From NCBI RefSeq assembly GCF_019977295.1, contig NZ_AP024651.1:2852001-2916000 (forward strand): a stretch of 64,000 nt of DNA. The letters are read 5' to 3'. The stretch is from Arthrobacter sp. StoSoilB20. Its GTDB lineage: Bacteria > Actinomycetota > Actinomycetes > Actinomycetales > Micrococcaceae. Made by a program: the position numbers and the translations under genes. Of this stretch, positions 1 through 64,000 are shown in pieces. The first letter of the stretch is position 1. The number at the start of each line of letters is the position of its first letter. The notes under the pieces are model-generated. The model did no database searches. It saw nothing but the letters and a program-made list of their open reading frames with translations, and was not told the DNA's origin.

Positions 1-82
1 GTGAATTGAAGGTTTCCCCGTGGTGCTCTTATTTTGCCGTACGGCGCCCGTTTCCGCCAGTGCGCTGCTTCGGCGATCGTAC

Positions 83-1009
83 TTACGCCCTGGGATGCGC
101 TTGCTGGTAACTCTTCCGCAACCTGTCCACCGACACGTGAGTGTAAATCTGCGTGGTTGCCAGGCTGCTGTGTCCAAGAATTTCCTGCACGGCACGCAGG
201 TCCGCTCCCCCATCCAAAAGGTGGGTAGCTGCGCTGTGCCTCAGTGCGTGCGGTCCTGTGGCCGAAGTGTCGCCCAAAGCCTGCAGCAGTTCGCTGACCA
301 CGGCCCGGATCTGGCGTGGATCAACCCGGTTTCCCCGCACTCCCAAAAAGAGTGCCGGTCCGCTGTGAGAGGTAACCACTGCGGGGCGTCCCCGGCGAAG
401 CCAGTCATCGATTGCCACAGCTGCGGGAACCCCGTAGGGGACAGTCCGTTCCTTGTTTCCCTTGCCCAGAACCCGGAGTGTCCGCCGGTCAGGGTCCAGA
501 TCATCGACATCCAAGCCGGCAAGCTCGCCGACTCGAACTCCGGTGGCGTAGAGGAGTTCCACCATGGCCCTGTTTCTCACTGCCATGGGGCCGCCGTCTG
601 CCGCTGCAGCGTTAAGGTCATCAACTATCCGGGTCACCTGCTGCTGCTGGAGGACGCCGGGCAAGGACTTGTCCCGCTTGGGTGCCTGAAGACGGACCGC
701 GGGGTCCACGGCAATGAGCTCCTCCCGCAATGCCCACGCGGTGAAAGACCTGGCCGTAGCTGCCCGCCGGGCCAACGTGGCCCTTGCCAATCCCGCTTCA
801 CTCTGTGCGCCAAGCCAGCGCCGCAGCGAGCCCAATTCCACTTGGCCGAGCTCTTCGATGCCCTCCTGCACGGCAAATCCCAGGAGGCTCTCTACATCGG
901 CAAGGTAGGCGCGTACTGTGTGCGCAGACCTCGCCCTTTCGCCTTCCAGATATCGGCGAAAGCCCTCCATTGCGCTGAGCATCGATGCTGGCAGTGATTG
1001 TCCGTCCAC
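83..1009 (-). CDS. xerC: Tyrosine recombinase XerC
   Basis: Site-specific tyrosine recombinase, 308 aa, the normal size for XerC, which resolves chromosome dimers at dif together with XerD. The N-terminal SAM-like DNA-binding domain covers about residues 10-100. The catalytic domain shows Arg159 (TGVRVGEL), a Lys near 183-186, His254 and Arg257 (HALRH), His280 (LGHSS) and the Tyr289 nucleophile (TTQIYTHV). Translation starts at GTG, with a GTGGGG ribosome site just upstream. It lies 62 nt downstream of dprA in the conserved dprA-xerC order, so a chromosomal Xer protein is far more likely than a phage integrase. XerD would be the alternative, but the context favours XerC. Confidence 0.93.
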   Translation of the reverse strand: MDGQSLPASMLSAMEGFRRYLEGERARSAHTVRAYLADVESLLGFAVQEGIEELGQVELGSLRRWLGAQSEAGLARATLARRAATARSFTAWALREELIAVDPAVRLQAPKRDKSLPGVLQQQQVTRIVDDLNAAAADGGPMAVRNRAMVELLYATGVRVGELAGLDVDDLDPDRRTLRVLGKGNKERTVPYGVPAAVAIDDWLRRGRPAVVTSHSGPALFLGVRGNRVDPRQIRAVVSELLQALGDTSATGPHALRHSAATHLLDGGADLRAVQEILGHSSLATTQIYTHVSVDRLRKSYQQAHPRA

Positions 1010-1071
1010 TTACCCCACTTTGCCAGCATCAGGGGCCAACAGGCCGGATCAACATGATGTTCCGGAACGGC

Positions 1072-2304
1072 TTAGGTGTTTCCAGCCCTTTTCCAGGCAC
1101 CCCGTTCCGAGCTGGCCAAACCCATAAGCCCCAGCCGCCCCAGACCTGCCCGCACGGCATCCGGGCTCAGGCCGGCAACCACCGTCAGCTTTTCCACCGA
1201 GCTTGCGGATCGGAGCGGGAGGGCATCCAGGAGGATGAGGTCTTCAAGCGACAAGCCATCGTGTATGGCTGATTCGACGTCTGCTGCCCCGCTGTTGGAT
1301 TCTCCGATGGCACCGGCCAGCTCAGTGATCTCACCAGCGTCCGTGACGCAGATGGCTCCTCCTTCCCGGAGCAGGCGGTGGCAGCCAGCCGAATTCGCAC
1401 TGTGGATGGACCCGGGAACCGTCGCAACAACTCTGCCGATCGATTCAGCATGATGTGCCGTATTGAGCGCCCCTGAACGCCACCGCGCCTCCACCACCAC
1501 CGTGACCGATGCCAGGGCTGCGATGATTCTGTTGCGCTGCAGGAAGCGGTAACGGGTTGGAGCGGATCCCGGCGGCACTTCCGAGACAACAGCGCCTTGG
1601 GTGGCTACGGCCCGGAGAAGATCGTCATTTCCCGAGGGATAGAAACGGTCCACACCGCCGGCCATCACAGCAATGGTGGGCAGGCTGGCTGCCCCACCAC
1701 CGAGTGCCCCACGGTGCGCGTGGGCATCGATGCCATAGGCACCACCGGATACCACTGTGTAGCCACGCTGGGCCAAGGCGTACGCAAAATCGCCTGTGAC
1801 CGATGCCCCGTAGCTCGTACTGTCCCTCGACCCCACCAGGGCAATGGTTCGACCAACAGGGGGCAGCGGCTGCTCCTGGCCCCGCCACCAGAGGCAGAGC
1901 GGCTCCTGGAGACCGAGATCGGAGAGTTGCTCCGGCCACAGCTCATCGCCGGGAATGATCAAACGCCCACCAAGCCGCCGCATTGTCTCCAGGTCGCGAT
2001 CCGGGGCAAGGTCTTTGATGCGTGGCGCCCATCGGCGAAGACTGGCCTTGAGCCCGGCCCAGGTGGATGGTCCTCCGGCTTCGAGAAGGAGGGCCGAGAT
2101 CTCCTTCTCCAAGGCCGGGCCGGTCGGCAGTTCCCCGGTAGCGACACCCAGGGCATCAACCGCACCGAGAGACCGCACCAAGGCAAGGCCCACAGAGTCC
2201 TGGGGTTCCATGAGCCGGGCGAGCGCTGCCCGGGCAATCCGTTCCTTGTCCTGCGTCGCCACTACGGCCATTGGCCTGGTTCCTTTCGTTTCAATTTCCC
2301 TCAT
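1072..2304 (-). CDS. dprA: DNA-processing protein DprA (Smf)
   Basis: DprA/Smf protein, 410 aa, which loads RecA on incoming single-stranded DNA during transformation. The Rossmann-like core is clear: an ALVGSRDSTSYG strand-loop followed by VVSGGAYGIDAHAHR. An N-terminal helical region and a C-terminal winged-helix-like tail (about residues 350-405) flank it. The ATG at 2304 overlaps the comM stop as ATGA, which implies translational coupling. A second in-frame ATG at 2271, preceded by AAAGGA with 9 nt spacing, is an equally good start and would remove 11 residues. In actinobacteria dprA is often kept without proven natural competence, so a role in transformation here is an inference. Confidence 0.93.
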   Translation of the reverse strand: MREIETKGTRPMAVVATQDKERIARAALARLMEPQDSVGLALVRSLGAVDALGVATGELPTGPALEKEISALLLEAGGPSTWAGLKASLRRWAPRIKDLAPDRDLETMRRLGGRLIIPGDELWPEQLSDLGLQEPLCLWWRGQEQPLPPVGRTIALVGSRDSTSYGASVTGDFAYALAQRGYTVVSGGAYGIDAHAHRGALGGGAASLPTIAVMAGGVDRFYPSGNDDLLRAVATQGAVVSEVPPGSAPTRYRFLQRNRIIAALASVTVVVEARWRSGALNTAHHAESIGRVVATVPGSIHSANSAGCHRLLREGGAICVTDAGEITELAGAIGESNSGAADVESAIHDGLSLEDLILLDALPLRSASSVEKLTVVAGLSPDAVRAGLGRLGLMGLASSERGAWKRAGNT

Positions 2305-3848
2305 GTCACGGCCGCCGTTTGCCGCAGCCCCAGCGCTTGGCCGATGTGATCGGCAGTTGGTGTTCCGCCATGTCCCAGGTCTGCCAGCGTCCAGGCCAGC
2401 CGGAGCACGCGATCGTATCCGCGGGCCGTCAGCGTTCCTCGTTCCAACGCCGTGTCCAGGATCCGGGTGGTCCCCGGCGGCAGCCGCAGCTCACCCCGCA
2501 GAGTGCGGCCTGGAACCTGTGAATTGGTTTCGAGCCCCAGGTACCGCAAGCGATCCAGCTGGATTGCCCTCGCCGCCAGGACGCGGGCCGCTACGGTGCG
2601 TGTGTCTTCTTCGTCTGTTCCTGCTTGCCCGAAATCGGCCAAGGAGACCCGTTCAACCTGAAGCTGGATATCAACCCGGTCCAGCAGCGGTCCCGACATT
2701 CTCCCGAAGTAGCGTCGCCTCATCATGGCGGTGCAGGTGCAGTCCATGCCCTTGCCCGACGCCTTCCCGCACGGGCAAGGGTTGGCCGCCAGGATGAGCT
2801 GGAAACGGGCAGGGTAGGCTGCAGTTCCAGCCGAGCGGTGAATCACCAGTTCGCCGCTCTCCAGCGGTTGCCTGAGGGCATCGAGCACCCGACGCTCGAA
2901 CTCCGGGGCTTCGTCCAGGAACAAGACCCCGCGATGCGCCCGTGACGCTGCGCCGGGTCGGGGAAGCCCGGATCCACCACCAATGATGGCAGCGGGTGTG
3001 GCACTGTGATGCGGATTCTCAAAGGGTGGCCTTCGAACCAACCGCACGGCAGAGGACTGCACTGCGGCCAACGAGTGGATGGCCGTCACTTCCATGGCAG
3101 CGTTGTCTGCCAGATCCGGGAGCAGCCCCGGCAAGCGCTCAGCCAGCATCGTCTTTCCGGCACCCGGCGGGCCGGTCAACAGCATGTGATGGCCACCGGC
3201 GGCAGAGACCTCAAGCGCGCGGCGTGCCTCGCCTTGGCCCGAGACATCACAGAGGTCCGGCACGACGGCGCCTTGGACGTCCTCATCTTCGCCAGGCAGG
3301 GTGCCGCTCCCGGGATCATAGTCCAGAGCCAGCTCTTTGGGGTCGGCGCCGAAGTCGAAAGCGAGCCTGGCGAGCGTCTTGTATCCGCGGACGTTGGCGC
3401 CGGGGACCAAGGAAGCCTCCATGGCGTTTGCTTCAGCCACCACTACATCGGGATAGCCTGCCTGGACTGCTGCCATTACTGCCGGCAGGATGCCGCGGAC
3501 GGGCCGCAAGCGGCCATCCAGGCCCAGTTCGGCGATGAAGACCGTCCGGCCGATGGAGCGCACGTCATTGGCGGCGCGAAGAACCGCCATGGCAATGGCG
3601 AGATCAAATCCCGAACCCCGTTTCGGGAGGGATGCAGGTATGAGGTTGGCGGTGATCTTACGCCGGCTCAGGGGGATCCCTGAGTTTTGGGCGGCCGACC
3701 GGATTCGTTCCTTGGCTTCGTTCAAAGCAGCATCGGGAAGCCCCAAAATCACGAAGTTTGGGAGGGTCTGGCCAATATCTGCCTCAACCTCCACGATGTA
3801 GCCGTTGAGCCCCACAAGCGCTACGCAGTAGCTGCGACCCACGCCCAC
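2301..3848 (-). CDS. comM: Mg-chelatase-like AAA+ ATPase ComM/YifB
   Basis: YifB/ComM family, 515 aa. An N-terminal ChlI-like domain (about 1-170) precedes the AAA+ module with Walker A GPPGAGKT at about 226-233 and a Walker B GVLFLDEAPEF; a C-terminal Mg-chelatase-type domain follows from about 390. A CPCGKASGKGMDCTC cluster sits in the AAA+ insert as in family members. Studied ComM proteins form hexameric helicases that aid branch migration of transformed DNA. The start is GTG, directly after the TGA of yraN, and the stop overlaps dprA by 4 nt. The yraN-comM-dprA series is the standard arrangement. Confidence 0.95.
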   Translation of the reverse strand: MGVGRSYCVALVGLNGYIVEVEADIGQTLPNFVILGLPDAALNEAKERIRSAAQNSGIPLSRRKITANLIPASLPKRGSGFDLAIAMAVLRAANDVRSIGRTVFIAELGLDGRLRPVRGILPAVMAAVQAGYPDVVVAEANAMEASLVPGANVRGYKTLARLAFDFGADPKELALDYDPGSGTLPGEDEDVQGAVVPDLCDVSGQGEARRALEVSAAGGHHMLLTGPPGAGKTMLAERLPGLLPDLADNAAMEVTAIHSLAAVQSSAVRLVRRPPFENPHHSATPAAIIGGGSGLPRPGAASRAHRGVLFLDEAPEFERRVLDALRQPLESGELVIHRSAGTAAYPARFQLILAANPCPCGKASGKGMDCTCTAMMRRRYFGRMSGPLLDRVDIQLQVERVSLADFGQAGTDEEDTRTVAARVLAARAIQLDRLRYLGLETNSQVPGRTLRGELRLPPGTTRILDTALERGTLTARGYDRVLRLAWTLADLGHGGTPTADHIGQALGLRQTAAVT

Positions 3849-4205
3849 TCAGCCCACACCCCTCAAGTGGTCAAGCTCCGGTTCGTCCTCGCCGTTGTCA
3901 ATTACTGACACGACGTCAACGCGCCTGCGCGGTGCCTTCAGCTCATGTTCACGGCACCAGGCAGAAGCCAAGCGGTGGAGCCGGGCCAACTTGGCAGTCC
4001 CCACTGCTTCAAAAGGATGTCCGTAGTCCAGGCTCCGGCGGGTTTTTACTTCCGCCACCACCAGGGTGTCGCCGTCGATCGCGACGATATCAATTTCACC
4101 GTCCGGGCATCGCCAGTTCCGGTCGACGATCCGCATTCCCTGTGTTTCCAGGAAACCGGCCGCCAAAGCTTCGCCATTCCGGCCCAGCAGGTCTTTTGAT
4201 CTCAT
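3849..4205 (-). CDS. yraN: UPF0102 (YraN-type) nuclease-fold protein
   Basis: Small UPF0102 protein, 118 aa, with the restriction-endonuclease-like fold: GRNGEALAAGFLE helix, DGEIDIVAIDGD and VVAEVKTRRS, matching the D-E-x-K type nuclease core. Its biological role is not settled. The reading frame is open from a GTG at 4214, but GGAGG (4218-4214) lies 8 nt before the ATG at 4205, so that ATG is taken as the start. The stop codon abuts the GTG of comM, placing it in the yraN-comM-dprA transcription unit. Confidence 0.9.
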   Translation of the reverse strand: MRSKDLLGRNGEALAAGFLETQGMRIVDRNWRCPDGEIDIVAIDGDTLVVAEVKTRRSLDYGHPFEAVGTAKLARLHRLASAWCREHELKAPRRRVDVVSVIDNGEDEPELDHLRGVG

Positions 4206-4317
4206 GACCACCACCTCCGCTTACCAGCCTTCCGGCTGGGGGCGGCAAACGGCAGGGGCGCACGGGGCTATGTGGGTAAACCCGCCAGGATCAATGCTGT
4301 GGAGGAAGGCTCACACG

Positions 4318-4662
4318 CTAGTTGCCGAGATCTCCCAGGTCACCCAGCCCGCCATCCTTGGGCAAGGACAGGTCTTCGCTGCGGGGCAGTTCTTCAACGT
4401 TGACATCCTTGAAGGTAATGACGCGGACGTTCTTCACGAAACGGGCCGAACGGTAGACGTCCCATACCCACGCGTCCTGCAGGGTCAGGTCGAAGTAGAT
4501 CTCCCCGTCTGCGCTGCGTGCCTGAAGGTCTACATGGTTGGCCAAGTAGAAGCGGCGCTCTGTTTCCACCACGTAGCTGAACAGCCCGACAACATCCCTG
4601 TACTCGCGGTAGAGCTGCAGCTCCATGTCGGTTTCATAGTTCTCAAGGTCCTCGGCGCTCAT
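4318..4662 (-). CDS. DUF2469 family protein
   Basis: Conserved actinobacterial DUF2469 protein of unknown function, about 114 aa. The hallmark N-terminus MSAEDLENYETDMELQLYR is intact, and that Met was chosen as start although the frame is open to 4701. The middle is rich in aromatic and basic residues (YLANHVDLQ, WVWDVYRSARFVKNV) and the tail is acidic. It always lies between rnhB and yraN in actinobacteria, as here, 91 nt below rnhB. No catalytic motif or membrane segment is visible, so no function is assigned. Confidence 0.9.
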   Translation of the reverse strand: MSAEDLENYETDMELQLYREYRDVVGLFSYVVETERRFYLANHVDLQARSADGEIYFDLTLQDAWVWDVYRSARFVKNVRVITFKDVNVEELPRSEDLSLPKDGGLGDLGDLGN

Positions 4663-4753
4663 AGTTCCATCTTGCACTATCTGCCGGCCGGGACGCGCCA
4701 CCGAGGCCCTGCGTGCAGCGGCCAGACCAGGCGCGATACCTTGGCGGGCTTGC

Positions 4754-5608
4754 TCAGTCGGTCTCCGGCCCCGTCAGGTTCCAACTGGTCCGGTGGTAAG
4801 CGCTGGGCCCTTGCAGCCGGATCACGTCCCTGTGGGCGGAGGTGGCATATCCCTTGTTTTCGTTCCACCCGTAGGCAGGGACCTCGGAGTGAAGGTCCAC
4901 CATGATGCGGTCCCGGGCCACTTTGGCCAGGACACTGGCAGCGGCGACACTGAGGCAACTCATATCCGCTTTGACCCGGGTATGCACAGGGGCCTCGCAC
5001 CACGGCCCGAGCGCGGGCTCATCAAAGAGGGAGGCTTGGACGTCCGGCGACAACCAGTTGTGGCTGCCATCGAGCAGGACGACGTCGGGAGTAATGCCAC
5101 CTTCCAGGATCTCCAACCAGGCACGCGTGCCTGCCAGGCGCAACGCGGCAATGATGCCAATATCGTCAATCTCCCGTGACGAGGCATGACCCACTGCCGA
5201 CGCAACGGCCCAATCACGGACCAGGGGTTCCAACCTGTCACGGTCCTCCGGCTTGAGCAGCTTGCTGTCCCGGACATCGGCCAACAATCCGTGATCCTCA
5301 AGGTTGACCACGGCAATTCCTACACTGACAGGTCCGGCAAGGGCTCCACGCCCCACCTCATCCACGCCGGCCAGCAACCGTACTCCGGGCGACAGGAAGG
5401 ATCGCTCCACCTCGAGGGTGGGGAAACCAACAGGACTTTTTGCCTTGGGCTTTGACTTGCCGCCGGATTTGGCCTTGTTCCTGGCTGCGGCCGAGCCCGT
5501 GGACCTTGCTCCGGCCCGCCCCGTGGGCACGGCTGCGGCCGAACCCGTGGACACGGCAGGGGTCTTGCCTGCAGCCTTGCCCTCCGGGTCTGTGATTGCC
5601 CTGGCCAT
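4754..5608 (-). CDS. rnhB: Ribonuclease HII with long basic N-terminal tail
   Basis: RNase HII, which removes single ribonucleotides and RNA from RNA-DNA hybrids. The catalytic start [13 protein letters not shown] gives Asp83 and Glu84; the later LLDGSHNW and [20 protein letters not shown] segments supply the other acidic residues and the helix cap. The protein is 284 aa, longer than the usual 200-240, because residues 1-65 are a low-complexity Ala/Gly/Ser/Thr tail ending in Lys-rich [20 protein letters not shown] occurs twice in that tail, mirrored by a DNA repeat. The ATG overlaps the lepB stop by one base (TAATG) and has AGGGA 5 nt upstream, so the tail appears to be translated. Confidence 0.93.
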
Positions 5609-6492
5609 TATTTCCCTGCAGTTCCTGCCGGGACGTCCTTGAAGACGTCCGGGAAGTTGTCGAGGTAGGTCCAGCGGTTGACGGGCCAGGCTATGACCGT
5701 GGCGCGGCCTTCAATGTCCTCGATGTTAATGAACCCGCCGTTGGTCTCCTGGTGGGCACGGGAGTCGGCCGAGTGGTTTCGGTTGTCGCCCATCACCCAC
5801 ACTTTGCCCTCCGGAACAACGATGTCGAAAGGGTTTGGCTGCGGTATCTCGGCCGGATTGATGTAGGTCTCCTCCAGCGGGACCCCGTTGACGCTGACGC
5901 GCCCCTGGGCGTCGCAGCAAGTTACGTGGTCCCCGGGAAGACCGATGACGCGCTTGACCAGGTGCTGATCGGTGTTGTCGGCCGCCAAACCCACGAACTC
6001 CAAGGCATCCCCTACCCAGTCCATGGGGCCGGCAGGCTCTTTGGCAACCGGCGTCAGCCAGTTCTGGGAGTCCTTGAACACCACGACGTCGCCGTGTTGC
6101 AGTGCGAAGGGCTCAGGAACCAGGAGGTTGATGAAGATGCGGTCGTTGACATCCAGGGTGCTTTCCATGGATTCCGACGGAATGTAGAACGCCCGGAAAA
6201 GGAACGTCTTCAGAAGGAAGGACAGCACCAGCGCGATGGCCACCACTGTGACGATCTCCTTGACCCACACAAGTACAGGATTTTTGCGGGGCTTCTCCAG
6301 CGCGTGGGCGCCACCGGGGGCGTCGCCTTTGCCGTCGTTGCTGCCGGCTGCGGCAACTGGAGGCTCGGCGTTCGCACTGGAACCGTCATCGGGCAGGCGG
6401 GAACCAGCCACTCCGGCGGTACTTGCCGTTCCGTCCGAGGCCCGGGCGTCGTCGTCGTACCGCTCGGGATTCTCTGGAGCTTTGTCCGGCAT
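5608..6492 (-). CDS. lepB: Type I signal peptidase (first of two)
   Basis: Membrane signal peptidase I, 294 aa. Residues 1-70 are a hydrophilic Pro/Ala/Asp-rich cytoplasmic segment, followed by one membrane helix at about 77-100. The nucleophile is Ser108 in IPSESM; the general base Lys lies in [12 protein letters not shown], and box E is [12 protein letters not shown]. It cleaves secretory signal peptides outside the membrane. It immediately follows a second lepB (TAG then ATG, no gap) and overlaps rnhB by 1 nt. Its long cytoplasmic tail and the insert after [10 protein letters not shown] distinguish it from the upstream paralogue. Confidence 0.95.
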
Positions 6493-7167
6493 CTACTGTC
6501 CGTTCTTCGATGTTTCGGCCTGCGGAGAGCGAGGCATTTCTGCAAATCTATCAAGTGGCCAGATGATCTGGACCGGTCGGCCAATCACTCGTTCCACAGG
6601 AACCATACCGCCGCCCGGTGCGCCCAGCAGCCCACGGGAGTCGGCAGAACGTGAACGGTGGTCACCCATGAGCCAGAGGCGGCCCTGAGGCACTACGACA
6701 TCGAATTTCTGCTTACTGGCTTCATCCCCGGGATAAACATAGGGTTCCTCAAGCGGCTGGCCGTTGACTGTGAGGAGGCCGCCTGAATCGCAGCACTGGA
6801 CATGGTCTCCTGCAACTCCGATGACCCGCTTGACGTACGTGGTGTCACTGCCGGTCAACCCGAACCACTGGCTCGCGGCAGATACGGCGTCAACGAACGG
6901 GCCTTGTCCACTGCTCAGCGGAGCGAACGAGCCGCGGCCGTCGAAGACCACGATGTCACCGCGGCGGATGGGTTCGGAAGTGAAAGCTGTCCGAGACACC
7001 AGGATCCTGTCCCCCGTCCCGAGGAGGGGTTCCATGGATTCGGACGGAATGTAGTAGACGTCAAGCCACAGCGACCGGACCAGTCCACTGATGGCTATGG
7101 CCAGGACCAGTGCCAGGAAAACAAAACGCCAGCCCTGTTTCCGGGGCTGGCGTTCTGTTGTGTCCAT
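6493..7167 (-). CDS. lepB: Type I signal peptidase (second of two)
   Basis: Second signal peptidase I, 224 aa. It has a short N-terminus, one membrane helix at about 13-32, nucleophile Ser44 in YYIPSESM, the base Lys in YVKRVIGVAGDH, and MGDHRSRSADSR in place of the usual MGDNR (Asn to His). The frame is open to 7335 inside rplS, but the ATG at 7167 has AGGGA about 8 nt upstream and fits the family. It lies 79 nt below rplS and directly upstream of the other lepB. Both active sites look intact, so this is a working tandem pair rather than a gene and a relic. Confidence 0.94.
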   Translation of the reverse strand: MDTTERQPRKQGWRFVFLALVLAIAISGLVRSLWLDVYYIPSESMEPLLGTGDRILVSRTAFTSEPIRRGDIVVFDGRGSFAPLSSGQGPFVDAVSAASQWFGLTGSDTTYVKRVIGVAGDHVQCCDSGGLLTVNGQPLEEPYVYPGDEASKQKFDVVVPQGRLWLMGDHRSRSADSRGLLGAPGGGMVPVERVIGRPVQIIWPLDRFAEMPRSPQAETSKNGQ

Positions 7168-7246
7168 GACTCGTATCCCTGTTGCGTTGCGGATTGCTCC
7201 GGAACTACCGGGCACGAATCCTGGACCCGTTGGTAAGTCGCAGGAC

Positions 7247-7600
7247 TTACTTGGCGAAGTCGCGCTTTTCCTTGATCTTCGCAGCCTTACCGCGCAGTGC
7301 GCGCATGTAGTAAAGCTTGGCGCGGCGGACGTCACCCTTGGTGACGACCTCGATCTTGTCGATGATCGGGGAGTGTACCGGGAAGGTACGCTCTACGCCG
7401 ACACCGAAGGAAACCTTGCGCACGGTGAAGGTTTCGCGAACGCCGTCACCCTGGCGGCCCAGGACGAAGCCCTGGAATACCTGGACACGGGAGTTCTTGC
7501 CTTCGATGATGTTGACGTGAACCTTGAGGGTGTCACCCGCGCGGAACTCGGGAACATCGTTACGCAGCGAGGCTGCATCTACGCTATCGAGGATATGCAT
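7247..7600 (-). CDS. rplS: 50S ribosomal protein L19
   Basis: Ribosomal protein L19, 117 aa, at the 30S-50S interface. The sequence [19 protein letters not shown], then [19 protein letters not shown] and a Lys/Arg-rich C-terminus, are diagnostic. The frame runs upstream to 7624, but the ATG at 7600 has a perfect AGGAG site 7 nt before it (AGGAGTGGATTA) and gives the family N-terminus. It is separated from trmD by 264 nt, so it probably has its own promoter although it ends the rpsP-rimM-trmD-rplS series. Confidence 0.97.
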
Positions 7601-7864
7601 TAATCCACTCCTGGTGAACGCCACAGGTCATTCACTTTGGGTTACGGCGGACAAGCCCGGGCACAAAAGGCAACCGGAAATCTCCGCCGAAGTTTCTTAG
7701 TGTCCGGCTCCGCCACTGATTGGCGCCGCCGGGTTGTCCGACTGTTGGCTGAACTCCCCCTGTGGCAGGTGTCAGCCCAGTAGACACAAGGGTTAATTCT
7801 GCCATATGCGCTGCCGTCGGGCCAACTGCCGGGACTGCTGAACGTTCGACGGCGGCAGCGGACC
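7601..7864 (-). other. Intergenic region upstream of rplS
   Basis: No gene is visible between trmD and rplS. A long inverted repeat (7810-7819 with 7847-7859, about 10 bp with a 3-nt bulge) follows trmD and could end its transcript or form an L19 leader structure. A promoter for rplS is expected here, but no convincing -35/-10 pair was found. Confidence 0.4.
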
Positions 7865-8665
7865 TCAGTTTGTAACGTCGCCACCGGGCCGGGGACGCAG
7901 GCGGCCTTCGATGACGTCGTATCCAAGCTCAGCGAGGGCGTTGCGGTCAGCGCGGCTCAACGCACCGGCGTCGAACTCTTCCAAAAGGTCCGGACGGCGC
8001 TCTGCCGTCCGCCGGAATTGCTCGTGGCGCCGCCACTGGGCGATCTTTCCGTGGTTGCCGCTGAGCAGGATGGCAGGGACGTCATGGTCACGCCACGCCG
8101 AAGGCTTGGTATACACGGGGTACTCCAACAAGCCATCGGAATGGGACTCCTCAACCAGGGATTCCGGGTTGCCCACCACTCCGGGCAGGAGCCGGCCGAT
8201 GGCCTCGACCATGGCCAGCACGGCCACTTCACCACCGTTGAGCACGTAGTCGCCCAGGCTGACCGGCCTGACAGTGAAGTGGTCCTGCGCCCAGTCGATG
8301 ACCCGCTCGTCGATTCCTTCATAGCGCCCGCAGGCGAAGACGAGCTGCTCTTCCTCGGCCAACTCATAGGCCAGCGCCTGGTTGAACCTCTCCCCCGCCG
8401 GCGAGGGAACAATCAGAACCGGCTTGGAGCCTTCACTGGCCCCTGCCACCGATTCAAGGGCCTGGGCCCACGGCTCAGGCTTCATCACCATTCCGGCTCC
8501 GCCGCCATAGGGCGTGTCATCCACAGTCCGGTGCTTGTCGGTGGTGAAGGCACGCAAATCATGGACGTTGAGCTCGAGCAGACCGTCCTGGCGGGCCTTC
8601 CCTATGAGGGAGAGCTCCAGCGGAGCGAGGTATTCCGGGAAGATGCTGACAACATCAATCCTCAT
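7865..8665 (-). CDS. trmD: tRNA (guanine37-N1)-methyltransferase TrmD
   Basis: TrmD, 266 aa, methylates G37 next to the anticodon using S-adenosylmethionine and prevents +1 frameshifting. [13 protein letters not shown] begins the SPOUT domain. [17 protein letters not shown] and [13 protein letters not shown], followed by [11 protein letters not shown], form the trefoil-knot SAM site. The C-terminal domain ends with [18 protein letters not shown]. The ATG directly follows the rimM TGA, with AGGGG about 12 nt upstream. It sits in the normal rpsP-KH-rimM-trmD operon. Confidence 0.97.
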
Positions 8666-9220
8666 TCAGGATTCATCCCCTGCGCCGTCCGCGGGCTCTC
8701 CGGCGTTGTCATCATTGACTTCAAAGAGCCCGTCAGGCGGAGTGATCAGGATGTAGCCGTCCTCAACGTTGACCTCCGGCACGATTTCCTCGACGAAGGG
8801 GACCAGTATTTCCTTGCCATCGTCCGTCTTGACCATCAACAGGTCCTGGACCGGCATGGTGTTCAGGGCCGCAACCTTGCCGACTACCTGTGAACCGACC
8901 CGTGCATCGAGGCCAACGAGTTCGTGCTCGTACCAGCCTTCGTCGTCGTCTTCATCCTCAAGTTCTTCGGTTTCGATGAAGAGCTTGGCACCACGGATGA
9001 CTTCGGCCGCATTGCGGTCCGCAATCTCATCGAAACCCAACAGCAGGATGTCCTTGTTCCACCGGGCACTGCGGATGGTCAAGGGGCCCGCCGAGGCAGG
9101 CTCCACGATGAACTCGGTTCCTGGTACGAAGCGCTCAGCCGGTGTGTCGGTAAGTACCTGTACGGTCACCTCGCCGCGGATACCGTGGGGTTTGCCGATC
9201 CGTGCCACCTGGAGCTGCAT
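8666..9220 (-). CDS. rimM: Ribosome maturation factor RimM
   Basis: RimM, 184 aa from the start chosen here, assists late maturation of the 30S head through S19. The N-terminal RimM domain begins MQLQVARIGKPHGIRGEV. A PRC-barrel domain (about 100-170) contains DARVGSQVVGKVAALNTMPVQDLL. An acidic linker EDEDDDEGWYEHEL joins the two, and the tail is acidic. The frame is open to 9307, but the ATG at 9220 has GAGGAA just upstream and matches the family start. A strong hairpin (9291-9326) lies between this gene and the KH gene, so expression may be partly uncoupled from rpsP. Confidence 0.95.
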   Translation of the reverse strand: MQLQVARIGKPHGIRGEVTVQVLTDTPAERFVPGTEFIVEPASAGPLTIRSARWNKDILLLGFDEIADRNAAEVIRGAKLFIETEELEDEDDDEGWYEHELVGLDARVGSQVVGKVAALNTMPVQDLLMVKTDDGKEILVPFVEEIVPEVNVEDGYILITPPDGLFEVNDDNAGEPADGAGDES

Positions 9221-9281
9221 GGGTTCCTCTGAATTCTTGTTGTGCCCGCGCCGCCGGGCAGCCACGGTTGTGAAATGGTGG

Positions 9282-9326
9282 ATAAAGCAATCCGGCCCCT
9301 CCACCATATTCGGTGAAGGGGCCGGA
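9282..9326 (-). terminator. Strong hairpin between the KH gene and rimM
   Basis: A 15-bp inverted repeat (9291-9305 with 9312-9326; one G-U pair, 6-nt loop GAATAT in the RNA) reads TCCGGCCCC on its 5' side. On the minus strand it is followed by TTGCTTTAT, a modest T-rich tail. It looks like an intrinsic terminator or attenuator inside the rpsP-KH-rimM-trmD operon. Confidence 0.65.
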
Positions 9327-9351
9327 CTTAAGACAAGCAGTGCTGAGCGCG

Positions 9352-9594
9352 TTACCGGCGACGGTCGGTGTCGACGACGTCGACCCTGACCTGCTCGCCA
9401 CCAGCCAAGGCCGCAACCACAGTGCGCAATGCACGTGCGGTCCGTCCTTGGCGGCCGATCACCCGTCCGAGGTCCTCCTGGTGAACACGCACCTCAAGGG
9501 ATTCCCCGCGGCGGTTGTTCTTGGCACTGACCTTGACATCCTCAGGGCTGTCAACGATCCCACGGACCAAGTGCTCGAGCGCTTCTGCCAGCAA
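9352..9594 (-). CDS. khpA: KH-domain RNA-binding protein (YlqC/KhpA type)
   Basis: Small single-KH protein, 80 aa, of the YlqC/KhpA family, a global RNA chaperone in Gram-positive bacteria that acts with KhpB. The signature VIGRQGRTARALRTVV is the GxxG loop (GRQG) with its helices. Translation starts at TTG (9594), one base after the rpsP TAA. TTG is supported because it gives the family N-terminus MLAEALEHLVRGIVD at the right length and no ATG or GTG is available. The conserved place after rpsP agrees. Confidence 0.93.
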   Translation of the reverse strand: MLAEALEHLVRGIVDSPEDVKVSAKNNRRGESLEVRVHQEDLGRVIGRQGRTARALRTVVAALAGGEQVRVDVVDTDRRR

Positions 9595-9595
9595 C

Positions 9596-10015
9596 TTACT
9601 CAGCCTCGGTGGTCTCTGCTTCAGCCTCGGCCGGAGCTTCCGCTTCGTCCTTCTTGGCCTTCTTGGTGATGGCTTCCGGAATGATGACGGAACCCTTCTC
9701 CGGTGCTACGAAGGCTTCCTTCGGAGCTTTGGTCTTCAGGGTGCCTTCCTGGCCCGGGAGGCCCTTGAACTTCTGCCAGTCACCGGTGATCTTGAGGATC
9801 GCGGCAACCTGCTCGGTCGGCTGGGCGCCAACGGAAAGCCAGTACTGGGCGCGCTCGGAAGCGACCTCGATGTACGACGGCTCTTCGGTGGGGTGGTACT
9901 TGCCGATTTCTTCAATGGCACGGCCATCGCGCTTGGCGCGGGCATCCATGACGACAATGCGGTAGTACGGTGCGCGCATCTTACCGAAGCGCTTAAGGCG
10001 AATCTTTACGGCCAC
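9596..10015 (-). CDS. rpsP: 30S ribosomal protein S16
   Basis: Ribosomal protein S16, 139 aa. The family N-terminus [22 protein letters not shown] begins at a GTG (10015) with AGGAG 11 nt upstream; the frame is open to 10102 but upstream residues do not belong to S16. [14 protein letters not shown] and [13 protein letters not shown] complete the S16 fold. Residues from about 95 form an actinobacterial extension rich in Ala, Glu and Lys, ending in [16 protein letters not shown]. First gene of the rpsP-KH-rimM-trmD operon. Confidence 0.96.
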
Positions 10016-10251
10016 TTTTGTGGTCACTCCTGTTTCTGAAACGAGGTGAACCCGACGTTCTGCACCCGTGGGGCGGGCCATACTGGACGGTTCGAAGGAC
10101 AAGATACGAGCACGGAGAGAGGGGCCGCACCGATCGAGTACCTGTCTATTGTGCCAGATGCCCGGAGCAAATACGACTTACGCCCCGCGGGCCGGTGTGT
10201 TGTTGCCCACCTGCAGTGCAAGCAAGGGCACGCCCGGACCCGCGCCCGCGG

Positions 10252-10689
10252 CTATTCGGACCAGACGTAGAGCCCGGAACGCTCCACCTTTTCAACGTCG
10301 GTTGCCAAGGCAGCCAACTGCTGGACGTACTGGCGGGACTGGGCGGCGTCGAAAGGCATATCGTCCTGGGCGGCCCAGGCGGCAGCAACGTCGTCGAGGA
10401 CGTTTGCGTCGCCTTCGCTCTCATAGGTGAGCAGTTCGGCCAGCGCCGTCACCATGGCCTCAGGAACGCCCAGGAGGGCATCGCTGGTGACGTCAACCAG
10501 CGCGAGTTCGTAGTCGGCACCGGCTGCGTGGACTGCCTGGCCGGCCAGGTCTCCCAACTGCTCCACTTCGAAGTCGGTAATGCCCTCGATCCTTACGGCA
10601 GGGCCGGTGACATCCGCGCCCTTGTCCAGGGCGGCTGCCCTCTTGAGTGCTTCATCGTGGGTGGCTACAAAGATTTCGGCAAAGCCCAT
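10252..10689 (-). CDS. Conserved hypothetical protein, 145 aa
   Basis: I do not recognise this protein. From the ATG at 10689 it begins MGFAEIFVATHDEALKRAA and is acidic, with few basic residues in the second half (DANVLDDVAAAWAAQDDMP) and no signal peptide, membrane helix or cysteine motif. It looks like a small soluble alpha/beta protein; the periodic charged helices could make a protein-protein surface. An in-frame ATG at 10704 is possible, but GAAGGA touches it directly, so 10689 is preferred. The high third-position GC supports it being real. It stands alone between rpsP and the VOC gene on the same strand. Confidence 0.75.
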   Translation of the reverse strand: MGFAEIFVATHDEALKRAAALDKGADVTGPAVRIEGITDFEVEQLGDLAGQAVHAAGADYELALVDVTSDALLGVPEAMVTALAELLTYESEGDANVLDDVAAAWAAQDDMPFDAAQSRQYVQQLAALATDVEKVERSGLYVWSE

Positions 10690-10790
10690 GGAAAGTACTC
10701 TCATTCCTTCGTGCTGACGGGGCGGCGGCACGCAACCCGAACGGTTCCGCGCCATCACCGTCCAGCCTAGTGCAGCACGCGCGCCGCAGC

Positions 10791-11663
10791 TTAGCGGACC
10801 GCTACCCGCAGCTTGTTCCGCCAAGGATCTTCGAAGCGAAGCTCGGCGCCGGTGTGATGGTTCTGCACCCCGGCGGTTTTGAGTCGATCCGCAAGGGAAG
10901 CGATGTCGTCTGCGCCAGGAACCTCTATGAGTACTTCACCGAGGCCGAGCGTGTCCTTCCGGGGTCCGGCGCCACGGCTGTTCCAGACATTCATCGCCAT
11001 GTGGTGGTGGTAGCCACCGGCGGAGACGAACAGCGCCTGCCCATGCCAGCCTGCGGTCTGCTCAAACCCGAGGGTCTCCACGTAGAACTTCCGTGCAGTG
11101 CCGACGTCGCCCACCTGCAAATGGACGTGTCCGATTCCCGCCGCCGCCTGGTGTTGGCCGGTGACTGCAGCTTCGTTGAGGTGCTGTTGCAGGAACCTCT
11201 GCGGCGGCAGGGCCACGTTGTCCATCACCACGTTCTTGCCATCCCACTGCCAGGATTCGCGGGGCTTGTCGTAGTACAGCTCAATGCCGTTGCCCTCGGG
11301 ATCGGTGAAGTAGAACGCTTCGCTGACCAAGTGGTCGGCGCTGCCGGCAAAGGCGCGGGGCTCATATTCGGCGGCGGTTGCAATCGTTGCCGCCAGGGAC
11401 GGCTGGTCCTGGAACAGAATGGCCGTGTGGAAAAGACCGGCTTCCCCGCGGCTTGGAATCCGGAGGCCCGACGCCGGCGCAAGGTGGACCACAGGCTTTC
11501 CGACGCGCCCGAGGTAGAGCCCGCCGTCCTGCTCGGCCACGATTTCCAGGCCGAGGGCCCGTTGGTAGTAGTCACTCATGACCTTCATGTCACCTACCTT
11601 GAGCATCACGGTGCCCATGGTGAGTTCGGCCGGCAGAAGATCCTGGCTCAGTGGTGTGGTCAA
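10791..11663 (-). CDS. Double VOC-domain protein, CatE-like extradiol dioxygenase/glyoxalase family
   Basis: Two vicinal-oxygen-chelate domains, about residues 14-135 and 165-288 (290 aa), the layout of CatE-type catechol 2,3-dioxygenases. The second domain opens with IGHVHLQVGD, placing a metal-ligand His, and has HHHMAMNVW; the first has MGTVMLKVGD without the His but keeps FHTAILF and GIELYYD. The last strand of domain two reads NKLRVAV where a Glu ligand is often found. Function could be ring cleavage or quinone detoxification. It starts at TTG with AGGGAG 7 nt upstream, below a 12-bp palindrome and 76 nt after an amidohydrolase gene. Confidence 0.85.
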   Translation of the reverse strand: MTTPLSQDLLPAELTMGTVMLKVGDMKVMSDYYQRALGLEIVAEQDGGLYLGRVGKPVVHLAPASGLRIPSRGEAGLFHTAILFQDQPSLAATIATAAEYEPRAFAGSADHLVSEAFYFTDPEGNGIELYYDKPRESWQWDGKNVVMDNVALPPQRFLQQHLNEAAVTGQHQAAAGIGHVHLQVGDVGTARKFYVETLGFEQTAGWHGQALFVSAGGYHHHMAMNVWNSRGAGPRKDTLGLGEVLIEVPGADDIASLADRLKTAGVQNHHTGAELRFEDPWRNKLRVAVR

Positions 11664-11720
11664 TGTAAAGCTCCCTGGTCCGCGGCGCCGCTCGTCGACA
11701 CCTTACATAGACTAAATTAC

Positions 11721-11732
11721 TTGAAGCTTCAA
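11721..11732. promoter_or_regulatory. Perfect 12-bp palindrome upstream of the VOC gene
   Basis: TTGAAGCTTCAA lies in an AT-rich patch between the amidohydrolase stop and the VOC start. On the minus strand the palindrome itself supplies TTGAAG, 17 bp before TATGTA, so it could overlap a -35 element. This is the arrangement of a MarR- or TetR-type operator; the regulator is not in this window. Confidence 0.45.
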
Positions 11733-11739
11733 TTTATTC

Positions 11740-12819
11740 CTAACGGACTACAGAACCGCGAAGGACGATGTGCGAGAGGTTGGCGACGGTCTGCAGGTCC
11801 TGCCTCGGATCCTCCGAACACAGCACGACGTCGGCACTGGCCCCTTCGCTGATACCGTCCTCTCCCAGCCACGCCCGGGCACGCCACGCTGCAGCGTCCA
11901 GCACCGCCTCCGGCGGCAGGCCGGCGTCGTGCAGCTCTTTCATCTCATCGGCGATCCTGCCGTGCTTGATCACGCTGCCGGCGTCTGTGCCCGCGTAAAT
12001 TTCCACTCCGGACTCAAAGGCTTCAAGCACCCGCTCGCGCCGCCGCTCCCACAGACGGACCATGTGGTCTGCATAGTGGGGAAACTTCGGCGCAGCCTGT
12101 GCGGCGATGTCGGGAAACGTGGCGATGTTGACCAGGGTGGGAACGATCGGCACCGACTGCTCCACCAAACGGGGAAGGTGCCGCGGAAGCAGGCCCGTTG
12201 CGTGCTCGATGCAATCGATGTTGGCGTCCAACATGTCATCGATCGTGTCCTCGGCAAAGCAATGGGCCGTCACCCTGGCACCCTCATCGTGGGCGGCGGA
12301 GATCGCATCCCTGACCACTGCGGCAGGGAATGAAGCAGCAAGATCTCCCACGCCGCGATCGATCCAGTCCCCTACCAGTTTCACCCAGCCATCGCCGTCG
12401 CGGGCTTCCTTCCGAACTGTCTCCACGAGGTCACCGGGATCAATTTCATGACCCAGGCCCCGGAGATAACGCCGGCTACGGGCAATGTGGCGGCCGGCCC
12501 GGATAAGGCGGGGCAAGTCCGCACGCTGCTGGACCCAGCGGGTGTCACTGGGTGATCCGGCGTCCCTGATCAGCAGCGTCCCGGCGTCGAGGTCAGCTTG
12601 GGCCTGGGCAAGAGTGGCCTGCTCGTCAACGGCGCCGCCCACGCCCAAACCGATATGGCAGTGGGCGTCAACAAAGCCGGGCAGGACCCAGCCATCCAGG
12701 ACGCGGTCCGGCGCCTTCGCAGGGCGCACAAAGGTCAAAGTGCCGTCCACGGACCACATTCCGTGGCGTTCCTCGCTGCTTGAGACGAGCACGGGTCCGG
12801 AAAATTCGATGGTGGCCAT
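11740..12819 (-). CDS. Amidohydrolase family metal-dependent hydrolase
   Basis: Amidohydrolase-superfamily enzyme, 359 aa, closest in style to imidazolonepropionase/prolidase-like members. The beta-sandwich N-terminus ends at LPGFVDAHCHIG (HxH metal site). The barrel continues with a candidate carboxylated Lys (WVKLVGDW), His in RVTAHCF, His in IDCIEHATG and Asp in YAGTDAGS, and the sandwich closes with ASADVVLCSEDP. All metal ligands appear present, so it is probably active on a cyclic amide or peptide bond, but the substrate cannot be read. It lies divergent from thiC and upstream of the VOC gene on the same strand, 76 nt away. Confidence 0.88.
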   Translation of the reverse strand: MATIEFSGPVLVSSSEERHGMWSVDGTLTFVRPAKAPDRVLDGWVLPGFVDAHCHIGLGVGGAVDEQATLAQAQADLDAGTLLIRDAGSPSDTRWVQQRADLPRLIRAGRHIARSRRYLRGLGHEIDPGDLVETVRKEARDGDGWVKLVGDWIDRGVGDLAASFPAAVVRDAISAAHDEGARVTAHCFAEDTIDDMLDANIDCIEHATGLLPRHLPRLVEQSVPIVPTLVNIATFPDIAAQAAPKFPHYADHMVRLWERRRERVLEAFESGVEIYAGTDAGSVIKHGRIADEMKELHDAGLPPEAVLDAAAWRARAWLGEDGISEGASADVVLCSEDPRQDLQTVANLSHIVLRGSVVR

Positions 12820-12832
12820 GGGAAAAGCCTAG

Positions 12833-15586
<2,754 letters not shown>

Positions 15587-15612
15587 TGGTTCAGCCTATT
15601 CCACGGCCCTGA

Positions 15613-15640
15613 CATCCCAACTGCGGACGCGGTTGGGATG
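15613..15640. terminator. Inverted repeat after ffh
   Basis: CATCCCAAC (15613-15621) and GTTGGGATG (15632-15640) form a perfect 9-bp stem with a 10-nt loop, just after the ffh stop. There is no T-tract on either strand, so it is only a possible terminator. Confidence 0.35.
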
Positions 15641-15651
15641 CCGGCCACGGC

Positions 15652-17232
15652 CTATTTGCCGAGGAACTTCTCGAAGCCCTTGGGAAGGTTGAGCGATGAG
15701 GGGTCGAAGTCGGCCGCACCCTGGCCAAAAGCTGCACCGGAGGGTGCCGCCGAGGCTGCGTTGGCGCGCTTGGCTTCGGCATCACGCAATTCCTGGGCAG
15801 CCTTGGCCGGGTTGCCGGAGCGGGCTTTCTTCTTGGGCGCGTTCTTGCCTCCCTTGCGGCCTCCGCCCGGACCTCCAAGGCCAGGCATTCCGGGCATTCC
15901 AGGCATGCCGCCACCCTGGGCCAGCTTCTTCATCATCTTCTGGGCCTGGGCAAAGCGCTCCAGCAAGCCGTTGACCTCGGAGACGTGGACGCCTGAACCC
16001 TTGGCAATACGGGCACGGCGTGAGCCGTTGATGATCTTGGGAGCAACACGCTCGTGCGGCGTCATGGACCGGACGATCGCCTCGACGCGGTCGATTTCCT
16101 TCTCATCGAAGTTCTCCAGCTGCTGGCGGATGTTCTGCGCACCCGGCATCATCATGAGCATCTTCTTCATGGAGCCCATGTTGCGGATCTGCTGCATCTG
16201 GGCGAGGAAGTCATCCAGGGTGAAGTCTTCCTGGTCGGCGAACTTCTTCGCCATCCGTGCGGCTTCATCCTTGTCCCAAGCCTTCTCGGCCTGTTCGATC
16301 AAGGTCAGAACGTCACCCATGTCCAGGATGCGCGAAGCCATCCGGTCGGGGTGGAAGAGCTCAAAGTCGTCCAGGCCTTCGCCCGTGGAGGCGAACATGA
16401 CGGGCTTACCGGTGACGGACGCAACGGACAGCGCGGCGCCACCGCGGGCGTCGCCGTCGAGCTTGGAAAGCACAATGCCAGTGAAGTTGACGCCTTCATC
16501 GAACGCCATCGCCGTGTTGACAGCGTCCTGGCCGATCATGGAGTCGATCACGAAGAGAACTTCGTTGGGGATGATCGCCTGACGGATGCGGCGGGCCTGG
16601 TCCATCATTTCGGCATCGACGCCAAGGCGGCCGGCGGTGTCAACGATCACGACGTCGTGCAGCTTCTGGCGCGCTTCCTCAACACCGGCCTTCGCGACGG
16701 CGACGGGGTCACCGGCAGGGTGCTCCAGCTCGGAGGTGGCACCGGGATGGGGAGCGAACACGGGGACGCCCGCGCGTTGGCCAACCACTTGGAGCTGCGT
16801 GACGGCGTTGGGACGCTGGAGGTCGCAAGCGACCAGCATGGGGCTGTGGCCCTGGGCCTTGAGCCATTTGGACAGCTTACCGGCGAGGGTGGTCTTGCCT
16901 GCACCTTGAAGGCCGGCAAGCATGATGATGGTGGGTCCGGTCTTGGCCAGGCGGATGCGGCGGGTCTCACCACCGAGGATCTCCACGAGTTCCTCGTTGA
17001 CGATCTTCACGATCTGCTGGCTCGGGTTCAGGGCACCCGAAACTTCGGCGCCCAGGGCACGCTCGCGAACGCGGCCGGTGAACTCACGGACCACGGACAC
17101 TGCAACGTCCGCGTCCAGCAGGGCGCGGCGGATCTCCCGGACTGTGGCATCAACATCAGCCTCGGTGAGGCGCCCCTTGCCACGAAGGTTCTTGAAGGTT
17201 GCTGTCAACCGGTCAGAGAGTGAATTGAACAC
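15652..17232 (-). CDS. ffh: Signal recognition particle protein Ffh
   Basis: SRP54/Ffh GTPase, 526 aa. An N domain (about 1-90) and G domain with G1 GLQGAGKTT at about 107-115 and DTAGRLGVD are followed by a Met-rich M domain from about 325 containing MGSMKKMLMMMPG; the C-terminus is Gly/Met/Lys-rich (GGGMPGMPGMPGL, then GRKGGKNAPKKK). With 4.5S RNA it binds nascent membrane and secretory proteins and hands them to FtsY, encoded at 22118-23323. It starts at GTG with the family N-terminus MFNSLSDRLTATFKNLRGKG. The neighbourhood is the usual actinobacterial ftsY-amtB-glnB-ffh region. Confidence 0.97.
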   Translation of the reverse strand: MFNSLSDRLTATFKNLRGKGRLTEADVDATVREIRRALLDADVAVSVVREFTGRVRERALGAEVSGALNPSQQIVKIVNEELVEILGGETRRIRLAKTGPTIIMLAGLQGAGKTTLAGKLSKWLKAQGHSPMLVACDLQRPNAVTQLQVVGQRAGVPVFAPHPGATSELEHPAGDPVAVAKAGVEEARQKLHDVVIVDTAGRLGVDAEMMDQARRIRQAIIPNEVLFVIDSMIGQDAVNTAMAFDEGVNFTGIVLSKLDGDARGGAALSVASVTGKPVMFASTGEGLDDFELFHPDRMASRILDMGDVLTLIEQAEKAWDKDEAARMAKKFADQEDFTLDDFLAQMQQIRNMGSMKKMLMMMPGAQNIRQQLENFDEKEIDRVEAIVRSMTPHERVAPKIINGSRRARIAKGSGVHVSEVNGLLERFAQAQKMMKKLAQGGGMPGMPGMPGLGGPGGGRKGGKNAPKKKARSGNPAKAAQELRDAEAKRANAASAAPSGAAFGQGAADFDPSSLNLPKGFEKFLGK

Positions 17233-17399
17233 GCGCCGTGCACTTCTTTCGATGGTCTTCTAATGGCGGCCAATGCGGCACACCAGAGTCTTGACGATTG
17301 CCCCCAGCAAACATGTCTCAACCCAACAAATCTGAATCGACTAGGGGACTCGACTATCTAGGGTACCAAGTCGGACCTGCAAGATGGCATGCTGGCACA

Positions 17400-18800
17400 G
17401 TGACCAGTAAAACAACTGTAAAAACGTTGCTCATCCTCGGCGCGTCCGGGGACCTCACAGGCAGGCTTTTGCTGCCCGGCCTGGCCGGCCTGCTGGCCTC
17501 CGGCAGGGCCCCGGGATTGCGACTGGTGGGCGCGGGCTCGGATCCGTGGACTCCTGAACAGTGGCGGGAGCGGGTCAGCGGGGCTTTCGCAGCAGCCGCA
17601 GGCACGGCAAACGATGCCGGCCGCGGGGCACTGGAAACCGTGGCCGGCGCCACCGAGTACCACCAGCTTGATGTCACGGCGGACGGGCCCCTGGCGGAGC
17701 TCCTGGCGACCCTGGAGGGTCCCATCGCCATCTACTTCGCCCTGCCTCCGCACATCAGCCAGAAAGCGTGCGAGGTACTCCGCCGGGAACAAATCCCCGC
17801 CGGTACGCGCCTGGTGATGGAAAAACCGTTTGGTTCGGGTACCGAATCCGCGCACGAGTTGAACAAGACGCTGGCGGCCCTGGTCCCGGAGGACCACATC
17901 CACAGGGTTGACCACTTCCTGGGCAAAGCCACGGTGCTGAACATCCTGGGCCTTCGATTCGCCAACCGGTTCCTGGAGCCGGTGTGGAACCGCGAACACA
18001 TCGAGAAAGTGGAGATCGTCTTCGACGAGGACCTGGCCCTGGAAGGACGTGCGCGCTACTACGACACCGCCGGCGCGCTCCGGGACATGATCCAGAGCCA
18101 CCTCCTGCACATCATGGCCTTCCTGGCCATAGACGCACCCGCAACCATCGAGGAGCGGGACCTGCGCGACGCCGTGGCAACGGTCCTGCGGGCCAGCAGC
18201 ATCAAGGCACCCTTCGCGGACACCACGCGGCGGGCGCGGTACACGGCCGGAACCCTTGGGGAACGAAGCGTGCCGGACTACGCTGCCGAGGACGGCGTGG
18301 ATCCTGCCCGCAACACTGAAACCCTGGCTGAAGTCCGGGTGGAAATAGACAATTGGCGCTGGCAGGGGGTCCCTTTCATTCTCCGCTCCGGCAAGGCAAT
18401 GGGACGCCGGCGCAAGGAGGCCGTCATCACCTTCCGCCCGGTGCCCCACCTGCCCCGGGGATTCTCCGGCGTGGACTCCCCCAACCAGCTGCGGATTGGA
18501 TTCGGTCCCGACGTGCTCCAGCTGGACGTGGACGTCAACGGCCCCGGCGACATCTTCACACTGGACCGTGCCAGCCTTGTGACAGAACTCAATGCAGCCG
18601 GAATGTTGCCGTACGGGGAAGTGCTGGAAGGCATTCTCAACGGCGATCCCCTCCTGTCGGTCCGCGGGGATACGGCAGAGGACTGCTGGCGGATCATCGA
18701 GCCGGTTCTTCGCGCCTGGGAGGCCGGTGACGTCCCGTTGGAAGAGTACGACGCCGGCGGCGCGGGTCCGGCGGCCTGGCCCACCGCCGTCGTGGAGTAA
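17400..18800 (+). CDS. zwf: Glucose-6-phosphate dehydrogenase family protein
   Basis: G6PD-family enzyme, 466 aa, shorter than typical Zwf (about 490-515). The NADP-binding loop is GASGDLTGRLLLPGL, the active-site motif is RVDHFLGKATV (family form RIDHYLGKE) and the C-terminal domain has PFILRSGKAMGRR. Substitution of Tyr by Phe and Glu by Ala in the active-site motif suggests a divergent paralogue, as does the position away from opcA/pgl/tal. It starts at GTG 17400 (MTSKTTVKTLLILGAS); upstream residues do not resemble the family. It is an unusual neighbour for ffh. The ribosome site is weak. Confidence 0.88.
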   Translation: MTSKTTVKTLLILGASGDLTGRLLLPGLAGLLASGRAPGLRLVGAGSDPWTPEQWRERVSGAFAAAAGTANDAGRGALETVAGATEYHQLDVTADGPLAELLATLEGPIAIYFALPPHISQKACEVLRREQIPAGTRLVMEKPFGSGTESAHELNKTLAALVPEDHIHRVDHFLGKATVLNILGLRFANRFLEPVWNREHIEKVEIVFDEDLALEGRARYYDTAGALRDMIQSHLLHIMAFLAIDAPATIEERDLRDAVATVLRASSIKAPFADTTRRARYTAGTLGERSVPDYAAEDGVDPARNTETLAEVRVEIDNWRWQGVPFILRSGKAMGRRRKEAVITFRPVPHLPRGFSGVDSPNQLRIGFGPDVLQLDVDVNGPGDIFTLDRASLVTELNAAGMLPYGEVLEGILNGDPLLSVRGDTAEDCWRIIEPVLRAWEAGDVPLEEYDAGGAGPAAWPTAVVE

Positions 18801-18821
18801 AGCCGGGACAAAGAGAACAAA

Positions 18822-18861
18822 ACAGCGGGCCGGGTACCTTGACTGGTACCCGGCCCGCTGT
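18822..18861. terminator. Bidirectional terminator between zwf-like gene and glnB
   Basis: A perfect 17-bp inverted repeat, ACAGCGGGCCGGGTACC (18822-18838) with its complement at 18845-18861 and loop TTGACT. On the minus strand it is followed by TTTTGTTCTCTTT, a good T-tract for glnB-amtB. On the plus strand the tail is GTTCGGC, so termination of the zwf-like gene would be weaker. Confidence 0.9.
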
Positions 18862-18891
18862 GTTCGGCTCAGGATCTTGTTCGCGAGGGAC

Positions 18892-19230
18892 TTAGATTGC
18901 GGCCGCGCCGCGCTCCCCGGTCCTGACCCGGACTGCTTCGTAGACATCCACGGTCCAGACCTTGCCGTCACCGGCACGTCCGGTGTTCGAGCTGGCGATC
19001 AGGACATCAAGGATGTCATCTGCTTGCTCGTCCGTGGCGAGGACTTCAATGCGGATTTTGGGCAGCAAGTCCACGTTGTATTCGGCTCCGCGATACACCT
19101 CGGTGTATCCCCGCTGGCGGCCGTAGCCGCTGGCCGCGCTGACCGTCAGGCCCTGGACCCCATATGATTCGAGGCCTTCCCGGACTGCTTCAAGCTTTTC
19201 GGGACGGACGATCGCTGTAATGAGCTTCAT
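18892..19230 (-). CDS. glnB: Nitrogen regulatory protein PII
   Basis: PII signal protein, 112 aa, a trimer that senses 2-oxoglutarate, ATP/ADP and nitrogen state and controls AmtB. MKLITAIVRPEKLEAVREGL starts the ferredoxin-like fold; the T-loop TEVYRGAEYNVDLLPK contains the Tyr that is uridylylated or adenylylated in other bacteria; GRAGDGKVWTVDV is the C-terminal signature. The ATG overlaps the amtB stop as ATGA, so the two are coupled. In many actinobacteria glnD follows glnB here, but none is present; the next gene is the converging zwf-like gene beyond a terminator. Confidence 0.96.
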   Translation of the reverse strand: MKLITAIVRPEKLEAVREGLESYGVQGLTVSAASGYGRQRGYTEVYRGAEYNVDLLPKIRIEVLATDEQADDILDVLIASSNTGRAGDGKVWTVDVYEAVRVRTGERGAAAI

Positions 19231-20558
19231 GCCTGGACACTCTCCTTGCCTTCTGCGGGGGTCTTGGCCGCAGCGGTCTCCGATTTTCCGATAACTGCGT
19301 TGTGCAGCGGCTGGAAGCTGCCGCCGTGGCCGTTGACTCCGAATTCGTAGGCCGTCTCTGCGTGGAGGCTGAGGTCTACGCCAACGTTCTCCTGTTCCGT
19401 TGAGACCCGGAAGCCCATGGTCTTGTGGATGGCAAAGGCGATGATGGCCGTCATGATGGCCGAGTAGGCAATGGCGATGCCGGCTGCTGCGAGCTGTGCC
19501 CACATCTGGGTCCAGCCGCCGCCGTAGAAGAGGCCGCCGCCGACTCCGTCAGTGGACTTGGCGATGAAGCCCAGTGCCACGGTGCCGATGATGCCGGAGA
19601 CGAGGTGGACGCCCACAACATCCAAGGAGTCATCGAAGCCCCAACGGAACTTCAGGCCAACTGCCAGGGCTGAGGCAACGCCGGCGACAACACCGAGGCC
19701 GAGGGCGCCGATGGGGTCAACGTTGGCGCAGGCCGGGGTGATTGCTACCAGGCCGGCTACTACACCCGATGCTGCGCCAAGGGAGGTCGGGTGGCCGTCA
19801 CGGATGCGTTCGGTGATGAGCCAGCCGATCATGGCTGCTGCAGGGGCTGCCAGGGTGTTGATCCAGATAAGGCCCGCCTGTTCGGCGGTTGTTGCTGCAC
19901 CGCCGTTGAATCCGAACCAGCCGAACCAGAGGATTGCAGCGCCGAGCATCACGAACGGGATGTTGTGCGGGCGGTGGTTCGGGTCCTTGCCGAAGCCGCG
20001 GCGGTTGCCGATGATGAGGACCAGGACCAGTGCGGCTACACCTGCGTTGATGTGCACAACGGTGCCGCCGGCGAAGTCAATGGCCGGGCCGAGGGCCTTG
20101 CCGATCGCGCCTTCCGGGCCGAAGAGCCCACCGCCCCAGACCATGTAGGCCAGCGGGCAGTAAACCAGGGTGACCCAGACCGGAACGAAGATGCTCCAGG
20201 CACCGAACTTGGCCCGGTCAGCGATCGCGCCGCTGATGAGGGCAACGGTGATGATGGCGAAGGTGGCTGCATAGCCGATCTTGATCATGGCGTCCGGAGT
20301 GGTTTCAACTCCCATGAGGCCGAAGGAAGCGAACGGGTTGCCCACGATTTCCAGGAAGCCTTCACCGGAGCTCATCGAGGCGCCCCACAGCACCCAGACA
20401 ACCCCAACGATGCCGATGGAGATGAAGCTCATCATCATCATGTTCAAGGCTGCTTTGGCGCGTGTCATGCCGCCGTAGAAAAATGCCAGACCAGGTGTCA
20501 TGAACAGCACAAGCGCCGCCGCCACCATGACCCATACGTGACCTGCGGTAAGTTCCAT
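19227..20558 (-). CDS. amtB: Ammonium transporter AmtB
   Basis: Amt-family ammonium channel, 443 aa, about 11 membrane helices. MELTAGHVWVMVAAALVLFMTPGLAFFYGGM, DFAGGTVVHINAG (pore His) and the later GVHLVSGIIGTVALG (second pore His) are diagnostic. The frame is open to 20651, but the ATG at 20558 has AGAGGA 9 nt upstream and gives the family N-terminus. The Asp/Gly-rich cytoplasmic C-terminus (HAETAYEFGVNGHGG) is the PII contact region. It is coupled to glnB by a 4-nt overlap and preceded by GlnR-like boxes, so expression should rise under nitrogen limitation. Confidence 0.97.
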   Translation of the reverse strand: MELTAGHVWVMVAAALVLFMTPGLAFFYGGMTRAKAALNMMMMSFISIGIVGVVWVLWGASMSSGEGFLEIVGNPFASFGLMGVETTPDAMIKIGYAATFAIITVALISGAIADRAKFGAWSIFVPVWVTLVYCPLAYMVWGGGLFGPEGAIGKALGPAIDFAGGTVVHINAGVAALVLVLIIGNRRGFGKDPNHRPHNIPFVMLGAAILWFGWFGFNGGAATTAEQAGLIWINTLAAPAAAMIGWLITERIRDGHPTSLGAASGVVAGLVAITPACANVDPIGALGLGVVAGVASALAVGLKFRWGFDDSLDVVGVHLVSGIIGTVALGFIAKSTDGVGGGLFYGGGWTQMWAQLAAAGIAIAYSAIMTAIIAFAIHKTMGFRVSTEQENVGVDLSLHAETAYEFGVNGHGGSFQPLHNAVIGKSETAAAKTPAEGKESVQA

Positions 20559-20666
20559 GGTGCACGTTCCTCTCTTGCTAGATCTGCGGTTCAACCGCTG
20601 TCCTGACGCCGTTTGCGTCCTGCTTAAGAGTTTTGTGCCGCCGTGTTTCACCTGCGCAGGTTTTAT

Positions 20667-20682
20667 ATTGCGCGCCGGTTAC
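20667..20682 (-). promoter_or_regulatory. GlnR-like box near the amtB promoter
   Basis: On the minus strand this reads GTAAC-n6-GCAAT, a close match to the actinobacterial GlnR half-site pair GTnAC-n6-GnAAC with one mismatch, about 108 nt before the amtB ATG. A TATAAA hexamer follows immediately and could be the -10 element. Confidence 0.5.
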
Positions 20683-20719
20683 AACAACCTCCCCAACGTA
20701 AATGGTGCATATCTCCGGT

Positions 20720-20735
20720 GTTACGGATATGTTTC
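20720..20735 (-). promoter_or_regulatory. GlnR-like box upstream of amtB
   Basis: On the minus strand this reads GAAAC-n6-GTAAC, combining both GlnR half-site types in reversed order with the correct 6-bp spacer. It lies 38 bp upstream of the first box and within the amtB/MFS divergent region, so it may affect either gene. Confidence 0.5.
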
Positions 20736-20819
20736 AGGCGTCGGACTTCTCAGGAAAATACCCGTTCTTGACCCTCCGTCCCTCCATTGACCTTCACTAC
20801 CCGCAAGGACCCACCCCGT

Positions 20820-22040
20820 ATGACCGAGTCGCCCAGATCCGTCAAAGCTCCAAGGATCCGGCAGGAGAAAGAGCCCTTGACCCGCGATATCAAGGTGATG
20901 TTGGCCGCAGCTTTCCTGATCGCCCTCGGCTTTGGACTGGTGGCGCCCGTACTGCCGCAATTTGCCACCACCTTCGACGTCGGCGCTACCGCAGCCGCTG
21001 TGATCGTGAGCATTTTCGCGTTCATGCGCCTGGTGTTTGCTCCGGCGGGCGGCGCCCTGATCGGACGTTTCGGGGAACGTAATGTCTACGTGTCCGGGTT
21101 GCTGATTGTGGCGGTGTCCACAGCGGCGTGCGCGTTTGCCCAGGATTACTGGCAACTGTTGGTCTTCAGGGGCCTCGGCGGGGCCGGGTCGGTCATGTTT
21201 ACTGTCGCGGCCATGGGCCTGCTCATCCGCCTCGCACCCCCCGAAAGGCGGGGCCGGGTCTCCGGCGCGTACGCCTCGGCGTTTCTGATCGGCAGTGTGC
21301 TGGGACCGGTCGTGGGCGGACTTCTGGCAGGCTTCGGGCTCCGTGTCCCTTTCCTGGCCTACGCAGGGGCCCTCCTCGTGGCCGCTTTGGTGGTCCGGAC
21401 AATGCTCAGCGGCGAAGGGAACGCCGCGGAAGATACACAACCGGCGCCGGCCATGACCCTTAAGGAAGCCCTCTCCGACTCCGCTTACCGTGCGGCAGTG
21501 TTCTCGAGTTTCAGCAACGGCTGGGTGACGTTCGGCGTCCGTATGGCCACCATTCCGCTGTTCGCGGTTGCTGTCCTGCAGTCCAAACCCGAAACGGCAG
21601 CGTGGGCACTGGCCATCTTTGCCGTCGGCAACGCCCTGGCGCTGACTTTTTCCGGGCGTTTGGCCGACGCCTGGGGGCGCAAGCCATTGCTGATCCCGGG
21701 TCTGGTCATCACCGGCGTGGCCACCGGTGTCATCGGGCTTACCACTGACCTGACCGGATTCCTGGTTGCCTCGGCGGTGGCGGGGTTCGGGTCCGGCGTG
21801 CTGGGCCCGGCCCAGCAGGCCGCCGTCGCCGACGTCATTGGCCGGGGGCGCTCGGGCGGCAAGGTACTGGCAGTCTTTCAGATGGCGGCGGACACCGGGG
21901 CCATTATCGGGCCGGTCGCAGCCGGCTTGCTCGCCGACCGACTGGGTTATGGCTGGGCATTTGGCATCACAGGTGGCGTCCTCCTGCTCGCCTCTGCGGC
22001 GTGGTTGCCGGCACGGGAGCCCCTTAAAGCAAAAAACTGA
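20820..22040 (+). CDS. MFS transporter, multidrug-efflux type
   Basis: Major facilitator superfamily protein, 406 aa, 12 predicted membrane helices. The first helix VMLAAAFLIALGFGLVAPVLPQF, motif A-like GRFGERNVYVSG after helix 2, and GRLADAWGRKPLLIPG in the second half are typical of drug:H+ antiporters of the Bmr/TetA group. The start ATG 20820 has AAGGA 11 nt upstream; an upstream TTG frame has no ribosome site. It is divergent from amtB, sharing a 261-nt control region with GlnR-like boxes, and converges on ftsY. Substrate cannot be told from sequence. Confidence 0.88.
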   Translation: MTESPRSVKAPRIRQEKEPLTRDIKVMLAAAFLIALGFGLVAPVLPQFATTFDVGATAAAVIVSIFAFMRLVFAPAGGALIGRFGERNVYVSGLLIVAVSTAACAFAQDYWQLLVFRGLGGAGSVMFTVAAMGLLIRLAPPERRGRVSGAYASAFLIGSVLGPVVGGLLAGFGLRVPFLAYAGALLVAALVVRTMLSGEGNAAEDTQPAPAMTLKEALSDSAYRAAVFSSFSNGWVTFGVRMATIPLFAVAVLQSKPETAAWALAIFAVGNALALTFSGRLADAWGRKPLLIPGLVITGVATGVIGLTTDLTGFLVASAVAGFGSGVLGPAQQAAVADVIGRGRSGGKVLAVFQMAADTGAIIGPVAAGLLADRLGYGWAFGITGGVLLLASAAWLPAREPLKAKN

Positions 22041-22089
22041 CCGGCAGCAACGGCCCTCCCGGGTTGTCGGGGAGAACCACTGCTGCCGG
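22031..22089 (-). terminator. Terminator of ftsY
   Basis: CCGGCAGCA (22041-22049) and TGCTGCCGG (22081-22089) form a 9-bp stem whose loop holds CTCCC/GGGGAG, able to form an inner stem. On the minus strand TCAGTTTTTTG follows, a six-T tract lying inside the 3' end of the converging MFS gene. Confidence 0.75.
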
Positions 22090-22117
22090 CCAGCGCAATG
22101 CGCAGGACTGGGGCGTG

Positions 22118-23323
22118 CTAGTTGAGCAGTGCGTCCACGAAGCTTTCGGCGTCAAACGGCGCCAGGTCATCCGGTCCTTCACCCAGGCCGATGAGTTTGA
22201 CGGGCACGCCCAGTGATTTCTGGATGGCCACTACGATGCCGCCCTTGGCGGTTCCGTCGAGCTTGGTCAGCACGATGCCGGTGATGTTCACTACTTCGGC
22301 AAAGACACGGGCCTGGTTGAGACCGTTCTGCCCGGTGGTGGCGTCCAGGACCAGCAGGACTTCATCAACCTCGGCCAGCTTCTCAATAACCCGTTTGACC
22401 TTGCCGAGCTCATCCATCAGGCCGGTCTTGTTCTGCAAGCGTCCGGCGGTATCGACCATCACGACGTCGACTTCCTGATCGATGCCGGCCTTCACCGCTT
22501 CGTAGGCCACGGAGGCGGGGTCGGCGCCGTCGATGTCGGACTTCACCGTGGGCACGCCAACGCGCTGGCCCCAGGTTGCCAACTGCTCGGCCGCTGCTGC
22601 CCTGAACGTATCAGCGGCACCCAGCAGGACATCCTTGTCTTCGGCCACCAACACCCGTGCCAGCTTGCCCACCGTGGTGGTCTTGCCCACGCCGTTGACG
22701 CCAACAACCAGAACGACGGCGGGGCGGTCGCCCTTGCGCTGGACGTTCAGGGAACGATCCATGGAAGGATCCACCAGCTTGATGAGCTCCTCGCGGAGCA
22801 TCGCCTTGACGTCTTCGGGGCTGCGGGTGCCGAGGACCTTGACGCGCTCACGCAGGGCGTCCACCAGTTGCAGGGTGGGTTCGGTGCCGAGGTCGGCCAG
22901 CAGGAGGGTCTCTTCGACCTCGTCCCACACGTTTTCATCGATCTTGTCGCCCGAGAGCAGCGCAAGGAGGCCCTTGCCCAGGATGCTGTTGGACTTGACC
23001 AGGCGGGCACGCAGGCGGGTCAGGCGGCCCTCCACCGGCGCGGGCGTATCAATGGCGATGGTTTCGAGCCCGGCGGCGTCGTCCGGGACATCGGCCCCCT
23101 CAACGGTTCCGTCAAAGGTTGGAGCCGGGGCCTTAACCGCGTCCGGGCGGTCCTCCACCAGGGTTCCGCCGCCTGCTGCCGAGGACTGCGGGGGGTCGTT
23201 GGCATCTCGGGTGCCGGGGTACTTCGCCCCCGACTTCCGGGCCTTCAGGAGAACCGGTACGAGTCCGCCGACCACCACAAGGGCAGCGAGAATGGACAGA
23301 ATTATGGGTAGGAAATCGTTCAC
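22118..23323 (-). CDS. ftsY: Signal recognition particle receptor FtsY
   Basis: SRP receptor GTPase, 401 aa. Residues 4-26 form an N-terminal membrane anchor, as usual in actinobacterial FtsY, followed by a Pro/Ala/Asp-rich acidic linker to about 100. The N domain and G domain contain G1 GVNGVGKTTT at about 208-217, DTFRAAAAEQL, VMVDTAGR and TKLDGTAKGG. It docks Ffh-ribosome complexes at the membrane. The start is GTG with GAAGG 7 nt upstream; it follows smc by 20 nt and ends at a good terminator, so smc-ftsY is one unit. Confidence 0.97.
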   Translation of the reverse strand: MNDFLPIILSILAALVVVGGLVPVLLKARKSGAKYPGTRDANDPPQSSAAGGGTLVEDRPDAVKAPAPTFDGTVEGADVPDDAAGLETIAIDTPAPVEGRLTRLRARLVKSNSILGKGLLALLSGDKIDENVWDEVEETLLLADLGTEPTLQLVDALRERVKVLGTRSPEDVKAMLREELIKLVDPSMDRSLNVQRKGDRPAVVLVVGVNGVGKTTTVGKLARVLVAEDKDVLLGAADTFRAAAAEQLATWGQRVGVPTVKSDIDGADPASVAYEAVKAGIDQEVDVVMVDTAGRLQNKTGLMDELGKVKRVIEKLAEVDEVLLVLDATTGQNGLNQARVFAEVVNITGIVLTKLDGTAKGGIVVAIQKSLGVPVKLIGLGEGPDDLAPFDAESFVDALLN

Positions 23324-23343
23324 ACCCCTACCTTCTCATAAAG

Positions 23344-26300
23344 CTAAGCCCCGGCACCGAGCCTTTGGCTGATGACAGTGGAGACACCGTCGCCACGCAT
23401 TGTCACACCGTATAGGGCGTCAGCTACTTCCATGGTGCGCTTCTGGTGGGTGATCACGATCAGTTGGCTGGACTCCCGCAATTCTTCGAAGATGGTGATG
23501 AGCCGGCCCAGGTTTGTGTCGTCCAGCGCAGCTTCGACCTCGTCCATCACATAGAACGGCGAAGGACGGGCTTTGAAAATCGCCACCAGCAGCGCCACGG
23601 CCGTCAGGGACCGTTCACCACCGGAGAGCAAGGAGAGCCTCTTGATCTTCTTGCCGGCGGGCCTGGCCTCCACCTCGATTCCCGTCGTCAGCATGTCATC
23701 CGGGTCCGTGAGCACCAGCTTGCCCTCGCCACCGGGGAAGAGCCGGGCAAAGACGTGGTCGAACTGGGCCGAAGTGTCGGCAAAAGCCTCGGTGAAGACC
23801 TGCTGCACACGCGCGTCCACCTCTTTGATGATGTCCAGCAGGTCCTTGCGGCTGGACTTGAGGTCCTCGAGCTGGGAGCTGAGGAACTGGTGCCGTTCCT
23901 CCAGCGCGGCGAACTCCTCCAGCGCCAGTGGGTTTACTTTGCCCAGTGCGGCCAGGTCGCGTTCCGCTTTCTTGAGCCTTTTTTCCTGCTCGGCCCGGAC
24001 AAAGGGAATGCCTTCAACAATGGCCTCGCCGTGCTCGTCCACCGGTGCCCTGAGTTCGGCCCACTTGTCCGTGGCTGCTCCGGCGGGCACCGGAACAGGG
24101 AGCCCGGGGCCATAGTCGGCAACGAGTTGCTCTGCGGATAACCCAAGTTCCTCGATGGAACGCGTCTCCAGCGCCTCAATACGGAGACGCTGCTGTGTTC
24201 GGGCCATCTCGTCCCTGTGCACCGAGTCCGTCAGTTCGGCCAGCTCCCGGGCGAGGGCTTCATTGCTCGTCCGGACCTGGGTCAGTTCCGCCTCCAGCCG
24301 CTCCCGGGTCTGCTCTGCCAGATCGCGATCCCAGCCTGCAACGTCCACGGAGACATCGATGAACCGCAGTGCCTGTTCCACAGCTGAGGCCACAGCCGCT
24401 GCACGTTGTGCCTGGGCACGCCGCCGCTGCGCACGGCGGGCAGCCTCTTCGCGGGCACGCCTTTCCGTTGCCGCTGCCCGTTCAAGGGATGCTGCCCGGT
24501 TGCTGATGGCGCCCAGTTGCTCCTCTGCGGTCCTCAGAGCCAGCCGGGCTTCTGTTTCGACTGAGCGGGCAACCCTGGCCTGGGCGGCGAGTTCGTCGCG
24601 TTGGTCCGTCGATGGCTCTTCGTCGGGAGCTTCCTGGGCGGCGGCGAGCCTCTCCGCGGCGACCTCAAGGTCAAGCTGCGCCTCGGCGATGTTTGCCTCG
24701 GCCTTTGCCATCGAAGCGGCGAGCCTGTCACTTTCGCCCACGGCGCTGCGGAGGACGGAATTGAGGTGGCCAAGGCGCTCAGCTACCGCAGCCAGACGGG
24801 CGTCGGACTCGTGCAAGCGCTCCAAGGCAGCGTCGGCGCGGTCCTGGGCTTCGGCCCGGCGGGACTGGGCATTGGCCAGTGCAAACCGGCCACGCTCCAG
24901 GCGGGCAGTGACCTCATGAAGGCGGGCAACGGCGTCGTCAACTGCAGCCTGGACTTCAAGGAGGGACGGTGCCGTGGCCGATCCGCCGGTGACGGTCAAG
25001 GAGGTGACCATGTCACCGTCACGCGTGACGGCCTTAAGGTCATGGTGTTCCTTGACCAGTTGGGCGGCTGACCGAAGATCATCGACGACGGCGGTCCCCA
25101 CCAGCAAGGACAACGCGCCTTGCGCTGCGGGATCGGAAATCTTCACGACGTCGGCTGCCCAGCGGCCGCCGGGCGGAAGCGCCACCTCGGCGCCGGCGTC
25201 AGTACCCCCGCCGGTTCCGTCGGCCAGGAGAAGTGCCGCGCGGCCGGCGTCGCCCTCTTTCAACGAGGCGATGGCTGCCAGCGCGTCGCCGGTGTTTGCC
25301 GCCACCAGGGCGTCCGAGGCACTGCCCAGTGCAGCAGCGATGGCAGCCTCGAACCCGGGCTCGATAGCCACCAACTCAGCCAAAGGCCCCAGAATCCCTT
25401 CCGCTGAGAGGAGGCTGGCCGAACCGTCCTTGCGGTTGAGCCCAAGCTGGAGGGCGTCGCGGCGTGCCGTCAAGGCATCGCGCTCCCTCACGGCCTCCCG
25501 TTCCGCGGTCTTCAGTTCCTCGATTTCGGTCAGAACGGCGTCCAGGGCGTCGTTGGCATTTTCGTAGTCGGCGTCAAGGCTTTCTTCGCCGTCCTCAACC
25601 CATGCCACCTGGGATTCAAGGGCAGTGAACTCGCTTTGGGCCTTCCGGCGCCGTTCGTCACCGGAAGCCAGGGATTCCCTGAGCCGGCCCCGTTCGGCTT
25701 CGGCGGCCTCGGCCCTGGACCGGGCAGCAGCTACCTGGCCTGCAAGCCTGGCCAACCCTTCCCGTCGATCGGCAGCGGCCCGCAACATGGCGGTCAGTCT
25801 CTTGTCCTCCGCCGCGGCCACGGCCTCGGCGGCGTCCTTTGCCACGGTGGCTTCAAGAAGCGCCGCTTGCTTGGCAAGGATGTCGTGCTGGAGCGCAGAC
25901 TCCTCTTCGCGGACCCGGGCAGCTTGGCGTTCCAATTGTTCGGGGTCCCGGCCGGTGTCCGGCGCAGCCTCGGAGGAGCCCAGAAGCCGGCGGCGTTCAG
26001 AAGCCAGCGAGCCCAGGGAACGCAGGCGCTCCCGGCCGGCGGAGAGCTGGTACCAATGATCACGCGCGGCGTTAAGCTTCGGGGTGGCTTCTGCAGCCTG
26101 CTGCTCCAGTGCAGCCTGTCGCCTGCGTCCGGTTCCCAGCTCCGCCTCCACCACCTGCCGCCGCTCCTTCAACGCTGCCTCGTCGGCAACATCCTGTTCA
26201 AGGCTGGTAGTGAGCTGCACCAGGTCATCGGCCAGGAGGCGTGCCTTGGCGTCCCTGACATCGAACTGGACCGTCTGTGCCCGCCGGGCGATTTCGGCCT

Positions 26301-26922
26301 GTTTGCCCAACGGTGTCAGTTGGCGGCGGATTTCCGCAGTGAGGTCACCGAGCCGTGCAAGGTTTGCCTGCATGGCTTCAAGTTTCCGAACAGTTTTTTC
26401 CTTGCGGCGGCGGTGCTTGAGGATACCCGCAGCTTCCTCAATGAAGCCCCGACGGTCCTCCGGCGTGGCATGGAGGACCCGGTCCAGTTGCCCCTGTCCC
26501 ACAATGACGTGCATCTCCCGGCCCAGGCCGGAATCGGACAACAGTTCCTGGATATCAAGCAGGCGGCAGGGCGCGCCGTTGATGGCATACTCTGAGCCGC
26601 CGGTCCGGAACAGCGTCCTGGAGATGGTGACTTCGCTGTATTCGATGGGCAAGGCGTTGTCGGCGTTATCAATGGTCAATGACACATGGGCGCGGCCCAG
26701 GGGCGGCCGGCCGGATGTTCCGGCGAAGATGACGTCTTCCATCTTGCCGCCACGCAGCGTCTTGGCACCCTGCTCGCCCATCACCCAGGCCAGGGCATCA
26801 ACCACGTTGGATTTGCCTGATCCGTTGGGACCGACAACAGCAGTGACGCCGGGCTCAAAGTCAAACGTCGTTGCCGACGCGAAGGACTTGAATCCTCGGA
26901 CAGTCAAACTTTTCAAGTGCAA
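23344..26922 (-). CDS. smc: Chromosome segregation ATPase SMC
   Basis: Structural maintenance of chromosomes protein, about 1192 aa. The N-terminal ATPase half has GPNGSGKS at about 31-38; coiled coils run on both sides of a hinge near 490-640 (SLLSAEGILGPLAELV to VSGGSAT-like region); the C-terminal half has the signature LLSGGERSLTAVALL and Walker B FYVMDEVEAALDD. It starts at TTG 26922 with AGGAG 12 nt upstream, giving the family N-terminus MHLKSLTVRGFKSFAS. An ATG at 26994 would add 24 residues not typical of SMC and has no well-placed ribosome site. It is followed by ftsY; the usual neighbour mutM is 8.7 kb away beyond an accessory block. Confidence 0.96.
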   Translation of the reverse strand: MHLKSLTVRGFKSFASATTFDFEPGVTAVVGPNGSGKSNVVDALAWVMGEQGAKTLRGGKMEDVIFAGTSGRPPLGRAHVSLTIDNADNALPIEYSEVTISRTLFRTGGSEYAINGAPCRLLDIQELLSDSGLGREMHVIVGQGQLDRVLHATPEDRRGFIEEAAGILKHRRRKEKTVRKLEAMQANLARLGDLTAEIRRQLTPLGKQAEIARRAQTVQFDVRDAKARLLADDLVQLTTSLEQDVADEAALKERRQVVEAELGTGRRRQAALEQQAAEATPKLNAARDHWYQLSAGRERLRSLGSLASERRRLLGSSEAAPDTGRDPEQLERQAARVREEESALQHDILAKQAALLEATVAKDAAEAVAAAEDKRLTAMLRAAADRREGLARLAGQVAAARSRAEAAEAERGRLRESLASGDERRRKAQSEFTALESQVAWVEDGEESLDADYENANDALDAVLTEIEELKTAEREAVRERDALTARRDALQLGLNRKDGSASLLSAEGILGPLAELVAIEPGFEAAIAAALGSASDALVAANTGDALAAIASLKEGDAGRAALLLADGTGGGTDAGAEVALPPGGRWAADVVKISDPAAQGALSLLVGTAVVDDLRSAAQLVKEHHDLKAVTRDGDMVTSLTVTGGSATAPSLLEVQAAVDDAVARLHEVTARLERGRFALANAQSRRAEAQDRADAALERLHESDARLAAVAERLGHLNSVLRSAVGESDRLAASMAKAEANIAEAQLDLEVAAERLAAAQEAPDEEPSTDQRDELAAQARVARSVETEARLALRTAEEQLGAISNRAASLERAAATERRAREEAARRAQRRRAQAQRAAAVASAVEQALRFIDVSVDVAGWDRDLAEQTRERLEAELTQVRTSNEALARELAELTDSVHRDEMARTQQRLRIEALETRSIEELGLSAEQLVADYGPGLPVPVPAGAATDKWAELRAPVDEHGEAIVEGIPFVRAEQEKRLKKAERDLAALGKVNPLALEEFAALEERHQFLSSQLEDLKSSRKDLLDIIKEVDARVQQVFTEAFADTSAQFDHVFARLFPGGEGKLVLTDPDDMLTTGIEVEARPAGKKIKRLSLLSGGERSLTAVALLVAIFKARPSPFYVMDEVEAALDDTNLGRLITIFEELRESSQLIVITHQKRTMEVADALYGVTMRGDGVSTVISQRLGAGA

Positions 26923-27278
26923 GGCGCTTCGGTTCTCCTGGGTGTCCCGGGCGGATGTATCCCCTAAATCTACTGCCGTTTGAGCGAAATTCATGGATCC
27001 GTTGCCGGAACTCCTTGTGGACGGCCAGCCACACCCCTACACTCCTGCCAAGGGCTACTTGGCCTGTTCGTTCCGGTGATCCGGCTGCAAGGTGGGCAGA
27101 AGTTCACTTACAGCTGGATCCGGTCCCGATCTTCGGAACTTCGAGCCAAGGATAAATACCCGTGTTTCATAACTGAAGATCTTGGTTTGACCCTGGCTGG
27201 GGAGCGGCAAGCAGGGACCGTGCGTGAAAAACGCGGACCCATGTACGCATTTTCGGCGCGCCACCTCCAGGAGTTCTG
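26923..27278. other. Divergent intergenic region, smc and the secreted repeat protein
   Basis: 356 nt (or 284 if smc begins at 26994) with no gene of its own. It should hold promoters in both directions; AGGAG at 27269-27273 is the ribosome site for the plus-strand gene. A small GCGT/ACGC hairpin lies near 27220-27238. I compared it with c-di-AMP and other riboswitch consensus elements and saw no match. Confidence 0.5.
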
Positions 27279-30200
27279 ATGCCCGGTACTTCAGCCAACC
27301 GACCCCAGCGAGTCCTCAAGGGCTTCTTAGTGCCCTTGATCCTGGCGATGGTCGCTTCACTCCTGCCTCTCGCGGTGCCAGCCGCCGTCGCAGCGGGACC
27401 CTGCGACCCCGTGGTCAATCCAGTGGTCTGTGAGAACTCCAAACCCGGAAGTCCGCCCTCGGAGTGGGACATCAACGGTGCCGGAGATGACAGCATCCAG
27501 GGATTCTCCACCGATATCAGCGTCAACGTCGGCCAACCCATCCGTTTCAAGGTGGACACCAACGCATCCAACTACACCATCGCGATTTACCGGACAGGGT
27601 GGTACGGAGGCAACGGTGCCCGCAAGATTGCCGATGTCACGCCGTCGGTCCTGCGGCAAAACCAGCCCGCGTGCCGGACTGATGTCGCCACCGGAATCTA
27701 TGACTGCGGCACGTGGGCGGTATCGGCAACGTGGCAGGTACCCACCACGGCCGTGTCCGGTGTCTACATTGCCGTCCTTCGGCGCCCCGATACCGGCGGC
27801 ATGAGCCACATCACGTTCATTGTCCGCAACGACGGCAACCGTTCTGCCGTCATCTTCCAAACCGCTGACCAGACGTGGCAGGCCTACAACTCCTATGGCG
27901 GCGCCGACTTCTACCAAGGAGTCAATGGCCGCGCCTACAAGGTCAGCTACAACCGTCCCGTGGCAACCCGGGGTGGGCCTGATGGCCGGGACTTCTATTT
28001 CGCCAATGAATACCCCATGGTGCGCTTCCTGGAACAGAACGGCTACGACGTCAGCTACATCAGCGGCCTCGATGCTGACCGCAGCGGCGGCGAACTGCTG
28101 ACCCACAAGGTGTTCCTCTCTGTCGGCCACGATGAGTATTGGTCCGGGCCGCAACGGGCAAACGTCACGGCTGCGCGGGATGCGGGGGTCAATCTCCAAT
28201 TCCTTTCGGGCAATGAAATGTACTGGCGGACACGGTTTGAGCCTTCGTCAGTGGATGGTGCAGCCAACCGCACCCTGACCTGTTACAAGGAAACCTGGGC
28301 CAACGAAAAGATTGATCCCACAGCCCAGTGGACAGGTACCTGGCGTGATCCCCGCTTCGCGGCCCAGGCAAATGGAGGCGGCCTGCCCGAGAATGGCCTG
28401 ACAGGTACGCAATACATGTCCAATTTCTCGGACCTGCCGGTCACAGTGAAAGCAGACGAGGGCAAGACCAGGCTTTGGCGGAACACAACCCTGGCTTCGA
28501 TGGCTGCCGGTTCCTCTGCAGCTCTGGCCCCCCATACTGTCGGATACGAATCAGACGAAGACCTGGACAACGGATTCCGGCCGGCGGGCCTCATCCGGTT
28601 GTCCACCACGGTAGGCAGCGTTCCGCAATATCTCCAGGACTTCGGGAACACGGTGGCTGCAGGAACCACCACGCATAACCTCACCCTCTACCGCGCGGCC
28701 AGCGGTGCCCTGGTCTTCTCCGCAGGCAGCGTCCAGTGGACCTGGGGCCTTGACCAGGAGCACGACGGTAATGGTGCACCAGCTGATTCCCGCATGAGGC
28801 AGGCCCAGGTCAACATCCTCGCCGACATGGGCGCCCAGCCCGCCACCCGTGCTGCCGGGCTGGTGGCTGCAGCAGCCAGCACCGACACCACCAAGCCCAC
28901 CGCCGCCATCTCCACGCCGGCCAATGCAGCCACCGTGGCACAAGGCAGCAGCGTCACCGTCACCGGAACGGCCGCCGACGTAGGCGGCGTAGTGGCCGGA
29001 GTCGAGGTTTCCACAGACGGCGGAACCACGTGGCACCCCGCCACGGGCAAGCAAAGCTGGAGCTACACCTACATACAAAAGGGTTTCTCCACAGCCACCA
29101 TCCAGGCACGGGCCATCGACGACAGCGCCAACATCGGTGCCGCTGTCACCAGGAACCTGACCCTCAGTGGTCCCTACAGCGTTTTTGGCCAAACGGTTCC
29201 TGTGGTCAAAGACTCCGGTGACGGTGGAGCCTATGAAATGGGCCTGCGGTTCACCCCGTCAATAGACGGCTTCATCACAGGCGTCCGCTTTTACAAGAGC
29301 ACCGCCAACACAGGCACGCACACCGGATCATTGTGGAGTGCAACCGGCGAGCGCCTGGCCACGGCCACGTTCACCAATGAAACTGCATCCGGCTGGCAGA
29401 CTGCTTTGTTCAGCCAAGCAGTGCCTGTAGCAGCGGGACAGAAATATACCGCCTCCTATTGGGCTCCCAACGGGCACTATGCCACCAAGGACTACCAATG
29501 GGCGAGCTTCGGTTCCACGGACGCGCCTTTGAAGGTTGCTGGTGGTTTCGGAGCTGAACCTGCAGGGGTTTACAGCACCTCTCCAGGGTTCCCCACCACC
29601 AGCTTCAACGGTGGCAACTACTTCGCGGACGCGCTCTTCAGCACGGTAGACAGCTCCCCCATGACCGTCTCGGGCCAAACGCCCATTCCGTCGTCGTCGA
29701 GCGTGTCCGTGAACACCAAGGTAAGCGCTGTGTTTTCCAAGCCGGTCACTACGGCCAGCGTCCAGTTGGCGCTGCAGTCGTCCTCGGGTCCTGTTGCAGG
29801 AACGACGGCGTATGACGCCGCGACGCGGCGGGCCACCTTCACGCCGTCGAGCGCCTTGGCATTCAGCACCCAATATACGGCGACGTTGTCCGGAACCGAT
29901 TCGATCGGCGGCGGCGTCACGGCAGGCGGGACCTGGTCCTTCACCACTGCTGCCACGCTGCCGGTTCCGGGCGCTTGTCCATGCAGCCTCTTCGATGACT
30001 CGGTCACTCCGGGGATTGCCGAACTGCGTGAAGGCGTGCCCTTGACCCTAGGGGTTAGATTCTCCAGTGTTTCCGCTGGTGAAGTCCTCGGTATCCGCTT
30101 CTACAAGGCCGCCGGGAACACCGGCACCCACAATGGCGCCCTGTACACCGCTGCGGGCCAGCAATTGGCGACAGTGGCGTTCACCAATGAAAGTGCTTCC

Positions 30201-32168
30201 GGATGGCAGACAGCGATGTTCAGCCAACCGGTCCCGATGGCAGCCAACACGGAATACATCGTTTCCTACAAGTCGCTGACCGGTACCTACTCGGCCACAG
30301 CCAACGGCTTTGGGTCAGGGATGAGTGTTGGACCGTTGCGGGCAGCATCTGATGCAGGTGCCTACACCTACAGCGGTGACTTCGCCGCTTCACGATCGAC
30401 CGCCAGCTACCTGGTGGACGTGGTGGTGACCGTGCCGAATCCTGCATTCACAGTCGGCTCACACTCGCCGCTGCCGAACGCTTCGAGTGTTCCCCTGAAC
30501 ACCGCCGTGAGCGCTGTGCTGTCCGAGGCCGCAGTGGCGTCCAGCGTAGGGTTGGCGCTGAAAGCGAGCGGCGGGACCTCCGTAGCGGGCACGACTGCCT
30601 ACGACTCCGCCACCCGCAAAGTCACCTTCACTCCTACTGCTCCACTGGCCGCAGGTACCACCTACACGGCGACAGTGACGGCAACCTCGGTCTCAGGTCA
30701 ACCCATGTCCGCCGGCGGAACCTGGACGTTCGCAACGGTTCCCGCGCCGCGCACACCGGGTGCTTGTCCGTGCACGCTGTACCAGGACACCGTGACACCC
30801 ACCACCCCTGATGCGAATGACGGAGTTGCGTTGTCCCTCGGTGTGCGGTTCGCCAGCGATACTGCCGGGCAGATCACCGGGGTGCGCTTCTATAAAGCCG
30901 CCGGCAACACAGGCACCCACACGGGATCGCTCTACACGGCCGCGGGACAACTCCTGGCCACCGCTACCTTCACCAACGAATCAAGTACCGGGTGGCAGAC
31001 TGTCACTTTCAGCCAACCGGTCAGCATCGAAGCCGACACCGAGTACGTGGCCGCCTATAAGGCCCCCACGGGCAAGTACTCATACACCGCCGGCGGATTT
31101 GGTGCAGGATTGACCAGCGGACCGTTGCGCACCGCCAATGACTCGGGAGCCTTCAGCTACACCACTGATTTCCCGGCATCATCATCGACCTCCAGTTACC
31201 TGGTGGATGTGGTGTTCGCTACAGCTGTGCAGCCGCTGACAGTCACCGAACAGGTACCCGCCCCTGGCGCCACCGGCATCCCAACGGACGTCAAGCCCTC
31301 CATCACCTTCTCGGCCGCCATCAACCCGGGAGCGACTTTCACCCTGACAGCCAACGGCAACCCCGTGGCGGGGTCAGCTGCCCTTTCCGCCGACAACCGG
31401 ACCATCACGTTCACCCCCACTGCGGCGCTGCCGAACAGCTCAGTGGTCACGGCCAACGTGGGCAACGTCGTCTCCCAGCAGGGGCAAACCTTCCCGGCCG
31501 GCAACTGGCAATTCACGACGGCGGCTCCCACCGTCCAGCTGTCAACGATCTTTGGCTCGCTGACACCGCAAACAGTGACCGCGAGCGACTTCATGCCGGT
31601 GGAACTTGGCACCGCGTTCAGTGTTTCGCAGGCAGGGAATGTGACGGGGATTCGTTTCTACAAGGGGGCCGGCAACACCGGAACCCACGTAGGTTCGCTG
31701 TGGAACTCGGCCGGTACGCGCCTGGCGCAGGTGACCTTCACCAATGAAACAGCTACTGGCTGGCAGACCGCTACACTGGCTGCCCCGGTGGCGTTGGTGA
31801 CAGGCCAAACCTACGTGGTGTCCTACCGGGCACCCAATGGCCGCTACTCCTATACCTCTGCGTTCTTCAACCAGACCTACACAAGCGGGGTGTTCACAGC
31901 CAGTGGCCCGAACAACGGGCGCTACCGGTACGGATCCGGGGGTGTGATGCCTGCCAACTCCTGGAACGCCACCAACTACTTTGTTGATGTGGTGTATTCC
32001 ACCACAGCACCGGCACAGCAGACCGCGGCCCCGTCCCCCACCGCTACTCCTACTCCTACGCCAACGGCGACGGCGACGGCCACGCCAACTGCTTCACCGA
32101 GTCCCTCACCCAGCCCGAGTCCGACGCAGTCAGGCGGACTCCTCTGCGGCTTGTTGGGTACCTGCTGA
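27279..32168 (+). CDS. Large secreted DMFase-like/Ig-like/DUF4082 repeat protein
   Basis: 1629-aa exported protein. Residues 1-38 are a Sec signal peptide (cleavage after AVPAAVA). About 40-525 resemble the C-terminal part of the N,N-dimethylformamidase beta subunit family, with SVGHDEYWSGPQR and GVNLQFLSGNEMYWR. An Ig-like domain covers about 545-630. Four DUF4082 domains follow, each with [VI]RFYK at 669, 939, 1202 and 1458, NTGTH and FTNE[TS]..GWQT. SbsA-type Ig domains (about 793-890, 1053-1155, 1318-1414) separate them. The end is a Thr/Pro then Ser/Pro stalk and LLCGLLGTC, with no LPXTG. AGGAG lies 6 nt before the ATG. Probably a cell-surface or extracellular carbohydrate- or matrix-interacting protein; enzymatic activity is unproven. 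Confidence 0.93.
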   Translation: MPGTSANRPQRVLKGFLVPLILAMVASLLPLAVPAAVAAGPCDPVVNPVVCENSKPGSPPSEWDINGAGDDSIQGFSTDISVNVGQPIRFKVDTNASNYTIAIYRTGWYGGNGARKIADVTPSVLRQNQPACRTDVATGIYDCGTWAVSATWQVPTTAVSGVYIAVLRRPDTGGMSHITFIVRNDGNRSAVIFQTADQTWQAYNSYGGADFYQGVNGRAYKVSYNRPVATRGGPDGRDFYFANEYPMVRFLEQNGYDVSYISGLDADRSGGELLTHKVFLSVGHDEYWSGPQRANVTAARDAGVNLQFLSGNEMYWRTRFEPSSVDGAANRTLTCYKETWANEKIDPTAQWTGTWRDPRFAAQANGGGLPENGLTGTQYMSNFSDLPVTVKADEGKTRLWRNTTLASMAAGSSAALAPHTVGYESDEDLDNGFRPAGLIRLSTTVGSVPQYLQDFGNTVAAGTTTHNLTLYRAASGALVFSAGSVQWTWGLDQEHDGNGAPADSRMRQAQVNILADMGAQPATRAAGLVAAAASTDTTKPTAAISTPANAATVAQGSSVTVTGTAADVGGVVAGVEVSTDGGTTWHPATGKQSWSYTYIQKGFSTATIQARAIDDSANIGAAVTRNLTLSGPYSVFGQTVPVVKDSGDGGAYEMGLRFTPSIDGFITGVRFYKSTANTGTHTGSLWSATGERLATATFTNETASGWQTALFSQAVPVAAGQKYTASYWAPNGHYATKDYQWASFGSTDAPLKVAGGFGAEPAGVYSTSPGFPTTSFNGGNYFADALFSTVDSSPMTVSGQTPIPSSSSVSVNTKVSAVFSKPVTTASVQLALQSSSGPVAGTTAYDAATRRATFTPSSALAFSTQYTATLSGTDSIGGGVTAGGTWSFTTAATLPVPGACPCSLFDDSVTPGIAELREGVPLTLGVRFSSVSAGEVLGIRFYKAAGNTGTHNGALYTAAGQQLATVAFTNESASGWQTAMFSQPVPMAANTEYIVSYKSLTGTYSATANGFGSGMSVGPLRAASDAGAYTYSGDFAASRSTASYLVDVVVTVPNPAFTVGSHSPLPNASSVPLNTAVSAVLSEAAVASSVGLALKASGGTSVAGTTAYDSATRKVTFTPTAPLAAGTTYTATVTATSVSGQPMSAGGTWTFATVPAPRTPGACPCTLYQDTVTPTTPDANDGVALSLGVRFASDTAGQITGVRFYKAAGNTGTHTGSLYTAAGQLLATATFTNESSTGWQTVTFSQPVSIEADTEYVAAYKAPTGKYSYTAGGFGAGLTSGPLRTANDSGAFSYTTDFPASSSTSSYLVDVVFATAVQPLTVTEQVPAPGATGIPTDVKPSITFSAAINPGATFTLTANGNPVAGSAALSADNRTITFTPTAALPNSSVVTANVGNVVSQQGQTFPAGNWQFTTAAPTVQLSTIFGSLTPQTVTASDFMPVELGTAFSVSQAGNVTGIRFYKGAGNTGTHVGSLWNSAGTRLAQVTFTNETATGWQTATLAAPVALVTGQTYVVSYRAPNGRYSYTSAFFNQTYTSGVFTASGPNNGRYRYGSGGVMPANSWNATNYFVDVVYSTTAPAQQTAAPSPTATPTPTPTATATATPTASPSPSPSPSPTQSGGLLCGLLGTC

Positions 32169-32266
32169 GTCAGCCGGCGCACCACAGGCGCCTCTCTACA
32201 GCGGGGTACCACTACAGCGGCGCACTACAGCCACCCTCTCTCAGCGGCGCACCACGACGGGACGAA

Positions 32267-32293
32267 GCCGGGCGGCCAGGAGTTCCGCCCGGC
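32267..32293. terminator. Hairpin between converging genes
   Basis: GCCGGGCGG (32267-32275) and CCGCCCGGC (32285-32293), a perfect 9-bp stem with a 9-nt loop, between the end of the secreted protein gene and the converging operon. Neither side has a T-tract, so it may end transcription poorly or only with Rho. Confidence 0.45.
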
Positions 32294-32332
32294 GGTGAAC
32301 TACCCATTATTGGTGTCGACACCGAGTGGGGC

Positions 32333-33361
32333 TCAGCGCACAACGCTTGGGGACCACGCATGGGCTATGAACAGGCTGGGTTGCGAGCCTGGTTCGGTGC
32401 CCAGTTGCCAGATGTTGCTGTCACCTTCCACTGCGTCATCCGGCAAGCCGTAAAGCAAGTTCTTCCCATCCAGCCATTCGATCTGGTCATCCACGCTGCG
32501 CTGCTCCGAAAGAACGCTTTCCTGCCCTGACGCGAGGTCAAGGACGGCGACCTTCCAATGGGCAACCAGCCCGCCGCCGTCGTTCTTCTTATAAGCGATG
32601 CGCGTGCCGTCAGGTGAAATGGACGGGCATTCCACTTGGTCGTGGATGGCGGTGAGTGTCTTGGCGGACAAGCTTCCCCGAACCAGCCAAATGCGGCCTG
32701 AGGACGCCGCTGTGGCGTAGAAGACGTCGCTCTGGCCTGGAGCGAAGGTCACTCCCCAGATGTTCCTGTCCGTTGCTGCCAGGCGCTCGCCGTTGACCAA
32801 CAACGCGAAGTCCTCCAAGTTCCCGGACGTTCCACCGGGCAAGCTGATCTCCGTGGCCGTGGAAAATCCCGAAGCGGCGTAGGAGTGTCCGGTAATAAAG
32901 ACCGTCGTGGCAATCATCGAGCCGTCAGCGCTGACCCTGGCCCTGCTGGGGATGCCAGGGAGAGCCCATGAGCGTTGGGGCTGCCAGTCACGGTCCAGGA
33001 CTGCGGCTTCAAATGAGGTGACCAGGCCGCGGTTGGTTTTCAGGCACACCACGTTTTGGGCTGTCCCATAGACGCGGTCGCATTCCTGTTCGCTCACAGC
33101 CCGTGGACCGCCCGGAGCGGACAGGGGAACTGTGGCCGCACTGCCATAGCCCTGGCCTGAGGCTGTGTTGCGGAAAAGGACGAAAGGAACGTTCGGAAGT
33201 GACTGGCCCGCCGTGACTCCCACGGAGGAAGCTGCGGTCCGGCTCTCTTCAAACCGTTGATAGGCGCCCACAGCATAGATCCCCGCCACGACCAGCACCA
33301 GCGCGGTCACGGTTAGGAGGACGGTCCATCGGGTTTTGCTGCCGGCCAGGGTCCCACTCAT
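32333..33361 (-). CDS. Membrane-anchored TolB/PD40-like beta-propeller protein
   Basis: 342 aa. A single N-terminal membrane helix (about 12-33) anchors an extracellular domain that looks like a beta-propeller: ISPDGTRIAYKKN is a PD40-type blade, and ARVSADGSMIATTVF, IWGVTFAPGQSDVFY and IEWLDGKNLLYGLPDD are similar strands. Two Cys (EQECDRVYG and NVVCLKTN) could make a disulfide. The ATG overlaps the MFS stop by 4 nt, so it is translationally coupled as the last gene of the three-gene operon that converges on the secreted repeat protein. Propellers of this kind bind ligands or partners; no catalytic residues are apparent. Confidence 0.85.
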   Translation of the reverse strand: MSGTLAGSKTRWTVLLTVTALVLVVAGIYAVGAYQRFEESRTAASSVGVTAGQSLPNVPFVLFRNTASGQGYGSAATVPLSAPGGPRAVSEQECDRVYGTAQNVVCLKTNRGLVTSFEAAVLDRDWQPQRSWALPGIPSRARVSADGSMIATTVFITGHSYAASGFSTATEISLPGGTSGNLEDFALLVNGERLAATDRNIWGVTFAPGQSDVFYATAASSGRIWLVRGSLSAKTLTAIHDQVECPSISPDGTRIAYKKNDGGGLVAHWKVAVLDLASGQESVLSEQRSVDDQIEWLDGKNLLYGLPDDAVEGDSNIWQLGTEPGSQPSLFIAHAWSPSVVR

Positions 33362-34659
33362 CCTGCAGTGCCTGCGTCCTGGTGTATTGCAGGCCGGGCG
33401 CTCCGCAGGATCACCGCCACAGCCAGCACCGCGCAAGCCAGGAGAACGCTTGCCAGCAGCATCGCTGTCGGGGCACCGAGTGCGAACCAGAGCACGCCAA
33501 AGCCCGCGGAGGCGGCCATGCGGCTCAATGCCACCACCGTTTGTGCTGAGGCAATTCCGGTGGCAAGTTTTCCTGCGGGGGTGAGCTGGCCTGCCAAGGC
33601 GGCCAGGACGCCGTCGGTTGCAGCGTAAAACGCGCCCAACAGCACCAGGCATCCCACCGTGCCCCACAAGCCCCCGAAAGGTACAGCAGCAAGAAGGTAC
33701 GTTGCCAGCAAAGCGATATGCCCACCCACGAAAACCGGCACTTTGCCTACCTTGTCAGCCAGCCGTCCCAATGGCACCGCGAAGGCCAGGAACACCACAT
33801 TCGTGCCGACGAACAGCAGCGGAAACCACTGCACGGCGAACGAATCCCTGTCCTGCAATACCAGGTAGATGAATCCATCACCGATGGTCACCAAGCCAAG
33901 AAGACCTGCGGCGATCAACAATTTGCCCAGTCCGGGCTCCTTCAAATGGCTCCAGGAAAAGGCGAAGAGCCGCCTGCCGTCGAGCCCCTCCGTGGTCTTG
34001 GCGCCAAGAGCACGGATGTCCGGAACCACCAATGCCAGGACGGCAACGCCTATCACGGCGAAGGCGAGCGACACCACGAAGACGGTGCTGAAACCATTGG
34101 GAATCATCAACAGGACAAAGAAGGCGATCAAAGGCCCGGCTGCAGCCCCAATGTTGTCCAGCATTCTGTGAACGCCAAAGGACCGTGCCAAATGTTCAGG
34201 CTGGGCCGAAACTGTGATCAACGCATCCCGTGGGGCCGTCCGAATGCCCTTTCCAATCCTGTCCCCGGTGACTATCGCCGCAACGAACCAAAAACCACCG
34301 GCAAAAAGGAAACCAATCCTGGCCACCATGGATAGTCCATAGCCGGCAAGTGCTATGCGCTTAGGGTGCCCGGTCCGGTCAGCCGCCCACCCGGCCGCAA
34401 TCCTGACGATCGCACTCGCGCCCTGGTTGATTCCGTCGATGAAACCGAAGGCAATAGTGGACAGTCCGAGGAATCCGGTGACATATAAGGGAAGGATTGC
34501 CGTGACGGATTCCGAAGAAACGTCGGTCACCATACTCACGATGCCCAGCCACAAAATGACGGGGGACAAACGGAACGGCACTTCCGCTGCCAGTGCCGTT
34601 GACTTGTTCGTTGACTTGTTCCGTTTACCGCCGCTGCGGTCCGAGAGCGAGATGTACAT
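33358..34659 (-). CDS. MFS transporter
   Basis: Major facilitator protein, 433 aa, 12 membrane helices after a basic N-terminus SDRSGGKRNKSTNKS. LGIVSMVTDVSSESVTAILPLYV is the start of a family of MFS proteins often annotated only as MFS; GWAADRTGHPKRIALAGYG is motif A-like and IGKGIRTAPRDALI a conserved cytoplasmic loop. It is the middle gene of a compact operon: 6 nt after the upstream secreted/lipid-facing gene and overlapping the propeller gene by 4 nt. The repeated association suggests export or uptake linked to the envelope, but the substrate is unknown. Confidence 0.88.
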   Translation of the reverse strand: MYISLSDRSGGKRNKSTNKSTALAAEVPFRLSPVILWLGIVSMVTDVSSESVTAILPLYVTGFLGLSTIAFGFIDGINQGASAIVRIAAGWAADRTGHPKRIALAGYGLSMVARIGFLFAGGFWFVAAIVTGDRIGKGIRTAPRDALITVSAQPEHLARSFGVHRMLDNIGAAAGPLIAFFVLLMIPNGFSTVFVVSLAFAVIGVAVLALVVPDIRALGAKTTEGLDGRRLFAFSWSHLKEPGLGKLLIAAGLLGLVTIGDGFIYLVLQDRDSFAVQWFPLLFVGTNVVFLAFAVPLGRLADKVGKVPVFVGGHIALLATYLLAAVPFGGLWGTVGCLVLLGAFYAATDGVLAALAGQLTPAGKLATGIASAQTVVALSRMAASAGFGVLWFALGAPTAMLLASVLLACAVLAVAVILRSARPAIHQDAGTAG

Positions 34660-34665
34660 AATTTC

Positions 34666-35385
34666 CTATCCCGCCCTCGTGTGCAGGCTGCCCAACAGTT
34701 GGAAGCGCGAGCCGCCCGTCCCGGTGGTGGATACCGAGACGGTTACCGTGTCCGGGCCGCGCACAAAACGGGCCGCCACAGACCCGTCCGCAGCAGGGGC
34801 CTCTTCGGACCAAAAGCCACGAGAGACCAACGATTGTCGGAAGGAGTCAAGGACCTCGGCCCGTGGCTTGTCCACGATGCCATCCGCTGTGAGCTGCAGG
34901 ATGTCACCGGAAGTGGACACCGAAGTAGAGCCAATGGTGGTTCCGGAGGGCAACGTAACAACGTCTCCCGGCCAGCCGTCCACCAATTCACCCGAAACAC
35001 TCCCTGGTTGGGGAAGCGCCCCGGTGATGAGCGGAGCCGGGGCAGATGGTGCCGGCAAACCCGTTGGTGTGGCGGTGACCGGTGGAAGAACTTCTAGGAG
35101 CTTGGCGGTGGGTTCTCCCGTTTTTCCCTCAGTACCACTGTTGCCGCTGCCGCCGGCAGCAGGGCTGCCCTCTGCGCCGCCGTTTCCAGCCCCCGACGCC
35201 GAACTGCCGGAGGTGGGCGTTTGTGTGCCGGTGGATCCGGCACCCGTACCCGGGCTTGAAGTGGACGATGAAGGGCTTTGCGCCGAAGTGGCTCCGGGCT
35301 TGGCCAGCTGGTCGAGCACAATGGCCACGGCGGCAATCAACACAGCCAGGCATATACCCGCTATGACCAGCCGCCGCGCCATCAT
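34666..35385 (-). CDS. Exported or membrane-anchored Ser/Gly-rich protein
   Basis: 239 aa, not recognised. Residues 5-25 (RLVIAGICLAVLIAAVAIVL) form a signal anchor, followed by a long disordered Ser/Thr/Gly/Pro linker to about 125 (SPSSSTSSPGTGAG, GAGNGGAEGSPAAGG). The C-terminal 110 residues are structured, starting ALPQPGSVSGELVDGWPGD and ending FQLLGSLHTRAG, with DSFRQSLVSRGFWSEEAP as a helix. There are no cysteines or enzyme motifs. It begins at ATGATG overlapping a possible upstream small ORF and is first in the operon with the MFS and propeller genes. Probably an envelope protein working with them; function unknown. Confidence 0.8.
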   Translation of the reverse strand: MMARRLVIAGICLAVLIAAVAIVLDQLAKPGATSAQSPSSSTSSPGTGAGSTGTQTPTSGSSASGAGNGGAEGSPAAGGSGNSGTEGKTGEPTAKLLEVLPPVTATPTGLPAPSAPAPLITGALPQPGSVSGELVDGWPGDVVTLPSGTTIGSTSVSTSGDILQLTADGIVDKPRAEVLDSFRQSLVSRGFWSEEAPAADGSVAARFVRGPDTVTVSVSTTGTGGSRFQLLGSLHTRAG

Positions 35386-35534
35386 GGCATTCCTGGGCCG
35401 GCTGCGATGCGGAAGGGGCTCTGTGGTCCCGAATCAGGAACGGCCACAGGTAGAACTGACGCCACCCGCATTGTGGTGGCGTTGGCCTTGTCGTTGATCA
35501 TTGCGATGGCGATTCGCAGCGCCAAGCTGTTCAT
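35382..35534 (-). CDS. Possible small ORF upstream of the exported protein
   Basis: A 50-aa frame beginning MNSLALRIAIAMINDKANA and ending in TGA within the ATGATG start of the next gene, which would couple the two. Third-position GC is high and the N-terminus is a plausible amphipathic helix. No ribosome site is visible and no family is recognised, so this may be leader sequence rather than a gene. It fills most of the 195-nt gap between mutM and the exported-protein gene. Confidence 0.25.
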   Translation of the reverse strand: MNSLALRIAIAMINDKANATTMRVASVLPVAVPDSGPQSPFRIAAGPGMP

Positions 35535-35580
35535 GGGGACAGTCTGCCATTGCGATCCGGATTCCGGAACAGTCCTGGCC

Positions 35581-36564
35581 CTACCAACGTCCATTCCGGG
35601 GCCGGGGCTGACACACCGGGCAGGTGTAGGAGGAACGGTTCATGAACTGCTCCCGCTTCATGATGGTGTGCAAACCCTGTCCCTCACACCGGACGCATAA
35701 TTCGCCGGCGCGGCCGTAAGCGTTCAACGAGCGGGCGAAATACCCGGAGTCGCCGTTGACATTGACATACAAGGAATCGAAACTTGTACCGCCCGCAGCC
35801 AGGGCGGCCTGCATGACGTCCCTGACGGCATCCACCAACCGCCCGGCGTCAGCACGGCGCATGGTGTCCGTGGCCCGTGCGTAGTGGAGCCGGGCACTCC
35901 ACAAGGCTTCATCTGCGTAGATGTTGCCGATCCCGGAGATGACCGACTGGTCCAGAAGTGCCCTTTTAATGCCCGTCTTGCGGTTCTTGATCTTTCGGTA
36001 GAAGAGATCAAAAGAAAAGTATGGATCCAACGGATCTCGGGCAATGTGCGCGGCTTCCTCTGCGATCTCAGGCAGGGGCGTTTCTCCGAGGCCACCCGGG
36101 CCGCCGTCGGAGGTGGGGATCAATGACGTCACGAACAGGCCACCGAAAATCCGTTGGTCTACGAACCGCAACTGCTCCGGCATGTCCTCGGCAGGACTGA
36201 GCCTGATCCTGACTTTGAGGTGCTTTTCGTCCGGAACGGCCGGGTCCTGCATCAGCAGTTGCCCGCTCATTCCCAGATGGGCCATGAGTGCCACCTTCGG
36301 GAGGTGGGCGGTTGCCGCCGGTTCGGTGAGGTCGCCTGGGGCGTCGTCCGTGCCGGTCACAGCCAGGGGCATCCAAAGGAATTTGCCCCGCCTGACTACG
36401 TCCAGCACCGTGGCATGCTCAAGATTGCCGATGAAGTCTTCGGTTCCGAGGGCGTGCCTTCGGATGGAACGCGGATCAATGACGTCCACCCCGGTAATGG
36501 AACGTCCGCGGACCCAACGGGCCAAACCGCGGCGCACCACCTCTACTTCAGGAAGCTCAGGCAT
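35581..36564 (-). CDS. mutM: Formamidopyrimidine-DNA glycosylase MutM
   Basis: Fpg/MutM, 327 aa, removes oxidised purines such as 8-oxoguanine and nicks the abasic site. The mature N-terminus [13 protein letters not shown] supplies the Pro2 nucleophile and Glu3. GKFLWMPL carries the conserved Lys, [13 protein letters not shown] is the helix-two-turns-helix, and the C-terminal zinc finger is [29 protein letters not shown]. It is a little longer than E. coli Fpg (269 aa) because of an insert after MPLAVTG ([14 protein letters not shown]) and others, a feature of actinobacterial homologues. It is 6 nt after rnc. In relatives smc follows directly; here an accessory block intervenes. Confidence 0.96.
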
Positions 36565-36570
36565 GTGGGA

Positions 36571-37281
36571 TCAGGTGGAAGCAGGTCCGGTCGGGGCCGG
36601 GTCCAAGGCGTTCAGCGCGCGCCAGGCATCAGCAGCCGCTTCCTGTTCCGCTTCCTTCTTGGAATGACCGGAGCCACGACCATAAGGAGTGCCGCCGATA
36701 TTCAACACGGCTTCAAAAGTACGGGCATGATCGGGTCCGGAACCTTCCACGGCGTAGTGGATGGCACCGAGTTGCCTGCTGGCAGTCAGTTCCTGGATGC
36801 TCGTCTTCCAGTCGGTCCCGGCACCGAGGGCTCCGGCATCCTTCAGGAGCGGGCCTACCAGGCGCATGACCAGCTGACGTGCGGTTTCCATGTCGTTTGA
36901 GAGGTACGTGGCGCCGATCAGGGCTTCCATGGTGTCAGCCAGGATGGAGGCCTTGTTCTTACCGTCGGTCAGCTTCTCGCCTTGGCCGAGGTAGATGAAC
37001 TCGCCAACACCGATTTCCCGGCCGATCCCGGCCAGCGCACGCGTACTGACGACGGCGGAACGCCGCTTGGCGAGCTCGCCCTCAGGAAGCGTGGGGTTCT
37101 CACGGTAAAGAGAATCAGTGACGGAGAATCCCAGGATGGAGTCGCCGAGGAACTCAAGGCGCTCGTTGGTGGGAATCCCGCCGTTCTCATACGCGTATGA
37201 GCGATGTGTCAGAGCAAGACGAAGCGTCTCGGTGTCAATCGAGACACCGAGACGCTTCAGAAGCTCTTCAGTTGAAGACAT
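36571..37281 (-). CDS. rnc: Ribonuclease III
   Basis: RNase III, 236 aa, cuts double-stranded RNA during rRNA and mRNA processing. The signature [13 protein letters not shown] is intact, as are the second acidic site ([12 protein letters not shown]) and the C-terminal dsRNA-binding domain starting [14 protein letters not shown] and ending [18 protein letters not shown]. The N-terminus [20 protein letters not shown] is the family start; AAGG abuts the ATG, with a weak AGG farther upstream. It lies in the rpmF-rnc-mutM order common to actinobacteria. Confidence 0.97.
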
Positions 37282-37304
37282 CCTTAGTCAGCCTGTACGG
37301 CAGA

Positions 37305-37508
37305 TTAGGCGTCTGCGACCTTGCGGCCCTTGTATTCAAGGAACAGCGCGGTGCCGGCAGAGTCAGTAACGACCTTTGCCTGGTGCGGCAGGCTGTAAGT
37401 AACCTGACCGTTTTCGATGGTCTTGACCAAGTTGGGGGCAGTTGCCTTCCACTGGGCACGGCGGGCGCGTGTATTTGCGCGAGACATTTTCCGCTTGGGA
37501 ACAGCCAC
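37305..37508 (-). CDS. rpmF: 50S ribosomal protein L32
   Basis: Ribosomal protein L32, 67 aa. It starts [21 protein letters not shown] (GTG start), the diagnostic L32 N-terminus, and lacks the Cys zinc-ribbon pairs (a C-minus form). [19 protein letters not shown] and YKGRKVADA complete it. A zinc-independent L32 can be a zinc-starvation paralogue, but the position after DUF177 and before rnc is that of the main gene. Confidence 0.96.
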
Positions 37509-37541
37509 GGCTATCTCATTTCTCTCTTAGACGAACACTTA

Positions 37542-38069
37542 CTAATCGGTTTGCCGGTCAGTCTTAGCCAGATCAGCTAGGGCAGCCCAGCGAGGGTCAA
37601 TGACCTCGTGGTGGTGCCCCGGCTCGTCTTCCAGGCGCGCTCCACATTCGGAGCACAGACCCTGGCAGTCTTCCCGGCACACCGGCTGGAACGGCAGCAT
37701 GGTGACAACTGCGTCCCGCAACACCGGCTCAAGATCGATCAGATCGTACTCGACTCGACGTTGCTCTTCATCGTCTTCTCCGCCCGAAAGCTCAACGCCT
37801 TCATAGAAGAAAAGTTCTTGCACATTGACTTCAAGGTCATACGCAAGGGGATCCAGGCATCGGCCGCACTCGCCGGTTACTTCGACGATGACGGTGCCGG
37901 ATACCAGAATTCCTTCGTGTACGGCCTCAAGGCGAAGATCCAGCTCAATATCTGAGCCTTCCTTCACGCCAATGAGCGCCACACCAAGGTCACTCGGTGC
38001 AGGTACATGCTCGTTGAGTGTCCGCATGGTCCCTGGACTGCGTCCAAGGTCCTTGACTACCAGCGCCAA
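37542..38069 (-). CDS. yceD: DUF177 (YceD) family protein
   Basis: DUF177/YceD protein, 175 aa from the TTG at 38069, found before rpmF in most bacteria and linked to 23S rRNA maturation in plants and bacteria. It has the CxxC pairs GECGRCLDPL and CREDCQGLCSECG plus an acidic stretch SGGEDDEEQRRVEYD. The start is uncertain: homologues extend a few residues upstream, and the frame continues through SSPLALVVKDLGRSPG. The only well-placed ribosome site (AGGAG, 38103-38099) sits 5 nt before an in-frame ATT (38093-38091), which would give an 183-residue protein beginning IKRDASSPL. A clear promoter lies upstream. Confidence 0.9.
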   Translation of the reverse strand: MALVVKDLGRSPGTMRTLNEHVPAPSDLGVALIGVKEGSDIELDLRLEAVHEGILVSGTVIVEVTGECGRCLDPLAYDLEVNVQELFFYEGVELSGGEDDEEQRRVEYDLIDLEPVLRDAVVTMLPFQPVCREDCQGLCSECGARLEDEPGHHHEVIDPRWAALADLAKTDRQTD

Positions 38070-38098
38070 GGGCGAACTTGCATCTCGCTTAATGAGAA

Positions 38099-38103
38099 CT
38101 CCT
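38099..38103 (-). promoter_or_regulatory. Ribosome-binding site pointing to an ATT start
   Basis: AGGAG on the minus strand, 5 nt before an in-frame ATT codon at 38093-38091. No ATG, GTG or TTG lies at a usable distance; the TTG at 38069 is 29 nt downstream. This suggests DUF177 begins at ATT, as infC does. Confidence 0.45.
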
Positions 38104-38126
38104 GTAGAACATATGACCGACGTACC

Positions 38127-38156
38127 ATCTTAGCCTGATCACGCTTGAGGACTCAA
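38127..38156 (-). promoter_or_regulatory. Promoter of the DUF177-rpmF-rnc-mutM operon
   Basis: On the minus strand TTGAGT (38156-38151), an 18-bp spacer, then TAAGAT (38132-38127), a good sigma-70/SigA-type pair for actinobacteria. Transcription would begin near 38120, about 17 nt before the AGGAG site. Confidence 0.65.
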
Positions 38157-38235
38157 ACCGACGCCGGGCGCGCACGAATGCGCGGTGGTTTCAGCTTGGG
38201 GCACTCCGCGAAAGGGCGCGAGGTACCCATCAAGC

Positions 38236-38736
38236 CTACCCTTTGCGCGGGTGTTCCGTTGCAGGCTCGCCAGCGAGGAGCCGTTTGAGCACCGATTTGG
38301 GGACAAAATCAGAGATATCCCCGCCCAGCACGTTCACTTCCTTGATGAGTGTCGAGGACAAATGGACGTAATGCGCTTCGGCAGGAAGGAACACCGTTTC
38401 GACGCCGGCCAACTGGCGGTTCATGGTAGCCATGGGAAGTTCGTAGTCGAAGTCAGAGGATGAGCGGAGGCCTTTGACGATGGCAGACACACCCCGGTGG
38501 CGGCAGTACTCAGCCAACAAACCTTCACCCATCGGTTCGACGATGATTCCCCGAAGGGACGCCAGCGTTTCACGTGCCATCTCCATCCGGTCTTCCAGGC
38601 TGAACCGGTACTTCTTGGCATAGTTGGTGGACACGGCCACAATGACTTCGTCAAACAAGCCCGCAGCCCGGGCGATGACTTCGAGATGTCCATTGTGGAT
38701 AGGGTCAAAGGATCCAGGGCATACCGCTCGTCTCAT
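38236..38736 (-). CDS. coaD: Phosphopantetheine adenylyltransferase
   Basis: CoaD, 166 aa, joins ATP and 4'-phosphopantetheine in coenzyme A synthesis. The nucleotidyltransferase motif GSFDPIHNGHLEV (HxGH type) opens the protein, NYAKKYRFSLEDRMEMA and GLRSSSDFDYELPMATMNR follow, and HLSSTLIKE closes the active site. Length and motifs match the family. It stands above a 142-nt gap before the DUF177 operon and is divergent from the aminotransferase gene, as in other actinobacteria. Confidence 0.96.
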   Translation of the reverse strand: MRRAVCPGSFDPIHNGHLEVIARAAGLFDEVIVAVSTNYAKKYRFSLEDRMEMARETLASLRGIIVEPMGEGLLAEYCRHRGVSAIVKGLRSSSDFDYELPMATMNRQLAGVETVFLPAEAHYVHLSSTLIKEVNVLGGDISDFVPKSVLKRLLAGEPATEHPRKG

Positions 38737-38771
38737 GAGACGAACCTACCCCATAGCTTCGCCGGGATACC

Positions 38772-40037
38772 ATGGCAGACATGGCATCCGCAGGCATCAG
38801 CCCTTCCCTCGATACGAGCTCCGGGCAGGTCCCGGGCACCGGCCCGGCACCCTGGCAGCGGGCAGCAACCGGAGCCAACCTCCTCTCCCCCGGGGGAGGG
38901 TTGGGAGTGACCATCTTCGAGGAGATGACCACCCTCGCCGTCTCGACCGGAGCCATCAACCTCGGCCAAGGGTTTCCGGATGAGGATGGCCCTGCCGAGA
39001 TCAAGGCGGCAGCCCAGTCCGCCATTGCCGCGGGGGCCAACCAGTACGCACCCGGCAAGGGCCTTCCCGCTTTGAGGGAAGCCATCACAGCACACCAGCA
39101 GCGGTTCTACGGGCTGGCTCCGGATCCGGACACCGAGGTCCTTGTCACCACTGGCGCGACAGAAGCGATCGCTGCTTCGCTGTTGGCGTTCATCCAGCCA
39201 GGTGACGAGGTTCTGACCTTCGAACCGTTCTACGACTCCTACGGAGCGATCATTGGTTTGGCCGGCGCCACCCACGTCACCGCTCCCCTGCTGGCTCCGG
39301 ATTTCCTCCCCGACCTTTCGGCCCTTGAAGCGTCCTTCAGCAACCGCACCCGGGTTGTCCTGCTGAATAATCCGCATAATCCCACCGGCGCGGTCTTTCC
39401 CCGCCAGGTCCTTGCAAAGATCGTCGAACTCGCAGCCAGGTATGACGCCATCATTGTCAGCGACGAGGTCTACGAGCACTTGACCTTTGGCGTGGACCAT
39501 ATCCCTGTCACTTCCCTTCCGGGAGCAGCGGACAGGACCATCACCATTTCCTCCGCCGGAAAGACCTTTTCCTTCACCGGCTGGAAAATCGGTTGGCTCA
39601 GCGGGCCCGAACACCTGGTCTCCGCTGTGCGCACAGTAAAGCAGTTCCTGACCTACAGCTCGGGAACACCATTCCAAGGTGCCATTGCCGTTGGGCTGGG
39701 CCTTCCCGACGAGTTCTACACCGGTATTGCCGCGACCCTGGCAAGCAAACGCGACATCCTGGCCGAAGGACTGCGGGCCGCCGGATTCGGCGTCCATGTC
39801 CCCAGCGGCACCTACTTCATCAACGTGGACACGGCCCCCCTAGGCATCAGGGATTCCGTGGACCTCGCCAGGCGGCTGCCTGGGCTGGTGGGCGTGGCAG
39901 CAATTCCGGTGCCTGTCTTCTGCCATCCGGAGGGAGCGGAGCGAACCCGCAGCCTGCTGCGCTTTGCCTTCTGCAAAAAGACCGCCGTGCTTGAAGAAGC
40001 TGCAGAACGCCTCTCTTCACTCCGGGACCGGCTCTGA
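38772..40037 (+). CDS. Aminotransferase class I/II, PLP-dependent
   Basis: Fold-type I aminotransferase, 421 aa, in the kynurenine/glutamine/methionine transaminase group (INLGQGFPDEDGP, YAPGKGLPALREAI, NNPHNPTGAVF). The PLP lysine is Lys264 in SSAGKTFSFTGWKIGW; SDEVYEHLTF holds the cofactor Asp. The N-terminus has about 40 extra residues (SAGISPSLDTSSGQV) before the usual start of the fold, without a signal peptide. The start ATG is preceded by a weak GGGAT. The downstream spermidine-synthase-like gene overlaps its stop by 3 nt (CTGA). Substrate is not readable; methionine or kynurenine are candidates. Confidence 0.9.
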   Translation: MADMASAGISPSLDTSSGQVPGTGPAPWQRAATGANLLSPGGGLGVTIFEEMTTLAVSTGAINLGQGFPDEDGPAEIKAAAQSAIAAGANQYAPGKGLPALREAITAHQQRFYGLAPDPDTEVLVTTGATEAIAASLLAFIQPGDEVLTFEPFYDSYGAIIGLAGATHVTAPLLAPDFLPDLSALEASFSNRTRVVLLNNPHNPTGAVFPRQVLAKIVELAARYDAIIVSDEVYEHLTFGVDHIPVTSLPGAADRTITISSAGKTFSFTGWKIGWLSGPEHLVSAVRTVKQFLTYSSGTPFQGAIAVGLGLPDEFYTGIAATLASKRDILAEGLRAAGFGVHVPSGTYFINVDTAPLGIRDSVDLARRLPGLVGVAAIPVPVFCHPEGAERTRSLLRFAFCKKTAVLEEAAERLSSLRDRL

Positions 40038-40828
40038 GTACCACCGGCCCTGGACCACACGTCGCCTCACGCTACCTCCGGACCACGGGGCAGCACGCCA
40101 CCATCGACGCCGATACCCTGATCGAGGGCAGCTTCATTCTCAGCATCGGCGGTGCCGAACAATCGCACGTCAACCTCGCGGACCCGCGGGAGATCTTTTA
40201 TGAGTACCTGCGCAGGATTGGCCACGTGGTGGATTTGGCCGCTGAGCCCGGGGAACCCATCCGTGCCCTTCATCTGGGTGCGGGGGCTTTGACCCTTGCC
40301 CGCTATATCCAGGCAACCCGCCCAGGTTCAGCACAATACGCCGTTGAATTGGAACGCGAGCTCCTTGACTTCGTGCTCCTCAAACTTCCCATGCCACAAG
40401 GCACCACGTTGACCACCCACATCGGCGACGCGCGCGAGGCCCTGGCGGAGCTGGACGCCGGGGCGCGTTTCGACGTCGTGATTCTTGACATCTTCTCCGG
40501 GCCGGACGCGCCGGAACATATTGCGTGCAAAGAGTTCTACGAAGAAGCTGCAGCACGCCTGGGCCCTGACGGGGTACTGATCGTCAACGTGGGAGATGAA
40601 CCTGCGCTGACCCTTGTGAAGAGCCAGGTGACTGCCTTGCGCCAGGCCATGCCCGATGTGGCCGCCTTCGCAGAGACGGGAATGTTTGAAGGCCGCTACC
40701 CCGGAAACATCATTCTTGTGGGCACTGGCAGGAAATGGTCCCCGGAATGGACAGCAGAGCTGCTGGCCCGCGGCCCGCATCCAGCCACCGTCCTTACAGG
40801 GATGGACCTGGACAAGATCGCCGGCTAG
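40034..40828 (+). CDS. Spermidine synthase-like methyltransferase-fold protein
   Basis: Polyamine aminopropyltransferase-like protein, 264 aa from a CTG start. LHLGAGALTLARYIQATRPGS is the SAM-type nucleotide motif, VVILDIFSGPDAPEH the acidic active-site loop. The first ATG/GTG/TTG in frame is a GTG at 40226, but the conserved upstream segment (NLADPREIFYEYLRRIGHVVDL) is in frame, so translation must begin earlier. The only suitable codon is CTG 40034, overlapping the aminotransferase TGA, with GGGA about 7 nt upstream. Members of this actinobacterial family have not all been shown to make spermidine. Confidence 0.85.
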   Translation: MSTTGPGPHVASRYLRTTGQHATIDADTLIEGSFILSIGGAEQSHVNLADPREIFYEYLRRIGHVVDLAAEPGEPIRALHLGAGALTLARYIQATRPGSAQYAVELERELLDFVLLKLPMPQGTTLTTHIGDAREALAELDAGARFDVVILDIFSGPDAPEHIACKEFYEEAAARLGPDGVLIVNVGDEPALTLVKSQVTALRQAMPDVAAFAETGMFEGRYPGNIILVGTGRKWSPEWTAELLARGPHPATVLTGMDLDKIAG

Positions 40829-40840
40829 GCACCGCTGCCC

Positions 40841-41407
40841 CTAAGCCGGCTCGGCAAACCACAGCTTGGTTTCGCCGTACTTCTTGTCGGCGAAACAGTC
40901 CATGGTCCCAGGCCAGGCCGGTTCAGGACTCCGCGAGCTCCGCTCCACAACCACCACGGCTCCCTCGTCCAAGTGCGGCGCCAGCTTTTCCAGCACCGCG
41001 GTCAGGGCCGGTTCGTCCAAGGGGTATGGCGGATCAAGGAAGACCAAGTCCCACACGCCGCCTTCGCGGACCCGTTCCAGGAACGACTCGACCTTGGATC
41101 GGTGGACGGAGACTTTCTTGCCGCCCAGAAGTTGGTTGACCAAGTCTGCGTTGCGCTGACAAACATCGCTGGCTTTGGCATCGAATTCCACCAGGTCCAC
41201 GCTGCGTGCACCACGGCTGGCACTTTCTACACCCAAGGCTCCAGAGCCCGCATAGAGATCAAGGACCCGGGCGTCGTCAATGACTGCCAAAGATTCCAGC
41301 CGGGAAAAAAGGGCCTCCTTGACGCGGTCAGTGGTGGGCCGGGTAGCGGTACCAGGGACACTGGCCAGCGGGTTCCCACCACCCACTCCGGCAATAATCC
41401 GGCTCAC
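40841..41407 (-). CDS. rsmD: 16S rRNA (guanine966-N2)-methyltransferase RsmD
   Basis: RsmD, 188 aa, methylates G966 of 16S rRNA. The N-terminus MSRIIAGVGGGNPLASVPGTATRPTTDRVKEALF is diagnostic; LDLYAGSGALGVESASRGA is the SAM site and LVFLDPPYPLDE is the NPPY-type catalytic motif (DPPY). It converges on the spermidine-synthase-like gene with a 12-nt gap and lies below recG. In many bacteria rsmD is next to coaD; here three genes separate them. Confidence 0.95.
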   Translation of the reverse strand: MSRIIAGVGGGNPLASVPGTATRPTTDRVKEALFSRLESLAVIDDARVLDLYAGSGALGVESASRGARSVDLVEFDAKASDVCQRNADLVNQLLGGKKVSVHRSKVESFLERVREGGVWDLVFLDPPYPLDEPALTAVLEKLAPHLDEGAVVVVERSSRSPEPAWPGTMDCFADKKYGETKLWFAEPA

Positions 41408-41458
41408 AGATCTGCTCCCGGGGCCGAGGCACCCCGTGGGCCGCCGGAACCTGGATTT

Positions 41459-43714
41459 CTAGCCACGTTCAAGGAACGCCTCCTTTTCGGGGTTCAAGTA
41501 TTCGTCGATTGCTGAAGCGAGGCCAGGCTGGTGCTGGAGGGCAGGATCCTCTGCAACAAGGCCTTGGGCGTCCGTCCGGGCGCGGGCAATGATGTCCTCA
41601 TGCTCCAGGACCCGAAGCAATTTCAGTGTGGAACGTCCGCCGGATTGCGAGGCCCCGAGGATGTCGCCTTCACGGCGCAGCTTCAAATCTTCCTGGGAAA
41701 GCTCAAAACCATCGGTGGTGGATGCCACTGCTTCAAGTCGTCGACGACTCGGGTGGCCCGGTTCCAAGGTGGTCACCAACAAGCAGGTACCTGGCAGTCC
41801 GCCACGGCCAACACGGCCGCGGAGCTGGTGGAGTTGCGAAATTCCGAAACGGTCCGCGTCCAGAATCACCATCAACGTGGCGTTGTGGACGTCCACGCCC
41901 ACCTCGATGACGGTGGTGGAAACCAGCACCTTGACCTGGTTGGCCGCGAACGACGCCATGGTTTCGGTCTTCAACTGAGGGTCCTGCCGGCCATGGAGCG
42001 GCGCCACGGGGACACCGGACAGCGAGGGCTCCTGCAGCAGGCTCTCGACGACGGCAGCCACCGATGCGAGCTCGCGCGCGGATCCTTCGTCCGAGAGGTC
42101 AGAGTCGCTTGGTTCGGCTTCTCCGGGACTGAAGTCGCCGTCGTCGTCCGTTCCGATCTTGGGACACACCACATACACCTGATGGCCCGACTCAACTTCT
42201 TCACGCGACCGCTTCCAGATGCGGTCCACCCAGCCGGGGTTCTCCGCGAGCCCCACCACATGCGTGGAGATGGGAGCGCGACCGGCAGGAAGCTCATCCA
42301 GGATCGAAGTTTCAAGGTCTCCGAAAACCGTCATGGCCACGGTCCGGGGAATAGGGGTTGCCGTCATGACCAGCAGATGCGGCGGGCGCTGGGCCTTGGC
42401 CCGGAGGGCGTCCCGCTGTTCCACGCCGAAACGGTGCTGCTCATCGACCACAATCAGGCCAAGGTCCTGGAAGCTGGTCTTGTCACTAAGCAAGGCATGG
42501 GTGCCAATGACGATCCCGGCATTTCCCGAGGCAGCGTCCAACATGGCCTGCCTGCGGACCGCCGTCGGCATGGAGCCTGTCAGCAACGTCACCTGGACCG
42601 AGTCCGGCCCGGCGTCCCCGCCGAGCATTCCTGCCCCGCCAAAGACATCGTCCCGTGCCAAAACCCCCAAGGTCCTGCGGATCGAGTGGAAATGCTGGGC
42701 GGCCAGAACTTCGGTTGGTGCCAGCAAAGCGGCCTGGCCTCCGGCATCGACAACCTGCAACATGGCCCGGAGGGCAACAATGGTCTTTCCAGACCCTACT
42801 TCCCCCTGCAACAGCCGGTTCATGGGTGTATCCCGGGCCAGTTCTTCAGCGAGCGTCTTCCCGACGGCGGACTGGCCGGCAGTGAGGGTGAACGGCAGGT
42901 TCCGGTCGAAGCTGCTGAGCAATCCGTCCGGGCGGGGACGGCGGGCAGTGGCTTCCTCCGCTGCGAGCTGGGCCCGCCGCCTGGCCAAGGCTGTCTGCAG
43001 AACCAGTGCTTCCTGGTATCTGAAGCGCTCCTGCGCCCGCTGCCAGTCCTTCGCCGTCTCCGGCGAATGGATCAGGCGGTAGGCTTCGGCCACGCTGAGC
43101 AGCCCATCCCTGCGGACGATGCTTGCAGGAAGCGGATCTTCCAGGGCATCGAGATCCATGGTTTGGAGCAGGGCCGTGATCACCTTATGGATTGACCAGC
43201 TGGTGAGTTTGGCGGTTGCCGGGTAGACCGGAATCGGCATGGCGGCAAGCTTTTCCGGGTCCATGGAACCTTCGGCTTCAGGGTCCTCATCCAGCAACAG
43301 AAAATCCGGATTGGTCAGGCCCAGCGCACCACCGTAGCGGGTCACCTTGCCGGAGAACATGGCCCTGCGGCCGGCCTGAAGTTCCGCCTTGGCCCTGAAA
43401 CCATTGAAGAAGCTGACTTTCAGGGTGCCCGGAGCCCCGCTTCCACCGGCTTCATCGGTCACCACGACGTCGGTAATGGAGCCGCGTCGTGCCCGCATCT
43501 GGCGCGTCGTGTTGGACAGGACCCGGGCAATCAGGGTGACTTCTTCATCCAGCGGAAGGTTGCTGATGGGCGTCAGCTCCCCACGGCTCAGATACCGGCG
43601 CGGGAAATAGTTCAGCAAGGCACCGGTAGTTTTGAGCCCCAAGTGCTTCTCGATGACTGCTGCAGACCTCTTGCCGATCCTGCGCTCGAGGGGAAGTTCC
43701 AGCTCAGTAATCAT
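41459..43714 (-). CDS. recG: ATP-dependent DNA helicase RecG
   Basis: RecG, 751 aa, rescues stalled forks and processes recombination intermediates. The wedge/OB domain (about 1-190) begins MITELELPLERRIGKRSA; helicase lobes hold Walker A GEVGSGKT, DEQH box VDEQHRFGVEQRDALR, MTATPIPRTVAM and, at the end, DRFGISQLHQLRGRVGRG. The ATG at 43714 is 11 nt inside the end of the FakA-like gene; a GTG at 43753 is an alternative but would add residues not usual in the family. The partner gene arrangement recG after a DAK-domain gene is common in Gram-positives. Confidence 0.95.
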   Translation of the reverse strand: MITELELPLERRIGKRSAAVIEKHLGLKTTGALLNYFPRRYLSRGELTPISNLPLDEEVTLIARVLSNTTRQMRARRGSITDVVVTDEAGGSGAPGTLKVSFFNGFRAKAELQAGRRAMFSGKVTRYGGALGLTNPDFLLLDEDPEAEGSMDPEKLAAMPIPVYPATAKLTSWSIHKVITALLQTMDLDALEDPLPASIVRRDGLLSVAEAYRLIHSPETAKDWQRAQERFRYQEALVLQTALARRRAQLAAEEATARRPRPDGLLSSFDRNLPFTLTAGQSAVGKTLAEELARDTPMNRLLQGEVGSGKTIVALRAMLQVVDAGGQAALLAPTEVLAAQHFHSIRRTLGVLARDDVFGGAGMLGGDAGPDSVQVTLLTGSMPTAVRRQAMLDAASGNAGIVIGTHALLSDKTSFQDLGLIVVDEQHRFGVEQRDALRAKAQRPPHLLVMTATPIPRTVAMTVFGDLETSILDELPAGRAPISTHVVGLAENPGWVDRIWKRSREEVESGHQVYVVCPKIGTDDDGDFSPGEAEPSDSDLSDEGSARELASVAAVVESLLQEPSLSGVPVAPLHGRQDPQLKTETMASFAANQVKVLVSTTVIEVGVDVHNATLMVILDADRFGISQLHQLRGRVGRGGLPGTCLLVTTLEPGHPSRRRLEAVASTTDGFELSQEDLKLRREGDILGASQSGGRSTLKLLRVLEHEDIIARARTDAQGLVAEDPALQHQPGLASAIDEYLNPEKEAFLERG

Positions 43715-44810
43715 GCCGTGACTGGCCTGTAATGCCGGACTCCTGCGGGTCACCGGACTCAGCTTCGGCTGGCCTGTGGCCGCCGGTGCCGGGCAGGGCC
43801 AGTTGGCTGACAGCGATGTCCGTGGGCTCCCCCAGGGATCGAATCAGCGCTACTGCCGGCTCGGGGTCCGGAACGTGAACGTGGACCCTCCACCGGTAGC
43901 TGGCTTCAACCGTGGATTCCTCGTCATCATCATCCTGGCTCCGTGCGCCGCCCACTTGGCTCATGATGACCGAATCACCCATCTCATCAAGACGCTGCCT
44001 CAGGATGGCTGCGTTCAAAGGGGACAGGTTGATGGTGCACATGACCTCCACACCATCATCGGCCGGCATACGCTCGTGGATGTGCGGGTCCTGCAGCTTA
44101 TACCCGTGAAGACCGTCCAGGAGTTCGTCCTGGAGTTCTTCGCCCAGAACCGCCGCCCGCAGGCAATCGAGGATCAGCAGCATGCCAACGCCACCGGCAT
44201 CCACCACGCGGGCTTCCTGGAGCTGGGCGAGCTCGCCCTCAGTACGGATGACGGCCTGGTAGGCAGCTTCCACAACGGCATCGAGTGCAAGGCCAAGGGC
44301 GTGATTGCTGTCGTCTGCGTTCTGCGAGGCGTCCACGGCCTGCGCGGCGTCCGATGCCGCTTCCAGGACCGAGAGCATCGTTCCGGCTACAGGCTCACTA
44401 AGCGCTGACCAGGCGCGGATCTGGGCCCGGTTCAGGGCTGTTGCCAGCAAGGGCGCACTGAGCCGGGATTTACCGGCCAGTGGCTCGGCAGCAGCACAGA
44501 GGAAGACCGCGAACAGCGTGCCCGAATTGCCCCGGGCCTGCTCCATGGCAGCTTGGCCTGCACGTGAGAGGACCGCGCCGACGTCGTTGCCCGTTTCCGT
44601 TGTACCCGTTTCCGTGGTGTCCGGGGCGGTGCCGCCCAAGGCGGAAACCGCGGCACGGACTGTGAGATAGAGATTGGTGCCGGTATCGCCGTCGGCTACA
44701 GGAAAGATGTTGATCGCGTTGAGGCGATCGCTGTGGTTGCCGAGGACCACCTCCGCCTTGCCGAGCCAGCGTTTCATGGCGTGCGCATTCGCGGCGATCT
44801 TAGTCTGCAA
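43704..44810 (-). CDS. FakA-like DAK2 kinase domain protein, short form
   Basis: 368 aa. N-terminal DhaL/DAK2 ATP-binding domain (about 10-200): AINIFPVADGDTGTNLYLT holds the Mg-ATP Asp residues, ARGNSGTLFAVF follows. The middle domain has the FakA-type Cys (EVMCTINLS) and His pair (RVHVHVPDPE). FakA is usually about 540 aa; the third, C-terminal domain is absent. It should phosphorylate FakB-bound fatty acids if active. A TTG start at 44810 with GGATGGGA upstream gives the family N-terminus and overlaps the thiL stop; ATG 44777 is an alternative. The 3' end overlaps recG. Confidence 0.85.
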   Translation of the reverse strand: MQTKIAANAHAMKRWLGKAEVVLGNHSDRLNAINIFPVADGDTGTNLYLTVRAAVSALGGTAPDTTETGTTETGNDVGAVLSRAGQAAMEQARGNSGTLFAVFLCAAAEPLAGKSRLSAPLLATALNRAQIRAWSALSEPVAGTMLSVLEAASDAAQAVDASQNADDSNHALGLALDAVVEAAYQAVIRTEGELAQLQEARVVDAGGVGMLLILDCLRAAVLGEELQDELLDGLHGYKLQDPHIHERMPADDGVEVMCTINLSPLNAAILRQRLDEMGDSVIMSQVGGARSQDDDDEESTVEASYRWRVHVHVPDPEPAVALIRSLGEPTDIAVSQLALPGTGGHRPAEAESGDPQESGITGQSRHDY

Positions 44811-45813
44811 AGTGATCCCATCCAACGGTGTCAACAGCTTGCCCGGCAATCCGGACGCCCCTGCCTGGCGGCTCGACAACGGCTTCAACTGAGCCTATCG
44901 CAGTGAACCCCGCCGGTAGCTGAATTCCGGCTGGGAAGGTGGCCAGCAATCCATGGTCCTCTCCCCCGCCAAGGACCCAGGGCAACGCCTCGCAGCCCAG
45001 TAAAAGAGCGGCCGGTTCCAGCGGCAAGGCATGGACCTTCAAGGCCACGGGGTCAAGGTTGAGGGTCACGTTGCTGGCCGAAGCGAGCCTGCCGCCGTCC
45101 CGGACCAGGCCGTCGGAAATATCCATCATGGCAGTTGCACCTCCGCGCGCCGCCAAGGGTCCCGCTGCCAAAGGGGGCTGGGGGCGGCACTGGTTTTCCA
45201 CCAGGGCCTGCAGTTCGGTATCCAGGCTCTGCATCGGATGTCGGCTTTCCAACAATGCCCAGCCGGCAGCGGCCCTCCCCAAGGTCCCCGCAATTGCCAC
45301 GACGTCGCCGGGTTTGGCCCCGGATCGCAGCACAGGCGGCAAGCCCCCAAGGCTTCCGACGACGGCGACCGTCACCGACAGCTCGCGGCCCCGCCCAAGG
45401 TCCCCCCCGGCAACGGAACAATCAGGAGCGCCCAAGCCGACGATGGCCGCAGTGAGACCGTCGGCAAAAGCCTCCACCCAAGCCACAGGAGTATCCGGGG
45501 GCATTGTCAGGCTGACAACCAGGGAAGTGGCGCTGCCGCCCATGGCGTTGATGTCGCTGAGGTTTTGCGCCGCAGCCTTCCAGCCGACGTCGTAGCCGGT
45601 GGTCCGGTAACCGTTGTTCCATTCGAGCCTGAAATCCTGGTCCTGGGTTTGGGTGTCGATGGAAATCAAACTGCGGCCATCCGGGGCCGCTACCAAGGCA
45701 GCATCGTCTCCAGGGCCCAGGAGAATGCCCGGGCTGTGGTTCAGGCGCGGAAAGATCCTGGCGAGGAGCTCTGATTCCGAAAGGTCTTGGACGGTCAACT
45801 GTTCTGCGGGCAC
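44800..45813 (-). CDS. thiL: Thiamine-monophosphate kinase
   Basis: ThiL, 337 aa, makes thiamine pyrophosphate from thiamine monophosphate. The AIRS-type fold shows LGPGDDAALV, ISIDTQTQDQDFRLEW, AAQNLSDINAMGGSA and a MMDISDGLVRDGGRL loop, with GGEDHGLLATF near the end. It starts at GTG with a weak AGAG site. It pairs with the TPP-controlled thiC elsewhere in the window in the thiamine pathway and overlaps the FakA-like gene by 11 nt. The gene is divergent from a DUF3515 lipoprotein gene. Confidence 0.95.
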   Translation of the reverse strand: MPAEQLTVQDLSESELLARIFPRLNHSPGILLGPGDDAALVAAPDGRSLISIDTQTQDQDFRLEWNNGYRTTGYDVGWKAAAQNLSDINAMGGSATSLVVSLTMPPDTPVAWVEAFADGLTAAIVGLGAPDCSVAGGDLGRGRELSVTVAVVGSLGGLPPVLRSGAKPGDVVAIAGTLGRAAAGWALLESRHPMQSLDTELQALVENQCRPQPPLAAGPLAARGGATAMMDISDGLVRDGGRLASASNVTLNLDPVALKVHALPLEPAALLLGCEALPWVLGGGEDHGLLATFPAGIQLPAGFTAIGSVEAVVEPPGRGVRIAGQAVDTVGWDHFAD

Positions 45814-45935
45814 GGCTCTACGCTATCGCGATCCACCGACAGGATAATGACGTGCGCAGGTTCCCCGGCATCGGGGGGAATGTGACCTCCGATACCGGAA
45901 TCTGCCCTCGAGCCCGCCCGGGATAGGCTGGATGA

Positions 45936-46445
45936 ATGCACCGAAAGACCCTCCGCCGGACAGCCCTGGGCGTATCTTCGGCCCTCGCGGCCACCCTCGC
46001 CCTCTCAGCGTGTTCACCCACCGTTGATGTCACGGCCGCCACAGACGCCGCCAATCCTGCTTGCGCACCGATGATGGTTGCCCTGCCGGACCAGATCGGC
46101 GATGCCGCACTGCGCAAGACCAACAGCCAGGCCACTGCGGCATGGGGTGAACCGTCGCAGGTTATCCTGCGCTGCGGAGTGAACGTACCCGGGCCCACCA
46201 CCGACCGCTGCGTGAGCGTCAACGACATCGACTGGGTCATCAAAGAAGGTGACCCCGTGTACACCTTGACCACCTTTGGCCGCGAACCTGCCACCGAGAT
46301 CCTGATTGATCCGGTCAAGTTGGAGGCAGCGAACATCAGCTCCGCAACCGTACTCACCGAGCTCGCGGCTGCTGTCGGCAAGATCAAGGCAACCGGCAAA
46401 TGCGTTGGCCAGGAGGACCTGCAGAACCTGCCCGCCGGTAAGTAA
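45936..46445 (+). CDS. DUF3515 family lipoprotein
   Basis: Secreted DUF3515 protein, 169 aa, actinobacterial, function unknown. The signal peptide TALGVSSALAATLALSAC ends in a lipobox (LSAC), so Cys26 should carry the lipid anchor. The mature part has further Cys residues (PACAPM, LRCGV, DRCVSV, KCVGQ), likely two disulfides. GGA lies 5 nt before the ATG. It is divergent from thiL and converges on ddl; the thiL-DUF3515-ddl order is conserved in relatives. Confidence 0.88.
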   Translation: MHRKTLRRTALGVSSALAATLALSACSPTVDVTAATDAANPACAPMMVALPDQIGDAALRKTNSQATAAWGEPSQVILRCGVNVPGPTTDRCVSVNDIDWVIKEGDPVYTLTTFGREPATEILIDPVKLEAANISSATVLTELAAAVGKIKATGKCVGQEDLQNLPAGK

Positions 46446-46485
46446 TGCGGTCAGCGGGCCCGCCTGTCAGTTCAGCAGGCGCGCG

Positions 46486-47622
46486 TCAGCGCAGACCCGT
46501 TTTGCGGTTCAGGGCCAGATGTATCAATTCGTCGATCAAATCGCCGTAAGCCAGCCCGGATGCCGCCCACATTTGCGGATACATGCTCTTGGGCGTGAAT
46601 CCCGGCATGGTGTTGATCTCATTGATGATCAGCTCGCCGGCCGGGGTGTAGAAGAAGTCCACGCGGCTAAGCCCCTCGGCTCCCACCGCATCGAATGCCA
46701 GGGCAGCAAGTTCGCGAACACGGCTGATGGCCTCTTCGGGCATGTCGGCCGGGCAACTCAACGCCGCCGCTCCATCTTCAACATACTTGGCAGCGAAGTC
46801 ATAGAACTGGTGCTCTCCTGCTGCCACCGCGATTTCACCGGGCATGGACGTCCGGGGCGCGTCCGTGCCGCGTCCTTGGAGTACGGCACATTCGATCTCA
46901 CGGCCCACAATGCCGGCTTCGATCACGAGTTTCAGGTCATGCCTGCGGGCCTCTTCGATCGCGGCGTCCAGCCCTTCCAGGGAATCCACTTTCGAGATTC
47001 CCATGGACGAACCTGCCCGGGCAGGCTTGACGAACACCGGGAAACCAAGTTTGTCCACGCGCTTACGGACGGCCTCGGCGTCGGTAAGCCAGTCCCGGTC
47101 CGTAACAGCAATGTACGGTCCGACGCTTAGTCCGGCGGACTCGAAGACCACCTTCATGAAGTGTTTGTCCATGCCCACCGCAGAAGCCAGGACCCCGGCC
47201 CCGACATATCGGGTGTCGGAAAGTTCCAGCAGGCCCTGGATGGTTCCGTCTTCGCCCCACGGGCCATGAAGAAGCGGGAACACAACGTCCACGGAGCCCA
47301 ACTCCTGGGGAATGGCGTTGGGCTCGGTAACGACCAGTTGATGCTCACCGCCCACTTCGGCCAGGGTCACGGTCTTTTCCGACGCCGGCACTTCAGGCAG
47401 TGCTGCGGCGCTGAGGGACCACTCACTGGTGTCAGCCGGGGCCAGCACCCATTGCCCCGACTTGGCAATGCCGATCGGAATGACGTCGTACTTGTTCTTG
47501 TCGATGGCTCCCATGACCCCGGCCGCGGTGACGCAACTGACGGCATGTTCGCTGGAGCGGCCGCCGAAAAGAACCGCCACGCGGGGGCGGTTGGTTGCGG
47601 GGGTGGAGTGATCTGTCACCAT
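46486..47622 (-). CDS. ddl: D-alanine-D-alanine ligase
   Basis: Ddl, 378 aa, joins two D-Ala for peptidoglycan. VAVLFGGRSSEHAVSCVTA opens the N-terminal domain, HGPWGEDGTIQGLLEL contributes to substrate binding, FPVFVKPARAGSSMGISK is the ATP-grasp loop, and INEINTMPGFTPKSMYPQM the metal and active-site end. The ATG shares one base with the gpsA stop (TGATG), so murA-plsC-gpsA-ddl reads as one lipid-wall unit. Confidence 0.96.
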   Translation of the reverse strand: MVTDHSTPATNRPRVAVLFGGRSSEHAVSCVTAAGVMGAIDKNKYDVIPIGIAKSGQWVLAPADTSEWSLSAAALPEVPASEKTVTLAEVGGEHQLVVTEPNAIPQELGSVDVVFPLLHGPWGEDGTIQGLLELSDTRYVGAGVLASAVGMDKHFMKVVFESAGLSVGPYIAVTDRDWLTDAEAVRKRVDKLGFPVFVKPARAGSSMGISKVDSLEGLDAAIEEARRHDLKLVIEAGIVGREIECAVLQGRGTDAPRTSMPGEIAVAAGEHQFYDFAAKYVEDGAAALSCPADMPEEAISRVRELAALAFDAVGAEGLSRVDFFYTPAGELIINEINTMPGFTPKSMYPQMWAASGLAYGDLIDELIHLALNRKTGLR

Positions 47623-48674
47623 CAGTAGTCGCCTTCGGACTTCAGTGCCCGGGCCAGCAAACGTGGTCCCAGGTCATCAACGGACATTCTGCCTTCCAGC
47701 ACCGCTACCACGGCTGCCGTAATGGGCATTTCAACGTTCAGTTTGCCGGCAAGTTCGTGCACAGCCGGGCCGGACTTGATTCCTTCGGCAGTCTGGGTCA
47801 TTTGTTCTGCGACCTGTTCCAAAGTCAGCCCTTCGCCCAGCAAACGGCCCGCAGTGTGATTGCGCGACAACGCCGATGAACAGGTGGCTACCAGGTCACC
47901 GAGGCCGGCCAGACCGGCCATGGTGTGGGCTTCGCCGCCGAGGGCGAGGGCAAGCCGGGAGGTTTCCGCAAGTCCACGGGTGATGACCGAAGCCTTGGTA
48001 TTGTCACCCATCTGCCGGCCTTCGCAAATACCCACGGCGAGGGCAATGACGTTCTTGACGATCCCGCCGATCTCAACACCCACCACATCCGTGCTGGTGT
48101 ACGGCCGGAAGTACGGCGCTGTGCAGGACAACGCTATGGCAGCGGCAGTATCGGCATCGCTGCAGGCAACCACGGACGCTGTGGGCTGCTCACGGGCAAT
48201 CTCCATTGCAAGGTTGGGGCCAGAAACCACTGCTACACGGTCGGCAGGAAGCCCCAGTTCCTGTGCGATGACTTCGCTCATCCGGGCATCAGTGCCCAGC
48301 TCCAATCCCTTCATCAGGGAAACCACCACGGCGTCGGGGGCCAGCAAGGGCTTCCACTCGCCCAGTTGTGGCCGCAACGACTGGGCAGGAACAGCAAGGA
48401 CCACCAAAGCAGCGTCTTTGAGCACCTCCGCCACGTCAGTGGAGGCGGTGACGGAAGCCGGAAGCTCAATGTCTTTGAGGTACTGCGGGTTGCGGTGCAG
48501 TGAATTGATCTGTTCCACAACCCCGGGACGGCGGCCCCAGATACGGATGCTGCGTTCAGCGCCGGCGGCCTCCGCGGCGTCGGCCAGGATTTTGGCAAAG
48601 GTGGTGCCCCATGATCCGGCACCCAAAACCGCCACGACGTCCGGGGTCCGGGCAGGGCTTTGGATAATGGTCAT
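47622..48674 (-). CDS. gpsA: Glycerol-3-phosphate dehydrogenase [NAD(P)+]
   Basis: GpsA, 350 aa, reduces dihydroxyacetone phosphate to sn-glycerol 3-phosphate for phospholipids. VVAVLGAGSWGTTFAKIL is the nucleotide motif; VVSGPNLAMEIA and IGGIVKNVIALAVGI (catalytic Lys) plus GLGDLVATCSSALSRN are diagnostic. It lies downstream of plsC with a 4-nt overlap and abuts ddl, linking phospholipid precursor supply with the acyltransferase. Confidence 0.96.
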   Translation of the reverse strand: MTIIQSPARTPDVVAVLGAGSWGTTFAKILADAAEAAGAERSIRIWGRRPGVVEQINSLHRNPQYLKDIELPASVTASTDVAEVLKDAALVVLAVPAQSLRPQLGEWKPLLAPDAVVVSLMKGLELGTDARMSEVIAQELGLPADRVAVVSGPNLAMEIAREQPTASVVACSDADTAAAIALSCTAPYFRPYTSTDVVGVEIGGIVKNVIALAVGICEGRQMGDNTKASVITRGLAETSRLALALGGEAHTMAGLAGLGDLVATCSSALSRNHTAGRLLGEGLTLEQVAEQMTQTAEGIKSGPAVHELAGKLNVEMPITAAVVAVLEGRMSVDDLGPRLLARALKSEGDY

Positions 48675-49444
48675 TTACCTTCCTCGGGTTCCGGAGCGTC
48701 GGAGGCTCCGCGCTCGACGAAACGGCCATGTTTTGACTGTTTGTGAACAGCCGGATCCCAACGTTCAGCAGGAGCGTCTTCGTTGCGGAGCGTCGCCAGC
48801 AGGCCCGTGATGGCGTCCATAATGACTTCGGTTGCCTCAGTCAGCGTGGCGCGATCCATCGGACGGTCGGCGAAGGCACTGAGGTCAACCGGCTTCCCGA
48901 CCAGGACCCGTACTGTTTTGCGCGGGAAAATGTGAAAACGCTTCGCATAACGGGGGAAGACTTCCTGCGCTCCCCAGTGCGCCATAGGGACAACAGGCGC
49001 ACCGGTTTGCAGAGCAAGCCTTGCTGCTCCGGTGTGGCCTTTCATGGGCCACAGATCGGGATCCCGTGTCAGGGTGCCTTCGGGATAGATGATGATCGCA
49101 CCACCGGCGTCCACTACCTCCTTGGCGACTTGCAGCGAACGGTTCGCTCCCGCCGTCGAGCGTTCAACCGGTATCTGCTTGGTGGCTGCCAGCAGTGCTC
49201 CGAGCACGGGGACTTTGAAAAGCCCCTTCTTGGCCAGGAAGTGCGGTGGCCGCTTCTGGTTGTAGACCATGTGCCCAATGACGATGGGATCGATCTCGGT
49301 GCAGTGGTTGGGCGCCGCGATGAAACCACCCGGGGGAAGGTTTTCAACACCTTCCCACTTCTTGGCCATCACGAGGTTCATCAACGGACGAGCCAGGCCC
49401 GCCAGCAGCACGAATGTGGCACGGCTCTTGGCCGATTCCTTCAA
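48671..49444 (-). CDS. plsC: 1-acyl-sn-glycerol-3-phosphate acyltransferase
   Basis: PlsC family, 257 aa. NHCTEID is the HX4D active site and YPEGT the glycerol-phosphate-binding motif; a hydrophobic stretch near 12-25 may bind the membrane. It adds the second acyl chain of phosphatidic acid. The start is TTG with GGGGGA 4-5 nt upstream; an ATG within residues 20-30 would truncate the N-terminus. It follows murA by 11 nt and overlaps gpsA by 4 nt. A C-terminal tail rich in Glu/Pro (DAPEPEEGK) is unstructured. Confidence 0.92.
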   Translation of the reverse strand: MKESAKSRATFVLLAGLARPLMNLVMAKKWEGVENLPPGGFIAAPNHCTEIDPIVIGHMVYNQKRPPHFLAKKGLFKVPVLGALLAATKQIPVERSTAGANRSLQVAKEVVDAGGAIIIYPEGTLTRDPDLWPMKGHTGAARLALQTGAPVVPMAHWGAQEVFPRYAKRFHIFPRKTVRVLVGKPVDLSAFADRPMDRATLTEATEVIMDAITGLLATLRNEDAPAERWDPAVHKQSKHGRFVERGASDAPEPEEGK

Positions 49445-49455
49445 AGGATCCCCCG

Positions 49456-50781
49456 CTACTTGGTGGTGGTGATATCGAAATCGGCACCCAGGCCGGCCAG
49501 CTTCTCGGTAAAGCGCTCGTACCCGCGGTTAATGATGTCGATGCCGGTAACCCTGGAGGTGCCGGTGGCTGCCAGTGCCGCGATGAGGTGGCTGAAGCCG
49601 CCCCGGAGGTCCGGGATATCAATATCGGTGCCACGGAGCGGAGTGGGTCCTGAAATCACGGCGGAGTGAAGGAAGTTCCGCTGACCGAACCGGCATGGGA
49701 CGCTGCCCAGGCACTCACGGTGCACCTGGATGTTTGCTCCCATGCGGGCCAGCGCCTCGGTGAAGCCGAACCGGTTCTCATACACCGTCTCGTGCACGAT
49801 GGAAACGCCCTCGGCCTGGGTCAGCGCCACTACCAGTGGCTGCTGCCAGTCAGTCATGAAGCCGGGGTGCACATCCGTTTCCAGCACCAGCGGGGAGAGC
49901 TTGCCGCCCTGGTGGTAGAAGCGGATGCCGTCGTCTCCGATGTCCATCCCGCCACCGACTTTGCGGTAGGTGTTCAGGAAAGTCATCATGTCCCGCTGGG
50001 ATGCACCTTCAACGAAGATGTCTCCCCGGGTCACCAATGCAGCCGAGGCCCATGATGCGGACTCGTTGCGGTCCGGCAGAGCACGGTGGTTGTACCCACG
50101 GAGGTCCTTGACGCCCTCAATCCTGATGGTGCGGTCGGTCTGGACGCTGATGATGGCGCCCATTTTCTGAAGGACCGCAATGAGGTCGATGATCTCGGGC
50201 TCCGTTGCAGCCCCGATGAGTTCAGTGATTCCTTCTGCCCGTGTTGCGCTCAGCAGCACCTGCTCGGTGGCGCCAACCGAAGGATAGGGAAGGGAGATTT
50301 TGGCTCCATGGAGGCCGTGCGGTGCGGAGATGTGGATCCCGCCAGGGCGCTTTTCCACCACGGCACCGAACTGGCGGAGCACATCGAGATGGTAATCGAT
50401 GGGCCTGTCCCCGATTTTGCAACCACCCAGATCGGGGATGAAGGCCTCCCCGATGGCATGGATCAGGGGCCCGCACAGCAGGATGGGGATCCGGGAATCC
50501 CCGGCATGGGCGTCAATGGCCGTACTGGAGGCAGTCTTGGCATCCTTGGGATCCAAGGTGAGGTCACCCGTAACGGGGTCCTTCACCACTGTCACTCCGT
50601 GCAGCTGCAGCAGGCTGGTGACAACCTCTACATCCTTGATTTCCGGCACGTTCCTCAGCACCGATGGTTCGCTGCCCAGCAACGCCGCCACCATGGCCTT
50701 GGGCACCAGGTTCTTGGCACCGCGAACGGTCACTCGTCCCGTTAATGGGACGCCACCGCGGATTGTCAGAACACTACTCAT
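49456..50781 (-). CDS. murA: UDP-N-acetylglucosamine 1-carboxyvinyltransferase
   Basis: MurA, 441 aa, first committed step of peptidoglycan synthesis and the fosfomycin target. RGAKNLVPKAMVAALLG supplies Lys/Asn, and DLGGCKIGDRPIDYH holds the nucleophilic Cys121, so fosfomycin sensitivity at this residue is expected. LNTYRKVGGGMDIG and DVHPGFMTDWQQPL are actinobacterial features. It starts at ATG after a 209-nt gap containing the leuD terminator and lies upstream of plsC-gpsA-ddl. The position next to leuCD is common in Arthrobacter relatives. Confidence 0.95.
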   Translation of the reverse strand: MSSVLTIRGGVPLTGRVTVRGAKNLVPKAMVAALLGSEPSVLRNVPEIKDVEVVTSLLQLHGVTVVKDPVTGDLTLDPKDAKTASSTAIDAHAGDSRIPILLCGPLIHAIGEAFIPDLGGCKIGDRPIDYHLDVLRQFGAVVEKRPGGIHISAPHGLHGAKISLPYPSVGATEQVLLSATRAEGITELIGAATEPEIIDLIAVLQKMGAIISVQTDRTIRIEGVKDLRGYNHRALPDRNESASWASAALVTRGDIFVEGASQRDMMTFLNTYRKVGGGMDIGDDGIRFYHQGGKLSPLVLETDVHPGFMTDWQQPLVVALTQAEGVSIVHETVYENRFGFTEALARMGANIQVHRECLGSVPCRFGQRNFLHSAVISGPTPLRGTDIDIPDLRGGFSHLIAALAATGTSRVTGIDIINRGYERFTEKLAGLGADFDITTTK

Positions 50782-50914
50782 CTATACCGGTTTCCTCACG
50801 ACTACTCGCCCCCCAAACTTACAAAGGCTCCAGCTAAGCATAGAAGCTTGCGTTACCGAACCGAAATGGACGCACCCTGCGCCGGCCGTACCGGGCCTCA
50901 GCGGGCCCTCTACG

Positions 50915-50956
50915 AAAAAGGACCGGCGGGCAGTCCTTCACGGTGCCCACCGGTCC
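50915..50956 (-). terminator. Intrinsic terminator after leuCD
   Basis: On the minus strand a 13-bp stem (50944-50956 with 50920-50932; one G-U pair, 11-nt loop) is followed by TTTTT (50919-50915). It lies 35 nt after the leuD stop and should end the leuCD transcript before murA. Confidence 0.92.
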
Positions 50957-50990
50957 ACAATCTGCCGCTGTGCGGCCTTGGTTGAAGGCT

Positions 50991-51599
50991 TTAGCCAGCC
51001 TCAACCTTCGCAGGAAGCGTCTTCGGTTTGAAGGAAGGCCGCGTGGCCTCGTAAGCGGTGATGTCTTCCTCGTGCTGCAGGGTCAGGCCGATGTCATCCA
51101 GGCCTTCCAGGAGGCGCCAGCGGGTGTAGTCGTCGATGTCGAAGGGAGCAACAACATTGCCGCACTCCACGGTTTTGCTGACCAGGTCCACCTTGACTTC
51201 GGTGCCGGGGGCGTTCTCCAGGACCTTCCAGATGAGTTCAATGTCATCCTGCGCCACCTGTGCGGCGAGCAAACCCTGCTTGCCGGAGTTTCCGCGGAAA
51301 ATATCGGCAAACCGGGAAGAAAGTACGGCTTTGAAACCGTAGTCCTTCAGCGCCCAGACAGCGTGCTCGCGGGATGAGCCGGTTCCGAAGTCGGGTCCGG
51401 CCACCAGCACTGAGCCGGCATTGAACGGGGCTTGGTTGAGGATGAATGACTCATCCTTGCGCCAGGCAGCGAACAGGGCGTCTTCGAAGCCGGTTCGCGT
51501 GATGCGCTTGAGGTAGACGGCAGGAATGATCTGGTCGGTGTCCACGTTGCTCTGGCGCAACGGCACGCCGATCCCGGTGTGGGTGGTGAATGCTTCCAT
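50991..51599 (-). CDS. leuD: 3-isopropylmalate dehydratase small subunit
   Basis: LeuD, 202 aa, partner of LeuC in the isomerisation of 2- to 3-isopropylmalate. [16 protein letters not shown] and [21 protein letters not shown] are the aconitase swivel-domain motifs. It follows leuC by 10 nt and is ended by an intrinsic terminator. The C-terminal [11 protein letters not shown] tail is unremarkable. Confidence 0.96.
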
Positions 51600-51609
51600 G
51601 ATGATCCTC

Positions 51610-53061
51610 CTAGACTGCTGTTCCGGTCAGGCTGCCGGCCGTGGCGGACTCAAGGTCCGACGGCGAGCTCAGCGTGCCACGTACGGCTGTGGCCGCAGCG
51701 ACAACAGGTGAGACCAAGTGGGTGCGTCCCCCCTTGCCTTGCCTGCCCTCAAAGTTGCGGTTGGACGTTGATGCGCAGCGCTCTCCCGGCTCCAGTTGGT
51801 CCGGGTTCATGCCCAGGCACATCGAGCAACCGGCGAAACGCCATTCGGCGCCAAATTCCTTGAAGACCTTGTCCAGGCCTTCCGCTTCGGCTTCCAGTCG
51901 GACACGGGCCGAGCCGGGAACCACCAGCATACGGACCTGGGGGTCTTTCTCACGGCCGCGGATGATGTCCGCAGCGGCGCGGAGGTCCTCGATGCGGGAG
52001 TTGGTGCAGGATCCAAGGAAGACCGTGTCCACGCGGATGTCCTTCATGGGGGTCCCTGCTTCCAGGCCCATGTACTGGAGCGCGCGCTCGGCCGCAGCCT
52101 TGGCGTTCTCGTCGCCGAAGTCTTCAGGGGACGGGACCTTGGCCGAAAGGGAAACACCCTGGCCCGGGTTGGTACCCCAGGTCACGAACGGCTCCAGGGT
52201 GTCGGCGTCCAGGTCCACCTCGACGTCGAACCTCGCGTCCTCGTCGGTGTGCAGCGTGTTCCAGTACTCGACGGCGGCGTCCCAGTCGGCGCCTTCGGGC
52301 GCATGGGGCCGGCCCTGCATGTAGTCGTAGGTGGTTTGGTCTGGAGCCACCATGCCTGCCCGGGCACCGGCCTCGATGGACATGTTGCAGATGGTCATGC
52401 GGGCGTCCATGGACAGTGCCCGGATGGCGGAACCACGGTATTCCAGGACATAGCCCTGGCCACCGCCGGTGCCGATCTTGGCAATGACGGCCAGGATGAT
52501 GTCCTTGGCCGTGACACCGGAACGAAGGGTTCCTTCAACGTTGATGGCCATGGTCTTGAACGGCTTCAGGGACAGCGTCTGGGTTGCCATGACGTGCTCA
52601 ACCTCGGACGTGCCGATGCCCATGGCCAAGGCACCGAAGGCTCCGTGCGTTGAGGTGTGGGAGTCGCCGCAAACCACAGTCATGCCCGGCTGGGTCAGCC
52701 CCAGCTGCGGTCCGACGACGTGCACGATCCCCTGTTCCTTGTCACCCAGGGAGTGCAGGCGTACGCCGAATTCCTTGCAGTTGGCCCGCAGCGTTTCAAT
52801 CTGGGTGCGGCTGGTGAGGTCGGCAATTGGCTTGTCGATGTCCAGCGTGGGAGTGTTGTGGTCCTCGGTGGCGATGGTGAGGTCGACACGGCGCAGCGGC
52901 CGCCCGGCCAGCCGCAGGCCTTCAAAAGCCTGCGGTGAGGTCACTTCGTGGACCAGGTGAAGGTCGATGAAGAGAAGATCGGGCTGGGCGTTGGCTCCTT
53001 CGCCTTCACCTTTGCGCACTACGTGCGCGTCCCAGACTTTCTCGGCCAGTGTCTTTCCCAC
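51610..53061 (-). CDS. leuC: 3-isopropylmalate dehydratase large subunit
   Basis: LeuC, 483 aa, 4Fe-4S aconitase-family subunit. Cluster ligands are in [14 protein letters not shown] and [28 protein letters not shown] and VMATQTL are typical. It starts at GTG with AAGGGAG 6 nt upstream. It is divergent from an IclR-type gene and forms an operon with leuD, an arrangement in which the regulator (LtbR/NdgR in relatives) controls leuCD. Confidence 0.96.
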
Positions 53062-53119
53062 GGCCTGCTCCCTTCACTGCGTTTGGCTTGTTGCGTTGTT
53101 CTTTGTCCACTGAAGCAGC

Positions 53120-53130
53120 ATCGCTGCGAT
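53120..53130. promoter_or_regulatory. Palindrome in the leuC-iclR intergenic region
   Basis: ATCGCTGCGAT is an 11-bp palindrome with a central T, 59 nt from the leuC start and 54 nt from the regulator start. It could be a regulator or RNA polymerase-proximal site. Confidence 0.35.
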
Positions 53131-53153
53131 ATAGGCCAGCTAAAGAACTTGCA

Positions 53154-53168
53154 TCTCAGATATTGAGA
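53154..53168. promoter_or_regulatory. Candidate IclR-type operator
   Basis: TCTCA-n5-TGAGA, a perfect inverted repeat with a 5-bp spacer, 16 nt before the regulator ATG and about 93 nt from leuC. Placement fits autoregulation plus control of leuCD by the adjacent IclR-family protein. Confidence 0.5.
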
Positions 53169-53183
53169 CGGCAATATCATTAC

Positions 53184-53903
53184 ATGGACAATTCTAGTGG
53201 AGTCGGTGTCATTGATAAAGCGGCCCAGGTTCTCGACGCCCTCGAGGCCGGGCCTACGACACTCGCGCAACTTGTAGCGGCTACGGGCCTTGCCCGGCCC
53301 ACGGTTCACCGGCTCGCGCTGGCGCTGGTACATCACCGTCTGGTGAGCCGCGACATCCAAGGACGCTTCGTCCTGGGCAGCCGCCTGGTGGAGTTGGCCT
53401 CGGCCGCCGGTGAAGACAGGCTGATCGCCTCCGCTGGACCGGTCCTCATCCAGTTGCGCGACGCCACCGGTGAAAGCGCCCAGATTTTCCGCAGGCAAGG
53501 TGACTGGCGTGTCTGCGTGGCATCAGCCGAACGCCCCATTGGCTTGCGCGACACCATTCCTGTTGGCACGCAGCTGTCCATGAAGGCCGGCTCCGCCGCC
53601 CAGGTCCTGCTGGCATGGGAGGACCACGACAGGCTCCTGGAAGGGCTGCAAAACGCCCGCTTTACGCCCACCGTACTGGCGGGAGTACGACGCCGGGGCT
53701 GGGGTCAGAGCCTCGGCGAACGCGAGCCTGGAGTCGCCTCGGTTTCCGCTCCCGTCCGCGGACCGTCCGGCCGGGTCATTGCGGCCGTCTCGATTTCTGG
53801 TCCCATTGAGCGGCTGACCCGCCAGCCGGGCCGCCTGCACGCCGAAGTAGTTTGCAACGCCGCCCGGGTGCTCACCGAAGCGCTGCGGAAGAACAACGAC
53901 TAG
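53184..53903 (+). CDS. IclR-family regulator of leucine biosynthesis (LtbR/NdgR-like)
   Basis: IclR-family regulator, 239 aa. A winged helix-turn-helix (about 5-70; TTLAQLVAATGLARPTVHRLALALV) is followed by an effector domain (about 85-235) with GLRDTIPVGTQLSMKAGSAAQVLLAW. The N-terminus MDNSSGVGVIDKAAQVLDALEAG matches LtbR/NdgR proteins. The ATG at 53184 is chosen; the frame runs upstream to 53049 inside leuC's start region without family similarity. It is divergent from leuCD, the usual target, and sits close to two palindromes. Effectors in homologues include branched-chain amino-acid intermediates. Confidence 0.9.
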   Translation: MDNSSGVGVIDKAAQVLDALEAGPTTLAQLVAATGLARPTVHRLALALVHHRLVSRDIQGRFVLGSRLVELASAAGEDRLIASAGPVLIQLRDATGESAQIFRRQGDWRVCVASAERPIGLRDTIPVGTQLSMKAGSAAQVLLAWEDHDRLLEGLQNARFTPTVLAGVRRRGWGQSLGEREPGVASVSAPVRGPSGRVIAAVSISGPIERLTRQPGRLHAEVVCNAARVLTEALRKNND

Positions 53904-53910
53904 GTCCGCC

Positions 53911-54447
53911 ATGGAGAACTACGCCGTCTTCCTCCGCGGCATCAACGTCGGTGGCATCAACATCAAGATGGCCGAGCTCAAAGCCGCCCTCCAGAATTAT
54001 CCGTTCGCCAAGGTCAAGACCCTTCTGGCCAGCGGAAACGTGGTGCTGCAAAGTGAACTCAGCGCCCGGGAAGTCAAGAAGCAGTTCGAGCAATGCCTGC
54101 GAACGAGCTTCGACTACGACGCCTGGGTGGTGGTGCTCACAGCAGCGCGCGTTGGCGAACTGGTGGATGCCTGCCCCTATCCGGCTGACGATAAGTCCAC
54201 GCACAGCTACATAACGCTGGCTTCCGATACCGCCATGCTCGATGAACTCTTTGAGGCCGGCGAAGCCCTGGGCGGCGTGGAACAGGTGCGGCTCGGACCC
54301 GAAGCATCGGCGTGGCTGGCCCCGGCAGGCGGCACGTTGGACAGCCCCTTCAGCAAGCTCTCCGCCAAATCACGTTACAAAGCCAGTACAACCACCCGGA
54401 ACCTGCGCACCCTCATCAAAGTCAGGGATGCAGCAGCAGCCCTCTAG
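53911..54447 (+). CDS. DUF1697 family protein
   Basis: DUF1697 protein, 178 aa, function unknown. MENYAVFLRGINVGGINIKMAELKAAL is the signature start; LASGNVVLQSE and SKLSAKSRYKASTTTRNLRTL follow. It is a soluble two-domain alpha/beta protein without obvious catalytic residues. It lies 8 nt below the IclR gene and may be cotranscribed with it, although no functional link is known. A converging GTPase gene begins its end 30 nt away. Confidence 0.93.
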   Translation: MENYAVFLRGINVGGINIKMAELKAALQNYPFAKVKTLLASGNVVLQSELSAREVKKQFEQCLRTSFDYDAWVVVLTAARVGELVDACPYPADDKSTHSYITLASDTAMLDELFEAGEALGGVEQVRLGPEASAWLAPAGGTLDSPFSKLSAKSRYKASTTTRNLRTLIKVRDAAAAL

Positions 54448-54476
54448 CTCAGCGACTCCGGCTCAACGATTCCAGC

Positions 54477-56105
54477 TCAGCGTACTGGGGCAGAACGTGC
54501 CACCTTCAGTGCAGCGTTGAAGGCCTTCTGCCGCGTGATCTCTACGTCCACCGGCTCCACGATCCGTTGCCCGGCAACGGCAGCCACTGCGGCCTTCAAC
54601 CTCTTCGCTGCCCGGGCTGCCCGCGCCTTTGCCGCCCATCCGCCCACAATCCTGCCTGCTATGGCGAGGACGATTCCCAGCAGCACTCCCCCGGCCACCA
54701 TCAAGGTGGGCCACGGCCAACCCTCAGTCCGCGGCACCTCCGGCACGGGCATCTGGAAGTAGCCCAGCGCCGCCAGCACACCGAGCCAGCCAAGCCCACC
54801 AACGGCCAGCACCAAGGCGAGCCACTGGAGCGTGTTGAACAGCACCCACCACAGTGGCCGCTGTGTTGCCTTGAGGTCGGTGCCGGCAATTGCCTGATCC
54901 AAGGCATCGGGCAGTTGTTCCCTGCCGTCGCGTGCGGCTGCGCGGATTGCTGCGCGCCACGGCCCCGGAGCACCAGCGGACGCCGCATCCGCGAAATCCC
55001 TGACGGCAGCATCGGTGCGTGCCCGCTCCGGCGCGCTGGCCGGAGGCAGTGAGGTCCTGCTTAGTTCGGGACGGGTGTCCTTTCGCCCCAGGTTCAGCCT
55101 CCGCAAGGGGTCCGGTCGGAACCGAAGCAACCAACGCGTCACCGGCCACCCCGTCCTTCGGGCTGATTCCCTTGCGAAGGACCTTTGGACCGCGTCCACC
55201 ACCACCGGTACGTTTGCCGCCGTCGCCAGTTCGGATGCCAGCCGCGCCTTGGCGCCCGCTGTGATGCCGTGGGCTTCACCGTCGCCGGACGCGATTGCCA
55301 ATTCCGTACCTGCTTTGAGGACGTCCGCTGCCAGCCTCCGCGTTGTTGCTTCCCGTTGGACCACGACGTTCCTGATGGCCGCACGGACGGCAGGGACGCC
55401 GTCGCCCGTCAGCGCTGACGCACCCACTACACGGACGCTGCCCAGACCGTCACGGGCCAGGATGCCTTTCAGGGACTCCATGACTGCAGAAGCGTCGCCC
55501 GCGCTGAGCTTGTCCATCTGGTTCAGGACCACCAGGGTGACGGCCCCGTGGGAAGCCATGGGCCGAAGGAAGTCGTTGTGCACGGCGGCATCGGCGTACT
55601 TTTGCGGGTCCAGGACCCACACCAGGACATCCACCATGCCCACCATGCGCTGCGCGATCTCCCGGTTTTCCTCCCTGGTGGAGTCGAAGTCCGGAAGATC
55701 CATGAGAACCAGGCCGGTGTCAGCGTCGGCCAACCCAGGGACCGAGGGCAGCGCGTGGCGTTCCTTGACATCGAGCCAGTCGAGCAGCGGGCCACTGCCC
55801 TCCTCACCCCATATTCCCGCCAGCGGCGCCGAGGTGGTGGGGTGCCGCGCCGTCGCTGTTGCGAGGTCGCTTCCTGACACGGCATTGAACAGAGAGGACT
55901 TCCCGCTCCCGGTAGCCCCAAAAAATCCCACCACCGTGTGTCCGGCCGATAAGGAGCGCCTGGAGGTGGCTCGCTCCAAGACCTCGTAGACCGATTGAAG
56001 GTTCTCGTCCGGAAGCACGCCTTCTGCGAGTTCGCGGGCCGTATTAAGGGCCTCCAGCCTGCGCTGCAACTGGGAGGCCTCGCGGACCTGGCCGTGGCGG
56101 CTCAT
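54477..56105 (-). CDS. Dynamin-like membrane GTPase (second of pair)
   Basis: 542 aa, P-loop GTPase: G1 GATGSGKSSLFNAVSG at about 62-77, G3 MDLPDFDS, G4 VLNQMDKL. A helical stalk-like region follows, with two membrane helices near the C-terminus (WLALVLAVGGLGWLGVLAAL and GVLLGIVLAIAGRIVGG) and a basic cytoplasmic tail (KARAARAAKRLK). This is the architecture of bacterial dynamin-like or YfjP-type proteins. It is coupled by ATGA overlap to the upstream GTPase, so the two probably form a heteromeric pair, as DynA/DynB do in Streptomyces. The exact role (membrane remodelling, fission or stress) is unproven. Confidence 0.88.
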   Translation of the reverse strand: MSRHGQVREASQLQRRLEALNTARELAEGVLPDENLQSVYEVLERATSRRSLSAGHTVVGFFGATGSGKSSLFNAVSGSDLATATARHPTTSAPLAGIWGEEGSGPLLDWLDVKERHALPSVPGLADADTGLVLMDLPDFDSTREENREIAQRMVGMVDVLVWVLDPQKYADAAVHNDFLRPMASHGAVTLVVLNQMDKLSAGDASAVMESLKGILARDGLGSVRVVGASALTGDGVPAVRAAIRNVVVQREATTRRLAADVLKAGTELAIASGDGEAHGITAGAKARLASELATAANVPVVVDAVQRSFARESARRTGWPVTRWLLRFRPDPLRRLNLGRKDTRPELSRTSLPPASAPERARTDAAVRDFADAASAGAPGPWRAAIRAAARDGREQLPDALDQAIAGTDLKATQRPLWWVLFNTLQWLALVLAVGGLGWLGVLAALGYFQMPVPEVPRTEGWPWPTLMVAGGVLLGIVLAIAGRIVGGWAAKARAARAAKRLKAAVAAVAGQRIVEPVDVEITRQKAFNAALKVARSAPVR

Positions 56106-57883
56106 GCGGCTCCTGCCAAGCGGCGCAGGGTCTTGGCATGTCCGGCCAACTGGTTCCCGGAACGCGGATGCACCGCTTCAAGGCGGTCCAGGAAACGCTG
56201 CCGTTCATCATCCAATAGCCGCTGGCACTGCGTGTGCAGGTCATCCCGGGCTTGCTGTGCAAGGCGACGCACGGCATCCTCACCGAACACCGCCTCCAGC
56301 AGCTTCTGACCCACTACGGCCGTACCGCCGGCGATGCCGATCTCCAGCCCGCTCAAGCCCGCAGTCATGGAGAACACCACTACCATCAGCGCAGCGCCCA
56401 GGCCATTCACGCCAAAGGACAACCAGCGCGCCTGGGTTCGCTTTCCCTGCCCTTGGGTTCGGATCATCCCCATCAGCCCTTCCTGCCAGGAGCGGATGGC
56501 GGCTGCGGATTTTGCATCGAAACCTTCGCTTGTTCCGGAGAGGTCATCGGCACCAAGCAGGTGCCGGCCGGCCGATCCGGATCGCCAACGGCTGTCCACG
56601 TTCTCTGCTGCGTTGGTCGCTTCATCCAGGATCACAGCCTGCAGTCCGGTCTCGATGGCGGTCTCCACTTTCACCGCAGGGGCAGGCTCCCCCCGAAAGA
56701 ACGCCCCCATACGGTCCCTCATCCGCCCGATATTCTGCTCCAGGGCCCGGAAAAACTCTCCAGTGCCCACAAAGTCCTGCCACCGGGCCAGTACTTCGCC
56801 ACGCAAGAGTGCGCCATCCTTGGTGGCCTCAAGAATGCGGGAAAGGGCGTCTTCATATTCCAGGATGCACATCTTCCGGAGTTCATCCGCAGCAGCATCC
56901 TGTGCTGACGCTGCCCCGGCGATGCCCTCCAACCGGACGCCGACGGCTTTGACGGCTCCATCAAGGGTGCGCCGGGCGACGTCCGCCCGGCCCGCCGCAT
57001 TCGCTGCCAGCGCTGCGAGCCACTCACGCAGCGCTGCCACCGATTCATCCGGGAGCATGCCCAGATCGTCCAAGGCGCTTTCCGGCACGACAAAGAGCTC
57101 TGCCTCGGCAAGCCCCTGCCGGTCCAGCATGGCTTTGAGGTCTGCCCGTACTTCTTCTTCCGCCGCCGCCGGCACCCGGTCCAGGACCACGGCCACGGTG
57201 ATATCGCGCGACGCCGCGTCCAGGAGCAGCCGCCAGGGAACGGCATCGGCATAGCGGTTGGCGGTGGTGACAAACACCCAGAGATCCGCCGCGGCGAGCA
57301 ACTGCCCGGCAAGCCTGCGGTTGTCATCGGAAATTGAGTCGACATCAGGTGCGTCCAGGAGCGCGATGCCCTGAGGCACAGCGTCATGGCCCACCAGTAC
57401 CAGAGAGGTGATCGCTTGGGCGTCCGGAGCGGCGCCTGCCTCGGTGGCGGGCACTGGACGCGAGGAAACAGTCCCCCGGATGCGCTCAAGGCTGGGAAGA
57501 ATCCGGTGGCCTTCGAACCAGCCGGCGTCCTGGGGATGATGCAGGAGGATGGGTTGGCGCGTGGTTGGCCTGATGGCCCCGGCCCGCGTCACGGGATATC
57601 CCACCAGCGCGTTGACCAGCGTGGATTTCCCCGCACCCGTGGAACCGCCGACGACGGCCAGCAGCGGAGCGTCGAGGCTGCGGTAGCGGGGAATGATGTA
57701 ATCATCGAGTTGCGCCAGCGATTCACGGATCCATTGACGGGCCTCGGGAGCATCCTGGATCGCGAGTGGAAGGGTGGTGAGCGCCAATTCGGCACGGGCA
57801 GCTTCCAAGGCCTCGACGGCGGCTGCCGCGCCTTGAGCTACGGGGGCTTTCCGGAGAGCTGCCGGGTCTTCGTTTGCGGTCAC
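56102..57883 (-). CDS. Dynamin-like membrane GTPase (first of pair)
   Basis: 593 aa from GTG 57883. G1 GGSTGAGKSTLVNALVG, G3 LLDAPDVDS; G4 reads VVLDRVP rather than NKxD, so guanine specificity may be altered. The long middle part is helical, and a C-terminal membrane hairpin is predicted (WLSFGVNGLGAALMVVVFSM and LSGLEIGIAGGTAVVG). An ATG at 57940 (MHMAPAARPEGG) would add 19 residues; neither start has a good ribosome site. It overlaps the second GTPase by 4 nt and lies just below tRNA-Glu. Together they resemble paired bacterial dynamins. Confidence 0.87.
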   Translation of the reverse strand: MTANEDPAALRKAPVAQGAAAAVEALEAARAELALTTLPLAIQDAPEARQWIRESLAQLDDYIIPRYRSLDAPLLAVVGGSTGAGKSTLVNALVGYPVTRAGAIRPTTRQPILLHHPQDAGWFEGHRILPSLERIRGTVSSRPVPATEAGAAPDAQAITSLVLVGHDAVPQGIALLDAPDVDSISDDNRRLAGQLLAAADLWVFVTTANRYADAVPWRLLLDAASRDITVAVVLDRVPAAAEEEVRADLKAMLDRQGLAEAELFVVPESALDDLGMLPDESVAALREWLAALAANAAGRADVARRTLDGAVKAVGVRLEGIAGAASAQDAAADELRKMCILEYEDALSRILEATKDGALLRGEVLARWQDFVGTGEFFRALEQNIGRMRDRMGAFFRGEPAPAVKVETAIETGLQAVILDEATNAAENVDSRWRSGSAGRHLLGADDLSGTSEGFDAKSAAAIRSWQEGLMGMIRTQGQGKRTQARWLSFGVNGLGAALMVVVFSMTAGLSGLEIGIAGGTAVVGQKLLEAVFGEDAVRRLAQQARDDLHTQCQRLLDDERQRFLDRLEAVHPRSGNQLAGHAKTLRRLAGAA

Positions 57884-57949
57884 AGCATCATCATGCCAGC
57901 CGGATCCACCTTCGGGGCGCGCGGCTGGCGCCATGTGCATAACGGAGGC

Positions 57950-57986
57950 AAAAAGAAATCCCCCGGAACCGTGGTTCCGGGGGATT
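57950..57986 (-). terminator. Terminator of tRNA-Glu
   Basis: On the minus strand a perfect 14-bp stem (57973-57986 with 57957-57970, 2-nt centre) is followed by TTTCTTTTT. It lies 3 nt after the tRNA 3' end and should stop the tRNA transcript before the GTPase genes. Confidence 0.93.
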
Positions 57987-57989
57987 CTG

Positions 57990-58065
57990 TGGTGACCCCA
58001 GCGGGATTCGAACCCGCGTTACCGCCGTGAGAGGGCGGCGTACTAGGCCGCTATACGATGGGGCC
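57990..58065 (-). tRNA. tRNA-Glu (anticodon CTC)
   Basis: 76 nt including an encoded CCA. The acceptor stem GGCCCCA pairs with TGGGGTC, the anticodon loop CTCTCAC gives CTC (reads GAG), and GTTCGAATCC is the T-loop. A strong terminator follows. Discriminator base is A. Confidence 0.97.
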
Positions 58066-58191
58066 TTGCACTTTATTCACCGTTTCCGGTGATCAAGCTG
58101 AATGAGTATTTCATATATTCAGCTTCTCTCCAAATCGCTTCAGCGACTCGGAGGTTCCGATTTTCCAGCGAATTCACGCGGATAATCAGAG

Positions 58192-58263
58192 CTGGGATAC
58201 CAGGACTCGAACCTAGAATGACGGTACCAGAAACCGTAGTGTTGCCAATTACACCATATCCCA
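58192..58263 (-). tRNA. tRNA-Gln (anticodon CTG)
   Basis: 72 nt with acceptor TGGGATA/TATCCCA, beginning with U as is common for tRNA-Gln, anticodon loop TTCTGGT (CTG, reads CAG), T-loop GTTCGAGTCC and discriminator G. CCA is not encoded, unlike the adjacent tRNA-Glu. It lies 126 nt upstream of tRNA-Glu on the same strand. Confidence 0.97.
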
Positions 58264-58420
58264 AAGTGACTTTTGGACCGGAGTTCCGCGCTTCGGTTTC
58301 CCTCTGCTTTTCCCTCCGTGCCCCTCAGCACGAGTAATGACTCTACCGGAGTCTTGCCACCTGCACAAATCGAGAAGCCGTTACCTGCATCACACGATTC
58401 TTTACTGCCCGGCAGCGGGC

Positions 58421-59149
58421 TTAGACCGCAGTCGAAGCCTTCATCAGCAACCGCGACAATGAGTCCACTTGCCGGCCCGCGAACTCCTCCACGACCTCTC
58501 CTGTCCTGTTAAGCCACACGCCAACCAAACCTGCCGCCGTCGCGCCGTCGGCGTCCAGCAGCCTGTTGTCGCCGACATACAGGGTCTCCCCTGGAGCAGT
58601 GCCGAGCAGACGCACACCCTCAAGGTAAATGGCGGGATCCGGCTTGGGCACGCCCACCGTATCCGTTCCCACCAGGACCTTGATCCTGGAAAGGCCGGCG
58701 CCATCGAGTTTGGCCCGCTGGTAGTCGTGCACGTTGTTGCTCACGGCACCATAAGGGACACCCGCGGCATCAAGGGCATCCAGCACCCCTGCCACATCTT
58801 CAAAGGCCCTCACATACGCCGTCTGGCGCTGGTGGTACTCAGCCACCCATGCCTGTGCATCCTCGCCGTCGTCGAGCTCCACGCCAAAGTGACCCAAAGC
58901 AGCCCTGCCGCGAAGCAGGCGCTGCTCGTTGAAGGTCAGCTCCCCGGCCAGGTATCGGTCATAGAAGTGCGTGGTCTCGTGGGTGAAGATGCGGCCGAAC
59001 TTCACCCACCCGGCCTGGTCCAGGCCGGGCAGGAGATGTTCGCTGACGTCACGCAATGCTGTGGTCATGGCGTACTCGAGGTCCACCAGGGTGTCATCGA
59101 TGTCGAAGAGGACACCGCGGATAGTGCCGAAGGAGCTTGCGATCGCCAT
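58421..59149 (-). CDS. HAD-superfamily hydrolase
   Basis: Haloacid-dehalogenase-like phosphatase, 242 aa. Motif I FDIDDTLVD (nucleophile Asp, acid Asp), motif II SNNVHDY, motif III Lys in VGVPKPDPAIY and motif IV YVGDNRLLDADGA are all present. A helical cap (about 25-100) indicates subclass C1. Probably a small-molecule phosphatase; substrate unknown. It is 14 nt below gltX, as in related genomes. Confidence 0.92.
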   Translation of the reverse strand: MAIASSFGTIRGVLFDIDDTLVDLEYAMTTALRDVSEHLLPGLDQAGWVKFGRIFTHETTHFYDRYLAGELTFNEQRLLRGRAALGHFGVELDDGEDAQAWVAEYHQRQTAYVRAFEDVAGVLDALDAAGVPYGAVSNNVHDYQRAKLDGAGLSRIKVLVGTDTVGVPKPDPAIYLEGVRLLGTAPGETLYVGDNRLLDADGATAAGLVGVWLNRTGEVVEEFAGRQVDSLSRLLMKASTAV

Positions 59150-59163
59150 GACGTGTGCCGCCC

Positions 59164-60684
59164 TTAGCCGCGGAAGGCGCGAACACGGGCCAAGGAAGAA
59201 TCCTTGCCCAGGATCACCATTGACTCGAACAAAGGCGGGGAGATGCGGCGGCCGGAGATGGCAGTGCGCACGGGACCGAAAGCGGCGCGGGGCTTGATCC
59301 CAAGGTCTTCCACGAGTGCCTGCTTCAGGGCAGTCTGGATGTTCTCGGCAGTCCAGTCCCCGATGGGCTCAAGCGCGGCCAGGGCAGCGTCAAGGACCTC
59401 GTCCAGATTGGCAGGGAGCCCCTTCCGGGCGTCATCCGCCACGTCAATGGCGTCGTCGGCCTTGAAGAGGAACGCCAGCATCTCGGGAGCCTCGCCAAGA
59501 AGGGTGATGCGCTCCTGGACCAGCGGGGCTGCTTCGGCAAGAATCTCTTCCTGGCGCGGGGTAAGGATCTCCCCCACGAACCCTGCAGCGCGGAGGTACG
59601 GGACCAGGCGCTCCTTGAAGTCTTCCGGAGCCAGCAAACGGACATGCGTACCGTTGATGGCCTCGGCCTTCTTGATGTCAAAGCGTGCGGGGTTGCCCAG
59701 GACATCATGGATGTCGAAGTTGGCCACCAGTTGCTCCACGGTGAAGATGTCCTCGTCCGCGCTCAACGACCAACCCAGCAGTGAGAGGTAGTTCAGCAGG
59801 CCTTCCGGAATGAAGCCGCGCTCCCGGTGCAGGAACAGGCTGGACTCGGGATCACGCTTGGAGAGCTTCTTGTTGCCCTGGCCCATCACGTAGGGCAGGT
59901 GACCGAACTCGGGCATGTACTCGGCCACACCGATCGCGTAGAGCGCACGGTACAGGGCGATCTGTCGCGGCGTGGAGCTCAGCAGGTCTTCGCCACGGAG
60001 TACGTGGGTGATGCCCATCAGGGCGTCGTCCACGGGGTTCACCAGGGTGTAGAGCGGAGCTCCGTTGGCGCGAACAACAGCGAAGTCGGGAACTGAACCC
60101 GCCTTGAAGGTAATCTCACCACGGACAAGGTCGTTGAACGTCAGGTCCTCATCCGGCATGCGGAGGCGCAGGACAGCTTCGCGGCCCTCGGCCTTGAACT
60201 GTGCCAGCTGCTCATCCGTCAGGTGCCGGTCGAATCCGTCATAGCCCAGCTTGGGGTCGCGGCCGGCAGCTTTGTGACGGGCCTCGATCTCATCGGGGGT
60301 GGAGTAGGACTCGTAGACATGTCCCCCGGCTTTGAGTTTGGCGATGACGTCCTGGTAGATGTCGCCGCGCTGCGACTGGCGGTACGGCTCGTGCGGTCCG
60401 CCCACTTCCACGCCCTCATCCCAGCTGATGCCGAGCCATTTCAGGGCGTCCAGCAGTTGGTGGTAGCTCTCCTCGCTGTCACGGGCGGAGTCCGTGTCCT
60501 CGATGCGGAAGATCAATTTGCCGCCGGTGTGGCGTGCGTAGGCCCAGTTGAACAGGGCGGTACGGATCAGGCCAACGTGCGGAGTCCCCGTAGGCGAGGG
60601 GCAAAATCGGACGCGGACCGGAGTGTCGGCGTTGACGGCAGGAATAGCGCTGGAGGCAGCGTTCGACGCAGAAGCAGTAGTCAT
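59164..60684 (-). CDS. gltX: Glutamyl-tRNA synthetase
   Basis: GluRS, 506 aa, class I synthetase. [21 protein letters not shown] holds the HIGH motif (HVG form) and [10 protein letters not shown] the KMSKS motif (KLSKR). A single gltX beside both tRNA-Glu and tRNA-Gln suggests it is non-discriminating with GatCAB repair, as in most actinobacteria; that is an inference. The N-terminus has about 25 extra Ala/Ser-rich residues ([17 protein letters not shown]). The C-terminal anticodon-binding domain is complete. Confidence 0.96.
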
Positions 60685-60736
60685 AGTAGGTCCAACTTTA
60701 CCGCTTGGGGCCGGCTCGGTTTTCGACCCAACCGCT

Positions 60737-60782
60737 CGACGGCGGCGCCTACCTTTCGTGCGAAAGGCGGGTGCCGCCGTCG
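60737..60782. terminator. Long near-perfect hairpin between the FAH gene and gltX
   Basis: A 19-bp stem (CGACGGCGGC with GCCGCCGTCG outside, CCTTTC with GAAAGG inside, one G-U pair and a 2x2 internal loop, GTGC loop). Flanking ACCCAA and TTGGGT (about 60728-60733 and 60787-60792) can pair further. No T-tract on either strand. Probably ends the FAH-gene transcript. Confidence 0.6.
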
Positions 60783-60816
60783 GGCCTTGGGTTTTGAGGT
60801 TCCGCTGGCTTTGAGC

Positions 60817-61593
60817 CTAGCGGCGAACCACCGGATTGGAGAGCCGGCCGATGCCTTCGATCTCCACTTCGAAGCGATCGCCCTCGCTCACCAGCCCGAC
60901 GCCGGCCGGCGTACCGGTCATGATGACGTCGCCGGGGAGCAGGGTAAAGGCGTGGGAAACGATCGAGACGAGTTCGCGCACGCCACGGATCATCTGGTTG
61001 GTGCTGCCGTCCTGGCGAAGTTCACCATTAAGCCGTCCCTGGATGGACAAATCCTCGTGGTCGAGCTCGGTTTCAATCCACGGGCCAAGCGGTGCCGAGG
61101 TGTCGAACCCCTTGGCGCGCGCCCACTGGAGATCCGTCTTTTGGACATCGCGGGCAGTGAGGTCGTTGCCGCAGGTGTACCCAAAGATGACGTCGTCCGC
61201 GCGATCCTCCGGGACATCCTTGCAGATGCGGCCAATGACCACGCACAGTTCCGCTTCGAAGGAAACTTCCTCCGAGAACTCCGGGAGGATGATGGGATCG
61301 TTCGGACCGATCACCGAGGTATTGGGCTTCAGGAACAACAAGGGCTGCTGGGGAACTTCATTGCCCAGTTCAGCGGCGTGCTCGGCAAAGTTCCGGCCGA
61401 CCCCAATGACCTTGCTGCGGGGAATGATCGGAGCCAGGAGCCGGACGTCCTCGAGCTTGTGCTTCAAATGGGTACGTTCAACGCCGTTGAAGAAGGGGTC
61501 GCCGTTGATGACAGTGATTTCCTCACTGCCGGGCTCGCCTTCAACAACGCCGTAAAGGGGATCAGAATCAACTACAAACCGGGCGATACGCAT
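60817..61593 (-). CDS. Fumarylacetoacetate hydrolase family protein
   Basis: FAH-family enzyme, 258 aa from ATG 61593. VIGVGRNFAEHAAELG, then EVSFEAELCVVIGR (metal Glu residues) and GYTCGNDLTARDVQ are diagnostic; VIMTGTPAGVGLVSEGD closes it. The fold covers 2-hydroxyhepta-2,4-diene-1,7-dioate isomerases, acylpyruvases and oxaloacetate decarboxylases; the substrate is not clear. The frame continues upstream to 61800, but those residues are Arg-rich and not family-like. It lies 24 nt below the MBL-fold gene and may form a pair with it. Confidence 0.92.
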   Translation of the reverse strand: MRIARFVVDSDPLYGVVEGEPGSEEITVINGDPFFNGVERTHLKHKLEDVRLLAPIIPRSKVIGVGRNFAEHAAELGNEVPQQPLLFLKPNTSVIGPNDPIILPEFSEEVSFEAELCVVIGRICKDVPEDRADDVIFGYTCGNDLTARDVQKTDLQWARAKGFDTSAPLGPWIETELDHEDLSIQGRLNGELRQDGSTNQMIRGVRELVSIVSHAFTLLPGDVIMTGTPAGVGLVSEGDRFEVEIEGIGRLSNPVVRR

Positions 61594-61616
61594 GGGCTCA
61601 AGCCTACAGTCCGGGT

Positions 61617-62432
61617 TTAGCTTCTGAGGTAATCCAACTGGGCGGCAACGGAAGTCTCTGCCGCCCACCGCACTGATGGGTCGACGTCGGGGTACACGGC
61701 ATCGGTGACTGCCCCGATCGAAGCGCCACCGCCCAACTGCTTCAGCGCTGCCCTGATTTGGTCGAGGCGCTGACCACGGTGATCCCTGTACTCCCGGCAC
61801 TTATCGTCCAGGGCCGGGAGCACGGGGCCGTGCGCGGGAAGGAGGGTAGCCGGCCCGAGTGCCTCAAGCTTGTCCAGGCTTGCAAGGTAATCGCCCAACC
61901 GGCCATCGGGATAATCCAAAATTGTGGTGCCGCGGCCCAGTATGGTGTCGCCTGTCAGGACAGAGCCGTGGGGGCCGTCGGCGGGAAGATGGAAACACAC
62001 CGAGTCCGATGTATGGCCAGGGGTGGCAACAACGCGGACTTCCACGCCCCCTGCAGTCAGGACTTCCCCATCCCTGAGGGGCTCGCCGCCGTGGCAGTGC
62101 TCAGGCAGAACGGCGCGGACCGGCGCTCCCGTCAGCTCGTGGAAGCGTGCTGACGCTTCAGTATGGTCGGCGTGCCGATGAGTAATCAGGACAACGTCCA
62201 CAGTGCCCGCCGCTGCCAGCGCTGCCAGGTGCTGCTCATCTTCGGGCCCGGGGTCCACCACTGCCACGCGACTGGAGCCTGGAGCTCCGATGACGTATGA
62301 ATTGGTGCCGTCCAGGCTCATCGGGCCCGGGTTAGGAGCCAGCCGGAAACGGGTCAGCCCGCTGCTGCGCTGCAGGGGAGAGGTCTCGCCGCTTGGTGCG
62401 TTGCCGGTGTTCGCCATTGATTCAGAAGTCAC
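61617..62432 (-). CDS. Metallo-beta-lactamase-fold hydrolase
   Basis: MBL-fold protein, 271 aa. THRHADHTEA is the HxHxDH motif, VVATPGHTSDSVCF the third ligand, LTGDTILGRGTTI the fourth, and LPAHGPVL the last His, with a C-terminal winged-helix-like tail (VYPDVDPSVRWAAETSVAAQLDYL). This resembles LACTB2/CPSF-like endoribonucleases and small hydrolases rather than a true beta-lactamase. It starts at GTG close to GGGAG; ATG 62417 is an alternative. A 32-bp repeat array lies upstream. Confidence 0.9.
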   Translation of the reverse strand: MTSESMANTGNAPSGETSPLQRSSGLTRFRLAPNPGPMSLDGTNSYVIGAPGSSRVAVVDPGPEDEQHLAALAAAGTVDVVLITHRHADHTEASARFHELTGAPVRAVLPEHCHGGEPLRDGEVLTAGGVEVRVVATPGHTSDSVCFHLPADGPHGSVLTGDTILGRGTTILDYPDGRLGDYLASLDKLEALGPATLLPAHGPVLPALDDKCREYRDHRGQRLDQIRAALKQLGGGASIGAVTDAVYPDVDPSVRWAAETSVAAQLDYLRS

Positions 62433-62464
62433 GCTCCCATCTTGGCACCGAACCGATGCTCATT

Positions 62465-62656
62465 CACATCCCCCGCCATACCGACCGATCCCCTCTCACA
62501 TCCCCCGCCCTACCGACCGATCCTCTCTCACATCCCCCATCCGACCGCCGATAGGTGAGAGCGTCGCGCCCACACCAAGGGGACCTGCAAGAGCGTCGCG
62601 CCCAACCCAAGGGGACCGGCAAGAGCGTCGCGCCCAACCCAAGGGGACCGGCAAGA
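62465..62656. repeat. Composite 32-bp tandem repeat, six units
   Basis: Six units, each exactly 32 bp, fill most of a 313-nt gap. Units 1-2 begin CACATCCCCCGCC; unit 3 begins CACATCCCCC but ends CGATAGGTGAGA; units 4-6 begin GCGTCGCGCCCA and contain AAGGGGACC; units 5 and 6 are identical. A partial unit precedes (CCGATGCTCATT) and GCGTCGCG follows at 62657. Unit 3 is a hybrid joining two families in the same phase. There are no spacers and no reading frame. Confidence 0.9.
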
Positions 62657-62745
62657 GCGTCGCGTCAGCAGAACGGCGGCCCTTCCGCTTGATGGCCAAG
62701 GGAAGGGCCGCCGTCGTGCCGTGGCGTTTCGAAACGCTCCGGAAG

Positions 62746-63858
62746 CTAGACCAGGCGGGTCAGCCAGCCGTGGGTGTCCTCGACCTCGCCGGTCTGGATG
62801 CCCAGGAGCTGCTCGCGGATGGCCATGGTGGTCTCGCCCGCCGTCGCGTCCTCAGAACCGATGAACTCGGTGGCGTCCTTGAGCACACCGATCGGAGTGA
62901 TCACGGCGGCGGTGCCGCAAGCGAAGACCTCGGTGATCTCGCCGGAGGCAACGCCGTCGCGCCACTCATCGAGGGTGATCTTGCGCTCGGTGACCTCGCG
63001 GCCCATGTCCTTGGCCACCTGGATGACGGACATGCGGGTGACGCCTTCAAGGATGGTGCCGCTGAGGGCCGGAGTGACCAGCGAGCCGTCCTTCATCACG
63101 AAGAAGACGTTCATGCCGCCGAGTTCTTCCACGGCGTCGTCGTTGAAGTGGTCCAGGAACAGTACCTGCTTGCACCCGTTCGCTTCGGCTTCCTGCTGCG
63201 CGATCAAGGAAGCAGCATAGTTGCCACCGCACTTGGCAGCACCGGTCCCGCCGCGGCCGGCACGGGCATATTCGCGGGAGATCCAGATGGAAACAGGCTT
63301 GAGTTCGCCGCCGAAGTAGTTTCCTGCGGGAGAAGCGATAACGCGGAAGGACACTTCACGGGCAGCACGCACACCAAGGAACGCCTCCGTGGCGATCATG
63401 AACGGACGCAGGTAGAGGGCTTCACCGTCACCGGAAGGAACCCATTCCTTGTCAGCCTGGACCAACTCGCGGATGGCACCCAGGAAGAACTCCTCGGGCA
63501 GCTCAGGCAGTGCGAGGCGGCGCGCGGACTTGTTCAAGCGTGCTGCGTTGGCCTCGGGACGGAAGGTCCAGACGGAACCATCTGCGTGGCGGTAGGCCTT
63601 GAGGCCCTCGAAGATTTCCTGGCCGTAATGCAGCACCGCCGCAGACGGGTCCAGGGAGATCGGTCCGTAGGGCTCGATCCGGGCATTCTGCCAACCGCCA
63701 TTGCCATCGGCGTCAACCTTGTAGTCGACGACGGCGGTGTGGTCGGTGAAGTAGTCGCCGAAGCCTGGGTTCGCCAGGATGGCTGCACGCTCCTCAACAG
63801 ACTTCGGGGTTTCCGAAAGCTGCTGGCTGAATTCGACGCCATGGGCAGTCTGAGTCAT
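62746..63858 (-). CDS. ilvE: Branched-chain amino acid aminotransferase
   Basis: IlvE, 370 aa, fold-type IV PLP enzyme, last step of leucine, isoleucine and valine synthesis. VLHYGQEIFEGLKAYRHADG, LYLRPFMIATEAFLGV, KCGGNYAASLIAQQ (PLP Lys) and EVFACGTAAVITPIG are diagnostic. It starts at ATG. Upstream, 118 nt separate it from the end of a probable leuB, so leuB-ilvE is one neighbourhood and agrees with leuCD elsewhere in the window. Confidence 0.96.
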   Translation of the reverse strand: MTQTAHGVEFSQQLSETPKSVEERAAILANPGFGDYFTDHTAVVDYKVDADGNGGWQNARIEPYGPISLDPSAAVLHYGQEIFEGLKAYRHADGSVWTFRPEANAARLNKSARRLALPELPEEFFLGAIRELVQADKEWVPSGDGEALYLRPFMIATEAFLGVRAAREVSFRVIASPAGNYFGGELKPVSIWISREYARAGRGGTGAAKCGGNYAASLIAQQEAEANGCKQVLFLDHFNDDAVEELGGMNVFFVMKDGSLVTPALSGTILEGVTRMSVIQVAKDMGREVTERKITLDEWRDGVASGEITEVFACGTAAVITPIGVLKDATEFIGSEDATAGETTMAIREQLLGIQTGEVEDTHGWLTRLV

Positions 63859-63976
63859 GTTTCCTCCACAGTCAGCTACCTGGCAGGGCGAACCGGCCCT
63901 AAAAAGGGTGCGGTTCAGCGATGGACCAGGGAAGCAGGTAAATAATTCAACACAAGCTTACGCCTGAGTATTGGGC

Positions 63977-64000
63977 CTAAAGTGCGGCCGCGATGGCATC
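63977..64000 (-). CDS. leuB: C-terminal end of a gene, probably leuB (partial)
   Basis: The last seven codons before TAG read DAIAAAL, like the C-terminus of actinobacterial 3-isopropylmalate dehydrogenase. The rest lies outside the window. The identification rests mainly on context (ilvE next to it). Confidence 0.45.
   Translation of the reverse strand, partial: DAIAAAL

Follow-up and report, generated by a model that had tools for sequence, protein, structure and literature searches.

The window studied here, a stretch of 64,000 nucleotides of Arthrobacter sp. StoSoilB20 DNA, contains at positions 27279..32168 of the forward strand a gene with an ATG start for a multi-domain, probably secreted protein of 1629 amino acids. 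The initial annotation had identified this open reading frame correctly and had suggested that its product, a combined protein for which it knew of no described function, could be a large adhesin or polysaccharide-binding surface protein.

Domain organization of the 1629-residue protein

Our Pfam analysis places a DMFA2_C domain (PF20254) at residues 100-495 (27576..28763; all features of this gene are on the forward strand) with a score of 337.6 bits against a cut-off of 27 (E = 1.6e-100), followed by a Big_7 Ig-like domain at residues 540-599 (28896..29075; E = 5.6e-7); this is the order of a dimethylformamidase-like head and an Ig domain that had been proposed. Four stretches of DUF4082 (PF13313; 29193..29624, 30003..30410, 30792..31205, and 31563..31985) scored 584.4 bits against a cut-off of 28.4 (E = 5.8e-178) and alternate with three Big_5 domains (29658..29951, 30444..30737, and 31233..31523; E = 2.7e-36). 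The [VI]RFYK motif from which the four repeats had originally been deduced is found exactly at residues 669, 939, 1202, and 1458 and nowhere else in the protein. These Pfam matches lie far beyond chance. The alternating spacer domains are likewise present, except that Pfam calls them Big_5, with a CopC/PcoC-like fold, and not SbsA-type. Additional matches to SoxC/SorA and Mo-co dimerisation models (~540-620) reflect an Ig-like domain common to sulfite oxidases, and we discarded a molybdenum enzyme as a candidate.

The first 40 residues (27279..27398), read by eye, resemble a signal peptide, and the single N-terminal hydrophobic stretch of the protein is a 19-mer starting at residue 11. Secretion, as annotated initially, is therefore probable, judging from this stretch and from reading the sequence. 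Neither an LPxTG motif in the whole protein nor a lipobox pattern within residues 1-50 was found that would suggest anchoring by sortase or lipid. The protein finishes with a Pro/Ser/Thr-rich tail (31998..32165) that ends SGGLLCGLLGTC. A C-terminal sequence like GGLLCGLLxxC (32130-32165), placed after a Pro/Ser/Thr-rich stretch, occurs in many Paenarthrobacter/Arthrobacter orthologues; as a general sorting signal for the StoSoilB20 genome it was rejected, since the DNA pattern is present there once.

The head resembles an iron-dependent amidase

The head (~residues 70-520; 27486..28838) is modelled as an Ig-like domain I joined to an alpha/beta domain III; in its predicted fold it matches N,N-dimethylformamidase (DMFase) as well as N-acetyl-(R)-beta-phenylalanine acylase, minus the pentraxin domain of DMFase. 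When searched as a single sequence against solved structures, the head yielded a chance match only (3f1r, E = 1.3), and profiles were therefore needed. The large subunit of DMFase consists of three domains, of which the 264-residue pentraxin domain II corresponds to residues 74-337 (PMC7686228). We found no counterpart of this domain in the head, because the latter has ~450 residues as opposed to 762, and 416 aligned residues already span positions 3-762 of the Paracoccus DMFase large subunit (6lvb; 19% identity over the fold match). Compared with DMFase, the 1629-residue protein is extended by the signal-like N-terminus and by ~1100 residues of repeat region. DMFase activity requires a small subunit of 15 kDa (PMC7686228), and no candidate for such a subunit was noticed among the immediate neighbours of the gene. 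Given the missing pentraxin domain and the signal-like N-terminus, we discarded a plain DMFase label and place the protein among amidases of the DMFase type without regarding it as a DMFase itself. The closest fold is that of the acylase (8huy, 8i59, and 8i5a; 20% identity), which is larger than the head, like DMFase, and which, by its PDB name, is an N-deacetylating enzyme with a small-molecule substrate. Head and acylase have both the fold and the active-site motifs in common; no paper on this acylase was found in the open-licence PMC literature.

The iron site of DMFase is of the 2-Tyr-1-carboxylate type, formed by Y399, Y440, and E521; H519 is essential for the enzyme and so, according to a figure legend, is N547 (PMC7686228). 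By sequence alignment only, counterparts of all these residues are present in the head: Tyr203 (27885..27887) matches Y399 in a transitive alignment via the acylase, Tyr212 (27912..27914) matches Y440 in the alignment to 6lvb, the His284-Asp-Glu286 segment (28128..28136) provides the equivalents of H519 and E521, and Asn312 (28212..28214) aligns with N547. The chain of 6lvd, the DMFase Y440A variant, has Ala in the Tyr212 column. All five residues are kept in 200 of 200 sequences, and the set of loci, having been picked via a VGHDEYW pattern, is biased toward H284 and E286. In a head-only set, restricted to proteins of ~264-840 amino acids of which many are fragments, they are kept in 118 of 120; the exceptions are an Asp in place of N312 in one of the 120 and a gap at Y203 in one short protein. 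Of these 120 proteins, 109 have Cys at the position of C132 and 118 at that of C143. Two members of the head-only set, P0122 and P0153, are encoded on long contigs. With this conserved amidase site, the head has the appearance of a functional enzyme that cuts amides with the help of iron.

Lectin-like repeats and the adhesin alternative

DUF4082 repeat 4, modelled alone (pLDDT 95.7), is predicted to form a beta-sandwich like those of PHR domains and of the lectin-like domain of Cwp84. Identities to the Cwp84 lectin-like domain (4d59, 4ci7) and to PHR domains (3no8) are 8% and 14%, respectively, and a common fold does not prove a common ligand; for some of the fold neighbours (PHR, phage proteins) we know of no sugar binding. 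Among 121 sequences (the 120 listed relatives and the protein studied here), all of which contain the head, the number of DUF4082 repeats ranges from 3 to 8: three are present in 5 proteins, four in 89, five in 25, and seven and eight in one each. In 79 open reading frames taken from the loci described below, the count is 0-5, with some of the reading frames cut by contig ends.

The large size of the protein, this variation in repeat number, the lectin-like repeat fold, and the linkage to exopolysaccharide (EPS) genes reported below would all suit a surface adhesin or matrix protein whose repeats bind own or foreign polysaccharide and whose head serves as a non-catalytic scaffold. A scaffold would not be expected to keep five catalytic residues across the two sets of heads, and 74 of the 120 head-only proteins lack DUF4082 according to our model of it, even though that set favours short proteins and fragments. 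We therefore regard an adhesin as unlikely, and as a plain adhesin it is a weaker explanation than the N-deacylase developed below. The polysaccharide link of the initial annotation held up; as to its adhesin part, the conserved DMFase-type active site speaks for an enzyme over a plain adhesin.

A widespread architecture

The domain combination is already known and common in databases: among 7990 proteins that were scored, 7430 qualify as relatives at E <= 1e-3 over residues 40-1100, and in this respect the initial view of an unusual combination did not stand. Among the relatives listed, the closest belong to Arthrobacter/Paenarthrobacter and are up to 94% identical over the same residues; a 'DUF4082 domain-containing protein' of Arthrobacter sp. 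D5-1 shares the architecture at 94% identity. Proteins with DMFA2_C, Big, and DUF4082 domains from Actinobacteria and other phyla differ from it in repeat number (3-8) and not in kind. Where the 120 listed relatives bear a name, most are called 'DUF4082 domain-containing', 'Ig-like domain-containing', or 'hypothetical protein', and a few 'copper-binding protein CopC'. Within the genus, the head family was detected in 4 of 18 other genomes, a patchy distribution, and DUF4082 in 7 of 198 genomes across the phylum, that of StoSoilB20 counted. In this genome (4.78 Mb), the gene at 27279-32168 is the sole DMFA2_C gene and the sole DUF4082 gene that we found.

No functional study of the DUF4082/DMFA2_C family was found in the open-licence PMC literature, nor anything there on its function, the conservation of its active site, or a link to EPS; PMC4257694 has DUF4082 as a table entry. 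A functionally characterised family sharing this architecture, named beforehand as grounds for refutation, did not turn up in that literature either. What is new here is the DMFase-type site kept in the head, the lectin-like model of DUF4082, the EPS linkage, and the co-occurrence with an EPS cluster.

Many relatives are encoded near amino-sugar EPS genes

To describe the surroundings of the relatives' genes, we used the best 80 of at least 592 confirmed loci from one scan, with flanks of up to 10 kb. Recurrent neighbours encode a DegT/DnrJ/EryC1 aminotransferase, a NeuD/PglB/VioB-family acetyltransferase, an NAD-dependent epimerase/dehydratase, a Gfo/Idh/MocA dehydrogenase, a polysaccharide flippase, Bac_transf, and glycosyltransferase-like families. 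These families were identified from one representative each; that of the acetyltransferase scored 172.6 bits against a cut-off of 160.8, and those of the aminotransferase, Gfo/Idh, and epimerase did not reach the cut-off of any NCBIfam model that they matched. Of the glycosyltransferase-like clusters, F15 was checked with Pfam, and F14 and F17 received their names from inspection by eye. Cluster F6 had sub-cut-off NCBIfam matches only, cluster F13 had no Pfam match at 1e-10, and the neighbour clusters F8, F9, and F11, which by eye have the look of antisense reading frames, were excluded from the counts.

HMMs built from these clusters detected DegT in 41 of the best 80 loci versus none of 40 control stretches (all from the same phylum and placed at round coordinates), Hexapep in 46 versus 1, the epimerase in 40 versus 1, Gfo/Idh in 37 versus 1, and the flippase in 31 versus 0; DegT and Gfo/Idh occurred jointly in 36 of the 80 loci and in none of the controls. 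Because these HMMs had been built from the test loci themselves, we repeated the count in a split-half design, in which HMMs from one half of the loci (divided by number) were applied to the remaining half, with the E threshold relaxed to 1e-5. An EPS score, counting six families plus any glycosyltransferase, reached at least 3 in 22 loci of one unseen half and 25 of the other, each of 40 loci (47 of 80), compared with 0 of 40 controls both times, and at least 2 in 25 of 40 and 28 of 40, compared with 2 of 40 controls each time. Individual families were matched in the controls as well (Gfo/Idh in 3 and 4 of 40, GT2_F14 in 2 and 3, GT2_F6 in 2 and 2). Loci scoring at least 3 were present in 30 of 46 genus-level groups with the uncut models, including Acidobacteria, Planctomycetales, and proteobacterial bins. 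The score was below 3 in 33 of the best 80 loci, below 2 in 28, and zero in 21.

Co-occurrence with an unlinked EPS cluster

The genome of StoSoilB20 contains an EPS cluster of this kind at ~2,536-2,552 kb, ~330 kb from the head gene, with genes for Bac_transf, Gfo/Idh (E = 7e-182 to the family HMM), an epimerase, DegT, a NeuD-type acetyltransferase (187.4 bits against a cut-off of 160.8), a GT2-like protein, a flippase, and more; a DMFA2_C gene was not found within it. A 446-residue protein that by eye looks secreted is encoded at the end of this cluster (L173:15785-17122). A second amino-sugar-like set in the same genome (L174:6601-9298) has Gfo/Idh-like and Hexapep-like genes, with a DegT match at G000:C1:3107611-3108642.

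All 5 genomes with the head family carry the cluster Gfo/Idh (E <= 1e-60; 75-100% identity), and so do 4 of the 24 that lack this family, namely G004 (69% identity), G011 (79%), G017 (50%), and G007 (47%). With genome relatedness ignored, one-sided Fisher tests gave 0.001 for all 29 genomes, 0.011 for the 19 of the genus, and 0.023 when the StoSoilB20 genome was left out. In G008, G014, and G015, the head gene and the Gfo/Idh gene lie on separate contigs; in G016, whose protein is only distantly related (47% identity to that of the window), they are ~18 kb apart. Within L160:1056-12571 of G016, the homologue is accompanied by a protein that by eye is like a chain-length regulator, by a GT2-like gene, and by a protein that looks secreted. 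Since the co-occurrence is seen despite a distance of ~330 kb or location on other contigs, gene and cluster tend to be found together even when unlinked.

This arrangement bears on a possible role in export or assembly of the polymer, in which the protein would process or anchor it via its Ig-like domains and any amidase activity would be directed at protein or lipid-linked intermediates and not at the finished polysaccharide. The gene does lie among flippase and initiating-transferase genes in other genera, and the product of its TolB-like neighbour has one hydrophobic N-terminal stretch; yet the gene itself is so distant from the cluster, and in three genomes on a separate contig, that we consider this role improbable. 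An unlinked position is more simply accounted for if a secreted enzyme acts on the polymer once it is complete.

The smc-mutM interval and the TolB-like/MFS gene pair

The gene is flanked upstream by smc and downstream, on the opposite strand, by genes for a TolB-like protein, an MFS transporter, and a small Ser/Thr-rich protein, followed by mutM and rnc. These neighbours had been described as an unrelated-looking envelope operon, a loose wording. The TolB-like protein (32333..33361, minus strand) has 342 residues when translated from the preferred ATG at 33361, a longer start given by the ORF tool being less likely; it carries one hydrophobic stretch near its N-terminus, and relatives of the same length are named 'TolB family protein'. 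Its gene overlaps the end of that of its partner, the MFS transporter (33358..34659, minus strand; PF07690, E = 1.2e-22). The small Ser/Thr-rich protein (34666..35385, minus strand) has one N-terminal hydrophobic stretch and no Pfam match, and a homologue of it occupies the same slot in L161 and L162.

Within the genus, the smc-mutM interval (26995-35580) varies in length from ~0.1 kb to 8.6 kb and holds ole-like genes, TolB-like/MFS genes, or the head gene. The distance between the smc and mutM matches is ~70-110 bp in G002, G007, G010, and G012, ~0.6 kb in G005, 2.65 kb in G004 (with a TolB-like gene seen), 4.9 kb in G001, G003, G006, and G011 (with ole-like genes in G001 and G003, whose contents were read), 7.3 kb in G009 (ole-like plus TolB-like), and 8.5-8.6 kb in G008 and the StoSoilB20 genome. 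By ole-like we mean genes for an ACP synthase III-like protein, an alpha/beta-hydrolase/AMP-ligase fusion, and an epimerase. A slot of such variable size and content would be in keeping with the gene being an accessory passenger of a hot spot and its EPS linkage a by-product of genomic islands. We judge this to be very improbable, as like cluster genes recur nearby in several phyla and co-occur with the gene when unlinked.

In a six-frame HMM search, the TolB-like and MFS genes were always detected jointly, at 16 of the 80 loci (within ~10 kb of the head gene) and at none of the 40 control stretches, so that the neighbours of the gene are not simply unrelated to it. The TolB-like gene adjoins the head gene also in L025, L026, L029, L039, L040, L043, and L073; in L072 it comes after the MFS gene. 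The pair (32333-34659) forms a two-gene unit present in other phyla too, and it adjoins the gene in Bryobacterales and Steroidobacteraceae bins, with 38-41% identity to the genes of the window. Co-occurrence of TolB with the head family (4 of 5 genomes with it, 3 of 24 without) is weaker than that of the cluster Gfo/Idh.

An MFS transporter in this position could import the products of a catabolic or nutritional amidase, whose DUF4082 repeats would bind foreign glycans or surfaces and whose head would cut N-acyl amides in the environment, such as chitin-like or peptidoglycan material or amide compounds. The conserved active site, the gene pair itself, the 28 loci with an EPS score below 2, and the patchy presence within the genus are all compatible with such a role. 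Against it stand the strong link to EPS-synthesis genes over several phyla, the co-occurrence with the EPS cluster even when unlinked, and the 10 of the 16 TolB/MFS loci that reach at least 3 for EPS genes; 5 of the 16 score zero. On balance, a catabolic function appears rather unlikely to us.

Discussion

The amidase site, the acylase-like fold, the lectin-like repeats, and the link to an aminotransferase/acetyltransferase pathway together point to a de-N-acylase of the cell's own polymer. Tentatively, and aware that it may well prove wrong, we favour the reading that the protein is an exported N-deacylase that depends on a metal and acts on an amino-sugar EPS, with its repeats holding it on the polymer. 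Metal-dependent amide cleavage would thus take place extracellularly. The head would represent a minimal DMFase-type unit of the Ig-like domain I and the alpha/beta domain III, in which Y203, Y212, and E286 may bind the iron of a 2-Tyr-1-carboxylate site and H284 and N312 may be catalytic. The four PHR/lectin-like DUF4082 domains, mounted on Big_5 spacers, would bind the EPS of the producing cell and keep the head on this polymer, from whose amino sugars it would strip N-acyl groups, most likely N-acetyl. The polymer would be supplied by the Bac_transf/Gfo-Idh/epimerase/DegT aminotransferase/NeuD-type acetyltransferase/flippase cluster located ~330 kb away in the same genome, and its deacylation could shift its charge, adhesion, or maturation. 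Evidence against this N-deacylase reading comes from the gene's own locus, which is not beside EPS genes, from the 21 of the best 80 loci that score zero, and from the 4 of 24 genomes that carry the Gfo/Idh gene without the head family. In its domains, its likely secretion, and its polysaccharide link, the initial annotation was right, and taken as a whole it is partly supported.

More speculative still, and doubtful at this stage, is the proposal of a new class of EPS N-deacylases that would combine a secreted, iron-dependent DMFase fold with carbohydrate-binding DUF4082 repeats and serve one kind of amino-sugar cluster in several phyla while being separable from it. A comparison with respect to mode of action is offered by Agd3, a metal-dependent exopolysaccharide deacetylase of family CE18 with a CBM87 domain, homologues of which are encoded in putative bacterial EPS operons (PMC7229062). 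This is a works-like comparison only, since Agd3 belongs to another family and no Agd3/CE-type match is among the Pfam matches of the 1629-residue protein.

With the N-deacylase reading, two large families for which no role is known, the DMFA2_C proteins outside DMFase and DUF4082, gain one testable mechanism. To our knowledge, de-N-acylation of polysaccharides is known only from enzymes of the carbohydrate-esterase type; if our reading is true, the DMFase fold would offer an independent route to this reaction, and the related proteins, which number in the thousands in databases, would serve as markers of an identifiable type of EPS in soil bacteria. The origin of the unusual iron enzyme that degrades dimethylformamide could then lie in a widespread family of exported amidases.
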